A DNA stretch of 59,673 bases from an uncultured Bacteroidota bacterium (GTDB lineage Bacteria > Bacteroidota > Bacteroidia > JABEUT01): assembly GCA_903916255.1 (NCBI GenBank), contig CAIWVW010000109.1:1-59673 (forward strand). The letters are read 5' to 3'. The translations under genes and the position numbers were made by a program. Shown piece after piece: positions 1 to 59,673 of this stretch. Below the pieces are notes generated by a model. That model saw only the letters and a list, made by a program, of their open reading frames with translations. It was not told the DNA's origin and did not search any database. Each line of letters starts with the position of its first letter. Within the stretch, counting starts at the first letter, position 1.

Positions 1-1158
1 TCCGTCAGGTGAATAAATTACACCATATTGCGTGGGTGCTGTACCAGTGCCCGTACCTCCATAGTTGTCGGCAACGGGAGTTGTTATCCCTAATGAAAGG
101 GTGCCTCCTAAAGCGACTGTTCCACCACCTGTAATTGGGGCGGTAGTATTAATGGTAACAGAATTATTGGCAAGCATACTATTGGTTACGCCTCCAGTAG
201 CAATAGCTATAGTTCCAGTTGAAGTAATTGGGTTTGCACTGAAAGTTAATCCGCTTGTACCTGTAACTGCTCCGGGCGCTCCTGCTGCTACAGAAGTTAC
301 TGTTCCCGTATGGCTTAAACTGGTTTGAGTAACATTGGTAACCTGTCCTTCTGCATTTACCGTAACCACCGGGACTTGTGTCGTACTGGTATAGGTTCCT
401 GCCGGTGATGGGCTTAGAGCAGCCAATGCAATAGTTCCGGCTCCTGTAATTGGGCTAGGGGTAAAGGTCAGTCCGCTGCTGCCTGAAGCTGTTCCGCCTT
501 CTGTTCCGGGGCCTACTGATGTTACGGTTCCTCCGGTACCGGTGATAGTTACTGTTCCCCCTAAAGCAACGGTTGCTGAAGGCGTAAAGGTTACACCTGT
601 TCCGCTAAATGTTACACTTGAATGAGCCAATGCAGAGTTTGGTATTAGTGTTGGTAAATCTGCCAAGCTTAATGCTCTGAAAGAAGGTGTTGCGGGAGAA
701 CCTGTTGAAGGGCCTGAAAAAACAGTATTGGCAGTTTCAGTAGTTAATGTAACTCCGAGTGTGCCGGAGGAAGTTACCGGCGAACCGCTTACTGAAAATA
801 TGGAAGGCATTGATAACCCAACAGAGGTTACCTGAGGGCCTGTTAAATTATTATATAAATAATCCCATTGGCTGCCCGACCAGTAGTAAAACCCTGCACC
901 AAACAACCCATTGCTGATGGATGTAGTAGGGTTATACACTATTAAGCCAGCTTTCGGCGAGGGTATAGTGGTAACATCCACGGAGGAGGTGAATGTAACA
1001 GCCGGGGTGAGAAAACCCAAATTAGGGTTTGCGCTCAAATCGAGAATAGCACTGGGGCTTCCCGCTGCTCCGCTGGTGTTCATAGATATGTACTGGGAAT
1101 ATACACCCTGACATACACTAACCAGTAATGCGACTAAATATATTTTTATATGCTTCAT
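1..1158 (-). CDS. Secreted tail-fibre-like repeat protein, N-terminal part (cut by window edge)
   Basis: The frame is open from an ATG at 1158 to the window edge, giving 386 residues without a stop. The start MKHIKIYLVALLVSVCQGVYS is a typical signal peptide with cleavage near residue 22. It is followed by an ILDLS...GFLTPAVTF segment seen in Bacteroidota surface proteins, then an FYYWSGSQWDYL motif and low-complexity Gly/Ser/Thr repeats of the kind VTSV..GTEG...GLTF..NPIT and NYGGTGTGTAPTQYGVIY, which resemble phage tail-fibre repeats. It is closely similar to the N-terminal third of the next gene upstream (1232-5326), so the two are tandem paralogues. Extracellular location is inferred from the signal peptide. 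The C-terminal end, which would show how it is anchored or sorted, lies outside the window. Confidence 0.8.
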   Translation of the reverse strand, partial: MKHIKIYLVALLVSVCQGVYSQYISMNTSGAAGSPSAILDLSANPNLGFLTPAVTFTSSVDVTTIPSPKAGLIVYNPTTSISNGLFGAGFYYWSGSQWDYLYNNLTGPQVTSVGLSMPSIFSVSGSPVTSSGTLGVTLTTETANTVFSGPSTGSPATPSFRALSLADLPTLIPNSALAHSSVTFSGTGVTFTPSATVALGGTVTITGTGGTVTSVGPGTEGGTASGSSGLTFTPSPITGAGTIALAALSPSPAGTYTSTTQVPVVTVNAEGQVTNVTQTSLSHTGTVTSVAAGAPGAVTGTSGLTFSANPITSTGTIAIATGGVTNSMLANNSVTINTTAPITGGGTVALGGTLSLGITTPVADNYGGTGTGTAPTQYGVIYSPDG

Positions 1159-1231
1159 AAGAATATGTATAAGGTCTTTGATTAAGTTTACTTTCCTGTT
1201 TTATTGTTTTTTTTAAATCTTTTATGCTGTT

Positions 1232-4200
1232 TTAGTATACAATAATTGCTTCTCCGTTGCCACCATTGCTGCCGGGTTCTGCACCCGTCCAGTTATTATC
1301 CCCGCTTCCGCCGCCGCCGGGTTGATTTCCTGGAGAACCGGCTGAGTTCCCAGTTCCTCCGCAACTTGTATTATATCCTCCTGCTCCTCCAGGATAAGTA
1401 CCCGGGCCTCCTGCTCCTCCCGCTACATCACAGGAAGTAGCATTGGATAAAGGGGCACTTCCACCACCGCCAGAACCTGCACCACCGCCACCTGTTCCAG
1501 TATATCCGTTTGTGCTGCCGGTTCCATTATTTCCGGAATTACCAGCACCTCCTGAATAAATTGTAATTCCTGTGCCGGAACCAGTACTTCCTCCAGGTCC
1601 ACCCGCAAAAACATCTCCGGCAGGCGTGAGAGATGCGCCCGTACCTCCTGCTCCTCCGTCTGCATCCCAAGTACCAAGGGCACCAACAAAAGTAGTGCTA
1701 CCACCTGTAGAGCCATTATCCGGGGATGTCGTTGTACCTCCAGCACCGCCTGCTCCAACTGTAACGGTGTATGTGTTTCCTCCAGTAAGGCCACTGATGG
1801 TAGCTGTGCCACATGCGCCGCCGCCGCCGCCGCCGCCATTTAAGAAATCTACAGGTGAAGACTCGAAAGAACCGCCGCCGCCGCCGCCGCCGCCAAATAA
1901 ATATATGGTAGCCGTAGTAACCCCACATGGAACTGTCCAGTTGCTAGTACCAACGGTAGTATATGTAGCTACTCCATGTCCTACTATAGTAACAGGTAAG
2001 GTGCCGGATCCCGATCCGCAACCATTTGTAACTGTTACAGAAATAGTTCCTGAACCCGCTGAACCTGCTGTAGTAACTGAAACCGAATAGGATGTAGATG
2101 AGCCTATAATAGTTCCTACACTTCCTGGAACGGTCCAGCTATAAGTGTTTCCTGTAATATTAGGAACAGAAAAAGAAGTTGAGTAGCTCGTTATAAGTGT
2201 AGTGCCACATGCTGGAGTAATGCTTTGTGTTCCGGGAGAAGATGTTCCCGTTATGTAGGCAAGGGAGGCAGGTGCAGCCGCACAACCTCCATTATATGAA
2301 TATGGTGTGCAAGTTATATTGCCAGATGTGGCTGTTGTTGAGAATGTAACACTAATGCTGGCTGTTCCCTGGCCCGAATTGATAGTAACATTTGCAGGAA
2401 CAGCCCATACATAATATGTAGCGCCTGTGGCTGTGCTGGTATAAGATGTTGTGTAGTTTGAAGTTAAACAGATTGAAGTGCTTCCTGTAATTGTACCTGT
2501 GGTAGGTGTGGCAGTTGTGGTTGTAATTACATCAGTAACGGCAGAGCTGGTGCCGCAAGGATTGGTTGCGGTAGCTGAAAGGGTAAATGTTCCGGAAGCA
2601 GGTGCTGTAATTGTTACAACACTTGTTCCTTGGCCTGCCGTAATTGCGCCGGAAGAAATGGACCAGGTATAACTTGTTGCTCCGCTAACTGAAGAGACCG
2701 TATAAGTTGCCGAGGTTGCTGCGCACATGGTTGTGACTCCGCTTATTGATGCCGGAGTACCGGGTGCGCCATAACATTCACATGAAATGGCTTGCCATGC
2801 AGAACCATTATAATATACAAAGCAGCCTGTGGTTGTGTTAAACACCAAAAGTCCGGCAGCCGGAGATGCTATAACGGTGCTTGGAAGTGCATTAACCGAA
2901 TACGTAACCCTTGGAATTAGCAGTCCTGCGGTAGTGGAAGCCATATCAACCAATGCGCCGGAAGTTGGAGTAGCACCCGTGTTATTGATAGCTACCCCTC
3001 CATTTGTACCTGAAGATGAAAATGCAGATGGCTGAATACTTACATTACTACCGGAAGTATTGGAACCGGCAGTTCCAGCAGCTATTACTAATCCGCCGCC
3101 AACTGTATTAGAGCCTCCAGCCGCACCGCCTTTAATGGTAATAGCCCCGCCGCTGCTGGATGCTGCACCCGCTTGTGCCGCAAGGTTAACACCATTCCCA
3201 ACACCATTTGAGGTTGTAGCGGTAGATACATTTAATATGTTATTTCCCGGAGAATTATTGCCAATTCCTACGGAGGCGCCATTGGTAGATTTTGCTACAT
3301 ATAAGTATGGGTTTGCAGTTCCTCCGTTATTAACGCTGAAAGTTCCCGTGCCTGCGACCGAACCGGTACCCAAGTCAAATTCCATAGGGTAATTACTTGC
3401 TGAAGCATTTACCGAAGTACTTTGAATAAGGGCGCCGCCTAATTGAACTGTGGTTCCTGTTTCTGTTACTCCATTGTTTGCAGTGATTAATGTACTTGGC
3501 GATGTCCAGCTTAACGTTCCGGAGCCATTATTGGTAAGAATACTATTTGCGGCTCCCTGTGAAAGCGGGAGGGTTAATGAATAGCTGGCGGCAGAGGCTA
3601 AACTTCCGGCTTGTATACTGACAGTATTCGCATTGGTATTATTATAAAAGGTAGCTGTACCTGTAGTTGCTCCCGTAGAACTTGGTTGGCCTAAGGATAC
3701 TGTTCCATTTGCATTTAATAAGTTTACAGGGGTTGTGGTTCCTATGCCCACATTTCCGGTAGTGTTTCCAATAATTACTGCACCGGTATTTGTACCAGCT
3801 CCAATAGTAGTTGTCGCGGCACCTGTGGTGTTTAAATTTACAGTTCCGGTAGATGTTAGTCCTGCTGATGTAACATTTCCGCCCGAACTTACGCTAGCTA
3901 AGGGTGTAGCTGCAGAGTTGTCGAAATTAATAAGGTTTGCTGTTTGTCCGGAAGCCCCTTCAATTACACCGCCAATATTAGCCGCCGCCACACTCTGAAT
4001 ATTAAAACTGGCTGATTGTGCAGCTGAGAATTGGTTTTGTATGTATGTACTGCCAAGTAAGGTTGCTACCGATTGAAAAGTAGGTGCTGAGCCTGTATTT
4101 CCTGCCAATATGGTATTTGCTGCACCCTGTGCTGTTGTGCTATATGTGGTAGCAGTAGGGGCGTACATTACGCCATACTGCACTGGTGCTGTAACAGTAC

Positions 4201-5326
4201 CTGTTCCACCATAGTTATAAGCCAGCGGGGTAGTAAGTCCAATAGTAGTAGTACCGCCTAAAGCAACTGCACCTCCACCGCTAAGTGGCGCAGTTACTGC
4301 GGCTGTAAATGTTGGTGTGGCTAACATTGCATTTGAAACTCCTCCGTTTGCAATAGAAATAGAGCCTGTTGAAGTAATCGGGTTTGTTGCAAATGTTAAT
4401 CCGCTGCTGTTTGTATTTGCACCGGGTGTTCCTGCGCTTACGGAAGTTACCGTACCTGCTGCCGCAGAAATAGTTGAGGCAGCAGTAACCTGTCCTTCAT
4501 CATTTACAGTAAGTACCGGAATTAATGTGCCACTGCCATAAGTTCCGGCAGTTACAGCAGTTTTAGCTAATGATATAGAAACGGTATTTGATGTTATAGG
4601 TGAAATTGTTAACCCGCTGGTATTGGTTGCCGCCGCACCTTCTGTGCCTGGCGCCACCGAAGCAATAGTGCTTCCGGATGCAGTTATTGTTACAGTTCCG
4701 CCTAAAGAAACCGGGGAGCCGCTAACTGAAACACCTGAGCCTGCAGTAACGGTAAAACTTGAATTTTGAAGATTTGCATTTGGAATTATGCCTGCCGATA
4801 GGTCTGAAATTGTCATTGCTCTGAAAGTCGGTGCGGCCGGAGAGCCTGTGGATGGTCCTGCAAATATCAAATTGGCATTTTCATTATTTAAAGTGGCCGT
4901 AAGTGTTCCTGCTGAGGTGATTGGAGAACCGCTTACCGAAAATATGGATGGCATTGTTAACCCAACGGATGAAACACCTGCGGAGGAATAGCCGCTGTTG
5001 CTTAAATAATCCCATTGTGAACCAGTCCAGTAGTAAAATCCGGCGCCGGATAGTCCGTTACTTACAGAAGTTGTAGGGTTGTAAACAATTAAACCCGTTT
5101 GGGGTGAAGGAATTGTTGTTGCATCTACGGAAGAAGTAAAGGTTACCGAAGGCAACAAAAGACCTAAATTCGCATTTGAAGCGTCGCTTAAATCTAAAAT
5201 AGCCGAAGGGTTGGCCGTATTGTTTCCGGCTTTGTTAATAGCTATATTCCCCGATTGCGAAAAAAGTGTGGACGACACACTCAGGCATAGCGCCATAATG
5301 GCACATTTAATAAAATTATACTTCAC
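1232..5326 (-). CDS. Large secreted tail-fibre-like protein with PKD-like and glycine-rich C-terminal domains
   Basis: About 1364 residues from a GTG start at 5326. I chose this start because it gives a clean signal peptide (KYNFIKCAIMALCLSVSSTLFSQ) aligned with that of the paralogue at 1-1158; the frame stays open to an ATG at 5440, which would add 38 residues before it. Order of regions: signal peptide; ILDLS...LLLPSVTF segment; Thr/Ser/Gly repeats with the tail-fibre-like NYGGTG...YGVMYAP motif; a second LLIPRVTY...GLLVFNTTTGCFVYYNGSAWQ segment near residue 850; two or three PKD-like modules with CG and YTWS motifs; and a final glycine-rich domain (NWTVPCGVTTATIYLFGGGGG...) ending GEAIIVY. 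No T9SS sorting domain is evident at the C terminus. Probably a long surface fibre or adhesin; function is inferred from architecture only. Confidence 0.75.
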   Translation of the reverse strand: MKYNFIKCAIMALCLSVSSTLFSQSGNIAINKAGNNTANPSAILDLSDASNANLGLLLPSVTFTSSVDATTIPSPQTGLIVYNPTTSVSNGLSGAGFYYWTGSQWDYLSNSGYSSAGVSSVGLTMPSIFSVSGSPITSAGTLTATLNNENANLIFAGPSTGSPAAPTFRAMTISDLSAGIIPNANLQNSSFTVTAGSGVSVSGSPVSLGGTVTITASGSTIASVAPGTEGAAATNTSGLTISPITSNTVSISLAKTAVTAGTYGSGTLIPVLTVNDEGQVTAASTISAAAGTVTSVSAGTPGANTNSSGLTFATNPITSTGSISIANGGVSNAMLATPTFTAAVTAPLSGGGAVALGGTTTIGLTTPLAYNYGGTGTVTAPVQYGVMYAPTATTYSTTAQGAANTILAGNTGSAPTFQSVATLLGSTYIQNQFSAAQSASFNIQSVAAANIGGVIEGASGQTANLINFDNSAATPLASVSSGGNVTSAGLTSTGTVNLNTTGAATTTIGAGTNTGAVIIGNTTGNVGIGTTTPVNLLNANGTVSLGQPSSTGATTGTATFYNNTNANTVSIQAGSLASAASYSLTLPLSQGAANSILTNNGSGTLSWTSPSTLITANNGVTETGTTVQLGGALIQSTSVNASASNYPMEFDLGTGSVAGTGTFSVNNGGTANPYLYVAKSTNGASVGIGNNSPGNNILNVSTATTSNGVGNGVNLAAQAGAASSSGGAITIKGGAAGGSNTVGGGLVIAAGTAGSNTSGSNVSIQPSAFSSSGTNGGVAINNTGATPTSGALVDMASTTAGLLIPRVTYSVNALPSTVIASPAAGLLVFNTTTGCFVYYNGSAWQAISCECYGAPGTPASISGVTTMCAATSATYTVSSVSGATSYTWSISSGAITAGQGTSVVTITAPASGTFTLSATATNPCGTSSAVTDVITTTTATPTTGTITGSTSICLTSNYTTSYTSTATGATYYVWAVPANVTINSGQGTASISVTFSTTATSGNITCTPYSYNGGCAAAPASLAYITGTSSPGTQSITPACGTTLITSYSTSFSVPNITGNTYSWTVPGSVGTIIGSSTSYSVSVTTAGSAGSGTISVTVTNGCGSGSGTLPVTIVGHGVATYTTVGTSNWTVPCGVTTATIYLFGGGGGGGGSFESSPVDFLNGGGGGGGACGTATISGLTGGNTYTVTVGAGGAGGTTTSPDNGSTGGSTTFVGALGTWDADGGAGGTGASLTPAGDVFAGGPGGSTGSGTGITIYSGGAGNSGNNGTGSTNGYTGTGGGGAGSGGGGSAPLSNATSCDVAGGAGGPGTYPGGAGGYNTSCGGTGNSAGSPGNQPGGGGSGDNNWTGAEPGSNGGNGEAIIVY
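1817..1894 (-). repeat. Two (GCC/GGC)7 triplet tracts encoding polyglycine
   Basis: Two runs of seven perfect GCC/CCG triplets (1817-1837 and 1872-1892) lie in the glycine-rich domain of the 1232-5326 gene and are read as glycine codons on the minus strand. Slippage in such runs would change glycine number without shifting frame. Similar tracts occur at 13890-13915 and 14496-14520 in the 12122-15283 gene. Confidence 0.85.
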
Positions 5327-5709
5327 AATGTTGTAGTTTAAAATGTTTGGTATGGTGACCGGGAAAAATTTAATTCCCTTTCGTAATATTCTTAAATATT
5401 GGAATGCACTTCCACTGAAGTAATATTGTCGCATAAGCAATAAGATTTTTTAACAGGCTGGACAAACTTAACAAAAAAATAACACCACTTTTATGATTGC
5501 GACCTTTTTTTAAACAAGGGATTGTGAATAACATTGATAAGCAGATACATAAAATTTAAAAAATGTTAAAATGTCAATTATTTGTAACATTTTTCCAGTC
5601 AAATCTGTAAAAAATATATTCATTGAGGCGGGCATGAACTGGTCAAATGATTTGAATTCTTTTTAGTCGTGAGTATTTAATTTAATACTTTTGCGCCTTT
5701 CTTAAAATT
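5327..5709. promoter_or_regulatory. 383-bp divergent intergenic region with an inverted repeat and candidate -7 boxes
   Basis: This is the longest gene-free stretch in the window. It separates the minus-strand fibre gene from the plus-strand sugar kinase. It contains a perfect 10-bp inverted repeat, AAAAATGTTA at 5559-5568 and TAACATTTTT at 5585-5594, with a 16-nt loop. A TACTTTTG box at 5686-5693, 16 bp before the kinase ATG, fits the Bacteroidota -7 consensus TAnnTTTG. On the minus strand TAAGTTTG (5470-5463) could serve the fibre gene. I see no convincing -33 TTG at the right spacing for either box. Confidence 0.5.
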
Positions 5710-6630
5710 ATGAGTTTATTAGTAGTTGGTACAGTTGCTTTCGACAGCATACATACCCCATTTGGTAAAGTTGAAAAGACAGTTGGCGGAGCTGCAACCT
5801 ACATTGCATTGAGTGCATCCTTTTTTACAAAAAATACCGGCATTGTTTCTGTAGTTGGGGAGGATTTTCCTGAAACCACACTGCATAAATTAAAAAAGCA
5901 AAATATCAATATCGACGGGCTCCAGATAATTAAGGGGGGCAAGTCGTTTTATTGGTCAGGGAAATACCATGAAGACCTTAATAACCGTGACACTTTGGTA
6001 ACTGAACTGAATGTGCTGGCTGATTTTAACCCTGTGGTTCCGAAACAATACCTTGATGCCGATTTTTTAATGCTGGGTAACCTTACTCCGGCTGTTCAGC
6101 AAAGTGTAATAAACCAAATGAGCAAAAGGCCAAAACTGATAGTTTTGGATACCATGAATTTTTGGATGGAAAGTATGCCTCAGGAACTTGCCAAAACAAT
6201 TTCGATGGTGGATGTGCTGACTGTTAATGATGCAGAGGCTCGCCAGTTATCAGGGGAGTATTCACTGGTAAAAGCGGCTAAGAAAATCTTAAAAATGGGT
6301 CCGAAATACCTCATTATAAAAAAGGGCGAACATGGAGCTTTGTTGTTCGATAACAAACAAGTCTTTTTTGCCCCTGCCATTCCATTGGAAGAAGTATTTG
6401 ACCCTACCGGCGCAGGAGATAGCTTTGCCGGCGGATTTATCGGTTACCTCGACAAAACAAAAGACATATCATTCGATAATATGAAACGCGCCGTGATATT
6501 TGGCTCGGCAGCGGCTTCTTTCTGTGTGGAAAAATTTGGAATCGACAGATTGCTGGAAATATCAGACGATGAGATGCATGACAGAATAAAAGAGTTTATC
6601 AACCTGGTGCAGTTTGATATTCAGTTGTGA
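5710..6630 (+). CDS. PfkB-family (ribokinase-like) sugar or nucleoside kinase
   Basis: 306 residues, the usual length for the family. It transfers phosphate from ATP to a sugar or nucleoside hydroxyl in the cytoplasm. Visible features: the N-terminal GTVAFDSIHTPFG strand and VGGAATYIALSASFF glycine-rich substrate lid region, and the PfkB signature DPTGAGDSFAGGF at residues 231-243, in which D237 is the expected catalytic base. The substrate cannot be told from sequence. It stands alone: the upstream gene is divergent and the downstream gene is convergent with a gap of only 2 bp. A -7-like box (TACTTTTG, 5686-5693) precedes the ATG by 16 bp. Confidence 0.9.
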   Translation: MSLLVVGTVAFDSIHTPFGKVEKTVGGAATYIALSASFFTKNTGIVSVVGEDFPETTLHKLKKQNINIDGLQIIKGGKSFYWSGKYHEDLNNRDTLVTELNVLADFNPVVPKQYLDADFLMLGNLTPAVQQSVINQMSKRPKLIVLDTMNFWMESMPQELAKTISMVDVLTVNDAEARQLSGEYSLVKAAKKILKMGPKYLIIKKGEHGALLFDNKQVFFAPAIPLEEVFDPTGAGDSFAGGFIGYLDKTKDISFDNMKRAVIFGSAAASFCVEKFGIDRLLEISDDEMHDRIKEFINLVQFDIQL

Positions 6631-6632
6631 TT

Positions 6633-8345
6633 TTATTTCTGAATAATTAATTTTCCGCTTCCTACAAAGCTGCCATCCTCTTTAAGCACCCTATAAAAGT
6701 AAATTCCATTGGGCTGATAAGATAAATCAATTTTGAGTATTGAATTTTGAATATCTATCTTGGAATAAATTTTTTCTCCAAGCACATTATAAACTTCTAC
6801 AGATGCGTGAGTAATTAAATAAGGCAACTGTATGGCAAATTGTCCATTATTTGGGTTAGGATATAAAATGACATTTTCGCTTGGAATGGCAATAGGAGTT
6901 ATCCCTGTCTCCTTATCACATTCTTGCCACCTGCCAATAAAAATACTTTCCCCTCCTCCTAACACTCCCGAAAACATAAGCGTATCTGGCCCGCAGAAAA
7001 TAGTATCGGAACTATATTCACCAAATGTACCTGCTAAATAATGATAAGTGCCTGTAGAATCCGAAGTAATGCTGCAACCTGCAAGGTTATTAAGTATTGA
7101 AGCGCAAATTGGAGTTCCGGCCGTATCTAATTTCATTATAAAGTCTGCTGAAACTATCCAAGGCTCAAGAGAAATAGTATCACTTCCGCAAATAAGAGGA
7201 ACATTACTTCCCCCATTATTCCCCCCAATATATATATGACTCCCGTCTGAAACCATAGAATAAGAAGACCATCCTGTGCTTATGGGTTGTTTTGCCCATA
7301 GAACATTGCCTGCTGTATCATATTTCGTTAAAAAATTAGAAAAACTATATGTCGTATTTAAACTATGGCTGCCGAATTGAGCAGAGTATAGAAAACTCCC
7401 GCCTAAATATGGATTACCCTCCATGTCAGTTGTCACACATCCCCCATCAATACTAATGAGATAAGAACCTTCGCTTTGCTTTGCCCATAAAACCCTACCC
7501 GATGGGGAATATTTTACTAAATAGGTATTGATATTTGAATCATTATTTGTAGTTAGGGTATTAGAGGCAAATGAAATAGTGTCTGTAAATTCCCCACATT
7601 CATAAATATTATCAAATTTATCGGTTGCCATAGAGCCTATAATCGCATATTCACCCATAGCTTTAGATGAAGGCAAGCCTTGCCTTCCCCAAATGACATT
7701 ACCATTTGGGTCATACTTTAATAAAATTGGGTAAAGATAACCTGGATTAGGATTCATAAAAGTATACGCCCCAAATGAGACTGTATCTGAAATACCTCCC
7801 GCTACAAGGATATTTCCAGGTTCATCTGTCGCAACAACAATCCCTTTTGAAAAATCAAAGTTTGTATGTTCACTGCCTTCCTTTGCCCATAAAATAGTAC
7901 CATTTGAATCAAATTTTACTATAAAAAGGTCAGTTCCCATGCCACTTCTTAATATTTTAGTCCCCAAATGCACGGTTCCATTGAAACCTCCGGTTATATA
8001 AACATTTCCGTTTTTGTCGGTTGCTACTGACCTGCCATATCCACTTGAATTTATACTATCTTTAGAACTAAATGCCCAAAGTAATGTTCCGGAAGAATTA
8101 TATTTGAGTAAAAAAAAACTTCCTCCGGAAAGCGTATCGTTTCCCACAATTAAACTACTTTCATAGCCCCCAGTAAAAAAAGCACTATTGTTTGCACCTG
8201 CTGTGGAGGACGATATAGTTGGTTGGGCGCAATAATCAATAAGGTTTGGGGCTATGCCCTGTCTTCCCCAAAGCCAGGATTGGGCAAAGAGTGAAGAGCT
8301 AAGAATGGAGATTGAAAAGAGAAAAAACAGTTTAAATATTTTCAT
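6633..8345 (-). CDS. SBBP-repeat secreted protein with T9SS type A sorting domain
   Basis: 570 residues. An N-terminal signal peptide (KIFKLFFLFSISILSSSLFAQ) is followed by about eight repeats of the type F.LKYDSNG..LWAK...S....G..VATD..GN.Y..G.F, which match the SBBP beta-propeller-related repeat. The C-terminal roughly 75 residues, starting at VILYPNPNNGQFAIQL and including VEVYNVLGEKIY and PNGIYFYRVL, form a T9SS type A sorting domain, so the protein should be exported by the Por system and attached to the cell surface or released. Ligand or function unknown. A TATATTTG box on the minus strand (8371-8364) lies about 18 bp upstream of the ATG and fits the -7 consensus. Confidence 0.9.
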   Translation of the reverse strand: MKIFKLFFLFSISILSSSLFAQSWLWGRQGIAPNLIDYCAQPTISSSTAGANNSAFFTGGYESSLIVGNDTLSGGSFFLLKYNSSGTLLWAFSSKDSINSSGYGRSVATDKNGNVYITGGFNGTVHLGTKILRSGMGTDLFIVKFDSNGTILWAKEGSEHTNFDFSKGIVVATDEPGNILVAGGISDTVSFGAYTFMNPNPGYLYPILLKYDPNGNVIWGRQGLPSSKAMGEYAIIGSMATDKFDNIYECGEFTDTISFASNTLTTNNDSNINTYLVKYSPSGRVLWAKQSEGSYLISIDGGCVTTDMEGNPYLGGSFLYSAQFGSHSLNTTYSFSNFLTKYDTAGNVLWAKQPISTGWSSYSMVSDGSHIYIGGNNGGSNVPLICGSDTISLEPWIVSADFIMKLDTAGTPICASILNNLAGCSITSDSTGTYHYLAGTFGEYSSDTIFCGPDTLMFSGVLGGGESIFIGRWQECDKETGITPIAIPSENVILYPNPNNGQFAIQLPYLITHASVEVYNVLGEKIYSKIDIQNSILKIDLSYQPNGIYFYRVLKEDGSFVGSGKLIIQK

Positions 8346-8399
8346 TGGCTTCCTATTGTTTTACAAATATAAGAAATTCCATCTATAGCAAAGTATAGC

Positions 8400-9881
8400 T
8401 TAATTAGGGCTTATTTGGTATATTTTCCAAATGGGGCTTCTTGCCTCCCAGTTGTTGATATTGAATTTTAATACCCACGAGGGGTAAAAGCAATAAACCA
8501 TTTCGGCTTTATATCCTTGCACAAAATTCTGGGGATTTATGCGTTGCTTGGTCATGAAAAATATAGGTTTCACAGGATGTGCCAATATATATGGGTTGAG
8601 TAACTCTAAACTGTCAATTTGGTCTGTTTCCATTTCCGCAGGTTTGTAAATTCCCTGGCACAGGCCCGAAATCATCATGTCGTAGTCGTTTTTAAGCACC
8701 AGCAAGGTGCTGCCTTTCGCAGGTGCGTTATTGTACAAATATTCGGTATAGTAAAGAGTCGCCTGTGGCGGAACCAGTGTTTGGTAAATAAGCAACGGAA
8801 CAGATACTACAACACATAGTTTATAAACGTATGAATGCGCTTTTTTATACCATGCTTTTTCCATAAAATAATCAACCCCGAGGGCAGCACAATACAGGAA
8901 CAAAAACAACACAGGAAATAAGAAACGCAATTCTTTATGCGGAGTAAAAAAATGCAGTAAAATAAAAGGAACGACAATCCAAACTGCCAGGTTGGTTTTA
9001 TAGTTTTTATATACCCCTGCAAAGAACATAAGTAATAAAACAATACTGATTGGCGGTGCTGCCTTTACAATAAATTCGGGGAAGTAAAACCACCAGGGGT
9101 TAACGCCGAAATCGGCCGCTTTGTGCAATACAATATTGGCATAGTAATAATTGTATGGCGTAACAACCATCTTGCCATAAAACAAAGAATCGAGCAGCAG
9201 GTTTGCACCGATGGCAACAAGTACCGATAACGCCAGTATAAAGATATATTTCAGTTTTATTTTTTTTACAAATACAAGCCATGCCGCAAGTCCGGCAAGC
9301 GCAAAGAGTATTTGAAACCGAATGAAAAATGAAATGCCGAATACCAAGCCTGCCACTATATAGGGCCTAATGGAAGCAGCGGGTTGCTCGAAGTTGCGCA
9401 GCAATAAATACAGACCATACAATAAAAGTATTCCCGAAATGTTCTCAGTTGTAAACCGCACGCTTAAAAATGGAATAAACCAAAGCAGTGTACACATGAG
9501 TATAAAAAGCTTTTCTGCCGTCGGCGATGTGAGTTTTTTACTCGCCAGCAAACAAAATTTGCATATTACAAACCAGCTTGCTATTCCTGTTAACAGGCGC
9601 AGCAGAAAAGCCAGTGTGAAGGGGTTATAAAAACCACTCACCTGCATAAATTTAGCAATTACATAAGCTATGTAAGGCAACAGTGAAGCCCGCATTTGCT
9701 GCGTGAACTCCCAGGGCAGGGTGGCATTGGTGGCATGGCCCAGTTTATAGTTGCAAAACTCCAATATCTGGTAATGCTCATCGGCCTGGTAGAAGCCTTT
9801 GCTGAACCATGCGCAAATAATGTTGAATGCCAAACCGGCTAAAAAATAGCGGGCATATTTCGATTGTACTATTTCTTTCAA
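8400..9881 (-). CDS. GT22-like polytopic mannosyltransferase-type glycosyltransferase
   Basis: 493 residues with about nine to eleven hydrophobic segments. The first loop carries ADEHYQILEFCNYKLG, resembling the acidic catalytic loop (DE/ED) of GT-C enzymes of the Alg9/PIG-B (GT22) type, and HKELRFLFPVLFLFLYCAALG resembles the conserved HKE.RF motif of that family. Enzymes of this kind use polyprenyl-phosphate sugars and act from the outer face of the cytoplasmic membrane. A paralogue lies at 39527-41110. Acceptor and sugar are unknown; Bacteroidota T9SS substrates and envelope glycans are possible targets, by inference. Minus-strand TATCTTTG (9917-9910) is a candidate -7 box. Confidence 0.8.
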   Translation of the reverse strand: MKEIVQSKYARYFLAGLAFNIICAWFSKGFYQADEHYQILEFCNYKLGHATNATLPWEFTQQMRASLLPYIAYVIAKFMQVSGFYNPFTLAFLLRLLTGIASWFVICKFCLLASKKLTSPTAEKLFILMCTLLWFIPFLSVRFTTENISGILLLYGLYLLLRNFEQPAASIRPYIVAGLVFGISFFIRFQILFALAGLAAWLVFVKKIKLKYIFILALSVLVAIGANLLLDSLFYGKMVVTPYNYYYANIVLHKAADFGVNPWWFYFPEFIVKAAPPISIVLLLMFFAGVYKNYKTNLAVWIVVPFILLHFFTPHKELRFLFPVLFLFLYCAALGVDYFMEKAWYKKAHSYVYKLCVVVSVPLLIYQTLVPPQATLYYTEYLYNNAPAKGSTLLVLKNDYDMMISGLCQGIYKPAEMETDQIDSLELLNPYILAHPVKPIFFMTKQRINPQNFVQGYKAEMVYCFYPSWVLKFNINNWEARSPIWKIYQISPN

Positions 9882-9924
9882 GAAAGAGGAAGGGGTTTGA
9901 ATAATAAGACAAAGATATGATATA

Positions 9925-10057
9925 GTTGTCAGTGGTCAGTTGTCAAGTATTGTAGCTTATAACTTTGAATACATTCAAATACCATTTTGACTAATGATAT
10001 TTACTGCCAACATCTGACAACTGACAACTGACATCTGACTACTGAATACTGACAACT
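9925..10057. repeat. 7-bp-period inverted repeat element (TGACAAC type)
   Basis: Left arm GTTGTCA-GTGGTCA-GTTGTCA (9925-9945) and right arm of six heptads TGACAAC/TGACATC/TGACTAC (10015-10056) are reverse complements with about 70 bp between them. The element fills most of the 212-bp gap between the glycosyltransferase and nif3-like genes, which diverge from it. Related heptad arrays occur at 18284 and 20168-20338. Confidence 0.85.
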
Positions 10058-10093
10058 ATTTTGTAATTTCGGCTTTCAATAAATTCCATTACC

Positions 10094-11188
10094 TTGAAAA
10101 TAAAAGAACTGCTCAGCTACCTCGAAGAGATGGTGCCGCTTAACTACCAGGAATCGTATGATAATTGCGGCCTGATTACAGGAGACAAAGAAAATGATAT
10201 TAAAGGGGTTTTGCTTTGCCTCGATAGTACCGAAGAAGTATTGAAAGAAGCCGTAAAGCTGGGTTGCAATGTGGTGATTGCACACCATCCGATACTTTTT
10301 TCGGGTATAAAGAAATTGACCGGCAAAACCTATGCTGAACGGGCTATAATCTATGCCATTAAAAATGGCCTTTGCATTTATGCCATGCATACCAATTTAG
10401 ATAATATCCGCAGTGGTGTAAATAATAAAATAGCCCAAAAAATCGGGTTGAAGAACTTACGAATCCTTAGCCCCAAAGAGGATTTGCTGAGAAAGTTAGT
10501 CACTTTTTGCCCTGTCAAAAAGGCGGATGAAATACGGTCCGCTTTATTTGCCTCGGGCGCAGGTAAAATAGGCCACTACGATGAATGCAGCTTTAATACG
10601 GAAGGTGTCGGGACTTTTCGTGCCGGAGAAAATACCAATCCCCATGTAGGCGCTAAACACAGCCGCCACCATGAAAAAGAAGAAAGAATAGAAGTTGTAT
10701 ATCCTTCACATATTGAGAATAAATTAATTCAGTCGGTTTTAAAGGCTCATCCATACGAGGAAGTTGCCTACGACATATATCCTCTGCAAATGGCTCATCC
10801 GCAGGTAGGTTCCGGTATGGTTGGGGAATTAGACAAGTCCTTGAATGAAAAAGACTTTTTGGCTCTTTTGAAAAAGAATATGAAGCTGAAAGCTATCCGA
10901 TACACCCCCTTAACCGGTAAAAAAGTGAAAAAAGTGGCAATATGCGGTGGTTCAGGCTCTTTCCTGTTGCCGGATGCCATACGCGCAGGCGCCGATGCCT
11001 TTGTAACGGCCGACTTTAAATATCACCAGTTTTTTGATGCGGAAGGCCTGATTTTAATAGCCGATATAGGTCATTATGAAAGTGAGCAATTTACTCCCGA
11101 AATAGTCCTTGAACTTTTAAAGGAAAAATTTACTACCTTTGCAGCCCGAATTTCAAAAACGAATACTAATCCCGTAAATTATATATAA
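10094..11188 (+). CDS. Nif3-like dinuclear metal-centre protein (GTP cyclohydrolase 1 type 2 family)
   Basis: 364 residues from a TTG start; the initial KIKELLSYLEEMVPLNYQES aligns with the usual family start, and no upstream ATG is available. The metal-binding residues of the family are visible: H64-H65 in IAHHPILF, H99 and D103 in MHTNLDN, and the C-terminal GHYESEQFTPE motif. The central insert (about residues 130-240) with HPYEEVAYDIYPL is the PII-like/CutA-like domain typical of long Nif3 proteins. The family forms toroidal hexamers; its biochemical role is not settled. The stop is 2 bp before the ATG of the zinc-ribbon gene, a pairing commonly seen in bacteria, so the two are likely co-transcribed. 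Confidence 0.9.
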   Translation: MKIKELLSYLEEMVPLNYQESYDNCGLITGDKENDIKGVLLCLDSTEEVLKEAVKLGCNVVIAHHPILFSGIKKLTGKTYAERAIIYAIKNGLCIYAMHTNLDNIRSGVNNKIAQKIGLKNLRILSPKEDLLRKLVTFCPVKKADEIRSALFASGAGKIGHYDECSFNTEGVGTFRAGENTNPHVGAKHSRHHEKEERIEVVYPSHIENKLIQSVLKAHPYEEVAYDIYPLQMAHPQVGSGMVGELDKSLNEKDFLALLKKNMKLKAIRYTPLTGKKVKKVAICGGSGSFLLPDAIRAGADAFVTADFKYHQFFDAEGLILIADIGHYESEQFTPEIVLELLKEKFTTFAARISKTNTNPVNYI

Positions 11189-11190
11189 CG

Positions 11191-12030
11191 ATGTCATCAA
11201 CCAAAACAGGAAAGAGCGTAATTAAGAAATCTTATCTTCACGGCCTTCAGGGTATGACCCAGGAGCATTTGGAGGAAGAGCTCCAAGCTTTGTATTCATT
11301 GCAAAATATCGATTCCTTAGTAGATGAAATCCGCGTATTGCGTGGCGAATTGCCTGTGGAAGTAGAAGAACTGGAAGCTACCATCGACGCATTGAAACTG
11401 CGTGTTGCCAAACAACAAGAGGAAATGGAAAGCCTCGAAAAGATGATTACCGAAAAGAAAAACGCTGCGAAAGATTCACAGGTGTTGATTAAGAAGTATG
11501 AATCGCAACAAAACAAGGTTCGTAATAACCGCGAGTTTGAATCATTGACCAAAGAATTGGAATTCCAAAAACTGGAAATTCAATTATCCGATAAACGCGT
11601 AAAGGAATATAAGGCATCCATCCTTGCCAAGGAAGAACTGATGAAGCAATCGGAAGCCCTTTTAGCTGAAAAGAACAAAGACCTCAAAGCCAAGAAAGAC
11701 GAACTGGAAAAGATTGTATCGGAAACCGAAAAAGAAGAAAAGGACCTGCTCAAGAAGTCGGCCGATGCTAAAGCGCATATCGACCAAACCCTTTTAAATG
11801 CATATAACCGTATCCGCCCGAACTTTAAAAACGGGTTGGCGGTTGTTACCATTGAAAGAGGCGCTTGCAGCGGATGTTTCGTTAAAATACCCCCACAAAG
11901 ACAAACCGAAATTACCGCACACAAAAAGTTGGTGGTTTGCGAGCATTGCGGTAGGATATTAGTAGATAAGAGCCTTATCGACGATACGAAGAAACAACCT
12001 ACCTCCAAAGTATTGGAAAACCACGCTTAG
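11191..12030 (+). CDS. Coiled-coil C4 zinc-ribbon protein (CT398-like)
   Basis: 279 residues. The first about 200 residues are a long, charged coiled coil (EELEATIDALKLRVAKQQEEMESLEKMITEKK...), with the NNREFESLTKELEFQK motif characteristic of the family. The C terminus holds a zinc ribbon with cysteines C226, C229, C250 and C253 (ACSGCFVKIPPQ...VVCEHCGRIL). Family members are described as zinc-ribbon or nucleic-acid-binding-like proteins without a settled role. It follows the nif3-like gene by 2 bp and is closed by a strong intrinsic terminator at 12057-12081. The sequence immediately after the stop (tccgagccgga) is also a small palindrome. Confidence 0.9.
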   Translation: MSSTKTGKSVIKKSYLHGLQGMTQEHLEEELQALYSLQNIDSLVDEIRVLRGELPVEVEELEATIDALKLRVAKQQEEMESLEKMITEKKNAAKDSQVLIKKYESQQNKVRNNREFESLTKELEFQKLEIQLSDKRVKEYKASILAKEELMKQSEALLAEKNKDLKAKKDELEKIVSETEKEEKDLLKKSADAKAHIDQTLLNAYNRIRPNFKNGLAVVTIERGACSGCFVKIPPQRQTEITAHKKLVVCEHCGRILVDKSLIDDTKKQPTSKVLENHA

Positions 12031-12056
12031 TCCGAGCCGGACTGGCAAATAATATT

Positions 12057-12081
12057 AAGCCCCTTAATTGGGGCTTTTTTT
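12057..12081 (+). terminator. Rho-independent terminator after the nif3-like/zinc-ribbon pair
   Basis: Seven-bp stem AAGCCCC (12057-12063) with GGGGCTT (12070-12076), a TTAATT loop, then a run of T to 12081. It lies 27 bp after the zinc-ribbon stop codon. Confidence 0.9.
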
Positions 12082-12121
12082 ATGCCGTTTTATGCCGTTT
12101 TTTTGCAGAGGCCTTTCGGAC

Positions 12122-15100
12122 TTATCGAATCAACTGAACAAACCCGTCTTTTTTGTAGTTATTACCCTGGCAGGTAGCGGTTATTATATAATAATAAACC
12201 CCGTCAGGTGCCTGGCTTCCGCCTTCGGTTGTTCCGGCCCAATATTGCAACGGGTTTGTGGTTTTGAACATTTCCTTGCCCCAACGGTCATAAATAAATA
12301 TAGACCATGAACTAAGGTCCGTAGTTTTAATGTAGAAGAGATTGTTCAGTCCAATAGTTCCGGCATTATCAGGGGTAAATACATTCGGTACGGTAAAGTT
12401 GAAACAAGGAGCATCGACAATAATGGTTACTATTCTCTCAGTTTCGCATCCATGGCTGTCTGTCCCGGTTACGGTGTAGGTAGTGGTGACAGTGGGCGTA
12501 ACTTTCACAGAATTGCAAATTGGCGGATTCAAGCAAGTTACTGTAGGCGCCCATGAATACGATTTTATGGAATCGCCGCTGGCAACAATTACAGTATCAT
12601 CTCCTTCCAAAATTGTTTTATCGCAACATGCGTTCAGAACTGGCACATCAGAAACCAGGGTGATAATTTTTGAAGCCTTGCAACCATTTGAAACAGTTAC
12701 TGTATAGGTTTGATTGGTATCGGGTACTATTATACTGTCATTTGTTTGTCCACCCGGCGACCATGAATAAGTAAAGGGGCCTGTTCCGCTTGCAGTTGCC
12801 GTAATTACAACAGGGTTGTTTAAACAACTCTTGGGGTTAGTTACTGTAACACTTGGTGATGGAGCAATGGTGATGGTGTAGTGCGCCGTATCAGGGCAAC
12901 CTATGGAATTATAATCAACTACAGTAATAGTTGAATCTCCATCCAGCGGGCCTGTAATATATGTATTGCTTGTATTGCCATTGCTCCATTTATAGGTGCT
13001 TCCTCCGCTAACAAAAAGCGTATCTGTTAAGCCCTTGCATTTAGATGGTGTGCCGCTGATTATCGGAGCAACCGGAGGCGCTACGTGAACGGTTACCGTT
13101 GTTTTCACAGTATCGCATTTACCATACACGGTAACGGAATAGGTGCTGGTTGCCGACGGATTTACATGAAGGGTGTCGTAAGTCGCACCATTGCTCCATT
13201 TGTAAGTTGTTTGTCCGCCTGTTCCGCTGACCATAAGTATGGAAGTACCCGAAGGACATACGGTATCCGGCACCGCCGATACAATTGGCAACAAGGGAGG
13301 ATTTACATATACGGTTATCGTAGTATCCTTACTGCAGCCTCCTTTATATGCCGTGAGGGTATATGTAGTGGTGGTAGCAGGTGAAATTTTTATACTGTCT
13401 GTGGTTTGGCTTGTGCTCCACTTATAGGTAACACCGCCACTTGCATTTAACCATATTGAGTCGCCCTTGCAGATACTGTCGTTTTTAGGCGATATGCCTG
13501 CGTTCACAACGGTAACAAATACGGTATCGGCCTGGCGGTAATCGCCGGGGCAAGTACTCACATAATAAACAGTGGTGGTGGTAAGCGCAGGAGTAATATA
13601 GGTTGTACCTGTACCCAGCATTGTTCCACCGGTTATGGAATCATACCATTCAATAGTTGTGCCGCCGGGAACAGTACCCGATAAGGTTGCAGTGAGCGTA
13701 GCATGGGTATTATAACATAGGGTGTCGTTCGCGGCAATTATTATAAAGTTTGTAACGCTTGCTGTATCACCAATACCACCAATAGTGCCTCCCTCAGAGG
13801 GAAATGCAGCCATGCCGGGAGCGTCAGTTGTTCCGTTTGCTCCGCCCAGAACAGATAGTGGCACTCCATGATTTGAAACGGCAATATAACCGCCGCCGCC
13901 GCCGCCACCGCCGCCTTCACATTCGTTAAGCGGGTTATTGCCTACATATTGGTTGCCACCATTGCCGCCATTTGCCGATATTCCAATTCCGGTGATTGAA
14001 CCAACTGCATTTACTATTACTGTACCACCGGCACCGCCGCCACCGGGGGCATCTTCCGGGTCACCGAGATAGCTTTGTATGGCAGTTTTGGCAGTATCGC
14101 CGTTGGCGGAAATTAGTCCCAACCCACTTGTTCCGTTAATGGTGCTGTAAGTTACCAGATAAACCAAGCCGCCGCCGCTGGCTCCGCCGGAGCCGGAGTT
14201 ATTATCCTCATGCCCTGCGCCGCCGCCACCGCCCATAAACAAGCGTCCTGTCGAATAATCAAGCGGACGACCGCCCTTTCCACCCATATTGCGCCTGCTA
14301 TCGCCTGCCCATGAAGCATTGCCGGGAGGCACTGTATATGGGTTTGGCCCGCAAACTGCATATGTATAACCGCCCCTTCCGCCACCGGAGGAAACATTGG
14401 TAGCGAAGCCGGGGTATTCCAGATTCCATGCTGCAACCCACGCCGCGTTCGATATATCGGGATTACCATTGCTGTTATAGCCTGCTATGTTGCCGCTATT
14501 GCCGCCGCCGCCGCCGCCTGCATTCCATCCATCGCCGCCCCCGCCGCCATTTGCAGGCGCTCCGCGACAATAAAATCCGCCATCATATAAATTATATTCC
14601 GGCAGATAGCCTGCTATGCCTTCTCCCTTTTCACCTGAATTTTGAGTGGTGGATGCCCAATCGGTCGTACCAAAACAACAGGAAGTATTACTTAGTTTTC
14701 CTCCCCTGAAACCTGCCGTATCTGCGGATATGGAACCATTTATTACCGTTGTGCCCAATACTTCAATGGCTAAAATACCTCCCGTTTGGCCGCCCCATGC
14801 ATCGCAACTAATAACGCCGCCCGTATTTACCGTTAGTGTAGAATAACGGGGAATCCTTACTATCTGCACTTTCCCGGAATCGGTATAATTATTTATAAGC
14901 GGGCAAGTAAGATTAATAGTGGTGCTGTTGGGAACAGATAAAACCTCTCTCAATTCGTAATTTCCGCAATTATTATATGCTGTAATTGTTCCCCAAGTGC
15001 TGTCTGTTACACCGCTTAATATGGTTGCGCCTTGCATCTGAATAATCATAATAAGGTCGCCCGCCGCCAGGTTGCCAGGAAAACGTGAGTGTGAGTTAAG

Positions 15101-15283
15101 GGTACTGTTTGCAACTGTAATTGAAGTATTGCCTACAGAGGCATTCGCGGTAAGCGTTGTGTATTCATTCACAATAACGGTTGAAGAAACAGCCAAAGGG
15201 CCGCTTTTACCCCGTTGGGCATAAAGTATTCCTGAATAGAATGATATACAAAGAAGAAATAAAAATCGTATTTGTTTTATCAT
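12122..15283 (-). CDS. Glycine-rich, Ig-repeat secreted protein with gliding-motility/T9SS type B C-terminal domain
   Basis: 1053 residues from the ATG at 15283, chosen because IKQIRFLFLLCISFYSGILYAQ is a signal peptide; a frame-open ATG at 15331 only adds 16 unlikely residues. Region order: signal peptide; a domain with GDLIMIIQMQGA; a long glycine-rich region with about ten GGGGG clusters (roughly residues 190-480); then at least five Ig/PKD-like repeats with the pattern D.IC.G....L..SGG..YKWS.G.T...I.V.P..T..Y.V; and a C-terminal domain NVFTPDN...FYIKTTDLSSWSIFIYDRWGKEMF...DGVYYYII...KKDGFVQLIR. That last domain is the gliding-motility-associated type B T9SS signal, so the protein is probably exported to the cell surface. 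The internal repeats resemble those in the 49785-53240 protein. Confidence 0.9.
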   Translation of the reverse strand: MIKQIRFLFLLCISFYSGILYAQRGKSGPLAVSSTVIVNEYTTLTANASVGNTSITVANSTLNSHSRFPGNLAAGDLIMIIQMQGATILSGVTDSTWGTITAYNNCGNYELREVLSVPNSTTINLTCPLINNYTDSGKVQIVRIPRYSTLTVNTGGVISCDAWGGQTGGILAIEVLGTTVINGSISADTAGFRGGKLSNTSCCFGTTDWASTTQNSGEKGEGIAGYLPEYNLYDGGFYCRGAPANGGGGGDGWNAGGGGGGNSGNIAGYNSNGNPDISNAAWVAAWNLEYPGFATNVSSGGGRGGYTYAVCGPNPYTVPPGNASWAGDSRRNMGGKGGRPLDYSTGRLFMGGGGGAGHEDNNSGSGGASGGGLVYLVTYSTINGTSGLGLISANGDTAKTAIQSYLGDPEDAPGGGGAGGTVIVNAVGSITGIGISANGGNGGNQYVGNNPLNECEGGGGGGGGGYIAVSNHGVPLSVLGGANGTTDAPGMAAFPSEGGTIGGIGDTASVTNFIIIAANDTLCYNTHATLTATLSGTVPGGTTIEWYDSITGGTMLGTGTTYITPALTTTTVYYVSTCPGDYRQADTVFVTVVNAGISPKNDSICKGDSIWLNASGGVTYKWSTSQTTDSIKISPATTTTYTLTAYKGGCSKDTTITVYVNPPLLPIVSAVPDTVCPSGTSILMVSGTGGQTTYKWSNGATYDTLHVNPSATSTYSVTVYGKCDTVKTTVTVHVAPPVAPIISGTPSKCKGLTDTLFVSGGSTYKWSNGNTSNTYITGPLDGDSTITVVDYNSIGCPDTAHYTITIAPSPSVTVTNPKSCLNNPVVITATASGTGPFTYSWSPGGQTNDSIIVPDTNQTYTVTVSNGCKASKIITLVSDVPVLNACCDKTILEGDDTVIVASGDSIKSYSWAPTVTCLNPPICNSVKVTPTVTTTYTVTGTDSHGCETERIVTIIVDAPCFNFTVPNVFTPDNAGTIGLNNLFYIKTTDLSSWSIFIYDRWGKEMFKTTNPLQYWAGTTEGGSQAPDGVYYYIITATCQGNNYKKDGFVQLIR

Positions 15284-15408
15284 GATATGAGTTGGAGTGA
15301 AAGCATAAATGTACGATAAAATTTTATACATGGTTAGGAATACTGTTTCTATTTATGAGCCCTCTGCACTCCCGAAATTGCCCTTTATGGGTAAATAACC
15401 TTTTATTT

Positions 15409-15464
15409 GGCTGTCGGCCTCCGACCCGATATAAGCCGTTATTTTTGATGGGCTGTCGGCCTCC
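15409..15464. repeat. Short palindromic repeat pair (GGCTGTCGGCCTCC)
   Basis: The 14-mer GGCTGTCGGCCTCC occurs at 15409-15422 and again at 15451-15464, 42 bp apart. The first copy continues CCGACCC, making an imperfect hairpin. Between them is GCCGTTATTTTTGA (15435-15448), an exact word also found at 19344-19357 in the other palindromic repeat cluster. The repeats lie in the 260-bp divergent gap between the 12122-15283 and sixA-like genes. Confidence 0.75.
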
Positions 15465-15529
15465 TGTTTAATAATTACTTAGTAACAATTCCTTAACATT
15501 GAATTAATGCATACCTTAGTTACTCCATT

Positions 15530-15537
15530 TACTTTTG
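15530..15537 (+). promoter_or_regulatory. Candidate -7 box (TACTTTTG) of the polyphosphate cluster
   Basis: TACTTTTG matches the Bacteroidota consensus TAnnTTTG and ends only 6 bp before the ATG at 15544, so a transcript from it would have almost no 5' leader. No clear -33 TTG was found at the usual 19-21 bp. Confidence 0.5.
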
Positions 15538-15543
15538 GTAACA

Positions 15544-16029
15544 ATGAAAACAATATATTTAGTACGCCATGCCAAATCGCCCAAAGATGAAAAAGGCATT
15601 AAAGACTGGGAACGGCCGTTAACAGTTTCGGGCATAAAGAAGGCGCAGGATATTGCACAAAAACTTTACCGGAAAAAAATTATGCCCGCCCGCATGATAT
15701 CAAGTCATGCTTTCAGGGCTTTGAATACGGCTTTAATTTTTGCAATAAATATGCGTTACCCGGTTGCCGCATTGGAAATAAACGCAAATCTTTATGAAAA
15801 GAAAGCATCCGACATTTTAGAAATGTTGCAAAAGCAAGACGACTCTATTTCATCCATCATGATTTTCGGACACAACCCAAGCATCAGTTCCTTATGGAAT
15901 CAACTTACCGGAAAAAAGAGCGAAGAACTTCCGACTTCTGCGGTTACCTGCATACAGTTTAAAACCGACAAATGGAGCGACATTACTAAATTTGCAGGCA
16001 AGATATCTTTTACCGAATCAGGCAAATAA
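15544..16029 (+). CDS. sixA: SixA-like histidine phosphatase
   Basis: 161 residues from ATG 15544; the frame is open to a TTG nine bases earlier, but that TTG is part of a promoter-like TACTTTTG. The start MKTIYLVRHAKSP carries the RHA(K)S signature of SixA-type histidine phosphatases, with H9 the expected phospho-accepting histidine; SSHAFRALNTA and GHNPSISSLWNQL (second catalytic histidine) complete the small branch-2 histidine phosphatase core. SixA removes phosphate from phosphohistidine. It is followed 134 bp later by ppk1, whose catalytic intermediate is a phosphohistidine, and then by ppx. A link to polyphosphate metabolism is inferred from this order. Confidence 0.85.
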   Translation: MKTIYLVRHAKSPKDEKGIKDWERPLTVSGIKKAQDIAQKLYRKKIMPARMISSHAFRALNTALIFAINMRYPVAALEINANLYEKKASDILEMLQKQDDSISSIMIFGHNPSISSLWNQLTGKKSEELPTSAVTCIQFKTDKWSDITKFAGKISFTESGK

Positions 16030-16041
16030 TTTCCCTAACAG

Positions 16042-16139
16042 CTATGAATTATAAGTTATGGCCAATAGCTTGTATGTTGTATTTATTTATGCTTATACAT
16101 GCAAATAACTTATAACCCATAACGTATAACTATCTAATT
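16042..16139. repeat. 14-unit 7-bp-period inverted repeat element (ATAACTT type)
   Basis: 98 bp that divide exactly into fourteen heptads without a phase slip. The left part (CTATGAA-TTATAAG-TTATGGC, 16042-16062) is roughly the reverse complement of the right part (ATAACTT-ATAACCC-ATAACGT-ATAACTA, 16105-16132). It fills nearly the whole gap between the sixA-like gene and ppk1. Confidence 0.85.
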
Positions 16140-16144
16140 AGTTT

Positions 16145-16152
16145 TACCTTTG
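16145..16152 (+). promoter_or_regulatory. Candidate -7 box (TACCTTTG) of ppk1
   Basis: TACCTTTG fits TAnnTTTG and lies 11 bp before the ppk1 ATG. It directly follows the heptad repeat element, so ppk1 may have its own promoter rather than depend on read-through from the upstream gene. No good -33 TTG is visible. Confidence 0.45.
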
Positions 16153-16163
16153 AACTTCCGTAT

Positions 16164-18236
16164 ATGAAGACAAAATTTATACCAAGAGATATTAGTTGGT
16201 TATCCTTTAATGAAAGAGTATTTCAGGAAGCAACAGATAAGACCGTGCCGCTGATTGAACGCATGAAGTTTCTGGGAATATTTTCCAGTAATCTCGATGA
16301 GTTCTTCCGGGTAAGGGTTGCTACGCTTACCCGCCTTGCCGAAGTAAAGAAGGGTGTAAGCGAATTTACCGGCGAAGACCCTGCCAAACTGCTTAAGCAA
16401 ATACATAAAAAGGTATTGTTTCAGCAGCAAGAGGTGGAGAATGTGTACAACGCCATTGTAAAAGAACTGGCTACTCATAAGGTTTACATTGTAGATGAAA
16501 AGCAACTGAACAAAGAGCAAAGCGCTTTTGTGCTGAAATACTTTCACGAGAATGTGTTGCCAACGCTGGCTCCGGTAATGATTGAAACGGCTCCTAACTT
16601 TCCATACCTGAATGATAAGTCCATTTATTTTGCGGTAAAGCTATATCGCAAAGGCGAAGTGAAAAAGGGCATGAAGTATGCGCTTATACATATTCCAACC
16701 GATGTGCTGCCGCGTTTTGTGGTACTTCCCCGCCAGGGCGAAAGCAGGTATATAATTTTACTGGATAACGTAATTCGTTTTTGCCTGAATGAAGTTTTTG
16801 CAGTATTGGAAGTAGATAAAGCGGAAGCCTATACCATTAAACTTACCCGCGATGCTGAATTGGACATTGACCAGGATTTATCGAAGAGTATTGTAGAGAA
16901 AATTGAAAAGAGCGTAAAAGACCGCAAGAAAGGAGAACCCGTGCGGCTTGTTTACGACCGCGATATGCCCAAGGACCTTCTTCAGTTTATGATGAAGAAG
17001 ATAAAAATGAAACGGGCCCTTACCCTTATTCCCGGCGGCAGATACCATAACTTCCGCGATTTTATTAATTTCCCGAATGTAGGTAATAAAGAGCTTTTAT
17101 ATCATTACCCCACACCACTTCCGCATCCTGAACTAAGCAAGGCAAAAAGCCTTTTCAGTGTTATTAAAAAGAAAGATATTTTGTTGTGCTACCCCTACCA
17201 GTCTTTCAACCACGTAATCGACCTGCTGCGCGAAGCCAGCATCGACCCGAAGGTTACGTCCATCAAGATGACATTGTACAGGTTGGCAAAAAAATCGAGC
17301 ATAGCATACATTCTTGCCAATGCCTTGAAGAATGGAAAATCGGTCACTGTTGTAGTAGAGTTGCAAGCCCGTTTTGATGAAGAAGCCAATATCTTTTGGG
17401 CAAACCAATTGAAAGAGGAAGGCGCGGAGGTCATTTACGGTATATCCGGATTAAAAGTGCACTCGAAACTTCTTTTGATTTCCCGCGAGGAAGGAAACAC
17501 TACTGTTACATACGGCCATATAGGCACCGGAAACTTTAATGAAGATACGGCCAAGCTATACAGCGATTGCACCGTGCTTACCGCCGATAAAAGAATTACC
17601 GGAGAGATGGCTAAAGTGTTCAATTTTTACAGCAACAACTTTAAAATTGGAAGTTACGACCACCTGCTTGTTTCGCCCTTTTTTATGCGGAAGAAATTTA
17701 TTAAATACATTAATAAAGAAATTAAAAATGCCGAAGCCGGTGCGGAGGCCTACATCACCCTTAAATTAAATTCGCTGGTAGATACCGAAATGATAAAAAA
17801 ACTTTACCAGGCAAGTGAAGCGGGTGTTAAAATAAAATTGATTTTACGTTCCAACTGCTCCCTTATTCCGGGTATAAAAGGAATGAGCGAAAACATTGAA
17901 GCCATCAGCATTGTGGATAAATACCTTGAACACTCCCGGATATTATTGTTCTGCAACGGCGGCGAAGAGCGCATCTATCTCACATCGGCCGACTGGATGT
18001 ACCGCAACCTTGACTTGCGAAATGAAATTGCAATTCCGATTTATGATAAAAAGATTCGGGAAAAACTGAAAAAGATTTTAAATATCAACCTGCACGATAA
18101 CACCAAAGCCCGCATCCTTGACGAGAAGCAGGACAATAAATATAAAACGGGAGCGCCCGGTGCAAAAAAAGTGAGGGCGCAGGATGCTATTTACAATTAC
18201 TTTAAGGGCCGGTTATTAGCGCATAAAGTTCAATAA
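16164..18236 (+). CDS. ppk1: Polyphosphate kinase 1
   Basis: 690 residues, the normal Ppk1 length. It reversibly makes long-chain polyphosphate from ATP. The four-domain family is recognisable throughout: the N-terminal RDISWLSFNERVFQEA and FLGIFSSNLDEFFRVRV motifs, YPYQSFNHVIDLLREA, and the two catalytic phospholipase D-like domains. H433 in GLKVHSKLLLI is the expected autophosphorylated histidine and H590 in LEHSRILLFCNGG the second conserved histidine, matching the E. coli residues almost position for position. It lies between a SixA-like phosphatase and a Ppx/GppA phosphatase, with a 7-bp-period repeat element in each gap. Together they form a polyphosphate synthesis and breakdown cluster. 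Confidence 0.97.
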   Translation: MKTKFIPRDISWLSFNERVFQEATDKTVPLIERMKFLGIFSSNLDEFFRVRVATLTRLAEVKKGVSEFTGEDPAKLLKQIHKKVLFQQQEVENVYNAIVKELATHKVYIVDEKQLNKEQSAFVLKYFHENVLPTLAPVMIETAPNFPYLNDKSIYFAVKLYRKGEVKKGMKYALIHIPTDVLPRFVVLPRQGESRYIILLDNVIRFCLNEVFAVLEVDKAEAYTIKLTRDAELDIDQDLSKSIVEKIEKSVKDRKKGEPVRLVYDRDMPKDLLQFMMKKIKMKRALTLIPGGRYHNFRDFINFPNVGNKELLYHYPTPLPHPELSKAKSLFSVIKKKDILLCYPYQSFNHVIDLLREASIDPKVTSIKMTLYRLAKKSSIAYILANALKNGKSVTVVVELQARFDEEANIFWANQLKEEGAEVIYGISGLKVHSKLLLISREEGNTTVTYGHIGTGNFNEDTAKLYSDCTVLTADKRITGEMAKVFNFYSNNFKIGSYDHLLVSPFFMRKKFIKYINKEIKNAEAGAEAYITLKLNSLVDTEMIKKLYQASEAGVKIKLILRSNCSLIPGIKGMSENIEAISIVDKYLEHSRILLFCNGGEERIYLTSADWMYRNLDLRNEIAIPIYDKKIREKLKKILNINLHDNTKARILDEKQDNKYKTGAPGAKKVRAQDAIYNYFKGRLLAHKVQ

Positions 18237-18237
18237 T

Positions 18238-18310
18238 GAAAAGCGAAAAGTGATAAATGAAAAATATAAACGCTCCTGTAATCTGATAACTGACTACTGA
18301 CCACTGTACC
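18238..18310. repeat. 7-bp-period repeat element in the ppk1-ppx gap
   Basis: The whole 74-bp gap is built of heptads: GAAAAGC-GAAAAGT-GATAAAT-GAAAAAT from 18238, then TGATAAC-TGACTAC-TGACCAC at 18284-18304, ending just before the ppx ATG at 18311. Word types match those at 20273-20338, including the GAAAAAT and TGACTAC classes in the same order. Confidence 0.8.
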
Positions 18311-19207
18311 ATGAAATTCGCTTCCATAGATATCGGTTCCAATGCTGTACGTCTGCTATTCTGCAACGTGATAGAAGACAAAGGCGCAACGGTATTTAAA
18401 AAAGCGGAGCTCATTCGCATACCCCTGCGATTGGGCGAAGATGCCTTTCTGCACAAAAAAATTACCAAAGAAAAAGCCGACCGTTTAGTTACCACCATGA
18501 AAGCATTCAGGCACCTGATTAGCGTGCACGATGTGATTAGCTACCGGGCCTGTGCCACGGCTGCATTACGCACTGCCACCAATAGCGCCGACATTATAAA
18601 ACGCATACAAAAAGAAGCGGGCCTGCCCGTAAATATTATCGACGGAAAAACCGAAGCCAGTATTATTTATGCCAACCATGCCGAAGAAAATCTGGAGCAT
18701 GATGCATCATACATGTATATAGATATTGGCGGCGGAAGCACCGAGGTTACCCTTATGAGCAACGGCAAATGTGTAGCCTCCAAATCATTTAATATTGGAA
18801 CTATATTGTTGCTGTATAATAAAGTGGAAAAAAAATATTGGCTCGAGTTTCGCGAATGGATAAAATCGGTTTCGGAAGGAAAGACAGCCATAACGGCAAT
18901 AGGCTCGGGTGGCAATATTAACAAGTTGTATAAAATGAGCGACCGCAAGGGAAGCAAACCCCTATCCTATAAAAAACTGAAACTTATTACGGCCAAAATA
19001 GAATCGTACAGCACACCCGACCGCATAAAAATACTCGGACTTAACCCCGACCGCGCCGATGTTATTGTACCCGCAGCCAAAATACTCCTCGCTATTATGA
19101 AGAGCGCACGCATTCAAAAAATCATTGTCCCTGAAATCGGTCTGTCCGATGGTATTGTAAGGGGATTGTATGCGGAGTATAAGCAAAAAGGGAAAAGCAG
19201 AAAGTAG
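18311..19207 (+). CDS. ppx: Ppx/GppA-family exopolyphosphatase
   Basis: 298 residues, a short Ppx/GppA member lacking the extra C-terminal HD-like domain of E. coli Ppx. ASKHA-fold motifs are clear: FASIDIGSNAVRLLFCNV at the N terminus (phosphate 1 loop), YRACATAALRTATN, GKTEASIIY, DIGGGSTEVTL from residue 138 (phosphate 2 loop) and ITAIGSGGNINKL. The family removes terminal phosphate from polyphosphate or the 5' phosphate of pppGpp. Position directly after ppk1 favours polyphosphate as substrate; this is inference. The ATG lies right at the end of a heptad repeat element, so the leader of this gene is made of repeat sequence. Confidence 0.9.
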   Translation: MKFASIDIGSNAVRLLFCNVIEDKGATVFKKAELIRIPLRLGEDAFLHKKITKEKADRLVTTMKAFRHLISVHDVISYRACATAALRTATNSADIIKRIQKEAGLPVNIIDGKTEASIIYANHAEENLEHDASYMYIDIGGGSTEVTLMSNGKCVASKSFNIGTILLLYNKVEKKYWLEFREWIKSVSEGKTAITAIGSGGNINKLYKMSDRKGSKPLSYKKLKLITAKIESYSTPDRIKILGLNPDRADVIVPAAKILLAIMKSARIQKIIVPEIGLSDGIVRGLYAEYKQKGKSRK

Positions 19208-19218
19208 AAAGCCCATTC

Positions 19219-19440
19219 CATTGTGGGGGTTGACCCGTGTGTCAACCCTTTAAATAGATGTGTCAATATTGATTTCCTAATGTCCGTGCGGGTTGACACA
19301 CGGGTCAACCCCTACGGGGCGTGCATTAAATATGCCCATATATGCCGTTATTTTTGACACATGGTTATTGGAATGCATGGCGGGTTGACACACGGTTATT
19401 GGAATGTCCGTGCGGGTTGACACATGGGTCAACCCCTACC
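19219..19440. repeat. Cluster of short palindromic repeats (GGGTTGACACACGGGTCAACCC type)
   Basis: In the 234-bp gap between ppx and the convergent 19442-20353 gene, at least three near-palindromes of GGGTTGAC...GTCAACCC occur (about 19228-19250, 19289-19311 and 19414-19436), plus a fourth half-copy followed by GGTTATTGGAATG, a word present twice (19362 and 19395). Each palindrome could fold into a stem of eight or more pairs. Sequences of this GTAGGGGTTGACC class are widespread intergenic repeats in environmental bacteria. The word GCCGTTATTTTTGA (19344-19357) ties this cluster to 15435-15448. Confidence 0.8.
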
Positions 19441-19441
19441 G

Positions 19442-20353
19442 TTATTTTATATCATATACCCTCACCGAATCTCTGTATTTTTCAAACAGCAAATTCTTTT
19501 CAATGCGTACTTCGCCCGCAAGGGTATCAGGTGCCCGGGTGGCATCTTCCATAATGGTTTTTAAATGGAAGCTGTACACTTTGTTTTTCTTTACATAAAA
19601 CAAATCATCGCCCCGCACCTCGAAGCTGGTGAGGCCTGTAATGGGTATGGTTTTGTAATAGGTTCCGTAGGAGTCGAACACCAATATGCCCTGCACCGAA
19701 TCGTTCATGTAAACAAGGTTATTATACTCCATTAAAAAGTTAGGGTTAAGGGGTATTTCCAGCGCCTGTGCCAGATTGCTCGTCTTTTGAGTAATGTTCA
19801 GGTTTACATCCATGCGCACCAGTTGAAAGTTCTGCGCATCGTAAAGCCATACGCCGTTTTCGTGCGAGGTGCAGGCCAGTGTGGTAAGCGGAAAACCTGC
19901 ATCGGCAGGGTTGAAAGGATTGCCATTTACACTTAAGGTATTATCGAGCAGCACCACTTCCGGAAAGTCTTTAAAAAACACCAGCAGTTTCAGGGGGTCG
20001 TTTGCATCTACATACGATATTGCCCCATAGTTTTTATCGCTGTAGTTAAACAGCATGTTTCCCCTGGCATCATATTTCTTAATAGAATTGCCCCTGTACA
20101 CATACACGTTTTGCAGGTTATCGGTAGTGAATGAGCCGCCCTCGGAAGGGATTTTGGATAATAAGGTGTAAGCAGTGGTTAGTGGTAAGTGGTAAGTGGT
20201 CAGTGGTATGCGGTCAGTCCCATATAAAGTATTGTTATTGCGGCTTTTAAAAGCAAGGAAAAGTATGGAGGCACCAAAAATGAAAAATGATAAAGGCAAG
20301 CCTTTCCACTTACCACTGACTACTGACCACTGACTACTCTTTTTAAACAACAT
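19442..20353 (-). CDS. Membrane-anchored propeller-like protein of unknown function, N terminus invaded by a heptad repeat
   Basis: 303 residues. The ATG overlaps the end of the GH3 gene by 11 bp (ATGTTGTTTAA), so it should be translationally coupled to it. Residues 21-36 (LSFFIFGASILFLAFK) form one membrane segment or signal anchor. Residues 64-303 contain strands such as LQNVYVYRGNSIKKYDARGNMLF, GVWLYDAQNFQLVRMD and VQGILVFDSYGTYYKTIPI, suggesting a beta-propeller, outside the membrane by inference. Unusually, residues 6-16 (SSQWSVVSGKW) and 46-62 (TDRIPLTTYHLPLTTAY) are translated from the two arms of a 7-bp-period repeat element. I do not recognise the family. Confidence 0.75.
   Translation of the reverse strand: MLFKKSSQWSVVSGKWKGLPLSFFIFGASILFLAFKSRNNNTLYGTDRIPLTTYHLPLTTAYTLLSKIPSEGGSFTTDNLQNVYVYRGNSIKKYDARGNMLFNYSDKNYGAISYVDANDPLKLLVFFKDFPEVVLLDNTLSVNGNPFNPADAGFPLTTLACTSHENGVWLYDAQNFQLVRMDVNLNITQKTSNLAQALEIPLNPNFLMEYNNLVYMNDSVQGILVFDSYGTYYKTIPITGLTSFEVRGDDLFYVKKNKVYSFHLKTIMEDATRAPDTLAGEVRIEKNLLFEKYRDSVRVYDIK
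20168..20338. repeat. 7-bp-period inverted repeat element inside a coding sequence
   Basis: Left arm AGCAGTG-GTTAGTG-GTAAGTG-GTAAGTG-GTCAGTG (20171-20205, continuing to about 20219) and right arm TTTCCAC-TTACCAC-TGACTAC-TGACCAC-TGACTAC (20303-20337) are reverse complements. Between them lie the codons for a membrane segment, and GAAAAAT-GATAAAG heptads precede the right arm. The whole element reads in frame within the 19442-20353 gene without a stop. Confidence 0.85.
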
Positions 20354-21866
20354 GCTCTTTTTTTACGGTGCTCAGTATTTCATCTACAAAACGGCGGTCG
20401 TTGTATAAGCGGGGCACTTTGTTTTGTCCGCCAAGCTTGCCGCGCTTTTTCATCCATTCGTAAAAAGTCCCTTTGGGCAATGTTATCACTTGTGGAATAG
20501 TCAGTGTCAAATCTTTATACCGCTTGGCTTCATAGTCTGAATTGAGCGATTTGAGGGCATTGTCGAGCACTTCGGCGAAATAACTCATGTTAGAGGGCAT
20601 ATTCTCAAACTCTATCAGCCATTCATGCGCTCCTTTCGAATCGTTATCCATGTATATCGGGGCTACCGTATATTCTGAAACAATAGCTGAAGTACGTTCG
20701 CAGGCAATTACCAATGCTTTTTCGGCATTATCCATTATTAACTCTTCGCCAAAGGCGTTGACGAAATTGCGTATGCGCCCGGTTATAGTAAACCTATGCG
20801 GATTAAGCGATGTAAAGCGAATGGTATCGCCAATCATATACCGCCACAAACCGCCACTGGTAGAAATAATCAATGCATAATCCTCGCCTTCTTTTACCTC
20901 GGAAAGAGATAGGGTAGGTGTGCGTTCAGCGAGATTTTTTACGGGTAAAAATTCGTAGTAAATGCCATAGTCAAGCATAAGTAATAAGTCATTTCTGCTT
21001 AAGCTATCCTGTATCCCGAAGAATCCTTCCGATGCATTATATACTTCCCAAAAATTAATATCCAATGGCTTGAACAAGGTTTTAAACTGTTCTTCATAGG
21101 GGTCGAAGTTTACACCGCCATGAATAAACACTTCCAAATCGGGCCATAAGTCTGCCAGTCTTTTCTTTCCACTAAGTTTTAAAGTGTGCCTGAGTAAAAC
21201 CATCATCCACGAAGGAACGCCGCTCACGCAGGTCAGGTTTTCTTTCATAATGGCCTGGGCAATTTTATCCATTTTCACTTCCCATTCGCTCATCAAGGCT
21301 ATGCTTGGTTCCGGAGCACGGAAAAACTCAGCCCATGTGGGAAGGTTTTCTAATAAAATAGCCGACAGGTCTCCGTTGCGGGCGTATGTGTTATGTTCAT
21401 CTTCTTTATATGAACCCGAAAGCGAGAGTGTTTTGCCGTCAAACAAATGCGTTTGCGGGTAAGCATTGCAATACAGGCTCAGCATATCTTTTCCGCCTTT
21501 AAAATGGCAATCATTCATCGATTCCATGCTTACCGGAATAAACTTGCTTTTACCTCCCGATGTACCCGATGATTTAGCGAACCAGCGTATTTCCCCGGGC
21601 CATAATATATCTTCTTCGCCTTTTCGCAACCTTTCTACATAAGGCTTTATATCTTCATATTCCTGAATCGGCACCTGCATTTTAAATTCCGCTTCTGAAG
21701 AAATGGAGGCATATCCGTATTTTTTACCCCATTCCGTATTTTTGGCTGTATCCAGCAAACGGATAAACCATTCGTGCTGCACCTCTTGCGGATACTGGAT
21801 AAATAGCTCAATCTGGTGCATGCGCTTTTTCATGAGCCAGGAAACTATGGAATTAATAATGGGCAT
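20343..21866 (-). CDS. GH3-family acyl-acid amido synthetase-like enzyme
   Basis: 507 residues, typical for bacterial GH3 proteins. The GH3 family adenylates a carboxylic acid with ATP and, in plants, joins it to an amino acid. The ATP-binding motif SSGTSGGKSKFIPV begins at residue 99; YNASEGFFGIQ and STSGGLWRYMIGDTIRF (the Y..GD adenylation motif) follow in the expected order, and the C-terminal domain ends with LPKGTFYEWMKKRGKLGGQNKVPRL, which is conserved in bacterial members. Bacterial substrates are mostly unknown. Its stop overlaps the start of the 19442-20353 gene by 11 bp, so the pair forms an operon. Cytoplasmic. Confidence 0.92.
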   Translation of the reverse strand: MPIINSIVSWLMKKRMHQIELFIQYPQEVQHEWFIRLLDTAKNTEWGKKYGYASISSEAEFKMQVPIQEYEDIKPYVERLRKGEEDILWPGEIRWFAKSSGTSGGKSKFIPVSMESMNDCHFKGGKDMLSLYCNAYPQTHLFDGKTLSLSGSYKEDEHNTYARNGDLSAILLENLPTWAEFFRAPEPSIALMSEWEVKMDKIAQAIMKENLTCVSGVPSWMMVLLRHTLKLSGKKRLADLWPDLEVFIHGGVNFDPYEEQFKTLFKPLDINFWEVYNASEGFFGIQDSLSRNDLLLMLDYGIYYEFLPVKNLAERTPTLSLSEVKEGEDYALIISTSGGLWRYMIGDTIRFTSLNPHRFTITGRIRNFVNAFGEELIMDNAEKALVIACERTSAIVSEYTVAPIYMDNDSKGAHEWLIEFENMPSNMSYFAEVLDNALKSLNSDYEAKRYKDLTLTIPQVITLPKGTFYEWMKKRGKLGGQNKVPRLYNDRRFVDEILSTVKKEHVV

Positions 21867-21944
21867 TGGGCAAGCGTATTAAACTACAAAGTTGTAAAAA
21901 TAATTGCAATGTATCAAGAACAGTTTTTTTAAGTCATTTGTCAG

Positions 21945-21974
21945 TTGCGGTTAGGTTTAAAAAACTTATACTTG
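21945..21974 (+). promoter_or_regulatory. Bacteroidota-type promoter of adenylate kinase
   Basis: TTG at 21945-21947, then exactly 19 bp, then TATACTTG at 21967-21974 (one mismatch to TAnnTTTG). The box ends 25 bp before the adk ATG. This is the best-spaced promoter I found in the window. Confidence 0.65.
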
Positions 21975-21999
21975 CACACTAAATACGTAATTACAGAAC

Positions 22000-22587
22000 A
22001 TGCTCAATCTTCTTTTATTCGGGCCTCCGGGTGCAGGCAAAGGCACACAAGCACTGAAAATTGCCGAAAAATTCGGACTCATTCATATTTCGACAGGCGA
22101 TTTATTGCGCGCTGAAGTAGCAGGCGGCACCGAACTTGGCAAAGCTGCTAAATCTCTTATGGATAAGGGCATATTGGTAAGCGATGATATTGTGGTAGGT
22201 ATGATTGACGCTAAAATCAGCAGCAATTCTTCTGTCAAGGGTTTTATATTCGACGGGTTTCCCAGAACGCTTCCACAGGCAAAAGCATTGGACGAGTTAC
22301 TTGCAAAGCATAACCAATCTATTGATATCACTTTGGCGCTCGAAGTGGATAAAGAGGAGTTATATAACCGTATTTCCCTGCGTGGAAAATCATCGGGCAG
22401 GGCAGACGACCAGGATAAAAATACTTTCTTGAAACGCATGCAAGTATACAATACCGAGACTGCGCCTCTAAAGGATTATTATAAAAATCAGGGAGTGCTG
22501 GTTACCATAAACGGAATTGGGGAGATAGAGGATGTCTTCAATTCCTTGTGCAATGAAATTATTAAAAAAGGTAATCCTGTTCATTAG
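22000..22587 (+). CDS. adk: Adenylate kinase
   Basis: 195 residues. Catalyses ATP + AMP to 2 ADP in the cytoplasm. P-loop GPPGAGKGT at residues 8-16, the AMP-binding HISTGDLLR and FIFDGFPRTLPQAKAL segments, and RGKSSGRADD at the LID are all present. The LID is the short form, so the enzyme is smaller than the 214-residue E. coli protein and lacks a zinc-binding LID. It has its own well-formed promoter and is followed 76 bp later by an unrelated membrane protein gene. Confidence 0.97.
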   Translation: MLNLLLFGPPGAGKGTQALKIAEKFGLIHISTGDLLRAEVAGGTELGKAAKSLMDKGILVSDDIVVGMIDAKISSNSSVKGFIFDGFPRTLPQAKALDELLAKHNQSIDITLALEVDKEELYNRISLRGKSSGRADDQDKNTFLKRMQVYNTETAPLKDYYKNQGVLVTINGIGEIEDVFNSLCNEIIKKGNPVH

Positions 22588-22625
22588 TATTTGTTTTCTC
22601 ATTCTGAACTATTGAAGTTTTTCGG

Positions 22626-22633
22626 TAGTTTTG
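22626..22633 (+). promoter_or_regulatory. Candidate -7 box (TAGTTTTG) of the polytopic membrane protein gene
   Basis: TAGTTTTG matches TAnnTTTG in the 76-bp gap after adk and sits 30 bp before the GTG start of the next gene. The -33 element is not clear. Confidence 0.4.
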
Positions 22634-22663
22634 TAAATAACATTCTTTAGTTAACCCGGCAAA

Positions 22664-24079
22664 GTGGCAGAAACAGTCTATTTCGGTTACATATATATTC
22701 ATTTGTGGGAACTACTTGCATTGCCATTTTACATGGGGATTATCCTCTTTTTTGCGAATATTTATAAGCGCAAAAAAATGCGCGACAACCCGCTTTATAA
22801 ATACTACACATGGGGGCTATTGGTTAAAATGCTGGGTGGAATAGGTTTTGTTTTGGTGTACTTATATGTTTACAATGGCGGCGATACTACAAACTATTTC
22901 GAATCGTCAATGGCTATGAATAATTTGTTCTATGCAGATTTTCCATCATGGCTGCAAAATGAATTCGGAGGAGCAACCCGCGAACATATCTCTCTCTTTA
23001 CCAATGATACCGGATTTCCACTGGAATATTTATATTTCGATACGCAAACCTACATGGTAATTCGCCTCATTAATCCTTTGTTGGTACTAACCTTCAGCAG
23101 TTACCTGCTAACTACTATTTTGCTCGATTGGATTGCCTTTGCAGGGATATGGCGGTTGTTTATCGTGTTTTCCGAGCATTACCCCAACCGGAAAAAGTTG
23201 TTCGCATTTGCCATTCTCTTTTTTCCGTCGGTCGTTTTTTGGGGGTCCGGTATCCTGAAAGATACAATTACTCTTTCCTGCACTGGCTGGGTTGTATACT
23301 GCATTCACAGGTTGTTTATTTTAAAGAAGAACAGGTTCCGCCTTACCATTGTGCTTTTTATTAACCTGTTTTTAATCTTTTTTATTAAGCCATATGTAAT
23401 TTTTGCTTTGCTGCCCGGAACATTACTTTGGGTGTTTTCATCTTCCATTGCTTCTATTCGTAATGTAGCCTTCCGCTTTCTTATTGTTCCATTTATATTT
23501 ATTATAAGTATTGGCGGAGGAGTTTATCTGCTTTCATTTTTCGGTTCTTATATGGGTAAGTTTGCATTGGATAAAATTGCACATACAGCCATTGTTACCC
23601 AAAATGACTTGAAAAAGGAATATTACCACGGGCATTCATTCGACATTGGCCTTACCGACCCTTCGCCTACCGGATTAATGAAAAAGTTTCCGGAAGCATT
23701 CTGGGCGGGTATTTACCGGCCCGGTATTTGGGAAAGCGGTAATGTGGTAATGTTAATATCGGGGCTTGAAAATACCTTATTGCTGGTTTTAACCATCAGC
23801 TCTATTTTTCAGACAAGCCTTATTGCCTTCTTCCGGAAATTACTCAGGGAACCGATTCTTTTTTTTGCCCTTTCTTTCTCTGTTTTTTTTGCTTTTAGTG
23901 TAGGTATCACAACATCTAACTTCGGTGCATTGGTAAGGTTTAAAATATCGTACCTGCCCTTTTTTCTGTGCGCTTTGTTTATACTCATAAAACGCAAAGA
24001 CGAAGAAGTGGAACTTACAAATGTCAAGCGCACTTCCAAAGCACTCCGATTCAGGTCTCCTGAACCAAAGCCTGCCTGA
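22664..24079 (+). CDS. Polytopic membrane protein of unknown function
   Basis: 471 residues from a GTG start, with roughly ten hydrophobic segments spread along the chain and a charged tail of about 35 residues (LIKRKDEEVELTNVKRTSKALRFRSPEPKPA). Motifs visible in loops are YNGGDTTNYFESSMAMNNLFY after the second segment and FFPSVVFWGSGILKDTITL in the middle. This layout recalls membrane glycan polymerases or GT-C-type glycosyltransferases of Bacteroidota, but I cannot assign it to a family. Its stop lies 2 bp from the stop of the convergent M1 peptidase gene. Confidence 0.8.
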   Translation: MAETVYFGYIYIHLWELLALPFYMGIILFFANIYKRKKMRDNPLYKYYTWGLLVKMLGGIGFVLVYLYVYNGGDTTNYFESSMAMNNLFYADFPSWLQNEFGGATREHISLFTNDTGFPLEYLYFDTQTYMVIRLINPLLVLTFSSYLLTTILLDWIAFAGIWRLFIVFSEHYPNRKKLFAFAILFFPSVVFWGSGILKDTITLSCTGWVVYCIHRLFILKKNRFRLTIVLFINLFLIFFIKPYVIFALLPGTLLWVFSSSIASIRNVAFRFLIVPFIFIISIGGGVYLLSFFGSYMGKFALDKIAHTAIVTQNDLKKEYYHGHSFDIGLTDPSPTGLMKKFPEAFWAGIYRPGIWESGNVVMLISGLENTLLLVLTISSIFQTSLIAFFRKLLREPILFFALSFSVFFAFSVGITTSNFGALVRFKISYLPFFLCALFILIKRKDEEVELTNVKRTSKALRFRSPEPKPA

Positions 24080-24081
24080 AA

Positions 24082-26775
24082 TCATTCTCCTAAATCATCC
24101 TTTAGCCGTGTTTGTATTTTGGTATTCTCTACCAGGTGAATGCGCAAATCAGCTAATTGCTGTCCGTAGGTTTTCTTCGATTCCATTTCAGTAATCTGGC
24201 CTTTTAAATCACTTTCACGGTCCTGATACGTAGATAATAAACTGGACATGGCATTTTTTGCATAAAACTTCACATAGCGGTTATCGCCGTTTTTAGCCAG
24301 GTTTTCCAAAATTGGCAGGCCTCTTAAAACTGCTGTATCATTACAATTTTGAAGGAATTTGCCATATATAGATACATAGCTTATTTGTTCATAACCGCTC
24401 ACTTTATCCTGCATTTTTACAAAGAAATTATTGCATGAGTCGTTACCATATTGAAGATAAATGGACCCTATACCAAGCAACAACTCCTTTTCATCTGTGT
24501 TTTCAAGTTTATGGGCATATTTCACGGCTTCATTTTTATTCACTTTTGCAATAGCTGACAAGCCTGCGGATTCTACTTTATAAGAACTGTCATTCATCGC
24601 CTTTTGATAGAGCGATACCAAACGGCCATCTTTATAAGTAGTGGATAAAGCTGCTATTGCTTCCGCCCTTACATTCGAAGAGCTGTCAGATGCCAAATCG
24701 ATTAACGTACTCTTTAATTCAGGGGTGCTGTCAGTAGCTAATTTTTCTATAGCAAACAATCTCAGCATCCAAAATCTGTCGTGTAGTGCTCTGGTTACAG
24801 TTGCTTTTGCCTCTGCATCATCCATGTGATTGGCTAAATCCTTCAGTGCTTCCGAACGGTCCATATATAAAGGCAAGTGGTTGTATTGATAATCCCTTTC
24901 AGGTACCGACATGTTCTCGGTTTTTACGCATACCTGCATCATCTTTTGCCCGTCTGCCACCACTAAATCGGGTTGTGATGCGGCATCAAAAGAATAGGTG
25001 TTTTTTGTTTTATCCATTATAACGGTATGACTTTCCCTTTTGCCATGGATGTATATATCAATCCTGATAGGCATATAGAACACGGGGCTTTTTGTCAGGT
25101 CCTGTGTTTGCTCTATGGTAACCGTTTCTTTGTGTGTGGTATTATTATACGAATGATTGATATTCAGTATAGGGTAACCTTTATTATAAAACCATTCATT
25201 AAAGAACCAGTTTAAATCTCTTCCTGTTTTTTTCTCGAAGGCTAAACGTAATTGCGGAACTTCCGCTGCCGTAAATTGGTTGGCAACAAGATAATCATGC
25301 AGGGCTCCAAAAAATGCCGTGTCGCCAACTACATTGCGCAGCATGTGCAGGATACCACCGCCTTTATTGTATGATATAGCATCAAAAACATCTTCGCGGT
25401 CATTGTAATAAAAATCTACCAAATCGTGTTGATGGCCTCCGCTCTGGATATATTCGCTTACGTTTTGGTGCAGATACTGGTCGGCGCAATCTGCCCCGTA
25501 CTCATGCTGCCTCCAAAGGAATTCCGAGTAGTCGGCGAAGGATTCATTCAGGGAAATATTCGACCATGATTCACAGGTAACCAAATCGCCAAACCAATGG
25601 TGGAACAACTCATGGGAAATAATATCTTCGCTGGTGCTGAGTGGGTCGTCGATAAGTTCCCTTCTGGTTTTGTTCAGGAAATCGCCATGAAGCGTTGCCG
25701 TGGTATTTTCCATAGCTCCCGAAACATAATCGTGCACAATAACCTGGTCGTATTTGTTCCATGGATAAGAAAAATGCAACACATTTGAAAAGAACTCTAT
25801 CATTTGCGGGGTTTTCCCGAAAATATCTTTGGCGTAAGGTGCATATTTGGCATCTATGTAATAATCCACATTCTTGCCTCTCCATTTGTCATGAATAATC
25901 GAGAATGGGCCTATTGCCATCATCACTAAATAAGGCGGAATGCCAGGCTTCATTACCCAATGGTCGGTGCGGGTGTTATCCTTATTTTGAACGGAAGAAA
26001 CCATTTCTCCGTTGGATAATGTTTTTTCTGTTTTTTCAACGGTCATGTATATTTCTTCCGTTTGGCGCTGGTTAGGTTTGTCGATTGTTGGGAACCAGCA
26101 GGAGTTATCTTCCGTTTCGCCTTGTGTCCAGATTTGGCGGGGTTTGGTTTTATCTTTTCCATCAGGATTGATAAAGAACAGCCCTTTATGTGAAGTAATA
26201 GCCGCACTTCCGCCTTGCTCTTCTTTCAGTTCGTTTGGTTTAGAGGTGTAATCGATATAAATCGTATAATTCTCTTTATTGGTATAGGTTTTGTCGAGTG
26301 TTATGTGAAGCTGCTTGGTATCGGAATAGGTATATTTCAACAGCTTTTTATCTCTTCCTTTTATAATAGCTACTTCGTGAATATCCATTCCTTTGGCATC
26401 CAGTGTAAGTGAATCGGTAGGGTAGAAATATGGTTTAAGGGTAATAGTGGCTTTGCCATACAAGTATTGTTTGGCATAATCAAAACTTACATGCAATTCC
26501 GTATGAATAAGCTGGTTAATCATGGTTGCAGTTCCGCGATAATTTTCGAAAGCCACTTTTGGGGTGGTATCCTGCACCGGCATATTTTTGGCATTTTCCG
26601 CAGAGTCCATTCTTGCCATAGATATTAACGAATCTATTAAATGCGTTGCCGTTAATGAATCAGCTTTCCGGGTTGCACCCGTTGTAGCGGTCGAGTTTTT
26701 AGAGGACCCGCACGAACCGAGTATTGCTGCAACTACCGCTATGGCTAGTATATTTCCTGTTTTTGTGTTTTTCAT
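24082..26775 (-). CDS. M1-family zinc aminopeptidase lipoprotein with C-terminal HEAT-like repeats
   Basis: 897 residues from the ATG at 26775; earlier in-frame codons up to 26853 would place 26 residues before the signal. The N terminus KNTKTGNILAIAVVAAILGSCGSS is a lipoprotein signal with a lipobox ending in Cys. The catalytic domain has GAMENTTAT (substrate-binding GxMEN) and the zinc site H388-E-L-F-H392 with E411 18 residues later (NESFADY). After the catalytic domain come helical HEAT-like repeats (about residues 640-860: KATVTRALHDRFWMLRLFAIEKL, SSNVRAEAIAALS). It trims N-terminal amino acids from peptides in the periplasm or at the outer membrane surface. Confidence 0.95.
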   Translation of the reverse strand: MKNTKTGNILAIAVVAAILGSCGSSKNSTATTGATRKADSLTATHLIDSLISMARMDSAENAKNMPVQDTTPKVAFENYRGTATMINQLIHTELHVSFDYAKQYLYGKATITLKPYFYPTDSLTLDAKGMDIHEVAIIKGRDKKLLKYTYSDTKQLHITLDKTYTNKENYTIYIDYTSKPNELKEEQGGSAAITSHKGLFFINPDGKDKTKPRQIWTQGETEDNSCWFPTIDKPNQRQTEEIYMTVEKTEKTLSNGEMVSSVQNKDNTRTDHWVMKPGIPPYLVMMAIGPFSIIHDKWRGKNVDYYIDAKYAPYAKDIFGKTPQMIEFFSNVLHFSYPWNKYDQVIVHDYVSGAMENTTATLHGDFLNKTRRELIDDPLSTSEDIISHELFHHWFGDLVTCESWSNISLNESFADYSEFLWRQHEYGADCADQYLHQNVSEYIQSGGHQHDLVDFYYNDREDVFDAISYNKGGGILHMLRNVVGDTAFFGALHDYLVANQFTAAEVPQLRLAFEKKTGRDLNWFFNEWFYNKGYPILNINHSYNNTTHKETVTIEQTQDLTKSPVFYMPIRIDIYIHGKRESHTVIMDKTKNTYSFDAASQPDLVVADGQKMMQVCVKTENMSVPERDYQYNHLPLYMDRSEALKDLANHMDDAEAKATVTRALHDRFWMLRLFAIEKLATDSTPELKSTLIDLASDSSSNVRAEAIAALSTTYKDGRLVSLYQKAMNDSSYKVESAGLSAIAKVNKNEAVKYAHKLENTDEKELLLGIGSIYLQYGNDSCNNFFVKMQDKVSGYEQISYVSIYGKFLQNCNDTAVLRGLPILENLAKNGDNRYVKFYAKNAMSSLLSTYQDRESDLKGQITEMESKKTYGQQLADLRIHLVENTKIQTRLKDDLGE

Positions 26776-26865
26776 GATTTGATTTTTTACCCCTTTATTT
26801 ATGCGGCAAAGATGCCAAAAAATCCGATTAGTCCTTTCCCCGAGGGGCTCCATTCAGAAAATATT

Positions 26866-26873
26866 TACATTTG
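26866..26873 (+). promoter_or_regulatory. -7 box (TACATTTG) of the biotin carrier gene
   Basis: TACATTTG matches TAnnTTTG. Its last three bases are the TTG at 26871 that would otherwise extend the reading frame, so initiation at that TTG is unlikely and the ATG at 26886 is preferred. Confidence 0.55.
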
Positions 26874-26885
26874 TGCCAAGTTCAA

Positions 26886-27398
26886 ATGAATCTGATGGGA
26901 AAAGCAAAAGTAAACGAACAAGAGTTTTCGATTAAGGAAAGCCCCGACAAGGCTTTCAGTTATGAGGTGAACGGCAGGCCTGTGGAACTGGATGCCTATA
27001 TGAACCGCAACGGTATGCTTTGCTTTCTATACAATAACTATTCTTATCAGGCTGAACTTATCAGCTATAATGAGAATGATAAGTTGGCTGTGATTAAATT
27101 GAATAACGCCCGTTACGAAGTAAAACTGAAAGACGATACTGACCTTTTGCTAGAAGAATTAGGCATTAGCAATAAAACCCAGAAGGTGCAAAACATTAAG
27201 GCGCCCATGCCGGGATTGGTTTTAGATGTGAAAGTGAAAGAGGGTGATGAGGTAAAAAAGGGAGATGGACTGCTAGTACTGGAAGCCATGAAGATGGAGA
27301 ACCTTATCAAGGCGCAAGCAGACGGGAAAGTGAAGAAGGTGCATATTGCCAAAGGTGCCAAGGTGGAGAAAAACCAGCCGATGATAGAAATGGAGTAA
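26886..27398 (+). CDS. Biotin carboxyl carrier protein (acyl-CoA carboxylase subunit)
   Basis: 170 residues from ATG 26886 (ATG 26895 is also possible). The C-terminal roughly 75 residues form a biotinyl domain: KAPMPGLVLDVKVKEGDEVKKGD and the biotinylation motif EAMKMEN with K136, 35 residues from the C terminus as expected. The N-terminal part (FSIKESPDKAFSYEVNGRPVELD) resembles the short biotin carrier subunits of Bacteroidota propionyl/acetyl-CoA or methylmalonyl-CoA carboxylases. The partner carboxylase subunits are not in this window. Divergent from the M1 peptidase gene with a 110-bp gap. Confidence 0.9.
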   Translation: MNLMGKAKVNEQEFSIKESPDKAFSYEVNGRPVELDAYMNRNGMLCFLYNNYSYQAELISYNENDKLAVIKLNNARYEVKLKDDTDLLLEELGISNKTQKVQNIKAPMPGLVLDVKVKEGDEVKKGDGLLVLEAMKMENLIKAQADGKVKKVHIAKGAKVEKNQPMIEME

Positions 27399-27423
27399 TG
27401 CTCTATTTTTGGAAATCTAAAAA

Positions 27424-27699
27424 TTAATCATGGTATTTTTCGTTGAACCACTTTTCGATTACTATAGAGTAGAGCATTCCAATTACAGCCCCCGCTCCGG
27501 CCCATTTAACAAATGGAATTAAAAGAAATACCGAACTTTCTGCATTTACAAGGGTTTCAAGAATGCCTCCGGCAAGAAAACCAAAGAAGCCATACTTTAC
27601 AAAGTGAATAAATTTACTAAACATACCTTCAGGGTTTAAGTTTAGCAATGTTCGGTTATTACTCATCTGAATTACTTGATGCAAGTCATTTTCACGCAT
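27424..27699 (-). CDS. Small two-helix membrane protein, unknown
   Basis: 91 residues. Two hydrophobic segments, FFGFLAGGILETLVNAESSVFLLIPF and WAGAGAVIGMLYSIVIEKW, follow a polar N-terminal region of about 30 residues with NNRTLLNLNPEGMFSKF. No motif gives a function. It is supported by open frame, composition and convergent position 25 bp after the biotin carrier gene. The 203-bp gap upstream (27700-27902) shows no gene or clear signal to me. Confidence 0.6.
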   Translation of the reverse strand: MRENDLHQVIQMSNNRTLLNLNPEGMFSKFIHFVKYGFFGFLAGGILETLVNAESSVFLLIPFVKWAGAGAVIGMLYSIVIEKWFNEKYHD

Positions 27700-27902
27700 G
27701 ACATTTGAACGAAAGGTGTGTGATTGTTATCAGTTTAAGGAATATGTGATAAGGTTTACAAAGGGATATCGTCCCTTCTGGCTGACATATTGTTAGGCGG
27801 CTGTGTAATAATCGGAATATAAATTACATTGTGACAAAATTTTGCAGGGAATGGTTTCAAACCATTCCTGTCTGCGAATAATCCAACATTCAAAATTTGA
27901 AT

Positions 27903-29846
27903 TTATTTCCCCGTAATTTTCATCTCAGTCCTCCTGTTCAACTGCCTGCCTTCCGGCGTGTCGTTGGTAGCAATGGGTATTGTTTGACCATAACCTTTGT
28001 AGGTTAGACGGGAGGCATCAATGGTATGGTTAATTAAATATGTGTAAACTGATTTGGCGCGGTTCTCGGATAGTGTAATATTACTTTGAGGTGTTCCCTG
28101 ATTATCTGTATGCCCGCTAATCTGTATTTTAATGGTGGGATTATTTTTTAAGAAATTAACCAGTTTGTTCAGTTCTACTTCCGATTCAGGTTTCAAATCA
28201 TATTTATTCGTTTCAAAAAATACATTCTTCAATACAATGGAAGCACCTGTATCAATAGGCTGGAGCGGCACATCCTTTAAGAACGGATGTTCATAGGATG
28301 CCTTGATATCCTTCAACGAGAAATTTTCGGAATAAAATAAATATCCTTTTTTGCTTACATTCAACGCATAATTTTTATTCGCCGGCAAACACACCAAAAA
28401 GGTGCCGTCGCCGGGTTTGGAAGTGTTTTGGGAAACCACTTTTCCGGTGCCGAGGTCAATCAGGGTAAAGTAAGCTATTAAAGGGTCTTTGGTGTTAGCA
28501 TCAAACACTTTTCCTTTCATGTAGGTTACAGGCTGCGGGCGCAATGAATCGGGCAATACAAAGGAGTAAATATCCTGCCCGCCATAGCCACCGGAACGGT
28601 CCGATGAAAGGTAGGCCAGTTTTCCGTTAGGGTCGATACTGATGCCTGATTCATCTTTCGATGTATTGATGGGATAGCCCATATTTACAGGTATTCCCCA
28701 ACTACCATTAGGTAATCTGCGTGACATGAATATGTCGAGGCCGCCCATACCGGGGTGCCCGTCTGAACAAAAATAAAGGGTTTGGTTATCGGCTGAAATA
28801 AACGGGCTTTGTTCCATACCTTGCGAATTAATAGTGTCGCTTAGTTTAACAGGTACACTCCAATAGCCTGAATCGGAGAGGTTGGTTACATAAATGTGCT
28901 GCTCCTTTGTCTGGTGGTGCGATTCAAGCCCTCTGATAAAATACAGCGTTCTACCGTCCGATGACAGGCTGGGCTGTGTTTCCCAATTTCGGGTATTCAC
29001 CGGAGCGCCCATGTTCCTTGCCATAGTCCACGAATTACCCACATGGAAAGAATAATAAAGGTCGCAACTGCCAAGGCTTCCTTCCCTGTCTGAAGCGAAG
29101 ATGAGAAGATTGCCATCTGCCGAAATAGTAGATGCTCCTTCATTATATTCGGTATTGAGTTGCGGCCCTGCATTCAAGGCTTTGGTCCATTCTCCGTCCA
29201 CTTTGTGCGATATATAAAAATCTTCCTGGTGGTCGCCTTCAGGGCCGGGTGTATCGGGTGTGTATAACAGGCGCGTAAAAATCAAGAGGCTGCCATCCAC
29301 AGTCATAGTAGGGAAATATTCATCCAGTTTTGTATTTATGGCGGGTCCCATGTTCAACGGGCTAAAGGGCACGGGATGTTTTTTAGCTTCTATGGCGAAG
29401 TTACAATCGGCAAGAAATGTTCCGGCGGCAAAAGTGGTCTGGTAATCACCTTTTCCTGTTTGCAAAAAATATTGCAGGTGGGCCTTGGCATCATCATAAT
29501 GTTCCGTTTTCGCTTCTAACTTACCTATATCGAAAAATATATTCGGGAAATAATTGGGATTAATACGGATTACTTCAGCATACTGGTGGATGGCCGATTC
29601 ATACTGTCGCATATCATCATATACATAACCCAGCAGCCCCTGCGCTTCCACAAAGTTGCTGTCTTCCTTTATGGCTTTAAGCAATAATGCAATGGAGTTT
29701 TCATTTTGATGGGAATCATAATAATGGCTTGCATCTTCAAAAAGTTTGGCTGCTTTCTTGCTGTGGGTAGAGAGAGGTCGTTCCTGGCTATAGGTAAGGT
29801 TGAAGGCACAGAAAACACAACATAGCAGGGCAACTATTTTTTTCAT
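27903..29846 (-). CDS. TPR + PD40 propeller + OmpA-family outer-membrane protein
   Basis: 647 residues. Signal peptide (KKIVALLCCVFCAFNLTYSQ), then TPR-like helices (about residues 30-150: AKLFEDASHYYDSHQNENSIALLLKAI..., GLLGYVYDDMRQYESAIHQYAEVIRINPNY), then WD40-like PD40 repeats (about 175-430, with E..PS.S.DG..L.F.S.R motifs), a carboxypeptidase-like Ig segment (KGKVFDANTKDPLIAYF...), and a C-terminal OmpA peptidoglycan-binding domain (NVFFETNKYDLKPES...ISGHTDNQGTP...LSENRAKSVYTYLI...GYGQTIPI...NRRTEMKI). This is the architecture of PorE/SprE-neighbouring and gliding-associated OmpA proteins in Bacteroidota; a role in anchoring envelope machinery is inference. Confidence 0.92.
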   Translation of the reverse strand: MKKIVALLCCVFCAFNLTYSQERPLSTHSKKAAKLFEDASHYYDSHQNENSIALLLKAIKEDSNFVEAQGLLGYVYDDMRQYESAIHQYAEVIRINPNYFPNIFFDIGKLEAKTEHYDDAKAHLQYFLQTGKGDYQTTFAAGTFLADCNFAIEAKKHPVPFSPLNMGPAINTKLDEYFPTMTVDGSLLIFTRLLYTPDTPGPEGDHQEDFYISHKVDGEWTKALNAGPQLNTEYNEGASTISADGNLLIFASDREGSLGSCDLYYSFHVGNSWTMARNMGAPVNTRNWETQPSLSSDGRTLYFIRGLESHHQTKEQHIYVTNLSDSGYWSVPVKLSDTINSQGMEQSPFISADNQTLYFCSDGHPGMGGLDIFMSRRLPNGSWGIPVNMGYPINTSKDESGISIDPNGKLAYLSSDRSGGYGGQDIYSFVLPDSLRPQPVTYMKGKVFDANTKDPLIAYFTLIDLGTGKVVSQNTSKPGDGTFLVCLPANKNYALNVSKKGYLFYSENFSLKDIKASYEHPFLKDVPLQPIDTGASIVLKNVFFETNKYDLKPESEVELNKLVNFLKNNPTIKIQISGHTDNQGTPQSNITLSENRAKSVYTYLINHTIDASRLTYKGYGQTIPIATNDTPEGRQLNRRTEMKITGK

Positions 29847-29901
29847 CTTGTAGGGTGAAGGATATTATACAAAGGTCTAAAAGTTTTGTTACATAAAAGA
29901 C

Positions 29902-29966
29902 ATGAAAATTGAAAAGAAACAGCCGTTTCATCACTTTCTACTTTCCACTTTTAACTCGCAACTCAT
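29902..29966. repeat. 7-bp-period repeat element (CACTTTC type)
   Basis: TGAAAAT-TGAAAAG (29903-29916) and CACTTTC-TACTTTC-CACTTTT-AACTCGC-AACTCAT (29932-29966) are in the same 7-bp register within two bases and are partly complementary. The element lies in the divergent gap between the OmpA-family gene and the DinB-like gene. Confidence 0.7.
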
Positions 29967-29996
29967 GCAGGTCATGTTCAGGTTAGAAATAAATTT

Positions 29997-30004
29997 TAAA
30001 TTTG
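29997..30004 (+). promoter_or_regulatory. -7 box (TAAATTTG) of the DinB-like gene
   Basis: TAAATTTG fits TAnnTTTG and ends 18 bp before the ATG at 30023. The TTG at 30002, which would lengthen the protein by seven residues, is part of this box, which argues for the ATG. Confidence 0.5.
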
Positions 30005-30022
30005 CGCTCATATTCACGCGTT

Positions 30023-30571
30023 ATGAAGAAAGCTACACTCAAGGCCCTGAAGTATCCTACGGGAGAATTTAAAATGCCTAAAAAGTTCTCGGAAAAAGAA
30101 CTTGCATCGCGAATAAAAATTATTGCTGAGTTTCCAGCCAAACTTAGGAAGGAAGTCGGAAAGATGCCCGAAGATACACTGGAATACCGCCACCGCTTAG
30201 GCGGATGGACAGTTAGGCAGATAGTACACCATTGTGCCGACAGCCACATGAATGCATATATACGCACCAAACTGGCATATACCGAAACCAATCCTACCGT
30301 AAAACCATACGACGAAAGTGCCTGGGCCAATACCAGCGATGGAGGCGAAGCTCCTGTGGAATGGTCATTGCTTATTTTAGAAGGGTTACATAAGCGTTGG
30401 GTAGAGTTGCTTTCGGAATTGAACGATGCGGAGTTAAAAAGAACCTATTTCCATCCGGAATATGGAAAGAAGATTCCATTGAGTTATCTTATATTCCTTT
30501 ACGCATGGCATTGCGGGCATCACATTGCCCACGTTCAGCAAGCAAAAAAGCATAAGAATAAGTTTAGTTAA
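30023..30571 (+). CDS. DinB/YfiT-like putative metal-dependent hydrolase or transferase
   Basis: 182 residues from ATG 30023. It belongs to the DinB four-helix superfamily: the motif RLGGWTVRQIVHHCADSHMNAY supplies the first metal-ligand histidine and YAWHCGHHIAHVQQAK the C-terminal histidines, giving the usual three-His nickel/zinc site. YPTGEFKMP near the N terminus is typical of the YfiT/BstA subgroup, whose members include thiol S-transferases. The actual reaction is unknown. It precedes a TPR protein gene by 10 bp, and the heptad repeat at 30574 starts right after its stop. Confidence 0.88.
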   Translation: MKKATLKALKYPTGEFKMPKKFSEKELASRIKIIAEFPAKLRKEVGKMPEDTLEYRHRLGGWTVRQIVHHCADSHMNAYIRTKLAYTETNPTVKPYDESAWANTSDGGEAPVEWSLLILEGLHKRWVELLSELNDAELKRTYFHPEYGKKIPLSYLIFLYAWHCGHHIAHVQQAKKHKNKFS

Positions 30572-30573
30572 GA

Positions 30574-30601
30574 TATAAACTATGAGCTATAAGATATATC
30601 C
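30574..30601. repeat. Four heptads spanning the start of the TPR gene
   Basis: TATAAAC-TATGAGC-TATAAGA-TATATCC, exact 7-bp register. The second heptad contains the ATG at 30582, so the first seven codons or so of the TPR protein are encoded by repeat sequence if that ATG is used. Confidence 0.65.
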
Positions 30602-31631
30602 GAGTCGTATGGGTTGGTTTATATCTTTTAGTTTATTTTTAATAAAGGCTAATGTATTTGCACAAAGCGATACACTTGCAGTATCGCAATTTAAAAATGG
30701 CGATTACACCCATGCTATTAATACCTGTAAAGAATTACTAAAAGCTAATAAAAATGATACGCTTGCGTATTTCTATCGCGGGCTTTCGGAAGAAGCTACG
30801 AAGGATTATTCGGGTGCACGGAGTGATTTTAAAAAGATAAGCGAATTGCTGCCTAAAGATGCTGAAATATATTTTAAATTAGGCGTGCTTTGGTCGGAGA
30901 CCGAAGATTATTACCATTCCATAAAAGAGTTTACAAAAGCAATCGGCCTTGATTCTTCCTATGCGGTGGCCTATAACAATAGAGGGAATTCGGAATATAT
31001 GGTTGGTGATGCAAAAAGCGCGCTAAAGGATTTTACGGTTGCAGCGCAAAAGGATTCCACCTATCCTGACCCTTATTATAACCGGGGACACCTGAGAATG
31101 GTATTGGGCGATTTTAAAGATGCAATTACTGATTTCACACTCGATTTAAGATTGAGCCCCGATGATGCCGATGGCTGGTTTTGCCGGGGGCAATGTTATG
31201 ATAATAGTAAAGATACCATTGCTGCATTAAATGATTACAGCAATACTATCCAAATTGATTCAACCTATATGGATGCTTATTATTTCAGAGGTTGCGACAG
31301 GCTGAAAATAAATGATGCCCGAGGTGCAGCAAATGATTTCACATTTTTAATTATGGATGATTCAACAGAATTTTTGCCATATGAGCTGCGTGGAATTGCA
31401 AATGATTCGTTGTGTAATTACAAAGAAGCTATAATCGATTTTACCAAAGCAATCAAACTTAATGACGAAGATGGTCAATCATACCTTGGACGAGGATTTG
31501 CCTATATAAAAACAGGTGATAAAGAAAAAGCTTGCGATGATTTCAATTCAGCTGCTTACTATGAAATAAGCGGCGCGAACGAATATATCAGCCAATATTG
31601 CCGGAGGAAAGTGCATGTTTACTGGAGGTAG
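30582..31631 (+). CDS. Secreted TPR-repeat protein
   Basis: 349 residues. After a signal peptide ending near VFAQ come about eight tetratricopeptide repeats (AYFYRGLSEEATKDYSGARSDFKKI, IYFKLGVLWSETEDYYHSIKEFTKAIGLD, AYNNRGNSEYMVGDAKSALKDFTVAA and so on), ending with the characteristic GRGFAYIKTGDKEKACDDFNSAA. TPR repeats bind partner proteins; here in the periplasm or at the surface. Two starts are possible: ATG 30582, which lies in a heptad repeat and adds MSYKIYPSR, or ATG 30609 (MGWFISFSLFLIKANVFAQ). The first supplies the positive charges a signal peptide needs, so I keep it, with moderate confidence. Confidence 0.85.
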   Translation: MSYKIYPSRMGWFISFSLFLIKANVFAQSDTLAVSQFKNGDYTHAINTCKELLKANKNDTLAYFYRGLSEEATKDYSGARSDFKKISELLPKDAEIYFKLGVLWSETEDYYHSIKEFTKAIGLDSSYAVAYNNRGNSEYMVGDAKSALKDFTVAAQKDSTYPDPYYNRGHLRMVLGDFKDAITDFTLDLRLSPDDADGWFCRGQCYDNSKDTIAALNDYSNTIQIDSTYMDAYYFRGCDRLKINDARGAANDFTFLIMDDSTEFLPYELRGIANDSLCNYKEAIIDFTKAIKLNDEDGQSYLGRGFAYIKTGDKEKACDDFNSAAYYEISGANEYISQYCRRKVHVYWR

Positions 31632-31715
31632 GGTCTAAATTGTTGATAAATAGAATTATATCGGGTGTTTTGTAAGTAATTATTTCATATTTTTACTTCT
31701 GAAAAACATACCAAA

Positions 31716-32633
31716 ATGAAAAATACATACTTTACGGCTATCTTTTTGATTTGTATCAGTTACTTTTCAAAAGCGCAATATTTAGTGCAATATTTTGATG
31801 GAACTGACACTTCAGCAGCAAATTCTATTTTAATAAACTTTGATACCAGCCGGACTAATATCTGGCAGATTGGAAGGCCGCAGAAGCCTATTTTCGATAG
31901 CGCCTACTCTCGTCCGAATGTAATTGTTACCGATACAATACACAATATCCCACCGAATAATATTTCGCGTTTTTCACTTAAAGTAGAGCCGTTTGGTACG
32001 TTTGGTATATTCGTTCTTCAATGGGTTCAAAAATTGGATATGAAATTTGGCCATCAGGGCGGTTTTGTAGAGTTTTCGGTGGATACCGGTAAAACATGGC
32101 AAAATGCTTTTAATAATCCGAATGTTTTTAATTTCTATGGATTCCTGCCTGCCAATGAAGATACTTTATCTGTCGGCAATTATGCATTTAGCGGAACCGA
32201 TTCAAACTGGGAGGATATATGGCTTTGTCTTAATTTATCATGGATACACGCCTCCGCCGATAGTATAATTTTCCGTTTTACATTACAAACTGATACAGGT
32301 AATTATAACAAGGAGGGTTGGGAAATTGATAATATGTTAGCGCGCATGGATGTTTTACACCCTGTTCACGCTGTGCAGGATAAAGATTATGTGGATTTGT
32401 ATCCGAATCCGGCTTCCGGCAGGGTAAATGTAGCTATACAAAACATTGATAATTTTCACATAATAGAACATATGGAACTGGAGGATGCTCAGGGCAGGAT
32501 AGTACAAACATGGAGAAATATTCCTACTACGTATTGGTTCGATACAAGCCCATATCCCGATGGGGTCTATTTTCTGAATGTAACCACAAATATTAAATCG
32601 GAAAGAGTTACGCTCGTTATCAAAAAGCATTAA
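31716..32633 (+). CDS. Secreted protein with T9SS type A sorting domain
   Basis: 305 residues. Signal peptide KNTYFTAIFLICISYFSKAQ; a middle region (about 21-215) rich in aromatic and acidic residues with MKFGHQGGFVEFSVDTGKTWQNAF and KEGWEIDNMLARMDVLH, resembling jelly-roll-like domains that precede sorting signals; and a C-terminal type A T9SS sorting domain starting at VDLYPNPASGRVNVAI and ending FLNVTTNIKSERVTLVIKK. Function of the middle region unknown. The di-haem peroxidase gene follows after 10 bp, so the two are probably co-expressed. Confidence 0.88.
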   Translation: MKNTYFTAIFLICISYFSKAQYLVQYFDGTDTSAANSILINFDTSRTNIWQIGRPQKPIFDSAYSRPNVIVTDTIHNIPPNNISRFSLKVEPFGTFGIFVLQWVQKLDMKFGHQGGFVEFSVDTGKTWQNAFNNPNVFNFYGFLPANEDTLSVGNYAFSGTDSNWEDIWLCLNLSWIHASADSIIFRFTLQTDTGNYNKEGWEIDNMLARMDVLHPVHAVQDKDYVDLYPNPASGRVNVAIQNIDNFHIIEHMELEDAQGRIVQTWRNIPTTYWFDTSPYPDGVYFLNVTTNIKSERVTLVIKKH

Positions 32634-32643
32634 GTTATTTTGA

Positions 32644-33705
32644 ATGAAAAGGGTTGGTTTGTTGTTGTGCGTTCTGTTATTAACAGTGAATTTCAGGCCA
32701 AATAATACAACCACGCCATATCCTTTCCCTATATTATTCTATTTTCCGAAAATGCCAGTTTCTGCGGATAATCCTGTAACAATAGAGGGTGCAGACTTGG
32801 GACGGCATTTATTTTATGACCCAATATTAAGCTCGGACAGCGATATGGCTTGCGCCAGTTGCCATAAGCAGCAATATGCTTTCAGCGATTCGCCTAACCG
32901 CTTCAGTAAGGGAAGAAGCGGGGTATTGATGAAACGCAATACAATGCCGTTATTTAATTTGGCGTGGTATCCGTCATTTTTTTGGGATGGAAGGGCGGCA
33001 ACTATAGAATTGCAGATTTTGCAGCCTGTTAATGCCCATAATGAAATGAATTTATCGTGGATTGCAGCATCTGCAAGGCTTGAAAGAAGCGCTTACTATA
33101 AAACAAAGTTTGAAGAAGTATTTGGAGGCGGGCTTATTGATAGCATAAAAATTACAAAAGCAATTGGCCAGTTTCTAAGGACGCTTATTTCCAATCAATC
33201 GAAATATGACAGGGTTATTGCCGGAAAAGGAAGATTCACCGAGGATGAATATGCGGGATTAATCCTCATGAATGACCAAACAAAAGGTGATTGTTTGCAC
33301 TGCCACACAACCGATGCGGATGCATTAGGCACTACACTTAAATTCAGTAATAATGGGTTGGACACGATTTATAGTCCTGGAAATTATAACGATAAAGGGC
33401 ATGGAGCTGTTACCGGAAGGGAAAGTGACAATGGGAAATTTATTATTCCCTCGCTGCGTAATGTGGCGCTAACTGCCCCATATATGCACGACGGACGTTT
33501 TAAAACGTTGGATGAAGTGCTTGATTTTTACAGCACCGGCGTACACGTAAGCGCCAACGTAGATAACAAAATGGACTTTGCCTATAAAGGTGGTGCCAAA
33601 CTTACAACTATTGAAAAATCACAGATAAAAGCATTTCTTTATACATTGACAGATTCTGTTTTTATTTCCAACCCCGAATTTAGTAATCCGTTTCAAAAGA
33701 AATAG
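32644..33705 (+). CDS. Di-haem cytochrome c peroxidase / MauG-family protein
   Basis: 353 residues with a short hydrophobic N-terminal signal (KRVGLLLCVLLLTVNF). Two c-type haem attachment motifs, CASCH at 70-74 and CLHCH at 217-221, are spaced as in the CCP/MauG family; FSDSPNRFSKGRSG after the first and SLRNVALTAPYMHDGRFKTLDEVLDFY near the C terminus are characteristic. Members reduce hydrogen peroxide or oxidise protein side chains in the periplasm; which applies here cannot be told. It directly follows a T9SS-sorted protein. A distal methionine was not assigned. Confidence 0.93.
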   Translation: MKRVGLLLCVLLLTVNFRPNNTTTPYPFPILFYFPKMPVSADNPVTIEGADLGRHLFYDPILSSDSDMACASCHKQQYAFSDSPNRFSKGRSGVLMKRNTMPLFNLAWYPSFFWDGRAATIELQILQPVNAHNEMNLSWIAASARLERSAYYKTKFEEVFGGGLIDSIKITKAIGQFLRTLISNQSKYDRVIAGKGRFTEDEYAGLILMNDQTKGDCLHCHTTDADALGTTLKFSNNGLDTIYSPGNYNDKGHGAVTGRESDNGKFIIPSLRNVALTAPYMHDGRFKTLDEVLDFYSTGVHVSANVDNKMDFAYKGGAKLTTIEKSQIKAFLYTLTDSVFISNPEFSNPFQKK

Positions 33706-33721
33706 CCGTTAGTTTCATTTA

Positions 33722-35770
33722 CTAATTCTTCAACGTTTCATCCAGCCAACGGTAAAACTCATGCTGCCATAGCAATCCATCTTGCGGTTTTAATACCCAG
33801 TGACCTTCATCTTCCAAATAGAGGAAACGGGCTTTTAGTCCTTTCATCCGGGCTGCCTGGTATGCTTCCATACCTTGCTCCACCGGCACGCGGAAGTCTT
33901 GCTGGCCATGAATTACAAAAATGGGGGTGTTCCATTTATCTACATAATTTTTAGGATTGAATTTCTGGTAATCAACCGGTGTTGGCTTAGCCCAATACGG
34001 CCCTCCTTGTTCCCAGTTGTTAAACCATATTTCCTCTGTGGTTCCAAACATACTTTCCAAATCGAATACTCCATCGTGAGAAATAAACGTTTTGAATCTT
34101 CCGTTATGTATTCCCGCTAAAAAATAAATGGAGTAACCGCCATAACTAGCTCCCACAGCGCCTCTGCGGGTTACATCTACAAACGGCAATTTGGAAATAG
34201 AGTCGATTGCGCTCAGGTAGTCATCCATAGGTTGTCCGCCCCAATCGCGGCTAATTTCCTCATTCCATGCCACACCAAAACCGGGCATACCGCGTCTGCA
34301 AGGGGCAACAATAATATAACCGTTGGCAGCCATCAACTGAAAATTCCAGCGGAAAGAATAAAACTGCGATACGGTAGATTGCGGGCCGCCCTGACAATAC
34401 AGTAAGGTGGGATACTTTTTAGTAGCGTCAAAATCGGGTGGGTAAATAACCCAAACCAATTCCTTTTTGTTATCGGTAGTAGTAACCCAACGCTTCTCAA
34501 TATTACCCATGTGGATTCTATCATAAGCCGCTTTATTGGTGAAGGTAAGTTGAGTAAATGCGCCGGTTTTTAAATCTACTTTATAAACTTCAGCCGCATG
34601 GTTCATATCGGTGCGGGTAACAAGCATACTATTGCCGGATATGCCGAGCATGGCGGTAACATCGAAGTCACCTTTTGTGATTTGCCTCATATGATTAACG
34701 CTATCACTTTGCAAGTCTTTTGGCAGGCTATATTCAAAAAGTTGGTCAGTTCCAAAAGCGTTCTCTAAAAAATAAATTTTACTATTATCCTTGCTCCACT
34801 TCAAAGAGGTAACTGATTCATCCCAAAATGCAGTCAAATCATATGCTTGGCCTTTTTTGAAATCATAAAGCACAATACGGTTCTTGTCGGCTTCATACCC
34901 ATCACGTTTCATACTGAGCCATGCTAACCGGCTTCCGTCAGAGGAAAACACAGGGTAAGTATCATATCCTTTATTCCATTCAGTTAGGTCTTTTGTATTT
35001 CCGGTAGCTAAATCATAGGAATAGAGGTCAGTATTTGTGCTGGTGGCATATTCTTTGCCTGTTTTCTTTTTGGTTACATACACAATTGTCTTACTGTCGG
35101 GGCTCCAGGTCATATCTTCCGCGCCGCCTTCCGGTTGTTGAGGGCAGTAATATGGTTCCATTTTCATAATATCGACAGCTTTCATCATATCAATTTTCCC
35201 TTCGGAATAGGGTGCATAAAATACGTGACCATAGGTTCCATCTTCCCAAGTATCCCAATGACGGTACATCAGGTCATTTATAATGCGGGCGTGGGCTTTT
35301 GGCAGGTTAGGGTAGAGGTCCTCTTTCATTTGGTCGAGCTTCACATTCTTAGTGAAGAGCACCCATTTTCCGTCCGGCGAATATTTTACGTTGTCAATAC
35401 CATCACTGTCATTAGTAAGTTTTATGGCTGCGCTTCCATCCGGATTGGCTTCATACCAGTTGCCTTTATAAACAAATCCCATTTTTCCGGTCGGAGAAAA
35501 CTCCACATTATATTCACTGCCCACAGTGGTTGTGAGTTGTTTTGCATCGCCGCCTGCAACGGGGACAGAGTACAAATTCCTTTCCCCTTTATCGGATGTA
35601 ACATCATAATAAGTAACACCATAAATTACATTTTTTCCATCCGGTGAAACTGTTTCTCCGCCCACTCTGCCAAGCTGCCAAAGTAATTCCGGAGTCATTA
35701 CATTTTGGGCATAACTAATAGTGGAAAGTGAAAAACTTAAAGCGAGAATTGGAAGAATATTCTTTTTCAT
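33722..35770 (-). CDS. S9-family prolyl oligopeptidase-type serine peptidase
   Basis: 682 residues. Signal peptide KKNILPILALSFSLSTISYAQ, an N-terminal seven-bladed propeller built of PD40/WD40-like repeats (about 40-400, e.g. YSPDGKWVLFTKN, WSPDSKTIVYVTKK, FSSDGSRLAWLSMKRDGYEADK), and a C-terminal alpha/beta-hydrolase with the nucleophile S542 in GASYGGYS, the acid in HGQQDFRVPVEQG and the histidine in EDEGHW. It cleaves short peptides in the periplasm; dipeptidyl- or acylaminoacyl-peptidase activity is possible. The gene is convergent with the haem protein gene and divergent from tilS. Confidence 0.95.
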   Translation of the reverse strand: MKKNILPILALSFSLSTISYAQNVMTPELLWQLGRVGGETVSPDGKNVIYGVTYYDVTSDKGERNLYSVPVAGGDAKQLTTTVGSEYNVEFSPTGKMGFVYKGNWYEANPDGSAAIKLTNDSDGIDNVKYSPDGKWVLFTKNVKLDQMKEDLYPNLPKAHARIINDLMYRHWDTWEDGTYGHVFYAPYSEGKIDMMKAVDIMKMEPYYCPQQPEGGAEDMTWSPDSKTIVYVTKKKTGKEYATSTNTDLYSYDLATGNTKDLTEWNKGYDTYPVFSSDGSRLAWLSMKRDGYEADKNRIVLYDFKKGQAYDLTAFWDESVTSLKWSKDNSKIYFLENAFGTDQLFEYSLPKDLQSDSVNHMRQITKGDFDVTAMLGISGNSMLVTRTDMNHAAEVYKVDLKTGAFTQLTFTNKAAYDRIHMGNIEKRWVTTTDNKKELVWVIYPPDFDATKKYPTLLYCQGGPQSTVSQFYSFRWNFQLMAANGYIIVAPCRRGMPGFGVAWNEEISRDWGGQPMDDYLSAIDSISKLPFVDVTRRGAVGASYGGYSIYFLAGIHNGRFKTFISHDGVFDLESMFGTTEEIWFNNWEQGGPYWAKPTPVDYQKFNPKNYVDKWNTPIFVIHGQQDFRVPVEQGMEAYQAARMKGLKARFLYLEDEGHWVLKPQDGLLWQHEFYRWLDETLKN

Positions 35771-35846
35771 ATAATTATTTTGATGCGGCTAAGATATGGA
35801 AATGTTGGATGGCAGCGAATAGCATACCTCTCAATTCGCATTTTCT

Positions 35847-35854
35847 TACTTTTG
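35847..35854 (+). promoter_or_regulatory. Candidate -7 box (TACTTTTG) of the tilS run
   Basis: TACTTTTG fits TAnnTTTG exactly and ends 8 bp before the tilS ATG at 35863, in the 92-bp divergent gap with the S9 peptidase gene. It supports the internal ATG over the longer open frame, and predicts a leaderless or nearly leaderless transcript. Confidence 0.5.
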
Positions 35855-35862
35855 TGCCTGTT

Positions 35863-37209
35863 ATGTTAAAAGCTTTTCAAAAACAACTATTATCCTTAGA
35901 AAACAACCCTGCCGGTAAAAAATTCCTGCTGGCTGTAAGTGGTGGGCTCGATTCGGTTGTTATTACTGAACTGTTCGGACTTTCAGCATTTAGCTTTGGA
36001 ATTGCACATTGCAATTTTCAGCTAAGGGGAAAAGAATCAAATGGGGATGAAAACTTTGTTAAGAAGCTGGCTGACAAATCTAATGTGTCTTTCTTTTCAG
36101 TAAAGTTTGACACAGAAGAATTCTGTAAGGAAAATAAAGTTTCCATACAAATGGGGGCAAGGCAACTGCGCTATGAATGGCTGGAAGAAGTAAGGAAAAA
36201 AAATAAATTCGATTATATAGTTACAGCGCATCATGCCGATGATTCCATTGAGACTTTTTTTATAAATCTTATGCGGGGAACGGGTATTGCGGGCTTAAAA
36301 GGAATAGCACCAAAAAATGGAAATACTATCCGGCCCATGCTCGGTTTTTACCGGAAGGAAATTGAGCAGTTTTCAAAAAAAAATAAATTGAAATGGCGGG
36401 AGGATAGCAGCAATAAGGGTGATAAATATGAGCGTAACCGAATCAGGCATCATGTGGTTCCCATGCTTGAAAAGGTGAATGAAAATGCAAAAAAGAATAT
36501 TCTGCAAAGTATAGATATGCTTTCATCGGCAGAACAAATTTATAGAGATGCAATAAAGGACAAAACAAGTGCGTTTGTAAAGAAAAGTAAAACAGCAATG
36601 GAAGTGGACTTTGGTTTGTTTACAAAGAATAAAAATGCAGCGCTTTATCTGTATGAAATTATTAAGGAGTTTGGTTTTGGATTTGAACAAGCTGCATTAA
36701 TAGAGGCTTGTATAAATACGGAGCAGCATACGGGTAAAATATTCTATTCGGCCTCACATCGGATGATAATTGACAGAAAGTCGTTAACTATTACTTCCCA
36801 AAAATTGGAAACGGAGAAGAATTTTAGGGTGGGTCCCGGATTTAAAATGATTAATTTGGGTGATACATATTGCTGGTTTGAAAAGTTAAAAAAAACTAAA
36901 AACTTTAAACCCGCTCCATCCTCTGAAATTGCGGCATTGGATTTCGATAAACTCACTTTCCCTTTAGAAGTAAGGAAATGGGAGCAGGGAGACCGCTTTT
37001 ATCCGTTAGGTATGGCAAACTCCAAAAAAGTGAGTGATTTTTTAATCGATAATAAGGTGTCAATACTTGAAAAAGAAGAGGTTTATGTGCTTGTTTCAAA
37101 TGGGGAAATAGCCTGGATAATAGGTAAGCGTATAGATGAAAGATTTAAAGTTACCGCTGCAACGAAAAACTTATATCTTTGTAAATTACAAAACGCAATC
37201 GCCCTATGA
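35863..37209 (+). CDS. tilS: tRNA(Ile)-lysidine synthetase
   Basis: 448 residues from ATG 35863; the frame is open to 35728, but those extra 45 codons overlap the divergent S9 peptidase start and a -7-like box. TilS attaches lysine to C34 of tRNA-Ile(CAU), making lysidine so that it reads AUA codons; essential. The PP-loop ATP motif SGGLDS is at residues 26-31. Other N-terminal motifs are HCNFQLRGKESNGDE, TAHHADDSIETFFINLMRGTG and REDSSNKGDKYERNRIRH, and the C-terminal TilS domain contains RKWEQGDRFYPLG and KKVSDFLID. It overlaps the following 95-aa gene by 4 bp (ATGA). Confidence 0.95.
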   Translation: MLKAFQKQLLSLENNPAGKKFLLAVSGGLDSVVITELFGLSAFSFGIAHCNFQLRGKESNGDENFVKKLADKSNVSFFSVKFDTEEFCKENKVSIQMGARQLRYEWLEEVRKKNKFDYIVTAHHADDSIETFFINLMRGTGIAGLKGIAPKNGNTIRPMLGFYRKEIEQFSKKNKLKWREDSSNKGDKYERNRIRHHVVPMLEKVNENAKKNILQSIDMLSSAEQIYRDAIKDKTSAFVKKSKTAMEVDFGLFTKNKNAALYLYEIIKEFGFGFEQAALIEACINTEQHTGKIFYSASHRMIIDRKSLTITSQKLETEKNFRVGPGFKMINLGDTYCWFEKLKKTKNFKPAPSSEIAALDFDKLTFPLEVRKWEQGDRFYPLGMANSKKVSDFLIDNKVSILEKEEVYVLVSNGEIAWIIGKRIDERFKVTAATKNLYLCKLQNAIAL

Positions 37210-37493
37210 ATGCAGCAACTAATGCCTTGTTAGTAGACAAGGAAATAATAGGAAACTTACATTTCCCGGCCGAAGAAGTACTTTCTTCCGGTGACTACAA
37301 ACAAAAAAGAGAGTATGAACTGGAACGGGCAGCCTCTTTGGGAACCGATAAGGTTAAAATAAAAATACTTTTTGAAGATGCTGAAGGGCTGAAACAGGTT
37401 GAAACTACTGTTTGGGCCGTAACCAAAGAACGTGTTGTGCTTAAGCATGGCGCAACCATTCCTATTAACCGAATCCACGAAATCAAGATATAG
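37206..37493 (+). CDS. Small cytoplasmic protein of unknown function, coupled to tilS
   Basis: 95 residues. The ATG overlaps the tilS stop (ATGA), and DsbD starts 3 bp after its stop, so it is embedded in a translation-coupled run. The C-terminal half (KVKIKILFEDAEGLKQVETTVWAVTKERVVLKHGATIPINRIHEIKI) looks like a small five-strand barrel, similar in pattern to Rof- or Sm-like RNA-binding folds; this is a weak inference. No signal peptide or membrane segment. I do not recognise the family by name. Confidence 0.8.
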   Translation: MNAATNALLVDKEIIGNLHFPAEEVLSSGDYKQKREYELERAASLGTDKVKIKILFEDAEGLKQVETTVWAVTKERVVLKHGATIPINRIHEIKI

Positions 37494-37496
37494 TTT

Positions 37497-39512
37497 ATGC
37501 ATCTATTGGTAAGGAGAATTTTTACAGGACTGTTATTATTTGTTGTTTTTTCTGCAAATGCACAATTAGTCGACCCTCTGAAATGGTGGAGTGCGTCGCA
37601 AAAGCAGGTTAACGATTCGGAATATTTAATTACCCTGCATTGCAATGTGGCTAAAGGATGGCATACCTATTCGCAATATTCCGACAGCACAGGAGCTACC
37701 CCTATGGCGTTTACGTATACTTCCACCCCCGATTACAAGCGGGATGGCAAAACCATAGATGATTCCTGTATTACCAAGTATGATTCTGTTTTCAGGTGCG
37801 TGGTGAAATATTTTCCCAAGCCCTGCGATTTTACCCAGAAAATAATTGTCCGCAATTTTAACGGTTTTACGGTGAAAGGAAATGTATATTTTCAGGCATG
37901 TAATGAAGGTCAGTGCCTTCCTCCGAAAGAATATGATTTCAGTATAAATATTCCGCCCACTGCTCCACCAAAACACGGTGGTTCAGGCTATTTATGGATT
38001 TGGCTTCTTGGTTTCCTTGGCGGATTGACAGCACTAATTACTCCCTGTGTTTTTCCAATGATTCCGCTTACGGTAAGCTTCTTTACCAAACGGGCATCTG
38101 CGCATCATAAACGTGCAGGAGCAGGGCCTTATATATATGCCTTGTGCATTATTTTAATTTATGTGCTTTTAGGCGGATTGATAACTGCCCTCTGGGGTTC
38201 ATCGGGCTTATATGTTATTGCCAGTAACGGGTGGGTAAATCTTATTTTCTTTATAGTTTTCATCATTTTCGGGTTTTCATTTCTCGGTGCGTTTGAAATT
38301 ACCTTGCCAAGTTCATGGCTGAACAAAACCGACTCTGCTTCTGAACGGGGTGGATTGGTCGGGATTTTCTTCATGGCGCTTACACTTTGCATTGTTTCCT
38401 TTTCTTGCACAGGGCCTATATTGGGTGCTTTACTGGCCGGGGTTTCTCAAAGCGGCGGCTATTGGAGCCTTATGGTTGGTATGTTTGGCTTTTCTGTTGC
38501 TATGGCATTACCATTTGCGGTGTTTGCAGCTGTTCCTAATTTATTGGCAAAAATGCCAAAATCGGGCGGATGGTTAAACAGCGTAAAGGTGGTGTTGGGG
38601 TTATTGGAAATTGCTTTCTCGCTCAAATTCCTTTCCAATGCAGATTTGGTTGGCTTGCATATTAAATGGCTGCATTTTCACATTAACGGGCCTATGGGTA
38701 TATTGAGACGTGAAATATTTGTGGCCATTTGGATTGTGATGTTTATGATTACAGGATTTTACCTGCTTGGCAAATTAAAGTTCCACCACGATTCTGAATT
38801 AAAACACATCAGCATTTTCAGATTGGTGCTCGCTGTCTTTGCTTTTGCCTTTTCGCTCTATCTGATTCCGGGTTTGTTTGGCGCTCCTTTAAAGCTTTTA
38901 AGCGGATTCCCGCCACCCTCATCTTATTCCGAAGGTTGGAGCATAGCTTCAGTGTCTGGCCAGGGAAGTAAGGAGGATACATCAAAAAAGATTGTTGCTA
39001 AAACTGCAAGCGTGCATGGCTGCCCTCCCAACATTAATTGCCTTCACGATTACGATGAGGCCGTTGCAACAGCTAAACAATTAAACAGGCCAATAATGAT
39101 TGACTTTACCGGTAATTCATGCGTAAATTGCAGGAAGATGGAAGAAACCGTTTGGTCCGACCCATCTATTTATACTATTATTAATAATGACTTTGTGCTT
39201 GTATCGCTTTACTGTGATGACCAGAACGAGTTGCCCGACGATAAGAAAAGTATATCAAAATATGATGGTTCAAAAATTGAAACGGAGGGTCAAAAATGGA
39301 CAGATATAGAATCGAATCTTTATAAAAGCAATACACAGCCCCTCTATGTGCTGGTAGATGCAGATGGAAATTTGCTCGATAAGCGCGGCTATACGCCTGA
39401 CATAGCAGAATACAAACAATTTTTGGAAGGCGGAAAGGCAGCATTTAAAGCCAAATTGCAAAGCAGCCAGAACCCGATATTTAAATCGAATTCCAACGTA
39501 AGTCTTAATTAA
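37497..39512 (+). CDS. dsbD: Thiol:disulfide interchange protein DsbD
   Basis: 671 residues. It carries electrons from cytoplasmic thioredoxin across the inner membrane to periplasmic disulfide isomerases and cytochrome c maturation. Three parts are visible: a signal peptide and N-terminal immunoglobulin-like domain (residues 24-150, with AKGWHTYSQ and FQACNEGQCLPP); a transmembrane CcdA-like domain of about eight helices (160-465) with TPCVFPMIPLTVSF and SFSCTGPILGALL, each holding one redox cysteine; and a C-terminal thioredoxin domain with C542-V-N-C545 in FTGNSCVNCRKME. In the N-terminal domain, a Cys pair is plausible but not certain. Confidence 0.95.
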   Translation: MHLLVRRIFTGLLLFVVFSANAQLVDPLKWWSASQKQVNDSEYLITLHCNVAKGWHTYSQYSDSTGATPMAFTYTSTPDYKRDGKTIDDSCITKYDSVFRCVVKYFPKPCDFTQKIIVRNFNGFTVKGNVYFQACNEGQCLPPKEYDFSINIPPTAPPKHGGSGYLWIWLLGFLGGLTALITPCVFPMIPLTVSFFTKRASAHHKRAGAGPYIYALCIILIYVLLGGLITALWGSSGLYVIASNGWVNLIFFIVFIIFGFSFLGAFEITLPSSWLNKTDSASERGGLVGIFFMALTLCIVSFSCTGPILGALLAGVSQSGGYWSLMVGMFGFSVAMALPFAVFAAVPNLLAKMPKSGGWLNSVKVVLGLLEIAFSLKFLSNADLVGLHIKWLHFHINGPMGILRREIFVAIWIVMFMITGFYLLGKLKFHHDSELKHISIFRLVLAVFAFAFSLYLIPGLFGAPLKLLSGFPPPSSYSEGWSIASVSGQGSKEDTSKKIVAKTASVHGCPPNINCLHDYDEAVATAKQLNRPIMIDFTGNSCVNCRKMEETVWSDPSIYTIINNDFVLVSLYCDDQNELPDDKKSISKYDGSKIETEGQKWTDIESNLYKSNTQPLYVLVDADGNLLDKRGYTPDIAEYKQFLEGGKAAFKAKLQSSQNPIFKSNSNVSLN

Positions 39513-39526
39513 TACATCTACTACAG

Positions 39527-41110
39527 GTGCAGATAAAACAGGCCATCCGGCAAATTTGGGACGAAAAGCCGCTTGTATTAATATTGTTTCTCGGTATATT
39601 TTTTAGAATCATTGCTGTCATATTTTCTAAGGGCTTTGCTTTTCACGACGATGAATTTTTAGTGCTCGACCCCGCAGGTTCTTGGGTTGATGGTTTCGAT
39701 TACAATGCATGGCTGGGCGGCCGTGCCGAGATGAACCATGCACCTGAAGGACCTAGTTTATTTTTCCCCGGAATCCATTATTTTATTTTGAAATACCTTA
39801 AATGGAGGGGCATAATGGACCCGCAATACAAAATGTATATCCTCCGTTCCATAATGGCGCTGTGGTCTCTTATAACCATAGTGGTTGGATATAAGATTAC
39901 CGATTTTTTTGCCGGTAAAAAAGTAGCCCGCCAAGCCGGAATATTACTCGCTATTTTGTGGTTCTATCCCATGCTTAGTGTGCGCAATCTGGTGGAGATG
40001 TTTTGCATTCCGCCGCTTATATTGGCTACATGGTTTGCTATTAATCCGAAAAGAAAAGACAGATTAATTACCTATCTCTGGATTGGCCTCCTCTGTGGAA
40101 TAGCTTTTAACACTCGTTTTCAGACCTCTATGTTTACGGGCGGTTTAGGGTTGGTGGTTATGTTCCGTAAAAATGAACAATCAATTTCACATCGGGTAAA
40201 ACAAGTTTTACTGTTTGGATTCTCTTTTATAGCTGCCGTGGTAGCTGTTCAAGGGGTGGTCGATATGTTTATATGGGGAAAACCTTTTGCAGAATTCACC
40301 GCCTATATAAAGTATAATATCGATAACTCCCGAGGCTATCCGAATGGCCCTTGGTATAACTACTTCCTTGTGGTAGGTGGAATTTTGGTGCCGCCAATAA
40401 GTTTGTTCCTTATGTTTGGATATTTCCGTTCATGGAAAAAATACACCATACTTTTCCTGCCGGCGTTTTGTTTCTTTTTGTTTCACTCCGCATTCCCGAA
40501 TAAGCAGGAGAGGTTTATCCTTCCTATGGTTCCGTTTGTAATTATTTTGGGTAGCATAGGGTGGAACGAATTTCTGCAAACATCCAAATACTGGCAAAAA
40601 CATCCGGGAATATTAAAAGGTTGCTGGACTTTTTTCTGGGTATTGAATTTAATTGCATTGCCTATTGTATCCACAATGTATACCAAAAGGAGCAGGGTGG
40701 AGAGCATGTACTATCTCTATTGCCAAAAAGATTTAAGAAACTATATGGTGGAAGAAAGTTACAGGGGCGATGCTACACAGGAGCCTATGTTTTATACCGG
40801 GAAATGGTATTTCCATCCAAGGGAAATTACAAACGAGCACTCACTTTTGGAGGATTATCAGTATTTGCAAACGGTGCCCGATACGTTATACCATCCCAAC
40901 TATGTGCTCTTTTTCGGAACTGAAAATATTGACGCACGTATTGCCGCTTTTAAGAAAATGTATCCGGTGATGACGTATAAAGCTACCATTGAACCGAGTT
41001 ACCTTGATTTATTAATCTGCAAACTCAATCCTATCAACCGGAATGAAACGGTGTATATTTATAAGTTTGATGATAAGGTGGTGAATTTGTCAAATACGGC
41101 TGGGAAATAA
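39527..41110 (+). CDS. GT22-like polytopic mannosyltransferase-type glycosyltransferase (paralogue of 8400-9881)
   Basis: 527 residues from a GTG start 14 bp after dsbD. About ten hydrophobic segments. The first loop FSKGFAFHDDEFLVLDPAGSW carries the acidic GT-C catalytic motif, aligned with FSKGFYQADEHYQILEF of the paralogue at 8400-9881; YPMLSVRNLVEMF and HSAFPNKQERFILPMVPFVIILG match the conserved later motifs of the same family. Likely uses a lipid-linked sugar at the periplasmic face of the inner membrane; substrate unknown. The C-terminal 130 residues are soluble and unassigned. Last gene of the tilS-dsbD run. Confidence 0.82.
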   Translation: MQIKQAIRQIWDEKPLVLILFLGIFFRIIAVIFSKGFAFHDDEFLVLDPAGSWVDGFDYNAWLGGRAEMNHAPEGPSLFFPGIHYFILKYLKWRGIMDPQYKMYILRSIMALWSLITIVVGYKITDFFAGKKVARQAGILLAILWFYPMLSVRNLVEMFCIPPLILATWFAINPKRKDRLITYLWIGLLCGIAFNTRFQTSMFTGGLGLVVMFRKNEQSISHRVKQVLLFGFSFIAAVVAVQGVVDMFIWGKPFAEFTAYIKYNIDNSRGYPNGPWYNYFLVVGGILVPPISLFLMFGYFRSWKKYTILFLPAFCFFLFHSAFPNKQERFILPMVPFVIILGSIGWNEFLQTSKYWQKHPGILKGCWTFFWVLNLIALPIVSTMYTKRSRVESMYYLYCQKDLRNYMVEESYRGDATQEPMFYTGKWYFHPREITNEHSLLEDYQYLQTVPDTLYHPNYVLFFGTENIDARIAAFKKMYPVMTYKATIEPSYLDLLICKLNPINRNETVYIYKFDDKVVNLSNTAGK

Positions 41111-41123
41111 AAGATAGCCTGAT

Positions 41124-41159
41124 GAGATTGTTATTCTAAGCGGAGTGAAGAATATCTAA
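41124..41159. repeat. Degenerate copy of a widespread intergenic repeat (TGTCATTCTGAGCGGAGTGAAGAATCT type)
   Basis: The sequence GAGATTGTTATTCTAAGCGG followed by AGTGAAGAATATCTAA resembles, with several changes, the GAGATTGTCATTCTGAGCG...GAAGAATCT repeat found between genes of many unrelated bacteria. Single copy here, in a convergent gap. Identification is from memory. Confidence 0.45.
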
Positions 41160-41204
41160 GTTATAAAGATGTTTCTTTCCATTCAAGTTGAAAGAATAGT
41201 AGTT

Positions 41205-42383
41205 TTAATCCTTCCCCATCGTTAAAGGTTTAACGCTCGGCTTTATGGAAGAAGCCCGTTTTATGGCTTGTTCTCCGAAGCGTTTCCGGATTCTGTCCAT
41301 GGCTTGGTACAGGTTTGCCATTTCTTCGTTGTCGTCAAACAAATCTATTTGGTTCAGGCCTGAGACAAGGTCGCTGAAACGTATGCCAATCAGGCGAATT
41401 AAGGGTTTCCCCGAATAGTTTTTGCGGAATAATTCCATTACTTTTCGCAGCAGCACATGGTCGGCTGCTGTATAGGGTATATGTGTTTGAAAGGTATGTG
41501 TTTCAAAATCTGAGTAACGCAGTTTTAGTGTTACACAAGCAGATACTTTTTTTATTTTTCGCAACGAAAATGCCAGTTCATCCACCATTCCGGTAAGTAC
41601 GTTTTTCAATTTCTCTGAATCGGCCGTGTCTTTATTGAATGTGGTTTCGGTACTGATGCTTTTTTGCTCATGAAATGAAACAACAGGAGAGAAATTAATG
41701 CCATTGGCTTTCCGCCATATAGATTCCCCGTTTTCACCCAAAGCCTTATACATGGCTTCTTTTGTCATCTTTTGTATGGATTCTATTTTCTCGATGCCCA
41801 TGTTGCTTAGTGTCACAAAAGTCTTGGAACCTATGCCGGGTATTTTACGAACAGACAGCGGAGCTAAAAACGCTTTTTCTGTTCCAGGTTCAATATATTT
41901 TTCACCATTTGGTTTGGCTTCATTGGTTGCCATTTTTGAAACTGTTTTGCCGGTAGATAGACCAAATGAAATAGGCAATCCTGTTTCTTTTATTATTCGT
42001 TGACGCAATTCCTGTGTCCATAAAAAACTGCTTTTTATAAATCGGTCCATACCCGTTATATCTATGTAATGCTCATCGATGCTGGCCTTTTCTATAAGCG
42101 GGGCTTGTTCTTCGAATATGCGGGTTACCCTTCGGGAATAGTCGGAATATAAATCCATATTGCCTTTTACAAATATGGCGTGCGGGCAAAGCTTTTTCGC
42201 CTGCATAGATGGCATCGCTGAATGAATGCCAAATTTACGGGCTTCATAACTACAGGAAGCCACAACGCCTCTTTCCGATGAACCGCCTATAATTACAGGC
42301 TTTCCAAGCAAAGATTTATCCCGCAGGCATTCCACCGAGACAAAAAACGAATCCAAATCAAAATGGGCTATGCGGCGGTCCAT
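41205..42383 (-). CDS. dinB: DNA polymerase IV (Y-family)
   Basis: 392 residues. Error-prone translesion polymerase. Catalytic acidic residues are in AHFDLDSFFVSVECLRD near the N terminus and KASIDEHYIDITGMD around residue 105; the fingers motif VVASCSYEARKFGIHSAMP and the helix-hairpin-helix VRKIPGIGSKTFVTLSNMGI are present. LNQIDLFDD near the C terminus matches the QxxLF beta-clamp-binding motif. In most family members the second acidic motif reads SIDEAYLD; here it is SIDEHYID, a mild change. A minus-strand TAACTTTG (42439-42432) could be its own -7 box; otherwise it may be transcribed from the long operon upstream. Confidence 0.95.
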   Translation of the reverse strand: MDRRIAHFDLDSFFVSVECLRDKSLLGKPVIIGGSSERGVVASCSYEARKFGIHSAMPSMQAKKLCPHAIFVKGNMDLYSDYSRRVTRIFEEQAPLIEKASIDEHYIDITGMDRFIKSSFLWTQELRQRIIKETGLPISFGLSTGKTVSKMATNEAKPNGEKYIEPGTEKAFLAPLSVRKIPGIGSKTFVTLSNMGIEKIESIQKMTKEAMYKALGENGESIWRKANGINFSPVVSFHEQKSISTETTFNKDTADSEKLKNVLTGMVDELAFSLRKIKKVSACVTLKLRYSDFETHTFQTHIPYTAADHVLLRKVMELFRKNYSGKPLIRLIGIRFSDLVSGLNQIDLFDDNEEMANLYQAMDRIRKRFGEQAIKRASSIKPSVKPLTMGKD

Positions 42384-42460
42384 ACGTTCAATTAAAAAAA
42401 CAGGAATTATAAAATATTAATGCCTGTAATACAAAGTTAGGAAATAAACGGAATGCTTTG

Positions 42461-43669
42461 TTAGTCTAAAGCCAATACATTTTTACGGAAGAAACGGAAA
42501 GAAAGAAGTGTAAGCGTAATGCCTATGGCTAAAAGGATTGCCACTTTACTGAGAAATATTCCGCCAATAGGGAGGTCGCGCCAAAGAATATCATAAAATC
42601 CCTGAATAGACCAGTAGTTTATAGAAAATACACTGATGTTTTGCATCCATTGCGGCATCATAAAAGAGGGTACCATACTGCCACCAATTACCGACATGGA
42701 CAGAATGACAAGTGTACTCATGCCTTGCAACTGCTGTCTTGTTCTTGCAACTGTTGCCAGAAATACGCCAAAGCCTGAACAGGCAATAGCTGTAGCAATA
42801 ATAATAATGGACAAAGGAAGAATTTTATTTGTTATTTGTAAATGAAATGCCAGCCAGGCATAAATAAACATTGCTGTAAGTTGCATCATAGCCACAATAA
42901 TAGAGCATGCCATTTTGCCAAGCAGAATTTCAGCGGGATGAACGGGAGAATACAATAATCTTTTTAATGTGCCCTGCTCTTTTTCGTCCAGCAAACCGCC
43001 ACCCATTCCGGTAAGTGAAAAGAGAAGCATCATTACAGCGGTACCGGCTACTGCCTGCACCAAGCCTACATTCCCGACCTTCGCGGCTATTATCGAAGTG
43101 GTTTTGAGTTTCATTAGGTTATCCAATGTATTGCCCGAAGGGCTGCTTCCAAAGGACATAGCTACAAAAACTTTATACCGGGTAGCACTATCCAATAGTT
43201 TTAACCGTTGGCCAAAATATTCCTGTGTCATTAGTTTTCCAACGCTGCTTGTAAATAAGGCTTTAGGAACCAGGGATAGTAAAACACCTGTTTCTTCTAC
43301 CCTTGCTGCATCATATTCAAATTTTAACGGGAGTGTTTTTAACTGTTTTACCGAATCTGAAAAGCCTTTGCCAAATACCAATACAGAAGTTCTTTTTCCC
43401 AGTTTTATTAAATCGATGGCTGTATCATAGTTGCAAGGAATTACCTCTATCATCTTAACTGAGTCAATCGCGTTAATGGTTTTCTTACTCAGGTCGGTCT
43501 TATCCTGGTCGCACACAAGTAGCGGAATTTGATGAATCCCGTCACCACCAATTCCACCAAAGGCAAGTGCAAAAAATGTAATTAAAATTGTAGGCATTGC
43601 AAAAGTAAGCAGCACCGCCCGCTTATCTTTAAAAAATGCCTTTAGTTCTTTGCTTAATATTTTAAACAT
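42461..43669 (-). CDS. ABC-2 type transporter permease
   Basis: 402 residues with the standard ABC-2 layout: a first helix (AVLLTFAMPTILITFFALAFGG), a large extracytoplasmic domain of about 150 residues, then five helices in the C-terminal half, including LFSLTGMGGGLLDEKEQGTLKRLLYSPVHPAEILLGKM, the conserved cytoplasmic coupling segment. Partner of the ATPase at 44194-45114. The exported substrate is unknown; drug or lipid export is common for such pairs. Separated from the ATPase by the small secreted protein gene at 43691-44194. Confidence 0.92.
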   Translation of the reverse strand: MFKILSKELKAFFKDKRAVLLTFAMPTILITFFALAFGGIGGDGIHQIPLLVCDQDKTDLSKKTINAIDSVKMIEVIPCNYDTAIDLIKLGKRTSVLVFGKGFSDSVKQLKTLPLKFEYDAARVEETGVLLSLVPKALFTSSVGKLMTQEYFGQRLKLLDSATRYKVFVAMSFGSSPSGNTLDNLMKLKTTSIIAAKVGNVGLVQAVAGTAVMMLLFSLTGMGGGLLDEKEQGTLKRLLYSPVHPAEILLGKMACSIIVAMMQLTAMFIYAWLAFHLQITNKILPLSIIIIATAIACSGFGVFLATVARTRQQLQGMSTLVILSMSVIGGSMVPSFMMPQWMQNISVFSINYWSIQGFYDILWRDLPIGGIFLSKVAILLAIGITLTLLSFRFFRKNVLALD

Positions 43670-43690
43670 GTATTCGTTTATTTGGATAGA

Positions 43691-44194
43691 TTACCTTGCA
43701 TCATGTTTGGTGGTTTCTGTTTTTTTAAAACGGACAGTGCACCTGGAATCTATTTTTGGTATTACAATGCAATTATTATTAAAATAGAGCATAGTGCATC
43801 CATCGTGCAGAAATACGGTCACCTGGTAAATGACAAGGGTTCCTGCCATTTTTACTGTTCTTATATACTTTGCGTTGCATCCTGCTGTTTTGGTGGGGAA
43901 ATATAATAATGTTTGTTTAGCGAAGTCAATATCAGGCAAAGGGTGGCATGCGTTACCAATAAACCTGTTGAATTCAGATTGTGAATTTATTACTTCTGTT
44001 TTGGGTTGTATTTTTGTGGTGTTGCAGATGAGTTCAATGCTCTGAATTTTATCAGGTGTAAGCACAATTGTATCTACCTTGCTCGTATCACGAACTCCTG
44101 CAACCGCCGGAGTAGCAATTAAAATAATAACAAAGGAGGATATAAGTTTTGCAGCCATTTTTAAAAACGTATATCTCATAACGTATATATCCAT
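43691..44194 (-). CDS. Cysteine-containing secreted protein of unknown function between two ABC transporter genes
   Basis: 167 residues. The ATG shares a base with the ATPase stop (TAATG), so translation is coupled. A signal peptide (KMAAKLISSFVIILIATPAVAG) starts about 12 residues in; the residues before it, MDIYVMRYTFL, are encoded by a heptad repeat (44167-44194). The mature part has a segment FNRFIGNACHPLPDIDFAKQTLLYFPTKTAGC and later HDGCTMLYFNNNCIVIPKIDSRCTVRF, with six cysteines. The spacing loosely recalls PrcB-like domains, but I would not assign it. An alternative start is ATG 44179 or 44158. Confidence 0.75.
   Translation of the reverse strand: MDIYVMRYTFLKMAAKLISSFVIILIATPAVAGVRDTSKVDTIVLTPDKIQSIELICNTTKIQPKTEVINSQSEFNRFIGNACHPLPDIDFAKQTLLYFPTKTAGCNAKYIRTVKMAGTLVIYQVTVFLHDGCTMLYFNNNCIVIPKIDSRCTVRFKKTETTKHDAR
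44167..44194. repeat. Four heptads at the ABC ATPase stop / secreted-protein start
   Basis: On the plus strand ACGTATA-TCTCATA-ACGTATA-TATCCAT, in exact 7-bp register. On the minus strand it provides the first codons of the 43691-44194 gene. The word ATAACGTATA is shared with the element at 16042-16139. Confidence 0.65.
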
Positions 44195-45114
44195 TAGTCT
44201 CTCAGTTGTTTTCCGGTGAGTTTTAAAAACACGTTCTCTAAATTCGCTTTTTGAATATCGATATGGTGAATTTCATATCCGGCATCAGAGCAGCAAATCA
44301 CGCAGCGCGTAAGGTCTTTTTTAGAATCAGTAGATTCTATATAGACGATGTTCCCGATAACTTTCAAGCTTAAATTTAATTTAGATGATAAGAATGTTGC
44401 GTCCGGTGTTTGATTGCACTCCATCACTATTACGTCCTTTATTTCGCTGTGTTGCTTCAGTTCATCTAATGTTCCCTGGGCAACAATTACACCACTGTCT
44501 ATAATGCCTATGCGGTCGCAAAGCCTTTCAGCTTCTTCCATGTAGTGGGTAGTGTAAATGATAGTCATGCCTTCTTTATTGAGTTGTTCAATCAGCTCGA
44601 AAATCATGTTGCGGCTTTGCGGGTCAACACCAACTGTAGGTTCATCAAGCAATAATATTTTAGGCGAATGGAGCAGGGCGCAGGCAAGATTGATGCGGCG
44701 TTTCATTCCTCCGGAGTAGCCTTTTACTTTTTCATCCTTCCTATCCAGTAATCCGACAAACTTTAATAACTCCTCCGCTTTTTTGTGCAGTTCATTTTTC
44801 CTTAAAGAATGCAGTCCACCCCAAAACAACATATTTTCCCATGCGGTGAAATTGGCATACAATGCAATTTCCTGGGGCACTACGCCGAGTATTTTTTTTA
44901 CTTCTTCGGCAGATTTTTTTATGTCAAGCCCGTTTATTGTTATCGTACCCGAATCGGGCGGAAACAATGTGCTGAGCATATTAATGGTAGTGCTTTTTCC
45001 CGCACCGTTCGGGCCAAGCAACCCGTAACATTCACCGTCTTTAATAGAAAAACTGATGCCTTTTACGGCCTGAATATCATCATAGCTTTTATGTATTCCG
45101 TTAACTTCAATCAT
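44194..45114 (-). CDS. ABC transporter ATP-binding protein
   Basis: 306 residues. Walker A GPNGAGKST at 34-42, Q-loop VVPQEIALY, signature YSGGMKRRINLA, Walker B ILLLDEPTVGVD and the switch histidine in TIIYTTHYMEEAERLCD are all intact. The C-terminal 80 residues match the accessory region of CcmA/NatA-type ATPases. It drives export by the ABC-2 permease at 42461-43669. Overlaps the upstream exonuclease gene by 4 bp and the downstream gene by 1 bp. Confidence 0.95.
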   Translation of the reverse strand: MIEVNGIHKSYDDIQAVKGISFSIKDGECYGLLGPNGAGKSTTINMLSTLFPPDSGTITINGLDIKKSAEEVKKILGVVPQEIALYANFTAWENMLFWGGLHSLRKNELHKKAEELLKFVGLLDRKDEKVKGYSGGMKRRINLACALLHSPKILLLDEPTVGVDPQSRNMIFELIEQLNKEGMTIIYTTHYMEEAERLCDRIGIIDSGVIVAQGTLDELKQHSEIKDVIVMECNQTPDATFLSSKLNLSLKVIGNIVYIESTDSKKDLTRCVICCSDAGYEIHHIDIQKANLENVFLKLTGKQLRD

Positions 45115-45833
45115 AATAAGTCAAATCTAACGTTTTCCTCGTTAATGGTAACATCGCCTTTTATGCGAAGAAATATATTAGTAAGGGTTACCACATCAGC
45201 GCAACAGTAACGCACTATTTTATCCAACTCCTTTTTATCCCAATAATAAGTTCCGACCATACTGCCGTCCATTTCCTGCTTCGGGCTGGGCAACCCAAGT
45301 ATATAGGCCATCAGGTTTAGGGAGGTAAAGGCTTTATAATCGCCGAATTTCCATAATTCCAGTGTATCAATCAAGGTGACTTCCCAGGGTTTTTTACCTG
45401 CATTATCAAGCAAAGCGGGAATTTTAAGCCTGTTAATAATCATGCGGCGAGCAATGTAAGGATAATCGAATTCCTTGCCATTGTGGGCGCATAGCTGCAC
45501 AGGGCGGTTGAATGGTTTATGGTTTTCAATAAAATGGGTAAAAGCTTTTAACAGGCTTACTTCATCATCGCCTGCAAAACTTTTTATATGAAGAATATCC
45601 TTTTGAATGAACCCGACTACAATACAAATTATTTTCCCAAACTCAGCATAAAGTCCAGCCCTGTTATATGATTCAGGGATGGTTTCATTTTCTTTTAAAA
45701 GCTTTTGACGGGTGATTTTTTCCTCCCAAAGATGTTGTAATGGCTCAGGAATATTGCTGAAATTGGCATTTTGCGGTACTGTTTCAATATCGAGAAAAAC
45801 AATGTTTTCCCTTTCCATGGGAGTTAATTGCAT
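45111..45833 (-). CDS. DEDDy-type 3'-5' exonuclease (PolB exonuclease-like)
   Basis: 240 residues. RNase H-like fold with D15 and E17 in VFLDIET, a second aspartate in CAHNGKEFDYPYIARRM, and the Y-x3-D motif in IVRYCCADVVT, the DEDDy arrangement of stand-alone 3'-5' exonucleases related to the exonuclease domain of family B DNA polymerases. Function probably in DNA repair or turnover. It overlaps the ABC ATPase gene by 4 bp. A minus-strand TAAATTTG (45845-45838) lies just 4 bp before the ATG and fits a -7 box, suggesting an internal promoter with a leaderless transcript. Confidence 0.9.
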   Translation of the reverse strand: MQLTPMERENIVFLDIETVPQNANFSNIPEPLQHLWEEKITRQKLLKENETIPESYNRAGLYAEFGKIICIVVGFIQKDILHIKSFAGDDEVSLLKAFTHFIENHKPFNRPVQLCAHNGKEFDYPYIARRMIINRLKIPALLDNAGKKPWEVTLIDTLELWKFGDYKAFTSLNLMAYILGLPSPKQEMDGSMVGTYYWDKKELDKIVRYCCADVVTLTNIFLRIKGDVTINEENVRFDLL

Positions 45834-45847
45834 AAATCAAATTTATA

Positions 45848-46741
45848 TTAATGGTGTATGTTCTTCCGTTTAATGATACCTCCCGATGTTTCGCGGATGA
45901 TACTTACGTAAACAAAAGCTTTCGGGTCAATCGAGTGAATTACATTTTTGAGCCTTCTTACTTCCAATCGGGTGGCAATCGTGAAAATAATATCGCAATC
46001 ATAACTTTCGCTGAAACTATCAGGCAGGAAACCGCGCTCGCCTTTGTAAACGGTAATTCCGCGGCGCATTTCATTTACCAGTTTATGTTTTATTTCTTCA
46101 CTCTTGCTTGAAATAATAGTAACACCTGTATATGCCTCCCATCCTTCAATTACATAATCGATGGTTCGGGTGGCGGTAAAATAGGTAAGCATGGAATAAA
46201 GGGAAGTTTCTATACCAAACTTAAATGCTGCAATGGTAAAAATGATAGCATTTATACCCATGATTATTTCAGTAATTGTGAAGCTGGTTTTCTTCCATGT
46301 ATAAAGCGCTAATATTTCCATCCCGTCGAATGCGCAACCGGCCCGCATACAAAGCCCTATGCCAAGGCCAAGGAAGAACCCACCGAAAATTGCTATTAGT
46401 AGTTTATCATTAGTAATGATGGGGTAATTAATAAAGATAAGGCAGGCAGACAGGGCAATAATGCACATCAGGCTTTTAACGGCAAACTTCAGGTTTATGG
46501 TGTAAATACCTACAATTAACAGTGGAATATTAGCCAGTATAATTACATAGGCCAGATTGAAGTGATAAAGTTCATGTATCAGCAGTGAAATACCGGTAAC
46601 ACCGCCATCGAAAAAGTTGTTGGGAACAAGAAAACCCTTTAGTCCGAACCCGATAACAACTACGCCGATAACCATCATAATAAAATCTTCCGGCAGAAAA
46701 GGGAATTCGATTCCTTTTTTCTTTTTGGGGTGTTCGGTCAT
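45848..46741 (-). CDS. YitT-family membrane protein with C-terminal DUF2179 domain
   Basis: 297 residues. Five or six membrane segments in the first 200 residues with the family motif GFGLKGFLVPNNFFDGGVTGISLL at the N terminus and MRAGCAFDGMEILALY in the middle; the cytoplasmic C-terminal domain (GITVYKGERGFLPDSFSESYDCDIIFTIATRLEVRRLKNVIHSIDPKAFVYV) is DUF2179, a small ferredoxin-like fold. Transported substrate unknown. Its ATG overlaps the HD hydrolase stop by 4 bp (ATGA). Confidence 0.93.
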   Translation of the reverse strand: MTEHPKKKKGIEFPFLPEDFIMMVIGVVVIGFGLKGFLVPNNFFDGGVTGISLLIHELYHFNLAYVIILANIPLLIVGIYTINLKFAVKSLMCIIALSACLIFINYPIITNDKLLIAIFGGFFLGLGIGLCMRAGCAFDGMEILALYTWKKTSFTITEIIMGINAIIFTIAAFKFGIETSLYSMLTYFTATRTIDYVIEGWEAYTGVTIISSKSEEIKHKLVNEMRRGITVYKGERGFLPDSFSESYDCDIIFTIATRLEVRRLKNVIHSIDPKAFVYVSIIRETSGGIIKRKNIHH

Positions 46742-47313
46742 AACGATTTCTTCAGTTGCTGTAAATTTTCGTCTTTTTTTTGCCCCCTGCTTTTTATGGA
46801 GGAAGCGGTGTAATATTTATGGGTTTCTAAAAATTTAATCTGCAATTTGTTCCAGTTGGCATCTTCAGGCAGCCTGCCCAACGAAATTAGTTCCTGTCGC
46901 AATGCATCTGCCCTTGGAAAGAACCTATCGGTGCCTAAATAATCCAAATCGGCATCTACAATAATTTCCTGCAAATGGTTTTCCGGAGACCAAGGCAGGC
47001 GGGTAGCCATTATTAATTTACAAACCGTTTCAATTTCTTCCGGGGTAAACCCGAAACCGGGGAGATGCTTAAGGGCTATTTCACATGACATCATTTCGTG
47101 TTCCGTGTCGCTGAATGTCCATCCCGAATCATGATATAGGGCTGCAATCTGGAGCAGTTTCATATCGTCATCGGATATGTTTTCATCCTTGCCTATCCGA
47201 ATGGCGGCTTGCCACACTTCTTGGGTGTGTGCGAGGTTATGGTAGGTCAGATTTTTTGGCAATTCATTCTCCAGTTTCTGTAAAATGAATTGTGTGGCTC
47301 CTTCAAAATTCAT
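46738..47313 (-). CDS. HD-domain metal-dependent phosphohydrolase
   Basis: 191 residues. The N-terminal YHNLAHTQEVWQAA supplies H29, and H61-D62 in ALYHDSGW form the HD pair; the later TRLPWSPENHLQEIIVDADLDYLG supplies the final aspartate. Members hydrolyse phosphomonoesters or cyclic nucleotides; the substrate is unknown. First gene of the long minus-strand operon. A minus-strand TATTTTTG box (47325-47318) ends 4 bp before the ATG, again predicting little or no leader. Confidence 0.9.
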   Translation of the reverse strand: MNFEGATQFILQKLENELPKNLTYHNLAHTQEVWQAAIRIGKDENISDDDMKLLQIAALYHDSGWTFSDTEHEMMSCEIALKHLPGFGFTPEEIETVCKLIMATRLPWSPENHLQEIIVDADLDYLGTDRFFPRADALRQELISLGRLPEDANWNKLQIKFLETHKYYTASSIKSRGQKKDENLQQLKKSL

Positions 47314-47386
47314 TTTGCAAAAATATATTTATTTATTTTATACATGTTAATGCAGCATCATATTATTTATAAAATACGAAAATGTC

Positions 47387-48502
47387 CTAAATTAGGTTTT
47401 GCAGAACACCAACCAATATTTTTTTTTCATTTTCCCAGTTAAGTACTTCTCTCGCCTTTGCTGTATTTGTTTTCCATTCCTTTAAACGGTCCTTATCGGC
47501 CAGCATAAAGGTTATTTTAGCTGCAATTTCTTTTGGGTTATGGGATTCGATGCACATGCCTACTCGGTATTCATCAATTATCCGTTTCACTTCTACCAGC
47601 GGGGAAGCCAAAACGGGCAGTTCTGCCTGTATATAATCGAATAGCTTATTGGGCAGGCTATAGCGGTAATTAATGTTGGTATCTTTATCAAGGGTTAGTC
47701 CTATATCAGCCTGTATGGTATATTGCATAAGTTCTTCAAAAGGCAGCTTGGCTATGAATTTTACTTTTCCGGTAAGTTTTAACTCTTCGGTAAGTTTTTT
47801 CAAGCTTTCAACGGCATCGCCACCACCAATAATTACAAGCAAGCAGGTATCCAAATAAACCATCGCATCGATGGCTTCTTCCACGCCCCGGTTAATATTT
47901 ATTCCGGCACCCTGCAGCAGTATAATGTTTTTGTCTTCGGGCAAACCGAGCGATAACCTGCTAACTTTATCCGGCAACGCCTTTTTCATAGGTAAATTGC
48001 GCAGTACTTTTACATCTGTTCCGAATTCATCCTTGTATAATTTAGCTATTGAATCATTCACGGTGAACATATACTTAAGGCGAGGAATCAATAACCCTTC
48101 CATGCTTTTCCAGATTTTTCGTTTAACAGGGGTTTCCATTAGTTCCGGCACACCGGTAAAATATTCGTGGCTATCGTAAATAAGAACAGCGCCTTTTAAT
48201 TTTGATAAAAGATAGTTAGGTAATAAAGTATCTAAATCATTGGAAAAATGCAGGTCTGCTTTATGAAACAACAAGTAGAAAAAGAGCCGTATTTGAAATT
48301 CGACATAAAAGGGGACCCCTTTGGTAAATAATAGTTTCATCCGATGGGTGGAATAGGGGCGGGGAGGAATAGGCAGGCTGTTTTTAAGAGCACGGCCTAC
48401 CAAGGTGACTTCATATCCCGATTCAACGAGAGTGATGCATGTTCTGTTTACACGCTGGTCGGTAACCAAATCGTTTATTACAGATACAATTGCTTTTTTC
48501 AT
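47387..48502 (-). CDS. GT4-type glycosyltransferase
   Basis: 371 residues. N-terminal [34 protein letters not shown] is typical of the first Rossmann domain of GT-B retaining enzymes in Bacteroidota; the acceptor domain contains [14 protein letters not shown], and the donor domain has [27 protein letters not shown], and the E-x7-E region near [25 protein letters not shown]. Transfers a sugar from a nucleotide donor to an envelope glycan; details unknown. The 88-bp gap to moxR is entirely a 9-bp-period repeat. Confidence 0.88.
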
Positions 48503-48505
48503 GTT

Positions 48506-48595
48506 AGTTCATAAAGTTCATAAAATTTTTAAAGTTCTTAAAGTAAAAAGCGTCCAAAGACTTTATAAACTTTATGAACTTTACAAACTTTTAGC
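48506..48595. repeat. Ten-unit 9-bp-period inverted repeat element
   Basis: 90 bp that divide exactly into ten 9-mers: AGTTCATAA twice, AATTTTTAA, AGTTCTTAA, two diverged units, then ACTTTATAA, ACTTTATGA, ACTTTACAA, ACTTTTAGC. Left and right arms are reverse complements. It fills the gap from the GT4 start to the moxR stop codon and overlaps that stop. Confidence 0.85.
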
Positions 48596-49559
48596 TGGTA
48601 AGCAAACGCTTTACAATTTCATCGGTAGAAATACCTTCCGCTTCCGCTTTGTAGTTCCGCACAATGCGGTGGCGAAGCACTGGGGCCGCTACCGCTTTAA
48701 CATCCTCAATGTCGGGTGAATATTTACCGTGTAATGCGGCATGGCATTTAGCTCCAATTACTAAAAACTGTGAAGCTCTTGGCCCTGCACCCCAAACGAT
48801 GTAATCTTTGGCAACCTGGGTTGCAAGTGGATTATCGGGGCGGGTTTTAGAAACCAGTTTTACTGCAAATTCCAATACATTATCGGCAATAGGTATTTTG
48901 CGCACCAGTTTTTGGAAAAATAGGATTTCTTCGGCATTAAGTATTTTATTCAGGGTAACTTCCTTATCGAAGGTGGTGCTTTTTACAATTTGAAGCTCTT
49001 CCGAATAACTTGGATAATCAACCCAAATATTAAACATAAAACGGTCCAATTGGGCTTCCGGAAGCGGGTAGGTTCCTTCCTGTTCTATAGGGTTTTGGGT
49101 GGCCAGAACAAAAAACGGGTTGCCTATTTCGTAGCGTTTTCCGCCAACCGTTACTGCTCTTTCCTGCATAGCTTCCAAAAGTGCCGATTGAGTTTTGGGA
49201 GGGGTACGGTTTATTTCATCTGCTAAAATGATGTTCGCAAATAAAGGCCCTTTTATAAATCGGAAACTGCGGTTTTCGTCCAGAATATCGGTTCCCAGAA
49301 TATCGGAAGGCATTAAATCGGGCGTGAACTGAATGCGGTTATAGGCTAAACCCAAGGTTTGGGAAATGGTATTTACTAACAATGTTTTTGCCAATCCAGG
49401 AACACCAATAAGTAAGCAATGCCCTCTGCCAAAGATGGAAATAAGCACATCCTGAAGGATTTTATCTTGGCCCACAATTACTTTGCCGATTTCTTTGCTG
49501 AGTTCTTTATATTTTACACCGAAGGCGTCAACCGCTTCAACATCTGACTGATAGTTCAT
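48591..49559 (-). CDS. MoxR-type AAA+ ATPase
   Basis: 322 residues. Walker A GVPGLAKT at 52-59, Walker B ANIILADEINRTPPKTQSALLEAMQE, sensor 1 VLATQNPIEQEGTYPLPEAQLDRF and the C-terminal lid are all standard for MoxR. These chaperone-like ATPases usually work with von Willebrand factor A proteins and often lie beside DUF58/Bat genes, but no such gene is adjacent here. A minus-strand TAATTTTG (49600-49593) is a candidate -7 box. Confidence 0.95.
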   Translation of the reverse strand: MNYQSDVEAVDAFGVKYKELSKEIGKVIVGQDKILQDVLISIFGRGHCLLIGVPGLAKTLLVNTISQTLGLAYNRIQFTPDLMPSDILGTDILDENRSFRFIKGPLFANIILADEINRTPPKTQSALLEAMQERAVTVGGKRYEIGNPFFVLATQNPIEQEGTYPLPEAQLDRFMFNIWVDYPSYSEELQIVKSTTFDKEVTLNKILNAEEILFFQKLVRKIPIADNVLEFAVKLVSKTRPDNPLATQVAKDYIVWGAGPRASQFLVIGAKCHAALHGKYSPDIEDVKAVAAPVLRHRIVRNYKAEAEGISTDEIVKRLLTS

Positions 49560-49757
49560 AAATAAATGGATTTAATTTCGCAATAAGGAGTACAAAATTA
49601 ACAACATAATGCTAATAAAATGATGTGTGACAAAATATTGTAAAACAAATAAAGTTAATACATTTGTACGGGCTTGTTAAAACGGTTAAAAGTATGTTAA
49701 CGGTAGGCTGTGCATAACAAATGCCTCTGGTTTGCGTACAATTTAACTAATAATTAG

Positions 49758-49765
49758 TACTTTTG
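49758..49765 (+). promoter_or_regulatory. Candidate -7 box (TACTTTTG) of the large T9SS protein gene
   Basis: TACTTTTG fits TAnnTTTG and lies 19 bp before the ATG at 49785. The nearest upstream TTG (49732-49734) is 23 bp away, slightly long. The rest of the 225-bp gap from 49560 shows only a possible repeated AACGGT word near 49681-49704. Confidence 0.4.
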
Positions 49766-49784
49766 TAACACTTAATATATATAC

Positions 49785-52700
49785 ATGAACAAAATTATAC
49801 GCTTTGTGTGCTTTGGTTTAGTTGTTTTTTACTCTTCGGTAATTACCACCAAAGTATATGCTCAAAAACCCCTTAATAATGAAACTATTGAAAGAATAGT
49901 TTCCTATTGGTCATCTACTTTTGAAGAAATGAGGGTAGAACAGGGTGTAAGCAGGCAGGAATTTGATACTTACAACCGATTTTTTGAACATCAGATAGAT
50001 TCTATCCAAACCGAATTTATGAAGGGTATGTGGGCAGGAACTGTTACTGTTTCGAATGTGAAAGATTACATGGCTAAAAAGAAAGTAATTTTTGAAGGAA
50101 TGTTAAATAACTTTCAGGCTGTAGAAAAAGAGTTTCCTTCATCAGTAGACGAATACCGCTATAAAAAACGCCCAAGACTTAGTGCTGACAGCTGTTTTCC
50201 CGCCTGTTACAACACAGGTTTTGAAGATGGAACCTTTGACGGGTGGTATGGATTTTATGCAGTAAATAATTCAACCAGGACTACTTTTAATATTTCTGCA
50301 CCTATAGGCGGCTATTTAGGTGCTGTTACTGTGGGCGCTGCCGACCCCAATACAGGAACCAATCAACTTAGAATTACTTCTGGAGTTGTTACTGACCCAT
50401 TCCTGAATGCCTATTCCACTTATTCCATGCCGGAGGTTTCTCCTTATGGTGGAAATCACTCTGTTTTGCTGGGTGATAGTTCTAAAAATGGCCAGGGTGT
50501 AGCTATTCTATCTCAATCTTTCCTTGTAACTTCTGCAACTGCCAGCATTACATATCAATACGCACTCTTTCTGGAAAACCCTTCTAATGCTTCTCATACA
50601 TACTATGAACAGCCCTTTTTTACAGTTAATGTAATTGACAATGTTACAGGAGATACTATTCCCGGTTGCGGTAGCTATCATCAGGATGCATTGATTGGTT
50701 CAAGTTCACCGGGATTTAAGGGTGTTTATTATCCTACTGAAGCTGACTCTGTTTACTGGAAAAACTGGACGCTTGCCAATGTACCTTTAAAGAATTATGT
50801 GGGCCATTGCGTAACAATTGTGTTTGAAGTGCAAGACTGTTCTTTGGGTGGTCACTTTGGCTATGCGTATGTAGATGCAAGTTGTAATCCTGAACAGGTA
50901 ATAGCGTCCTCTCCTGCACTATGCGGACAAGACTCCCTTTCTCTTACGGCTCCTCCCGGATATACTAATTATTTATGGTCGGGTAATCCTACTACAGGAA
51001 TCATAAGTAATGATACACTTCAAACAGTATACGTAAATGCAGGAGGTACATACACCGTAGTTGTTAAAAACCTAACAGGCGGGATTTGTACAGATACCTT
51101 GGTAATACATGTTGATAGTTTGGGTGGTACTATTCCCAGACCAAGTTTTACTGCTGATACAGTGTGTGCAGGTCAGCCTACCACCTTTATTAATACTTCC
51201 AGTCCGATATCGGGTCAGTTTTTCTGGGATTTCTATAATTTAGGAAACTATGAAGATTCTAATATTACAAATCCCACTTGGAGTTATTCTACCCCAGGTA
51301 CATATACAGTAAAACTATATGAATTAGATAGCGGTTGCGGTGCGTATTTTTATAAAAATATCATCGTATACCCATCTGTAGCTGGTGCCTTTACATATGC
51401 CGGTGCAGGATGCGCTCCTGAAACAGTAACATTCACCAACGGCACAGTGGGTGCAACCACCTATTACTGGAATTATGGTGACCCGTCCTCAGCACCAAAT
51501 GATACTTCTACTGCGGCAAGTGGTTCGCATACCTATACTAACCCTGGAACATATACGGTAACCATGATTGCCAGCAATGGCGGCCCATGCCCTGATACTA
51601 TCAGGCAGGTAATAAATGTGCAAGGCCCTCCAAAACCAATTATAACCGGAAGCGATTCTGTTTGTACAGGGGGTACAGATACCATATCTGTTACAGTTAT
51701 AGGTGGAGCAACCTATGTTTGGGCTCCCGGAGGACAAACCAGTTCCAGCATTGCTGTTACAATATCCGGCCCAACCACATATACCGTTACTGCCACCAAT
51801 GGCTGCGGAACTCATGATACTACGTTTACTGTCAATATCGGCGGTTTGCCCATAGCCTTGCTTACTGTAGATAAAGACACTATCTGTTCCGGTGATACTG
51901 TATTATTGATGGGAGGCGGCGGTGGTACCTATAAATGGAACACCGGAGCAACTACCAGTAATATTAAGGTTGTTCCCCTTATAACAACATCTTACACGGT
52001 GCATGTTTCCCAAGGTACAACTACCTGTTCAGATTCTGCTGAGGTAACTATTTTTGTTAACCCGAAAATTACTTCTGCTTTAGCCCTTTCAGGCGATTCT
52101 ATTTGCCCGGGTTCAGCAGCCACGCTTACTGTAAGTTCTTCTGGCGGCCCGCCAAATTATATTTGGAGTAACGGAGCAACTACCTCAAGTATTACTGTAA
52201 ACCCAGCCAATACAACTACGTATTATGTATTAGTGGGAGGTACCTGCGCCAATGATTCTATTGCACAGACTGTAACGGTTGTGCCCTATCCTACCATTAC
52301 AATAACTTCTTCCGATACGGTTTGTAAAGGCTCAACAGCCACAGTAACAGCCAGTGGTGCGAACACCTACTTATGGAATAATGGTTCTACCAATAACCCG
52401 ATAACTGTTACCGTAAATAACGATACAACATTGATTGTTACCGGTACAAACGGACATTGCACCAACCATAACGGAAAAACTATCGACATATATAATCCGT
52501 TGGTAAGCAGGTCAGGAAATGATACTGTTTGCCGTGGTGGAGCTGTATCTGTCGGAGTTCAGGTGAGCGGAGGAAACCATGTTTATACCTATTCATGGAA
52601 CAATGGTGTTACTTATGACAGTGCAGGCCCGTTAACAGTAGTTGCGCCTCCTACACAGTATATATGTACCGTTACAGATGGTTGCGGTTCTGTTGTAAAA

Positions 52701-53240
52701 GATACAATCAATATAAATCTGTATCCTACTCCTCATGATACATTTGCTCCAACGCCCGATACAATTTTAGGTGGTGGATTTGTAAACTTTGTGAATTATA
52801 CTACCAATGCTACCAATTATTACTGGAATTTGGGAGATGGTAACTATTCATCTGATACAACACCTTTCCATGAATATTTCCAGGCAGGTACATATTTGGT
52901 TACGCTTATAGCAACCAATACATACGGTTGCCGCGATACTATATCAAGGGATGTTTATGTAATAGAGAAATTAGTTGTGCCCAATGTGTTTACACCTAAC
53001 GGAGACGGACAAAATGATGTGTTCCACATTGAAGCAGGAAGTATGCAGACGTATGACATTCAAATTTTCAACCGCTGGGGACAATTGATATTCGAAACAA
53101 ATTCACCAAATATAGACTGGACAGGTAGAAGCTCCTCCGGTGAGTTGGAAGCTGACGGTACCTATTATTATGTAATAAAAGCTACCGACTACGATGGAAA
53201 ATCATTCAGCCTGGATGGATTTGTACAACTTATCAGGTAA
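49785..53240 (+). CDS. Large Ig/PKD-repeat surface protein with gliding-motility/T9SS type B C-terminal domain
   Basis: 1151 residues. Signal peptide (NKIIRFVCFGLVVFYSSVITTKVYAQ); a helical region (about 27-125: ETIERIVSYWSSTFEEMRVEQG...); a domain beginning CYNTGFEDGTFDGWYG that looks like a carbohydrate-binding-type jelly roll (about 140-370); two PKD domains with FWDFYNLGNYEDS and YYWNYGDPSSAP; about five Ig-like repeats of the D.IC.G....L...GG..Y.W..G...S.I.V pattern; another PKD (YYWNLGDGNYSSDTTPFHEYFQAGTYLVTLIATN); and the type B C-terminal domain NVFTPNGDGQNDVFHIEAG...IQIFNRWGQLIFE...DGTYYYVIKATDYDGKSFSLDGFVQLIR. Presumed surface adhesin exported by T9SS. Confidence 0.93.
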   Translation: MNKIIRFVCFGLVVFYSSVITTKVYAQKPLNNETIERIVSYWSSTFEEMRVEQGVSRQEFDTYNRFFEHQIDSIQTEFMKGMWAGTVTVSNVKDYMAKKKVIFEGMLNNFQAVEKEFPSSVDEYRYKKRPRLSADSCFPACYNTGFEDGTFDGWYGFYAVNNSTRTTFNISAPIGGYLGAVTVGAADPNTGTNQLRITSGVVTDPFLNAYSTYSMPEVSPYGGNHSVLLGDSSKNGQGVAILSQSFLVTSATASITYQYALFLENPSNASHTYYEQPFFTVNVIDNVTGDTIPGCGSYHQDALIGSSSPGFKGVYYPTEADSVYWKNWTLANVPLKNYVGHCVTIVFEVQDCSLGGHFGYAYVDASCNPEQVIASSPALCGQDSLSLTAPPGYTNYLWSGNPTTGIISNDTLQTVYVNAGGTYTVVVKNLTGGICTDTLVIHVDSLGGTIPRPSFTADTVCAGQPTTFINTSSPISGQFFWDFYNLGNYEDSNITNPTWSYSTPGTYTVKLYELDSGCGAYFYKNIIVYPSVAGAFTYAGAGCAPETVTFTNGTVGATTYYWNYGDPSSAPNDTSTAASGSHTYTNPGTYTVTMIASNGGPCPDTIRQVINVQGPPKPIITGSDSVCTGGTDTISVTVIGGATYVWAPGGQTSSSIAVTISGPTTYTVTATNGCGTHDTTFTVNIGGLPIALLTVDKDTICSGDTVLLMGGGGGTYKWNTGATTSNIKVVPLITTSYTVHVSQGTTTCSDSAEVTIFVNPKITSALALSGDSICPGSAATLTVSSSGGPPNYIWSNGATTSSITVNPANTTTYYVLVGGTCANDSIAQTVTVVPYPTITITSSDTVCKGSTATVTASGANTYLWNNGSTNNPITVTVNNDTTLIVTGTNGHCTNHNGKTIDIYNPLVSRSGNDTVCRGGAVSVGVQVSGGNHVYTYSWNNGVTYDSAGPLTVVAPPTQYICTVTDGCGSVVKDTININLYPTPHDTFAPTPDTILGGGFVNFVNYTTNATNYYWNLGDGNYSSDTTPFHEYFQAGTYLVTLIATNTYGCRDTISRDVYVIEKLVVPNVFTPNGDGQNDVFHIEAGSMQTYDIQIFNRWGQLIFETNSPNIDWTGRSSSGELEADGTYYYVIKATDYDGKSFSLDGFVQLIR

Positions 53241-53260
53241 ATAGTTAGTAAGAATTAGTG

Positions 53261-53293
53261 AAAAAGGGATGCTTTTAAAGTATCCCTTTTTTT
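53261..53293. terminator. Bidirectional terminator between convergent genes
   Basis: Stem AAAAAGGGATGC (53261-53272) with GTATCCCTTTTT (53280-53291, one G-T pair), loop TTTTAAA, then T run. Arms carry A and T tracts on both sides, so it can act for both the T9SS gene and the convergent lipoprotein gene, whose stop codon it overlaps. Confidence 0.85.
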
Positions 53294-54029
53294 ATCGGGC
53301 AAAGGAACTGTCTTCCATTTCAAGGTCGGCTGAAAAGTCAGCCAGAATACCCTGGTCGGGTAACGATTGTATGCTTACTTTTTTCAGGTATATCTTACTC
53401 AGGTTAAGCAATAAAACAGCCCCTCCGTATTTAACCGGCAATTGTTTCTTTGCTTGGTTGGTAATGGCATCTAAACTGGGGCGAAAAGAATACCATGCAT
53501 TTTTTTGTATTTTTTCCTCGATATCTTTTTCAAATATGGCAGAGGTCAGGTTCAGCAGCACATCACCTGAAGATTGTTCCAATTTTACATGGCGGAAATA
53601 AAGCGTATCATTCTGCACTTCCGGAATGGCGGTTACTGTGATATCGGTTGATATCCCGGGGCTTAAAAAAAGGATATGCGTATTGCCTGATAAGTGCATT
53701 TTTATGGAAATAAGGTTACCAACTACACTAAGAATGGGGTTTTCCAGATATAAATCTTTAAAGCGCTTGTCGCAATCGGCTTGGCCGTTGCACACATAAT
53801 ACTTGCCATAAGTAGGGGCAAAGAGTATTGCATTAATTTGGTTTTGAAGTTCAAGTATTGGAATGAAAACAGGCAGGTCGATTTTTTCAATCGGTTTGGA
53901 AGGAGATGGCGTTGCGACAGTAACAGGAATGATATTGTCTTTTACCTCCACTTTCGATATGTTTTTATGGCTTTTGCAGCCAAAAAGAAATAACGGTGGA
54001 ACAAGGAATGCTAGAATGGTCTTATTCAT
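53292..54029 (-). CDS. DUF4403-like lipoprotein, short form
   Basis: 245 residues from ATG 54029 (a frame-open ATG at 54050 adds seven). Lipoprotein signal NKTILAFLVPPLFLFGC with the lipobox cysteine at residue 17. The segment LPVFIPILELQNQINAILF resembles the start of DUF4403, a TULIP/BPI-like lipid-binding fold, and later parts (ISTDITVTAIPEVQNDTLYFRHVKLEQSSGDVLLNL) fit one half of it. Typical members are about twice as long, so this may be a single-half form; assignment is tentative. Probably outer-membrane or periplasmic. Confidence 0.65.
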   Translation of the reverse strand: MNKTILAFLVPPLFLFGCKSHKNISKVEVKDNIIPVTVATPSPSKPIEKIDLPVFIPILELQNQINAILFAPTYGKYYVCNGQADCDKRFKDLYLENPILSVVGNLISIKMHLSGNTHILFLSPGISTDITVTAIPEVQNDTLYFRHVKLEQSSGDVLLNLTSAIFEKDIEEKIQKNAWYSFRPSLDAITNQAKKQLPVKYGGAVLLLNLSKIYLKKVSIQSLPDQGILADFSADLEMEDSSFAR

Positions 54030-54149
54030 GGATATGCTGCTATACTGCAAATTAAAGGTATTTCTGCAAATGTTCGTCTGATTAAAGCGGAGCTGGTAAA
54101 AATGCCAATCAATTTACATATTTTAACAGCCACTAATATCTGAATATTG

Positions 54150-54157
54150 TATCTTTG
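54150..54157 (+). promoter_or_regulatory. Candidate -7 box (TATCTTTG) of the Bax inhibitor-like gene
   Basis: TATCTTTG fits TAnnTTTG exactly and lies 30 bp before the ATG at 54188. A -33 TTG was not found. Confidence 0.45.
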
Positions 54158-54187
54158 CAGTAAGAAATAAAACCTCAATTAAGTATT

Positions 54188-54928
54188 ATGGATAATCAAA
54201 ATTTTAATTTTAAAGAACCAATAGAAATTCAGACTGTAAGTTCTGAAGTAATGTCAAAAACATTTACCGCACGGGTATTCTCATGGATGTTTGTCGGACT
54301 TGCAATTACAGGAATTATCTCTTATTTATTTGCATCCTCTCCAAGCCTTATCGGATTAGTGTATGAAACCACAGAAACCGGACTTAGGATGGCTCCGTTA
54401 GGATGGGTTGCTGCACTTGCTCCTTTTGCCATTCTGTTGGTTATGGGGTTAGGGTTAAACAAACTCTCTTATACTGCAATAGTTGCTTCTTTTGTTGCAT
54501 TCTCTGCGCTTATAGGGATAAGTTTAAGCAGCATATTTATGCGGTATACGGAAGGTTCAATTGCCACAATCTTCTTTGTTACCTCGGGCATGTTCGGGGT
54601 TATGGCCTTTGTGGGCTATGTTACGCATAATGACTTAACGAAACTCGGGCCGATATTGATGATGGGCCTTATGGGTGTTATCATTGCAACAATTGTAAAT
54701 GTGTTTATAGGAAGTTCATCACTCTATTACATGTTGAATTATTTAATGGTAGTCATCTTCACCGGATTCATTGCCTATGATGTTCAGAAAATAAAGGCAA
54801 TCGGAGCACAAATCAATGCCGACGGTTCAACCACAGGAAAATTAGCGGTGTGGTGTGCGTTGAGCATTTACCTCGATTTTATTAACCTTTTTCTTGCACT
54901 TTTAAGGATTTTCGGGAACAGAAGATAA
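54188..54928 (+). CDS. Bax inhibitor-1 / YccA family membrane protein
   Basis: 246 residues with seven hydrophobic segments. Family motifs: FTARVFSWMFVGLAITGIISYLFA at the first helix, GVMAFVGYVTHNDLTKLGPILMMGLMGVIIATIVNVF, and FTGFIAYDVQKIKAIG near the C terminus, ending ALSIYLDFINLFLALLRIFGNRR, which is the conserved last helix. Bacterial members include calcium-leak channels (BsYetJ) and the FtsH-modulating YccA. Inner membrane. Closed by a terminator at 54949. Confidence 0.95.
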   Translation: MDNQNFNFKEPIEIQTVSSEVMSKTFTARVFSWMFVGLAITGIISYLFASSPSLIGLVYETTETGLRMAPLGWVAALAPFAILLVMGLGLNKLSYTAIVASFVAFSALIGISLSSIFMRYTEGSIATIFFVTSGMFGVMAFVGYVTHNDLTKLGPILMMGLMGVIIATIVNVFIGSSSLYYMLNYLMVVIFTGFIAYDVQKIKAIGAQINADGSTTGKLAVWCALSIYLDFINLFLALLRIFGNRR

Positions 54929-54948
54929 GCCGTTAAGAATAAACAAAT

Positions 54949-54983
54949 AAAAAACCCTGTCATTAAAATGGACAGGGTTTTTT
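54949..54983 (+). terminator. Rho-independent terminator after the Bax inhibitor-like gene
   Basis: Stem AAAACCCTGTC (54951-54961) with GACAGGGTTTT (54971-54981), 9-nt loop, T run after. It lies 22 bp after the stop codon and directly precedes the uvrA promoter. Confidence 0.9.
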
Positions 54984-54984
54984 G

Positions 54985-55016
54985 TTGTCTCCAAGGACTA
55001 AATAGTCGTAATTTTG
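54985..55016 (+). promoter_or_regulatory. Promoter of uvrA
   Basis: TTG at 54985-54987, 21 bp, then TAATTTTG at 55009-55016, matching the -7 consensus. The TTG at 55014 that would extend the frame lies inside this box, so the start is placed at GTG 55035. Confidence 0.6.
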
Positions 55017-55034
55017 CAAACCTTTTATAGAAAC

Positions 55035-57872
55035 GTGAAAACTGCCGAGCCGAAAGTAAAGATAGATTCGAAAAAAATAATAGTGATTAAGGGTGCGCGC
55101 ATGCACAACCTTAAAAACATTGACTTGACTATTCCCCGAAATAAACTTACGGTCGTAACAGGTGTTTCCGGTTCAGGAAAGTCATCTTTGGCATTTGATA
55201 CATTATATGCCGAAGGGCAGCGCAGGTATGTTGAATCTCTTTCTGCGTATGCGAGGCAGTTCTTAGGGAAGATTAATAAACCCGATGTGGATTATATAAG
55301 CGGTATATCTCCCGCTATTGCCATCGAGCAGAAGGTGGTTACCCGCACATCGCGCTCTACGGTTGGAACATCATCGGAAGTATACGATTATTTGAAATTG
55401 CTGTATGCCCGTATCGGAATTACCTATTCACCCGTTTCAGGAAAGCAGGTGAAGCGGGAGACCGTTACTGATGTGGTAAATTATATCTTTTCCTTAAAAA
55501 AAGGAGCTATGGCTATGATATTGGCTCCATTTATATTGAAAGACGGCAGAACACCGGAGGAACAACTCAATTTACTTTTGCAGCAAGGCTTTTCACGAAT
55601 TTTGGTTGGCGATGCGATTATGCAGGTTTCTGATATTCTAGAATCAAAAGCAAAGAATGTTAACCCCGAAGATTTAAAGATATTAATTGACCGTGTTGAA
55701 ATGGGTCAGGACGAAGAAGAAGAATTGAAAATGCGAGTTGCGGATTCGGTGCAGACCGCTTTTTACGAAGGAAACAATATTTGCGAGATTTCAGTTTTGG
55801 ATGGAAAGAAAAAGTCACTGAAGAAATTCTCCGACCGTTTTGAAGCAGATGGAATAAAGTTTGAAGAACCTTCGGTGCATTTTTTCAGTTTTAATAACCC
55901 GGTAGGAGCATGCAAGCGGTGCGACGGTTTTGGAAGCGTGATAGATATTGATGAGGATTTAGTAATTCCAGACAAAAGTTTATCTGTTTACGAAGACTGT
56001 GTGGCTTGTTGGAAAGGCGAGAAAATGAGCTGGTGGAGAGACCAGGTGGTTAAACATGCTAGGGAATGCGGCTTTCCTTTGCACAGAAGCTATTGCGATT
56101 TAACCGATAAAGAAAAAGCCATGCTTTGGGATGGCACTAAATATTTTGATGGCTTGCATAAGTTTTTCCTCCATCTCGAACAGGAAAGCTATAAGATTCA
56201 ATACCGTGTTATGCTTTCCCGCTATCGTGGAAAAACGCTTTGTCCGGATTGCAAAGGCACCCGCATTCGTAAGGATGCAGGCTATGTAAAGATAGGAGAT
56301 AAGTCTATCATAGATATAGTATTGATGCCTGTTTCAGACTGTCTGCCGTTTTTTCAAAAACTGCCCGAATTGCTCGATGAAAACCAACGCTCGGTTGCCC
56401 GCAGGTTATTGCTTGAAATCACCAGCCGCCTCCAGTTTATGGGCGATGTGGGGTTGGGATATTTGGTTCTCAACCGTGCCTCCAATACCCTTTCCGGCGG
56501 GGAATCGCAACGGTTGAACATTGCAAATTCATTGGGCAGTGCGTTGGTAGGCTCTTTATATATACTGGATGAACCGAGTATTGGTTTGCATCACCGCGAT
56601 ACACAACGGCTCATAAAAGTACTGAAATCCCTCCGAGATATGGGTAATACTTTAGTAATAGTGGAGCACGACGAAGAAATTATGCGCGCTGCTGATAACA
56701 TAGTAGATATTGGCCCCTTGGCAGGCATTAATGGTGGTAAGGTAGTGTTTGAAGGTACAATAGATGAACTTGAAAATGAAAAGGACAGCCTAACTGCGAG
56801 GTATTTAACCGGAAAAGATAAAATTGAGTTGCCAAAGAAAAGAAGGAAAGCAACCAATTTTATCGAACTTCACAAGGCACAGGCTAATAATTTAAAAGGT
56901 ATAAATGTAAAATTTCCCACTGGCGCATTTACTGTGGTAACAGGCGTTTCGGGTTCAGGTAAATCGACGCTGATAAAAAGTATTCTCTACCCGGCTATGA
57001 AAAGGCAACTGGGTGAAATAACAGGCGAAAAGATAGGTGCATTCGATAAATTAACAGGGAGTTTGGATAAAATTACATCGGTGGAAATGGTTGACCAGAG
57101 CCCTATTGGCAGGTCTTCACGCTCTAATCCGGTGACCTATATAAAAGCATTTGATGATATCCGAACCCTTTTTGCTGACCAGAAATTAGCAAAGATGAGA
57201 GGGTATAAAGCATCGCATTTTTCTTTCAATGTACCCGGCGGACGTTGTGATATTTGCGAAGGAGAAGGGCAAATAACCATCGAAATGCAGTTTATGGCCG
57301 ATGTTCATTTGGAGTGCGATGCCTGCAATGGTAAACGATACAAGCACGATGTGCTGGAAGTGGAATACCGCGGAAAGAACATTTCCGATATATTGAACTT
57401 AACCGTTTCTGAAGCGATTGAATTTTTTGCCGGTGGCGAAAAAGATGCCTTACACAGAAGATTGGTAGATAACCTACGTCCATTGCAAGATGTGGGAATG
57501 GGCTATGTACATTTAGGGCAATCATCAGGCACATTAAGCGGAGGAGAGGCACAACGTATAAAACTGGCTTCCTTTTTGCGCAAAGGCGCAGAGCAAAACC
57601 AAACGCTTTTTATTTTTGACGAACCAACCACCGGTTTGCATTTCCATGATATTGCAAAACTGCTGAAATCTTTTTCATTATTGGTGGACAGGGGGCATAC
57701 CCTAATAGTTATTGAACACCACCCCGACGTTATTAAATGCGCAGACTGGCTCATAGACCTCGGACCGGAAGGCGGTAACATGGGCGGTAACCTAGTATTT
57801 GAAGGCGTGCCGGAAGATATTTTGAAATGCAGGGAAAGCTATACGGCGGAGAGCTTGAGGGGGAAGATGTAA
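55035..57872 (+). CDS. uvrA: Excinuclease ABC subunit A
   Basis: 945 residues from GTG 55035. Damage-recognition ATPase of nucleotide excision repair. Two ABC modules: Walker [10 protein letters not shown] (N-terminal) and GVSGSGKST (C-terminal), signatures [12 protein letters not shown] and [12 protein letters not shown], Walker [11 protein letters not shown] and [10 protein letters not shown]. The C-terminal zinc finger [14 protein letters not shown]...CDACNG is complete. In the first half, only CKRCDGFG and CPDCKGTR remain: the CxxC that normally precedes FSFNNP is absent ([21 protein letters not shown]), which I believe is usual in Bacteroidota UvrA. UvrB and UvrC are not in the window. 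Confidence 0.97.
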
Positions 57873-57904
57873 AAAAAGAGTGAATCGAGCCTTTTAGTGG
57901 GGTC

Positions 57905-57960
57905 GCAAAATACCATCTACCTCCCAAAACTTACCAACTACAGCCCAAAAGTTACCATCC
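57905..57960. repeat. Imperfect 21-bp direct repeats upstream of the Kelch gene
   Basis: CCCAAAACTTACCA at 57923-57936 and CCCAAAAGTTACCA at 57944-57957 are spaced 21 bp apart, and GCAAAATACCATCTACCT just before looks like a third, weaker unit. Spacing of two helical turns suggests a site for a dimeric or tandem regulator, 90-120 bp before the Kelch gene start. Function is inference. Confidence 0.5.
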
Positions 57961-58044
57961 AATAAATAGCGCCTTCATGTTCTAAAATCATAGTATATAT
58001 TCGCAACGTTGAAAATATATTAAACATCTAGTAAAATCGAAATC

Positions 58045-59286
58045 ATGAAAAAACTACACATTAAAACCTTGATGGGCACTATAGCGATAGTGTTTTCTTT
58101 ATCCGCAGAAGCGCAGTATGCGTGGACACAAAAAACCAGTTTCCCCGGAAATGCAAGAACGGCTGCAGCTTGCTTTTCTATTGGCCATTATGGTTATGTT
58201 GGATGCGGCTCGACAACATCAAGTTCTTCCAGCTATACCGATTGGTGGAGATGGGATAAAAATACCAATACCTGGACTCAGGTAGCATCTTATCCGGGTG
58301 CGGCACAATATGGCTGCAGTTACTTTACAATAGGAAGTAAAGGGTATGTAGGATTGGGTATTAAAGGCTCGACTAAAGCAACCGATTTATGGTCGTATGA
58401 TACCACAACCAATGCATGGACACAAATGGCTACTTTTCCCGGTGTGGGCAGATATAGCGCTTTTGCTTTCGTAATTGGAACTAACGCATATATATGCTGC
58501 GGTAATCCGGGCTCTCCGCCATACCGCACGGATTGCTGGAAGTATAATTCTGTGAATAATACCTGGACTCAAATAGCAAGTTTTCCTGTTTCCGGTATTG
58601 AAACTAATTTGGTGTTCAGCATTGGAAAATATGGTTATGCAGGTTGCGGAGGAAACGGCTCTACCAATACAAGTGCAATGTACCAATATGATACAACTTC
58701 CAATACTTGGACAGGGATTGCTTCAGTACCTACGGGTAGTACCGGATTGCTTTGCCCGGCCAATTTTGTTTTGGGTGATACAGCCTATAGTGTTTCCGGC
58801 GGAGCCTATTTTTTGTCCGATTATATCAGTACAAATTATATGTATAACCCAACTACAAACACTTGGGGCACCGGGGTTAAATTTCCCGGTACTGACCGGT
58901 ATTATGCAGTGGGTTTTTCAATTGGAAAATTCGGGTATATTACAACCGGAAATGACAGCACCAGTAACCTCCTTGGTGATTTATGGCAATACGGGCCTGT
59001 TTCAACGGAAGGTATAAATCCCATAAAAGCAGGCGATGTTAGCATGAATGTTTATCCAAATCCATCCAGCGGCATGGTTAATTTTGAATATACCAACTTA
59101 ACTACCGGAAATACCAAGCTGCTTATTACCGATGCCTTAGGCAGAACCATTTCAACCTATAATATTGGAGGCCAACAAGGAAAACTAAGCATAGATGAAA
59201 GCCAATTAAGCAATGGCGTTTATTTCTATCAGCTTAATTCCCAAGGCGCTGTTTTAACAACCGGAAAGTTGCTTATAGCAAGGTAG
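58045..59286 (+). CDS. Kelch-repeat secreted protein with T9SS type A sorting domain
   Basis: 413 residues. Signal peptide KKLHIKTLMGTIAIVFSLSAEAQ; six Kelch repeats (about 25-320) of the form W.YD..TNTWTQ.A.FPG..R....FSIG..GYVGCG, forming a beta-propeller; and a C-terminal type A T9SS sorting domain beginning VSMNVYPNPSSGMVNFEY with LLITDALGRTI and SNGVYFYQLNSQGAVLTTGKLLIAR. Exported to the surface by T9SS; the binding partner is unknown. Possible control through the 21-bp direct repeats upstream. Followed by a clear terminator. Confidence 0.93.
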   Translation: MKKLHIKTLMGTIAIVFSLSAEAQYAWTQKTSFPGNARTAAACFSIGHYGYVGCGSTTSSSSSYTDWWRWDKNTNTWTQVASYPGAAQYGCSYFTIGSKGYVGLGIKGSTKATDLWSYDTTTNAWTQMATFPGVGRYSAFAFVIGTNAYICCGNPGSPPYRTDCWKYNSVNNTWTQIASFPVSGIETNLVFSIGKYGYAGCGGNGSTNTSAMYQYDTTSNTWTGIASVPTGSTGLLCPANFVLGDTAYSVSGGAYFLSDYISTNYMYNPTTNTWGTGVKFPGTDRYYAVGFSIGKFGYITTGNDSTSNLLGDLWQYGPVSTEGINPIKAGDVSMNVYPNPSSGMVNFEYTNLTTGNTKLLITDALGRTISTYNIGGQQGKLSIDESQLSNGVYFYQLNSQGAVLTTGKLLIAR

Positions 59287-59308
59287 AACTAAAGGCACCT
59301 GATATATG

Positions 59309-59352
59309 GAAATTGGCTCTGAATTGTAAAATTCAGGGCCAATTTTGTTTTT
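59309..59352 (+). terminator. Rho-independent terminator after the Kelch gene
   Basis: Long stem AAATTGGCTCTGAATT (59310-59325) with AATTCAGGGCCAATTTT (59330-59345; one wobble pair), 4-nt loop, followed by TTTTT-rich sequence. Confidence 0.88.
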
Positions 59353-59376
59353 GTGAAGTTCCTGAATGGTCTGGAG

Positions 59377-59407
59377 TTGTATAATAAAAGTTTCATAACT
59401 ATATTTG
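59377..59407 (+). promoter_or_regulatory. Bacteroidota-type promoter of the comF-like gene
   Basis: TTG at 59377-59379, 20 bp, then TATATTTG at 59400-59407, an exact match to TAnnTTTG. It ends 6 bp before the ATG, so the transcript should be nearly leaderless. Confidence 0.65.
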
Positions 59408-59413
59408 CTTTTT

Positions 59414-59673
59414 ATGTTCAACTTCCTTAAAGATTTCATCTCTCTTTTTTATCCTGAAGTATGTATTACTTGCGGAGATGGTTTGGCAGATAAGGAGGGG
59501 TTTATCTGTACTTCCTGTTTTTATAAACTACCTAAAACGGATTATCACAATCATCCGATAAACCCGCTTTACAAAGCCTTTTACGGCAGGGCTGAAATAA
59601 AAACTGCTGCTGCCTATTGCTACTTTACCAAAGGCAGCATGGTGCAAGATTTGGTGCATCAGGTAAAATATAA
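59414..59673 (+). CDS. comF: ComF-family phosphoribosyltransferase-like protein, N-terminal part (cut by window edge)
   Basis: 86 complete codons to the window edge. The start FNFLKDFISLFYPEVCITCGDGLADKEGFICTSCFYKLP carries the paired cysteines of the N-terminal zinc finger (CITC and CTSC), followed by ...AAAYCYFTKGSMVQDLVHQVKY, the conserved segment leading into the phosphoribosyltransferase fold. The catalytic PRPP loop is outside the window. ComF works in DNA uptake in competent bacteria; in Bacteroidota it is often annotated as an amidophosphoribosyltransferase-like protein. Confidence 0.88.
   Translation, partial: MFNFLKDFISLFYPEVCITCGDGLADKEGFICTSCFYKLPKTDYHNHPINPLYKAFYGRAEIKTAAAYCYFTKGSMVQDLVHQVKY

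Follow-up and report, generated by a model that had tools for sequence, protein, structure and literature searches.

Strand-polar 7-bp hairpin arrays in the intergenic DNA of an uncultured Bacteroidota bacterium

Intergenic arrays that keep a 7-bp step while their heptamer words vary raise the question of what is retained at such a site: the word, the period, or the structure. The window analyzed here, a stretch of 59,673 nucleotides, is contig 109 of a 3.74-Mb draft genome in 149 contigs (G000). A first-pass annotation of this window had reported fourteen heptads with no phase slip at 16042-16139, together with arrays of other words in the same register elsewhere. The named arrays were checked by in-register reading, Tandem Repeats Finder, a lag-identity scan and an inverted-repeat search, and P values for lag 7 were obtained against base shuffles. 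The features are as follows.

9924..9945, + strand: left arm AGTTGTC AGTGGTC AGTTGTC; lag-7 matches 13/15; 83% inverted to 10008-10036
10008..10057, + strand: right arm of ACTGACA/ACTGACT/ACTGAAT heptads, upstream of a DUF34/NIF3 gene; lag-7 34/43
16030..16163, + strand: gap separating the polyphosphate kinase gene from a His_Phos_1 gene; G000, G002 and G007 carry a hairpin here
16043..16063, + strand: left (G/purine) arm of the element at 16042-16139, AGCTATG AATTATA AGTTATG type; lag-7 8/14, P = 0.013; 88% inverted to 16105-16121
16101..16132, + strand: right (C) arm of the same element, ATAACTT ATAACCC ATAACGT ATAACTA; lag-7 16/25, P = 0.0003
18235..18265, + strand: left G/A-rich array AATGAAA AGCGAAA AGTGATA AATGAAA; lag-7 18/24
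18283..18307, + strand: right array ATAACTG ACTACTG ACCACTG, stopping 3 nt short of the start codon of ppx
20173..20218, + strand: left arm AGTGGTA/AGTGGTC; lag-7 30/39; 82-88% inverted to 20302-20338
20302..20338, + strand: right arm ACTTACC ACTGACT ACTGACC ACTGACT; lag-7 25/30; falls within an N-terminal extension of ORF 19442-20353 that is doubtful
29901..29921, + strand: degenerate left G/A-rich units CATGAAA ATTGAAA AGAAACA, read from the sequence
29928..29966, + strand: right array ACTTTCT ACTTTCC ACTTTTA ACTCGCA in a divergent gap; lag-7 20/32
30574..30601, + strand: weak period-7 stretch and doubtful member, over the start of TPR ORF 30582-31631 and within coding sequence; lag-7 14/21
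48506..48591, + strand: sister hairpin stepping at 9 bp (AAAGTTCAT / ATGAACTTT), polarity as in the heptad hairpins; scored by Tandem Repeats Finder as period 9 over 48506-48544 and 48560-48591

Period 7 is clear in three of these arrays, for which Tandem Repeats Finder and the lag scan agree: 9924-9945/10008-10057 (lag-7 identity 0.87/0.79), 18235-18265/18283-18307 (0.75/0.78) and 20173-20218/20302-20338 (0.77/0.83), all with P ≤ 0.0003. The array at 29928-29966 (0.62, P ≤ 0.0003), also picked up by both methods, is good and ranks below these three. Across 16042-16139, 45/91 lag-7 matches were counted, compared with 27.6 expected (0/5000 shuffles), and the signal comes mostly from the right arm (0.64), the left arm being weak (0.57). 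In the middle, 16064-16100, period 7 is not significant (P = 0.09); the enrichment of the interval thus stands, whereas the unbroken run of fourteen heptads was overstated. The inverted-repeat search paired 16049-16076 with 16102-16129 (71% complementary) and 16043-16059 with 16105-16121 (88%). The element is two arms around a loop, genuine but among the more degenerate arrays. The other arrays that had been listed at 9925-10057, 18238-18310, 20168-20338 and 29902-29966 hold up, as do the reverse-complementary arms noted for several arrays. The stretch at 30574-30601 is periodic when taken alone (0.67), yet it overlaps the start of an ORF, and at 44167-44194 period 7 is absent (lag-7 identity 0.38, P = 0.21). 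No Rfam match was obtained in the window from 9500 to 31000.

Two observations concern the neighborhood of these arrays. The N-terminus of ORF 19442-20353 consists of translated heptads, and most homologs align only from residue ~50-60; judged from these alignments, its true start is probably near 20173. Downstream of ppx, a 31-bp tandem repeat (TTGACACATGG...) occurs at 19354-19427 and at 19235/19290, with inverted copies.

The arrays had been taken for a dispersed family, and the genome bears this out. In an unbiased sample of G000 (335 kb, made up of 20 contig starts and the window, with 30.7 kb of intergenic DNA), 35 intergenic period-7 runs were found, compared with 0.70 in dinucleotide-preserving shuffles; genes here were called with a crude finder, and the genomes are draft MAGs. 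The same sample gave 2 runs at lag 6, 5 at lag 8, 9 at lag 9 and, as a harmonic, 19 at lag 14. The excess at lag 9 is partly due to the 9-bp sister family at 48506-48591. The genome contains 46 copies of ACTGACNACTGAC and none of its reversed control. By extrapolation from the 35 independent loci per 335 kb, this genome would hold a few hundred array loci. The heptad families ACTGACC, AGTTATG, AACTATG, AATTAGT, AGTGAAA, GATAAGA, AGCTCTT and AGCTATC recur at unlinked loci; clustering by heptad profile showed a small excess (nearest-neighbor similarity 0.770 vs. 0.733), and unit order was more informative. An array of three ACTGACN units is present in 14/198 genomes of the class. In other Bacteroidota, in KSB1 and in Calditrichia, the ppk loci often show period 7 in other words: 44 arrays were counted at lag 7, and 0-3 at lags 5, 6, 10, 11 and 13. 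The statistics rest on the 335-kb sample and on loci chosen for containing ACTGACN, among them those richest in this word; the hairpins counted include orthologs and paralogs (one gap in three genomes; L053/L061), so the counts are not fully independent. These limits should not overturn the polarity or the periodicity, the counts being large enough.

Repeats outside the heptad class were also observed. The 9-bp hairpin family of window positions 48506-48591 recurs, likewise with its G-rich arm to the left, at L005 590-670, L019 2665-2780, L039 1460-1530 and L036 1571-1631. A dispersed palindromic repeat around CGAAGCAATC, which is neither heptameric nor polar, is found at L006 724, L014 153, L033 1989 and L035 1397 and 3652. 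The palindrome CCCGATAGCTATCGGG lies in or adjoining heptad arrays of G007 (L089 ~8570) and at L214 ~8480.

The usual unit of the heptad class is an inverted pair, i.e., a hairpin, and each pair has its own word (e.g., AGTGGTC, AGTTATG, AGTGAAA, AATTAGT). Typically, two arms of about three to five degenerate heptads each enclose an unrelated loop, for a module of ~60-130 bp overall; many arrays are without a clear partner arm. On either strand the G/purine-rich arm comes first (5′) and the C-rich arm second (3′): among 46 pairs, G exceeds C in the 5′ arm of 44, one pair is opposite and one is tied (44/45 non-tied). Within the same intergenic DNA, G-left pairs outnumber their opposites 26 to 0 among heptad pairs, whereas non-periodic inverted repeats are unbiased (18 vs. 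25), and in other lineages the G-left polarity is 8:0. Because an inverted repeat reads alike on both strands, this polarity cannot stem from gene direction; it would point to an agent acting on one strand 5′ to 3′. The C-rich strand also tends to read out of the gap, both near starts (45:9) and near stops (32:14), and the same outward rule is seen in other Bacteroidota and allies taken together (22:7). Arrays occur in divergent, tandem and convergent gaps alike, hence no single RNA role fits. When folded as single-stranded DNA, most hairpins tested fold strongly (z of −3.2 to −8.2), and the element at 16042-16139 folds weakly (z = −1.9); 20173-20310 gave no fold, the folded stretch having omitted most of the right arm.

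Comparison with the gaps of relatives revealed arrays present or absent within conserved neighborhoods. The array in the gap 9882-10093 is absent in G002 and G003, and that at 29928-29966 is absent in G002, G003 and G007. In the gap 16030-16163, clearer AGTTATG hairpins occur in G002 and G007, and none in G003, G008, G004 or G006; the spot of the left arm carries AGTTATG/AATTATA heptads in both G002 and G007, and the right arm has a near-perfect counterpart in G002, ATAACTTATAACTCATAACTCATAAC. At 18237-18310, the spot filled by ACTGACC heptads in G000 holds ATTTACA heptads in G007, and in G002 the two genes overlap directly (TAATG, no gap). Among 78 orthologous gaps of G000 and G002, both genomes carry an array at 8, compared with 2.5 expected (P = 2×10−4, Fisher's exact test). 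Where only G000 carries an array, its gaps were ~52-63 nt longer than their counterparts in a first gap sample; a second sample was small and mixed, its only two such gaps differing by +29 and −112. Most orthologous gaps are arrayless and many arrays have no counterpart, and therefore no single module is essential.

At some gaps the word is replaced and the hairpin is kept. In the gap between the DUF2795 and mfd genes (assigned by Pfam), G000 has AGTAAAA/AGTTTAA arms, G002 has AGTTATG arms and G003 has a short AGCTAGT/AGCC hairpin; all three share the flanks CATA...C and TTTAATATTCG, so that three unrelated words occupy the same boundaries in three species, and they fold as RNA with z of −5.1, −8.4 and −3.1, respectively. 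G000 carries AATTAGT in the thioredoxin (trxA) gap where G002 carries AATTACG (fold z of −6.4 and −5.2, respectively), and the word family changes in the atpD/atpC gap as well. In the gap that follows the gene for cytochrome oxidase subunit IV, the 9-bp hairpin of G000 at L036 1571-1631 faces a 7-bp hairpin in G002 (L052 1614-1700), with DNA fold z of −3.2 and −6.5. The hairpin thus outlasts the word at these gaps, although such replacements are few (four to five sites). It had been proposed that the period persists while the word changes and that the period itself is selected; the former agrees with the orthologous gaps, whereas the period by itself is not what lasts best: several of these gaps keep the hairpin as the word changes, and in one of them the period changes too (9 vs. 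7 bp).

A different kind of gap was noted at L044 4945-5021 and L047 5002-5083. This single-array gap is nearly identical in G000 and G002, whose neighboring DNA is usually only 70-80% identical, and the near-identity may reflect recent transfer or RNA constraint.

The order of units within arrays indicates how they change. At least three consecutive units are common to 43 array pairs, compared with 10.7 (SD 3.7) expected after shuffling of unit order. A 32-mer of the CTCTTAG family in G000 has an exact copy at a G002 locus that is not its ortholog and near-identical copies at further loci, and near-exact 30-34-mers are common to non-orthologous loci. Since unit order is shared by unlinked loci, this indicates copying of stretches longer than 20 nt. 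The copying does not run simply between the two arms of an element: the best match of a left arm is its own right arm in only 30% of 76 elements, and in two elements (L029 2231, L047 4466) the arms belong to different families, which led us to reject arm-to-arm homogenization as the sole mechanism.

If the arrays grew by slippage, identical heptads would be expected side by side. In the ACTGNNN arrays of this genus, however, identical neighbors make up 8/167 pairs, compared with 20.5 expected when order is shuffled within each array (0/5000 as low). The depletion argues against slippage as the main current process in the genus, and against slipped-strand growth as its present driver, one of the two causes first suggested for the period. 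Plausibly, identical neighbors are lost through slippage deletion or through a slip of hairpin register.

We therefore come to a reading in which we place middling confidence: a REP-like hairpin module that turns over fast and in which copying rewrites the arms while the stem-loop persists. The elements would form a genus-wide class of intergenic hairpin modules with rapid turnover, whose arms spread and are renewed as other arrays donate copied stretches of more than 20 nt, either by REP-like dispersal or by template switching at a folded single strand. The 7-bp step would be a by-product of arm making rather than a protein reading frame, and a process running 5′ to 3′ on one strand would account for the same polarity on both strands. 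Identical neighbors may vanish since they allow arm slippage. The stem-loop that persists at a site is most likely a tolerated or mildly useful intercistronic or UTR RNA hairpin, by analogy with what has been proposed for REP/BIME.

Three other explanations, which overlap in part and whose weights are rough, bear on the same data. One is plain slippage of the polymerase, favoring steps of 7 nt: microsatellites would grow neutrally and then diverge by point mutation, and inverted pairs would be by-products; the idea of a 7-nt step reportedly originated with Mrazek et al. in 2007 (cited in PMC4692102 and PMC4679880). Identical neighbors are in excess in arrays of other lineages (66 vs. 52.3), long near-perfect arrays exist (L137 8118-8244; G015, G066, G097), 8- and 9-bp periods are found as well, and period 7 is dominant in many unrelated bacteria (PMC4679880). 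All of this fits slippage, which nevertheless runs against the depletion of identical neighbors in this genus and the unit order common to unlinked loci, and offers no reason for a fixed hairpin polarity; we regard it as rather unlikely. Somewhat better placed, if still doubtful, is a non-autonomous mobile element of REPIN or MITE type, its enzyme recognizing the polar hairpin and its word families being successive subfamilies. Dispersed families, insertion-like gaps and the fixed polarity are as expected for such an element; by eye, elements tend to begin with AG and end with CT, and the direct repeat ATGAAA flanks the ppk/ppx insertion (18236 on). A general target duplication was not found, however, ATGAAA being confined to the ppk/ppx site and none being clear at another gap. 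Loops are unrelated and variable in length even within one family, and replacement at identical boundaries would demand repeated exact insertion. The mobility first suggested gains some support from multi-heptad stretches common to unlinked loci and from insertion-like gaps, with no transposase linked: an array lies within ~1.5 kb at only 1/7 of the Y1 transposase (PF01797) loci of the genome, and linkage to RAYT/Y1 was rejected. Internal sequence shared as in MITEs was sought within families, and the only common loop, that of L053/L061, lies in similarity that extends into both flanks and thus belongs to a segmental duplication, so a MITE with a conserved loop was rejected as well.

The arrays could also be selected cis elements, either sites for heptad-reading DNA- or RNA-binding proteins (of Csp/S1 type in the case of RNA, as proposed by MacGregor 2015) or a translation-initiation signal. 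Upstream of starts the C-rich strand is the sense strand in the 45:9 ratio given above, like TAACTGA in Beggiatoaceae (PMC4679880), and arrays often stop a few nucleotides short of the start codon (18307 vs. 18311). Yet arrays near stops and in convergent gaps, where no start exists, obey the outward rule too, and a start-codon signal acting alone was therefore rejected; moreover, words differ between orthologous gaps, and most orthologs are without an array. A selected cis element is accordingly improbable. G-quadruplexes do not explain the arrays either, as none of 119 arrays contains four GGG or CCC runs.

The kind of repeat is already known, namely heptameric intergenic repeats, tandem at 7 bp and dispersed. 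The STRR heptamers of Calothrix and other cyanobacteria, reportedly described by Mazel in 1990 (cited in PMC4692102), are said to be intergenic 7-bp tandem repeats in which one genome uses several words, as in the arrays here; we know of no polarity or word replacement in them. Heptamer arrays are on record in five Bacteroidetes as well as in Beggiatoaceae and cyanobacteria (PMC4679880), in Xanthomonas and Nostoc (PMC4692102) and in Geobacter (PMC2700814), so the first-pass view of an undescribed form does not hold. In the first three of these groups, the arrays are of exact TAACTGA and often lie immediately 5′ of start codons, and the corresponding gaps of relatives are without arrays (MacGregor 2015, PMC4679880). 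Family 1 here (ATAACTG/ACTGACN) is a variant word with the same orientation upstream of start codons and a similarly patchy distribution among genomes of the class, and ATAACTG units, as at 18283-18307, and ACTGATA units are present, in arrays of mixed words. The Beggiatoa repeats are exact and direct, a single set in that genome being indirect (inverted), and related heptamers are rare there, whereas inverted pairs dominate here and the units are heterogeneous. The heptamers of Xanthomonas and Nostoc (GGGAATC / GGGGA(C/T)T) are 7-bp repeats, mostly intergenic, numbering hundreds per genome, often in four units; they differ between close species, and their function there is unknown (Rehm et al. 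2015, PMC4692102). Xanthomonas has 70-75 convergent inverted pairs per genome, the G-rich strand being non-coding upstream and coding downstream, which resembles both the convergent inverted pairs (44:1 polarity) and the ORF orientation (C-rich strand outward) seen here (PMC4692102). In those genomes, however, there is one G4-forming word per genome, whereas many non-G4 words are found here, and hairpins with different words sit in one orthologous gap. In Geobacter metallireducens, 49 dispersed elements each consist of four heptads (GGACCGG), and a further class, with 16 members of five heptads (MTYCTGA), is drawn as strand-switching pairs; the words differ from those here and are read there as regulator sites (PMC2700814). 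REP/BIME/REPIN elements are likewise small, extragenic, palindromic, dispersed and polar, occur as singlets and inverted doublets and possibly form mRNA hairpins, but they carry GTAG or CGTC tags, and their fixed consensus contains no heptads (PMC3733652), whereas the present elements have heptads and no RAYT linkage. By eye, AGTAG occurs in some arms of the ACTGACC family and is absent in other families.

One polarity over many non-G4 words, word replacement with the hairpin kept, and avoidance of identical neighbors appear to be new; we did not find them described for Beggiatoaceae, cyanobacteria, Xanthomonas or Nostoc, nor in the part of the Geobacter source drawn on. Reports of heptamer repeats come independently from several phyla, each with its own guess (G-quadruplex, translation regulator, regulator site, slippage). 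A single polarity rule over many unrelated non-G4 words, matching the orientation in Xanthomonas and Beggiatoa, makes those guesses unlikely as a general cause. Word swapping and one-way polarity bear on the origin of heptamer repeats, an origin that simple strain comparison can test through neighbor avoidance and the replacement of words at fixed sites. A broader and more speculative reading, which we regard as rather unlikely, is that inheritance acts on the secondary structure and on a strand-polar register of 7 bp, the primary sequence being replaced wholesale through genome-wide single-strand-templated copying, that the same process lies behind the heptamers of Xanthomonas, cyanobacteria, Beggiatoaceae, Geobacter and Bacteroidota, and that G-quadruplexes are incidental.

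Two further loci deserve mention. At L009 5396-5650, a heptad hairpin makes up the entire 85-nt spacer between two tRNA-Leu genes, and in G002 the two conserved tRNA-like segments are ~2.9 kb apart. At L031 3452-5553, a gene matching DUF2586 (PF10758) is followed by one encoding a 141-aa protein, very conserved and with no hit in Pfam, and heptad hairpins lie in three gaps of what is perhaps a contractile tail locus.
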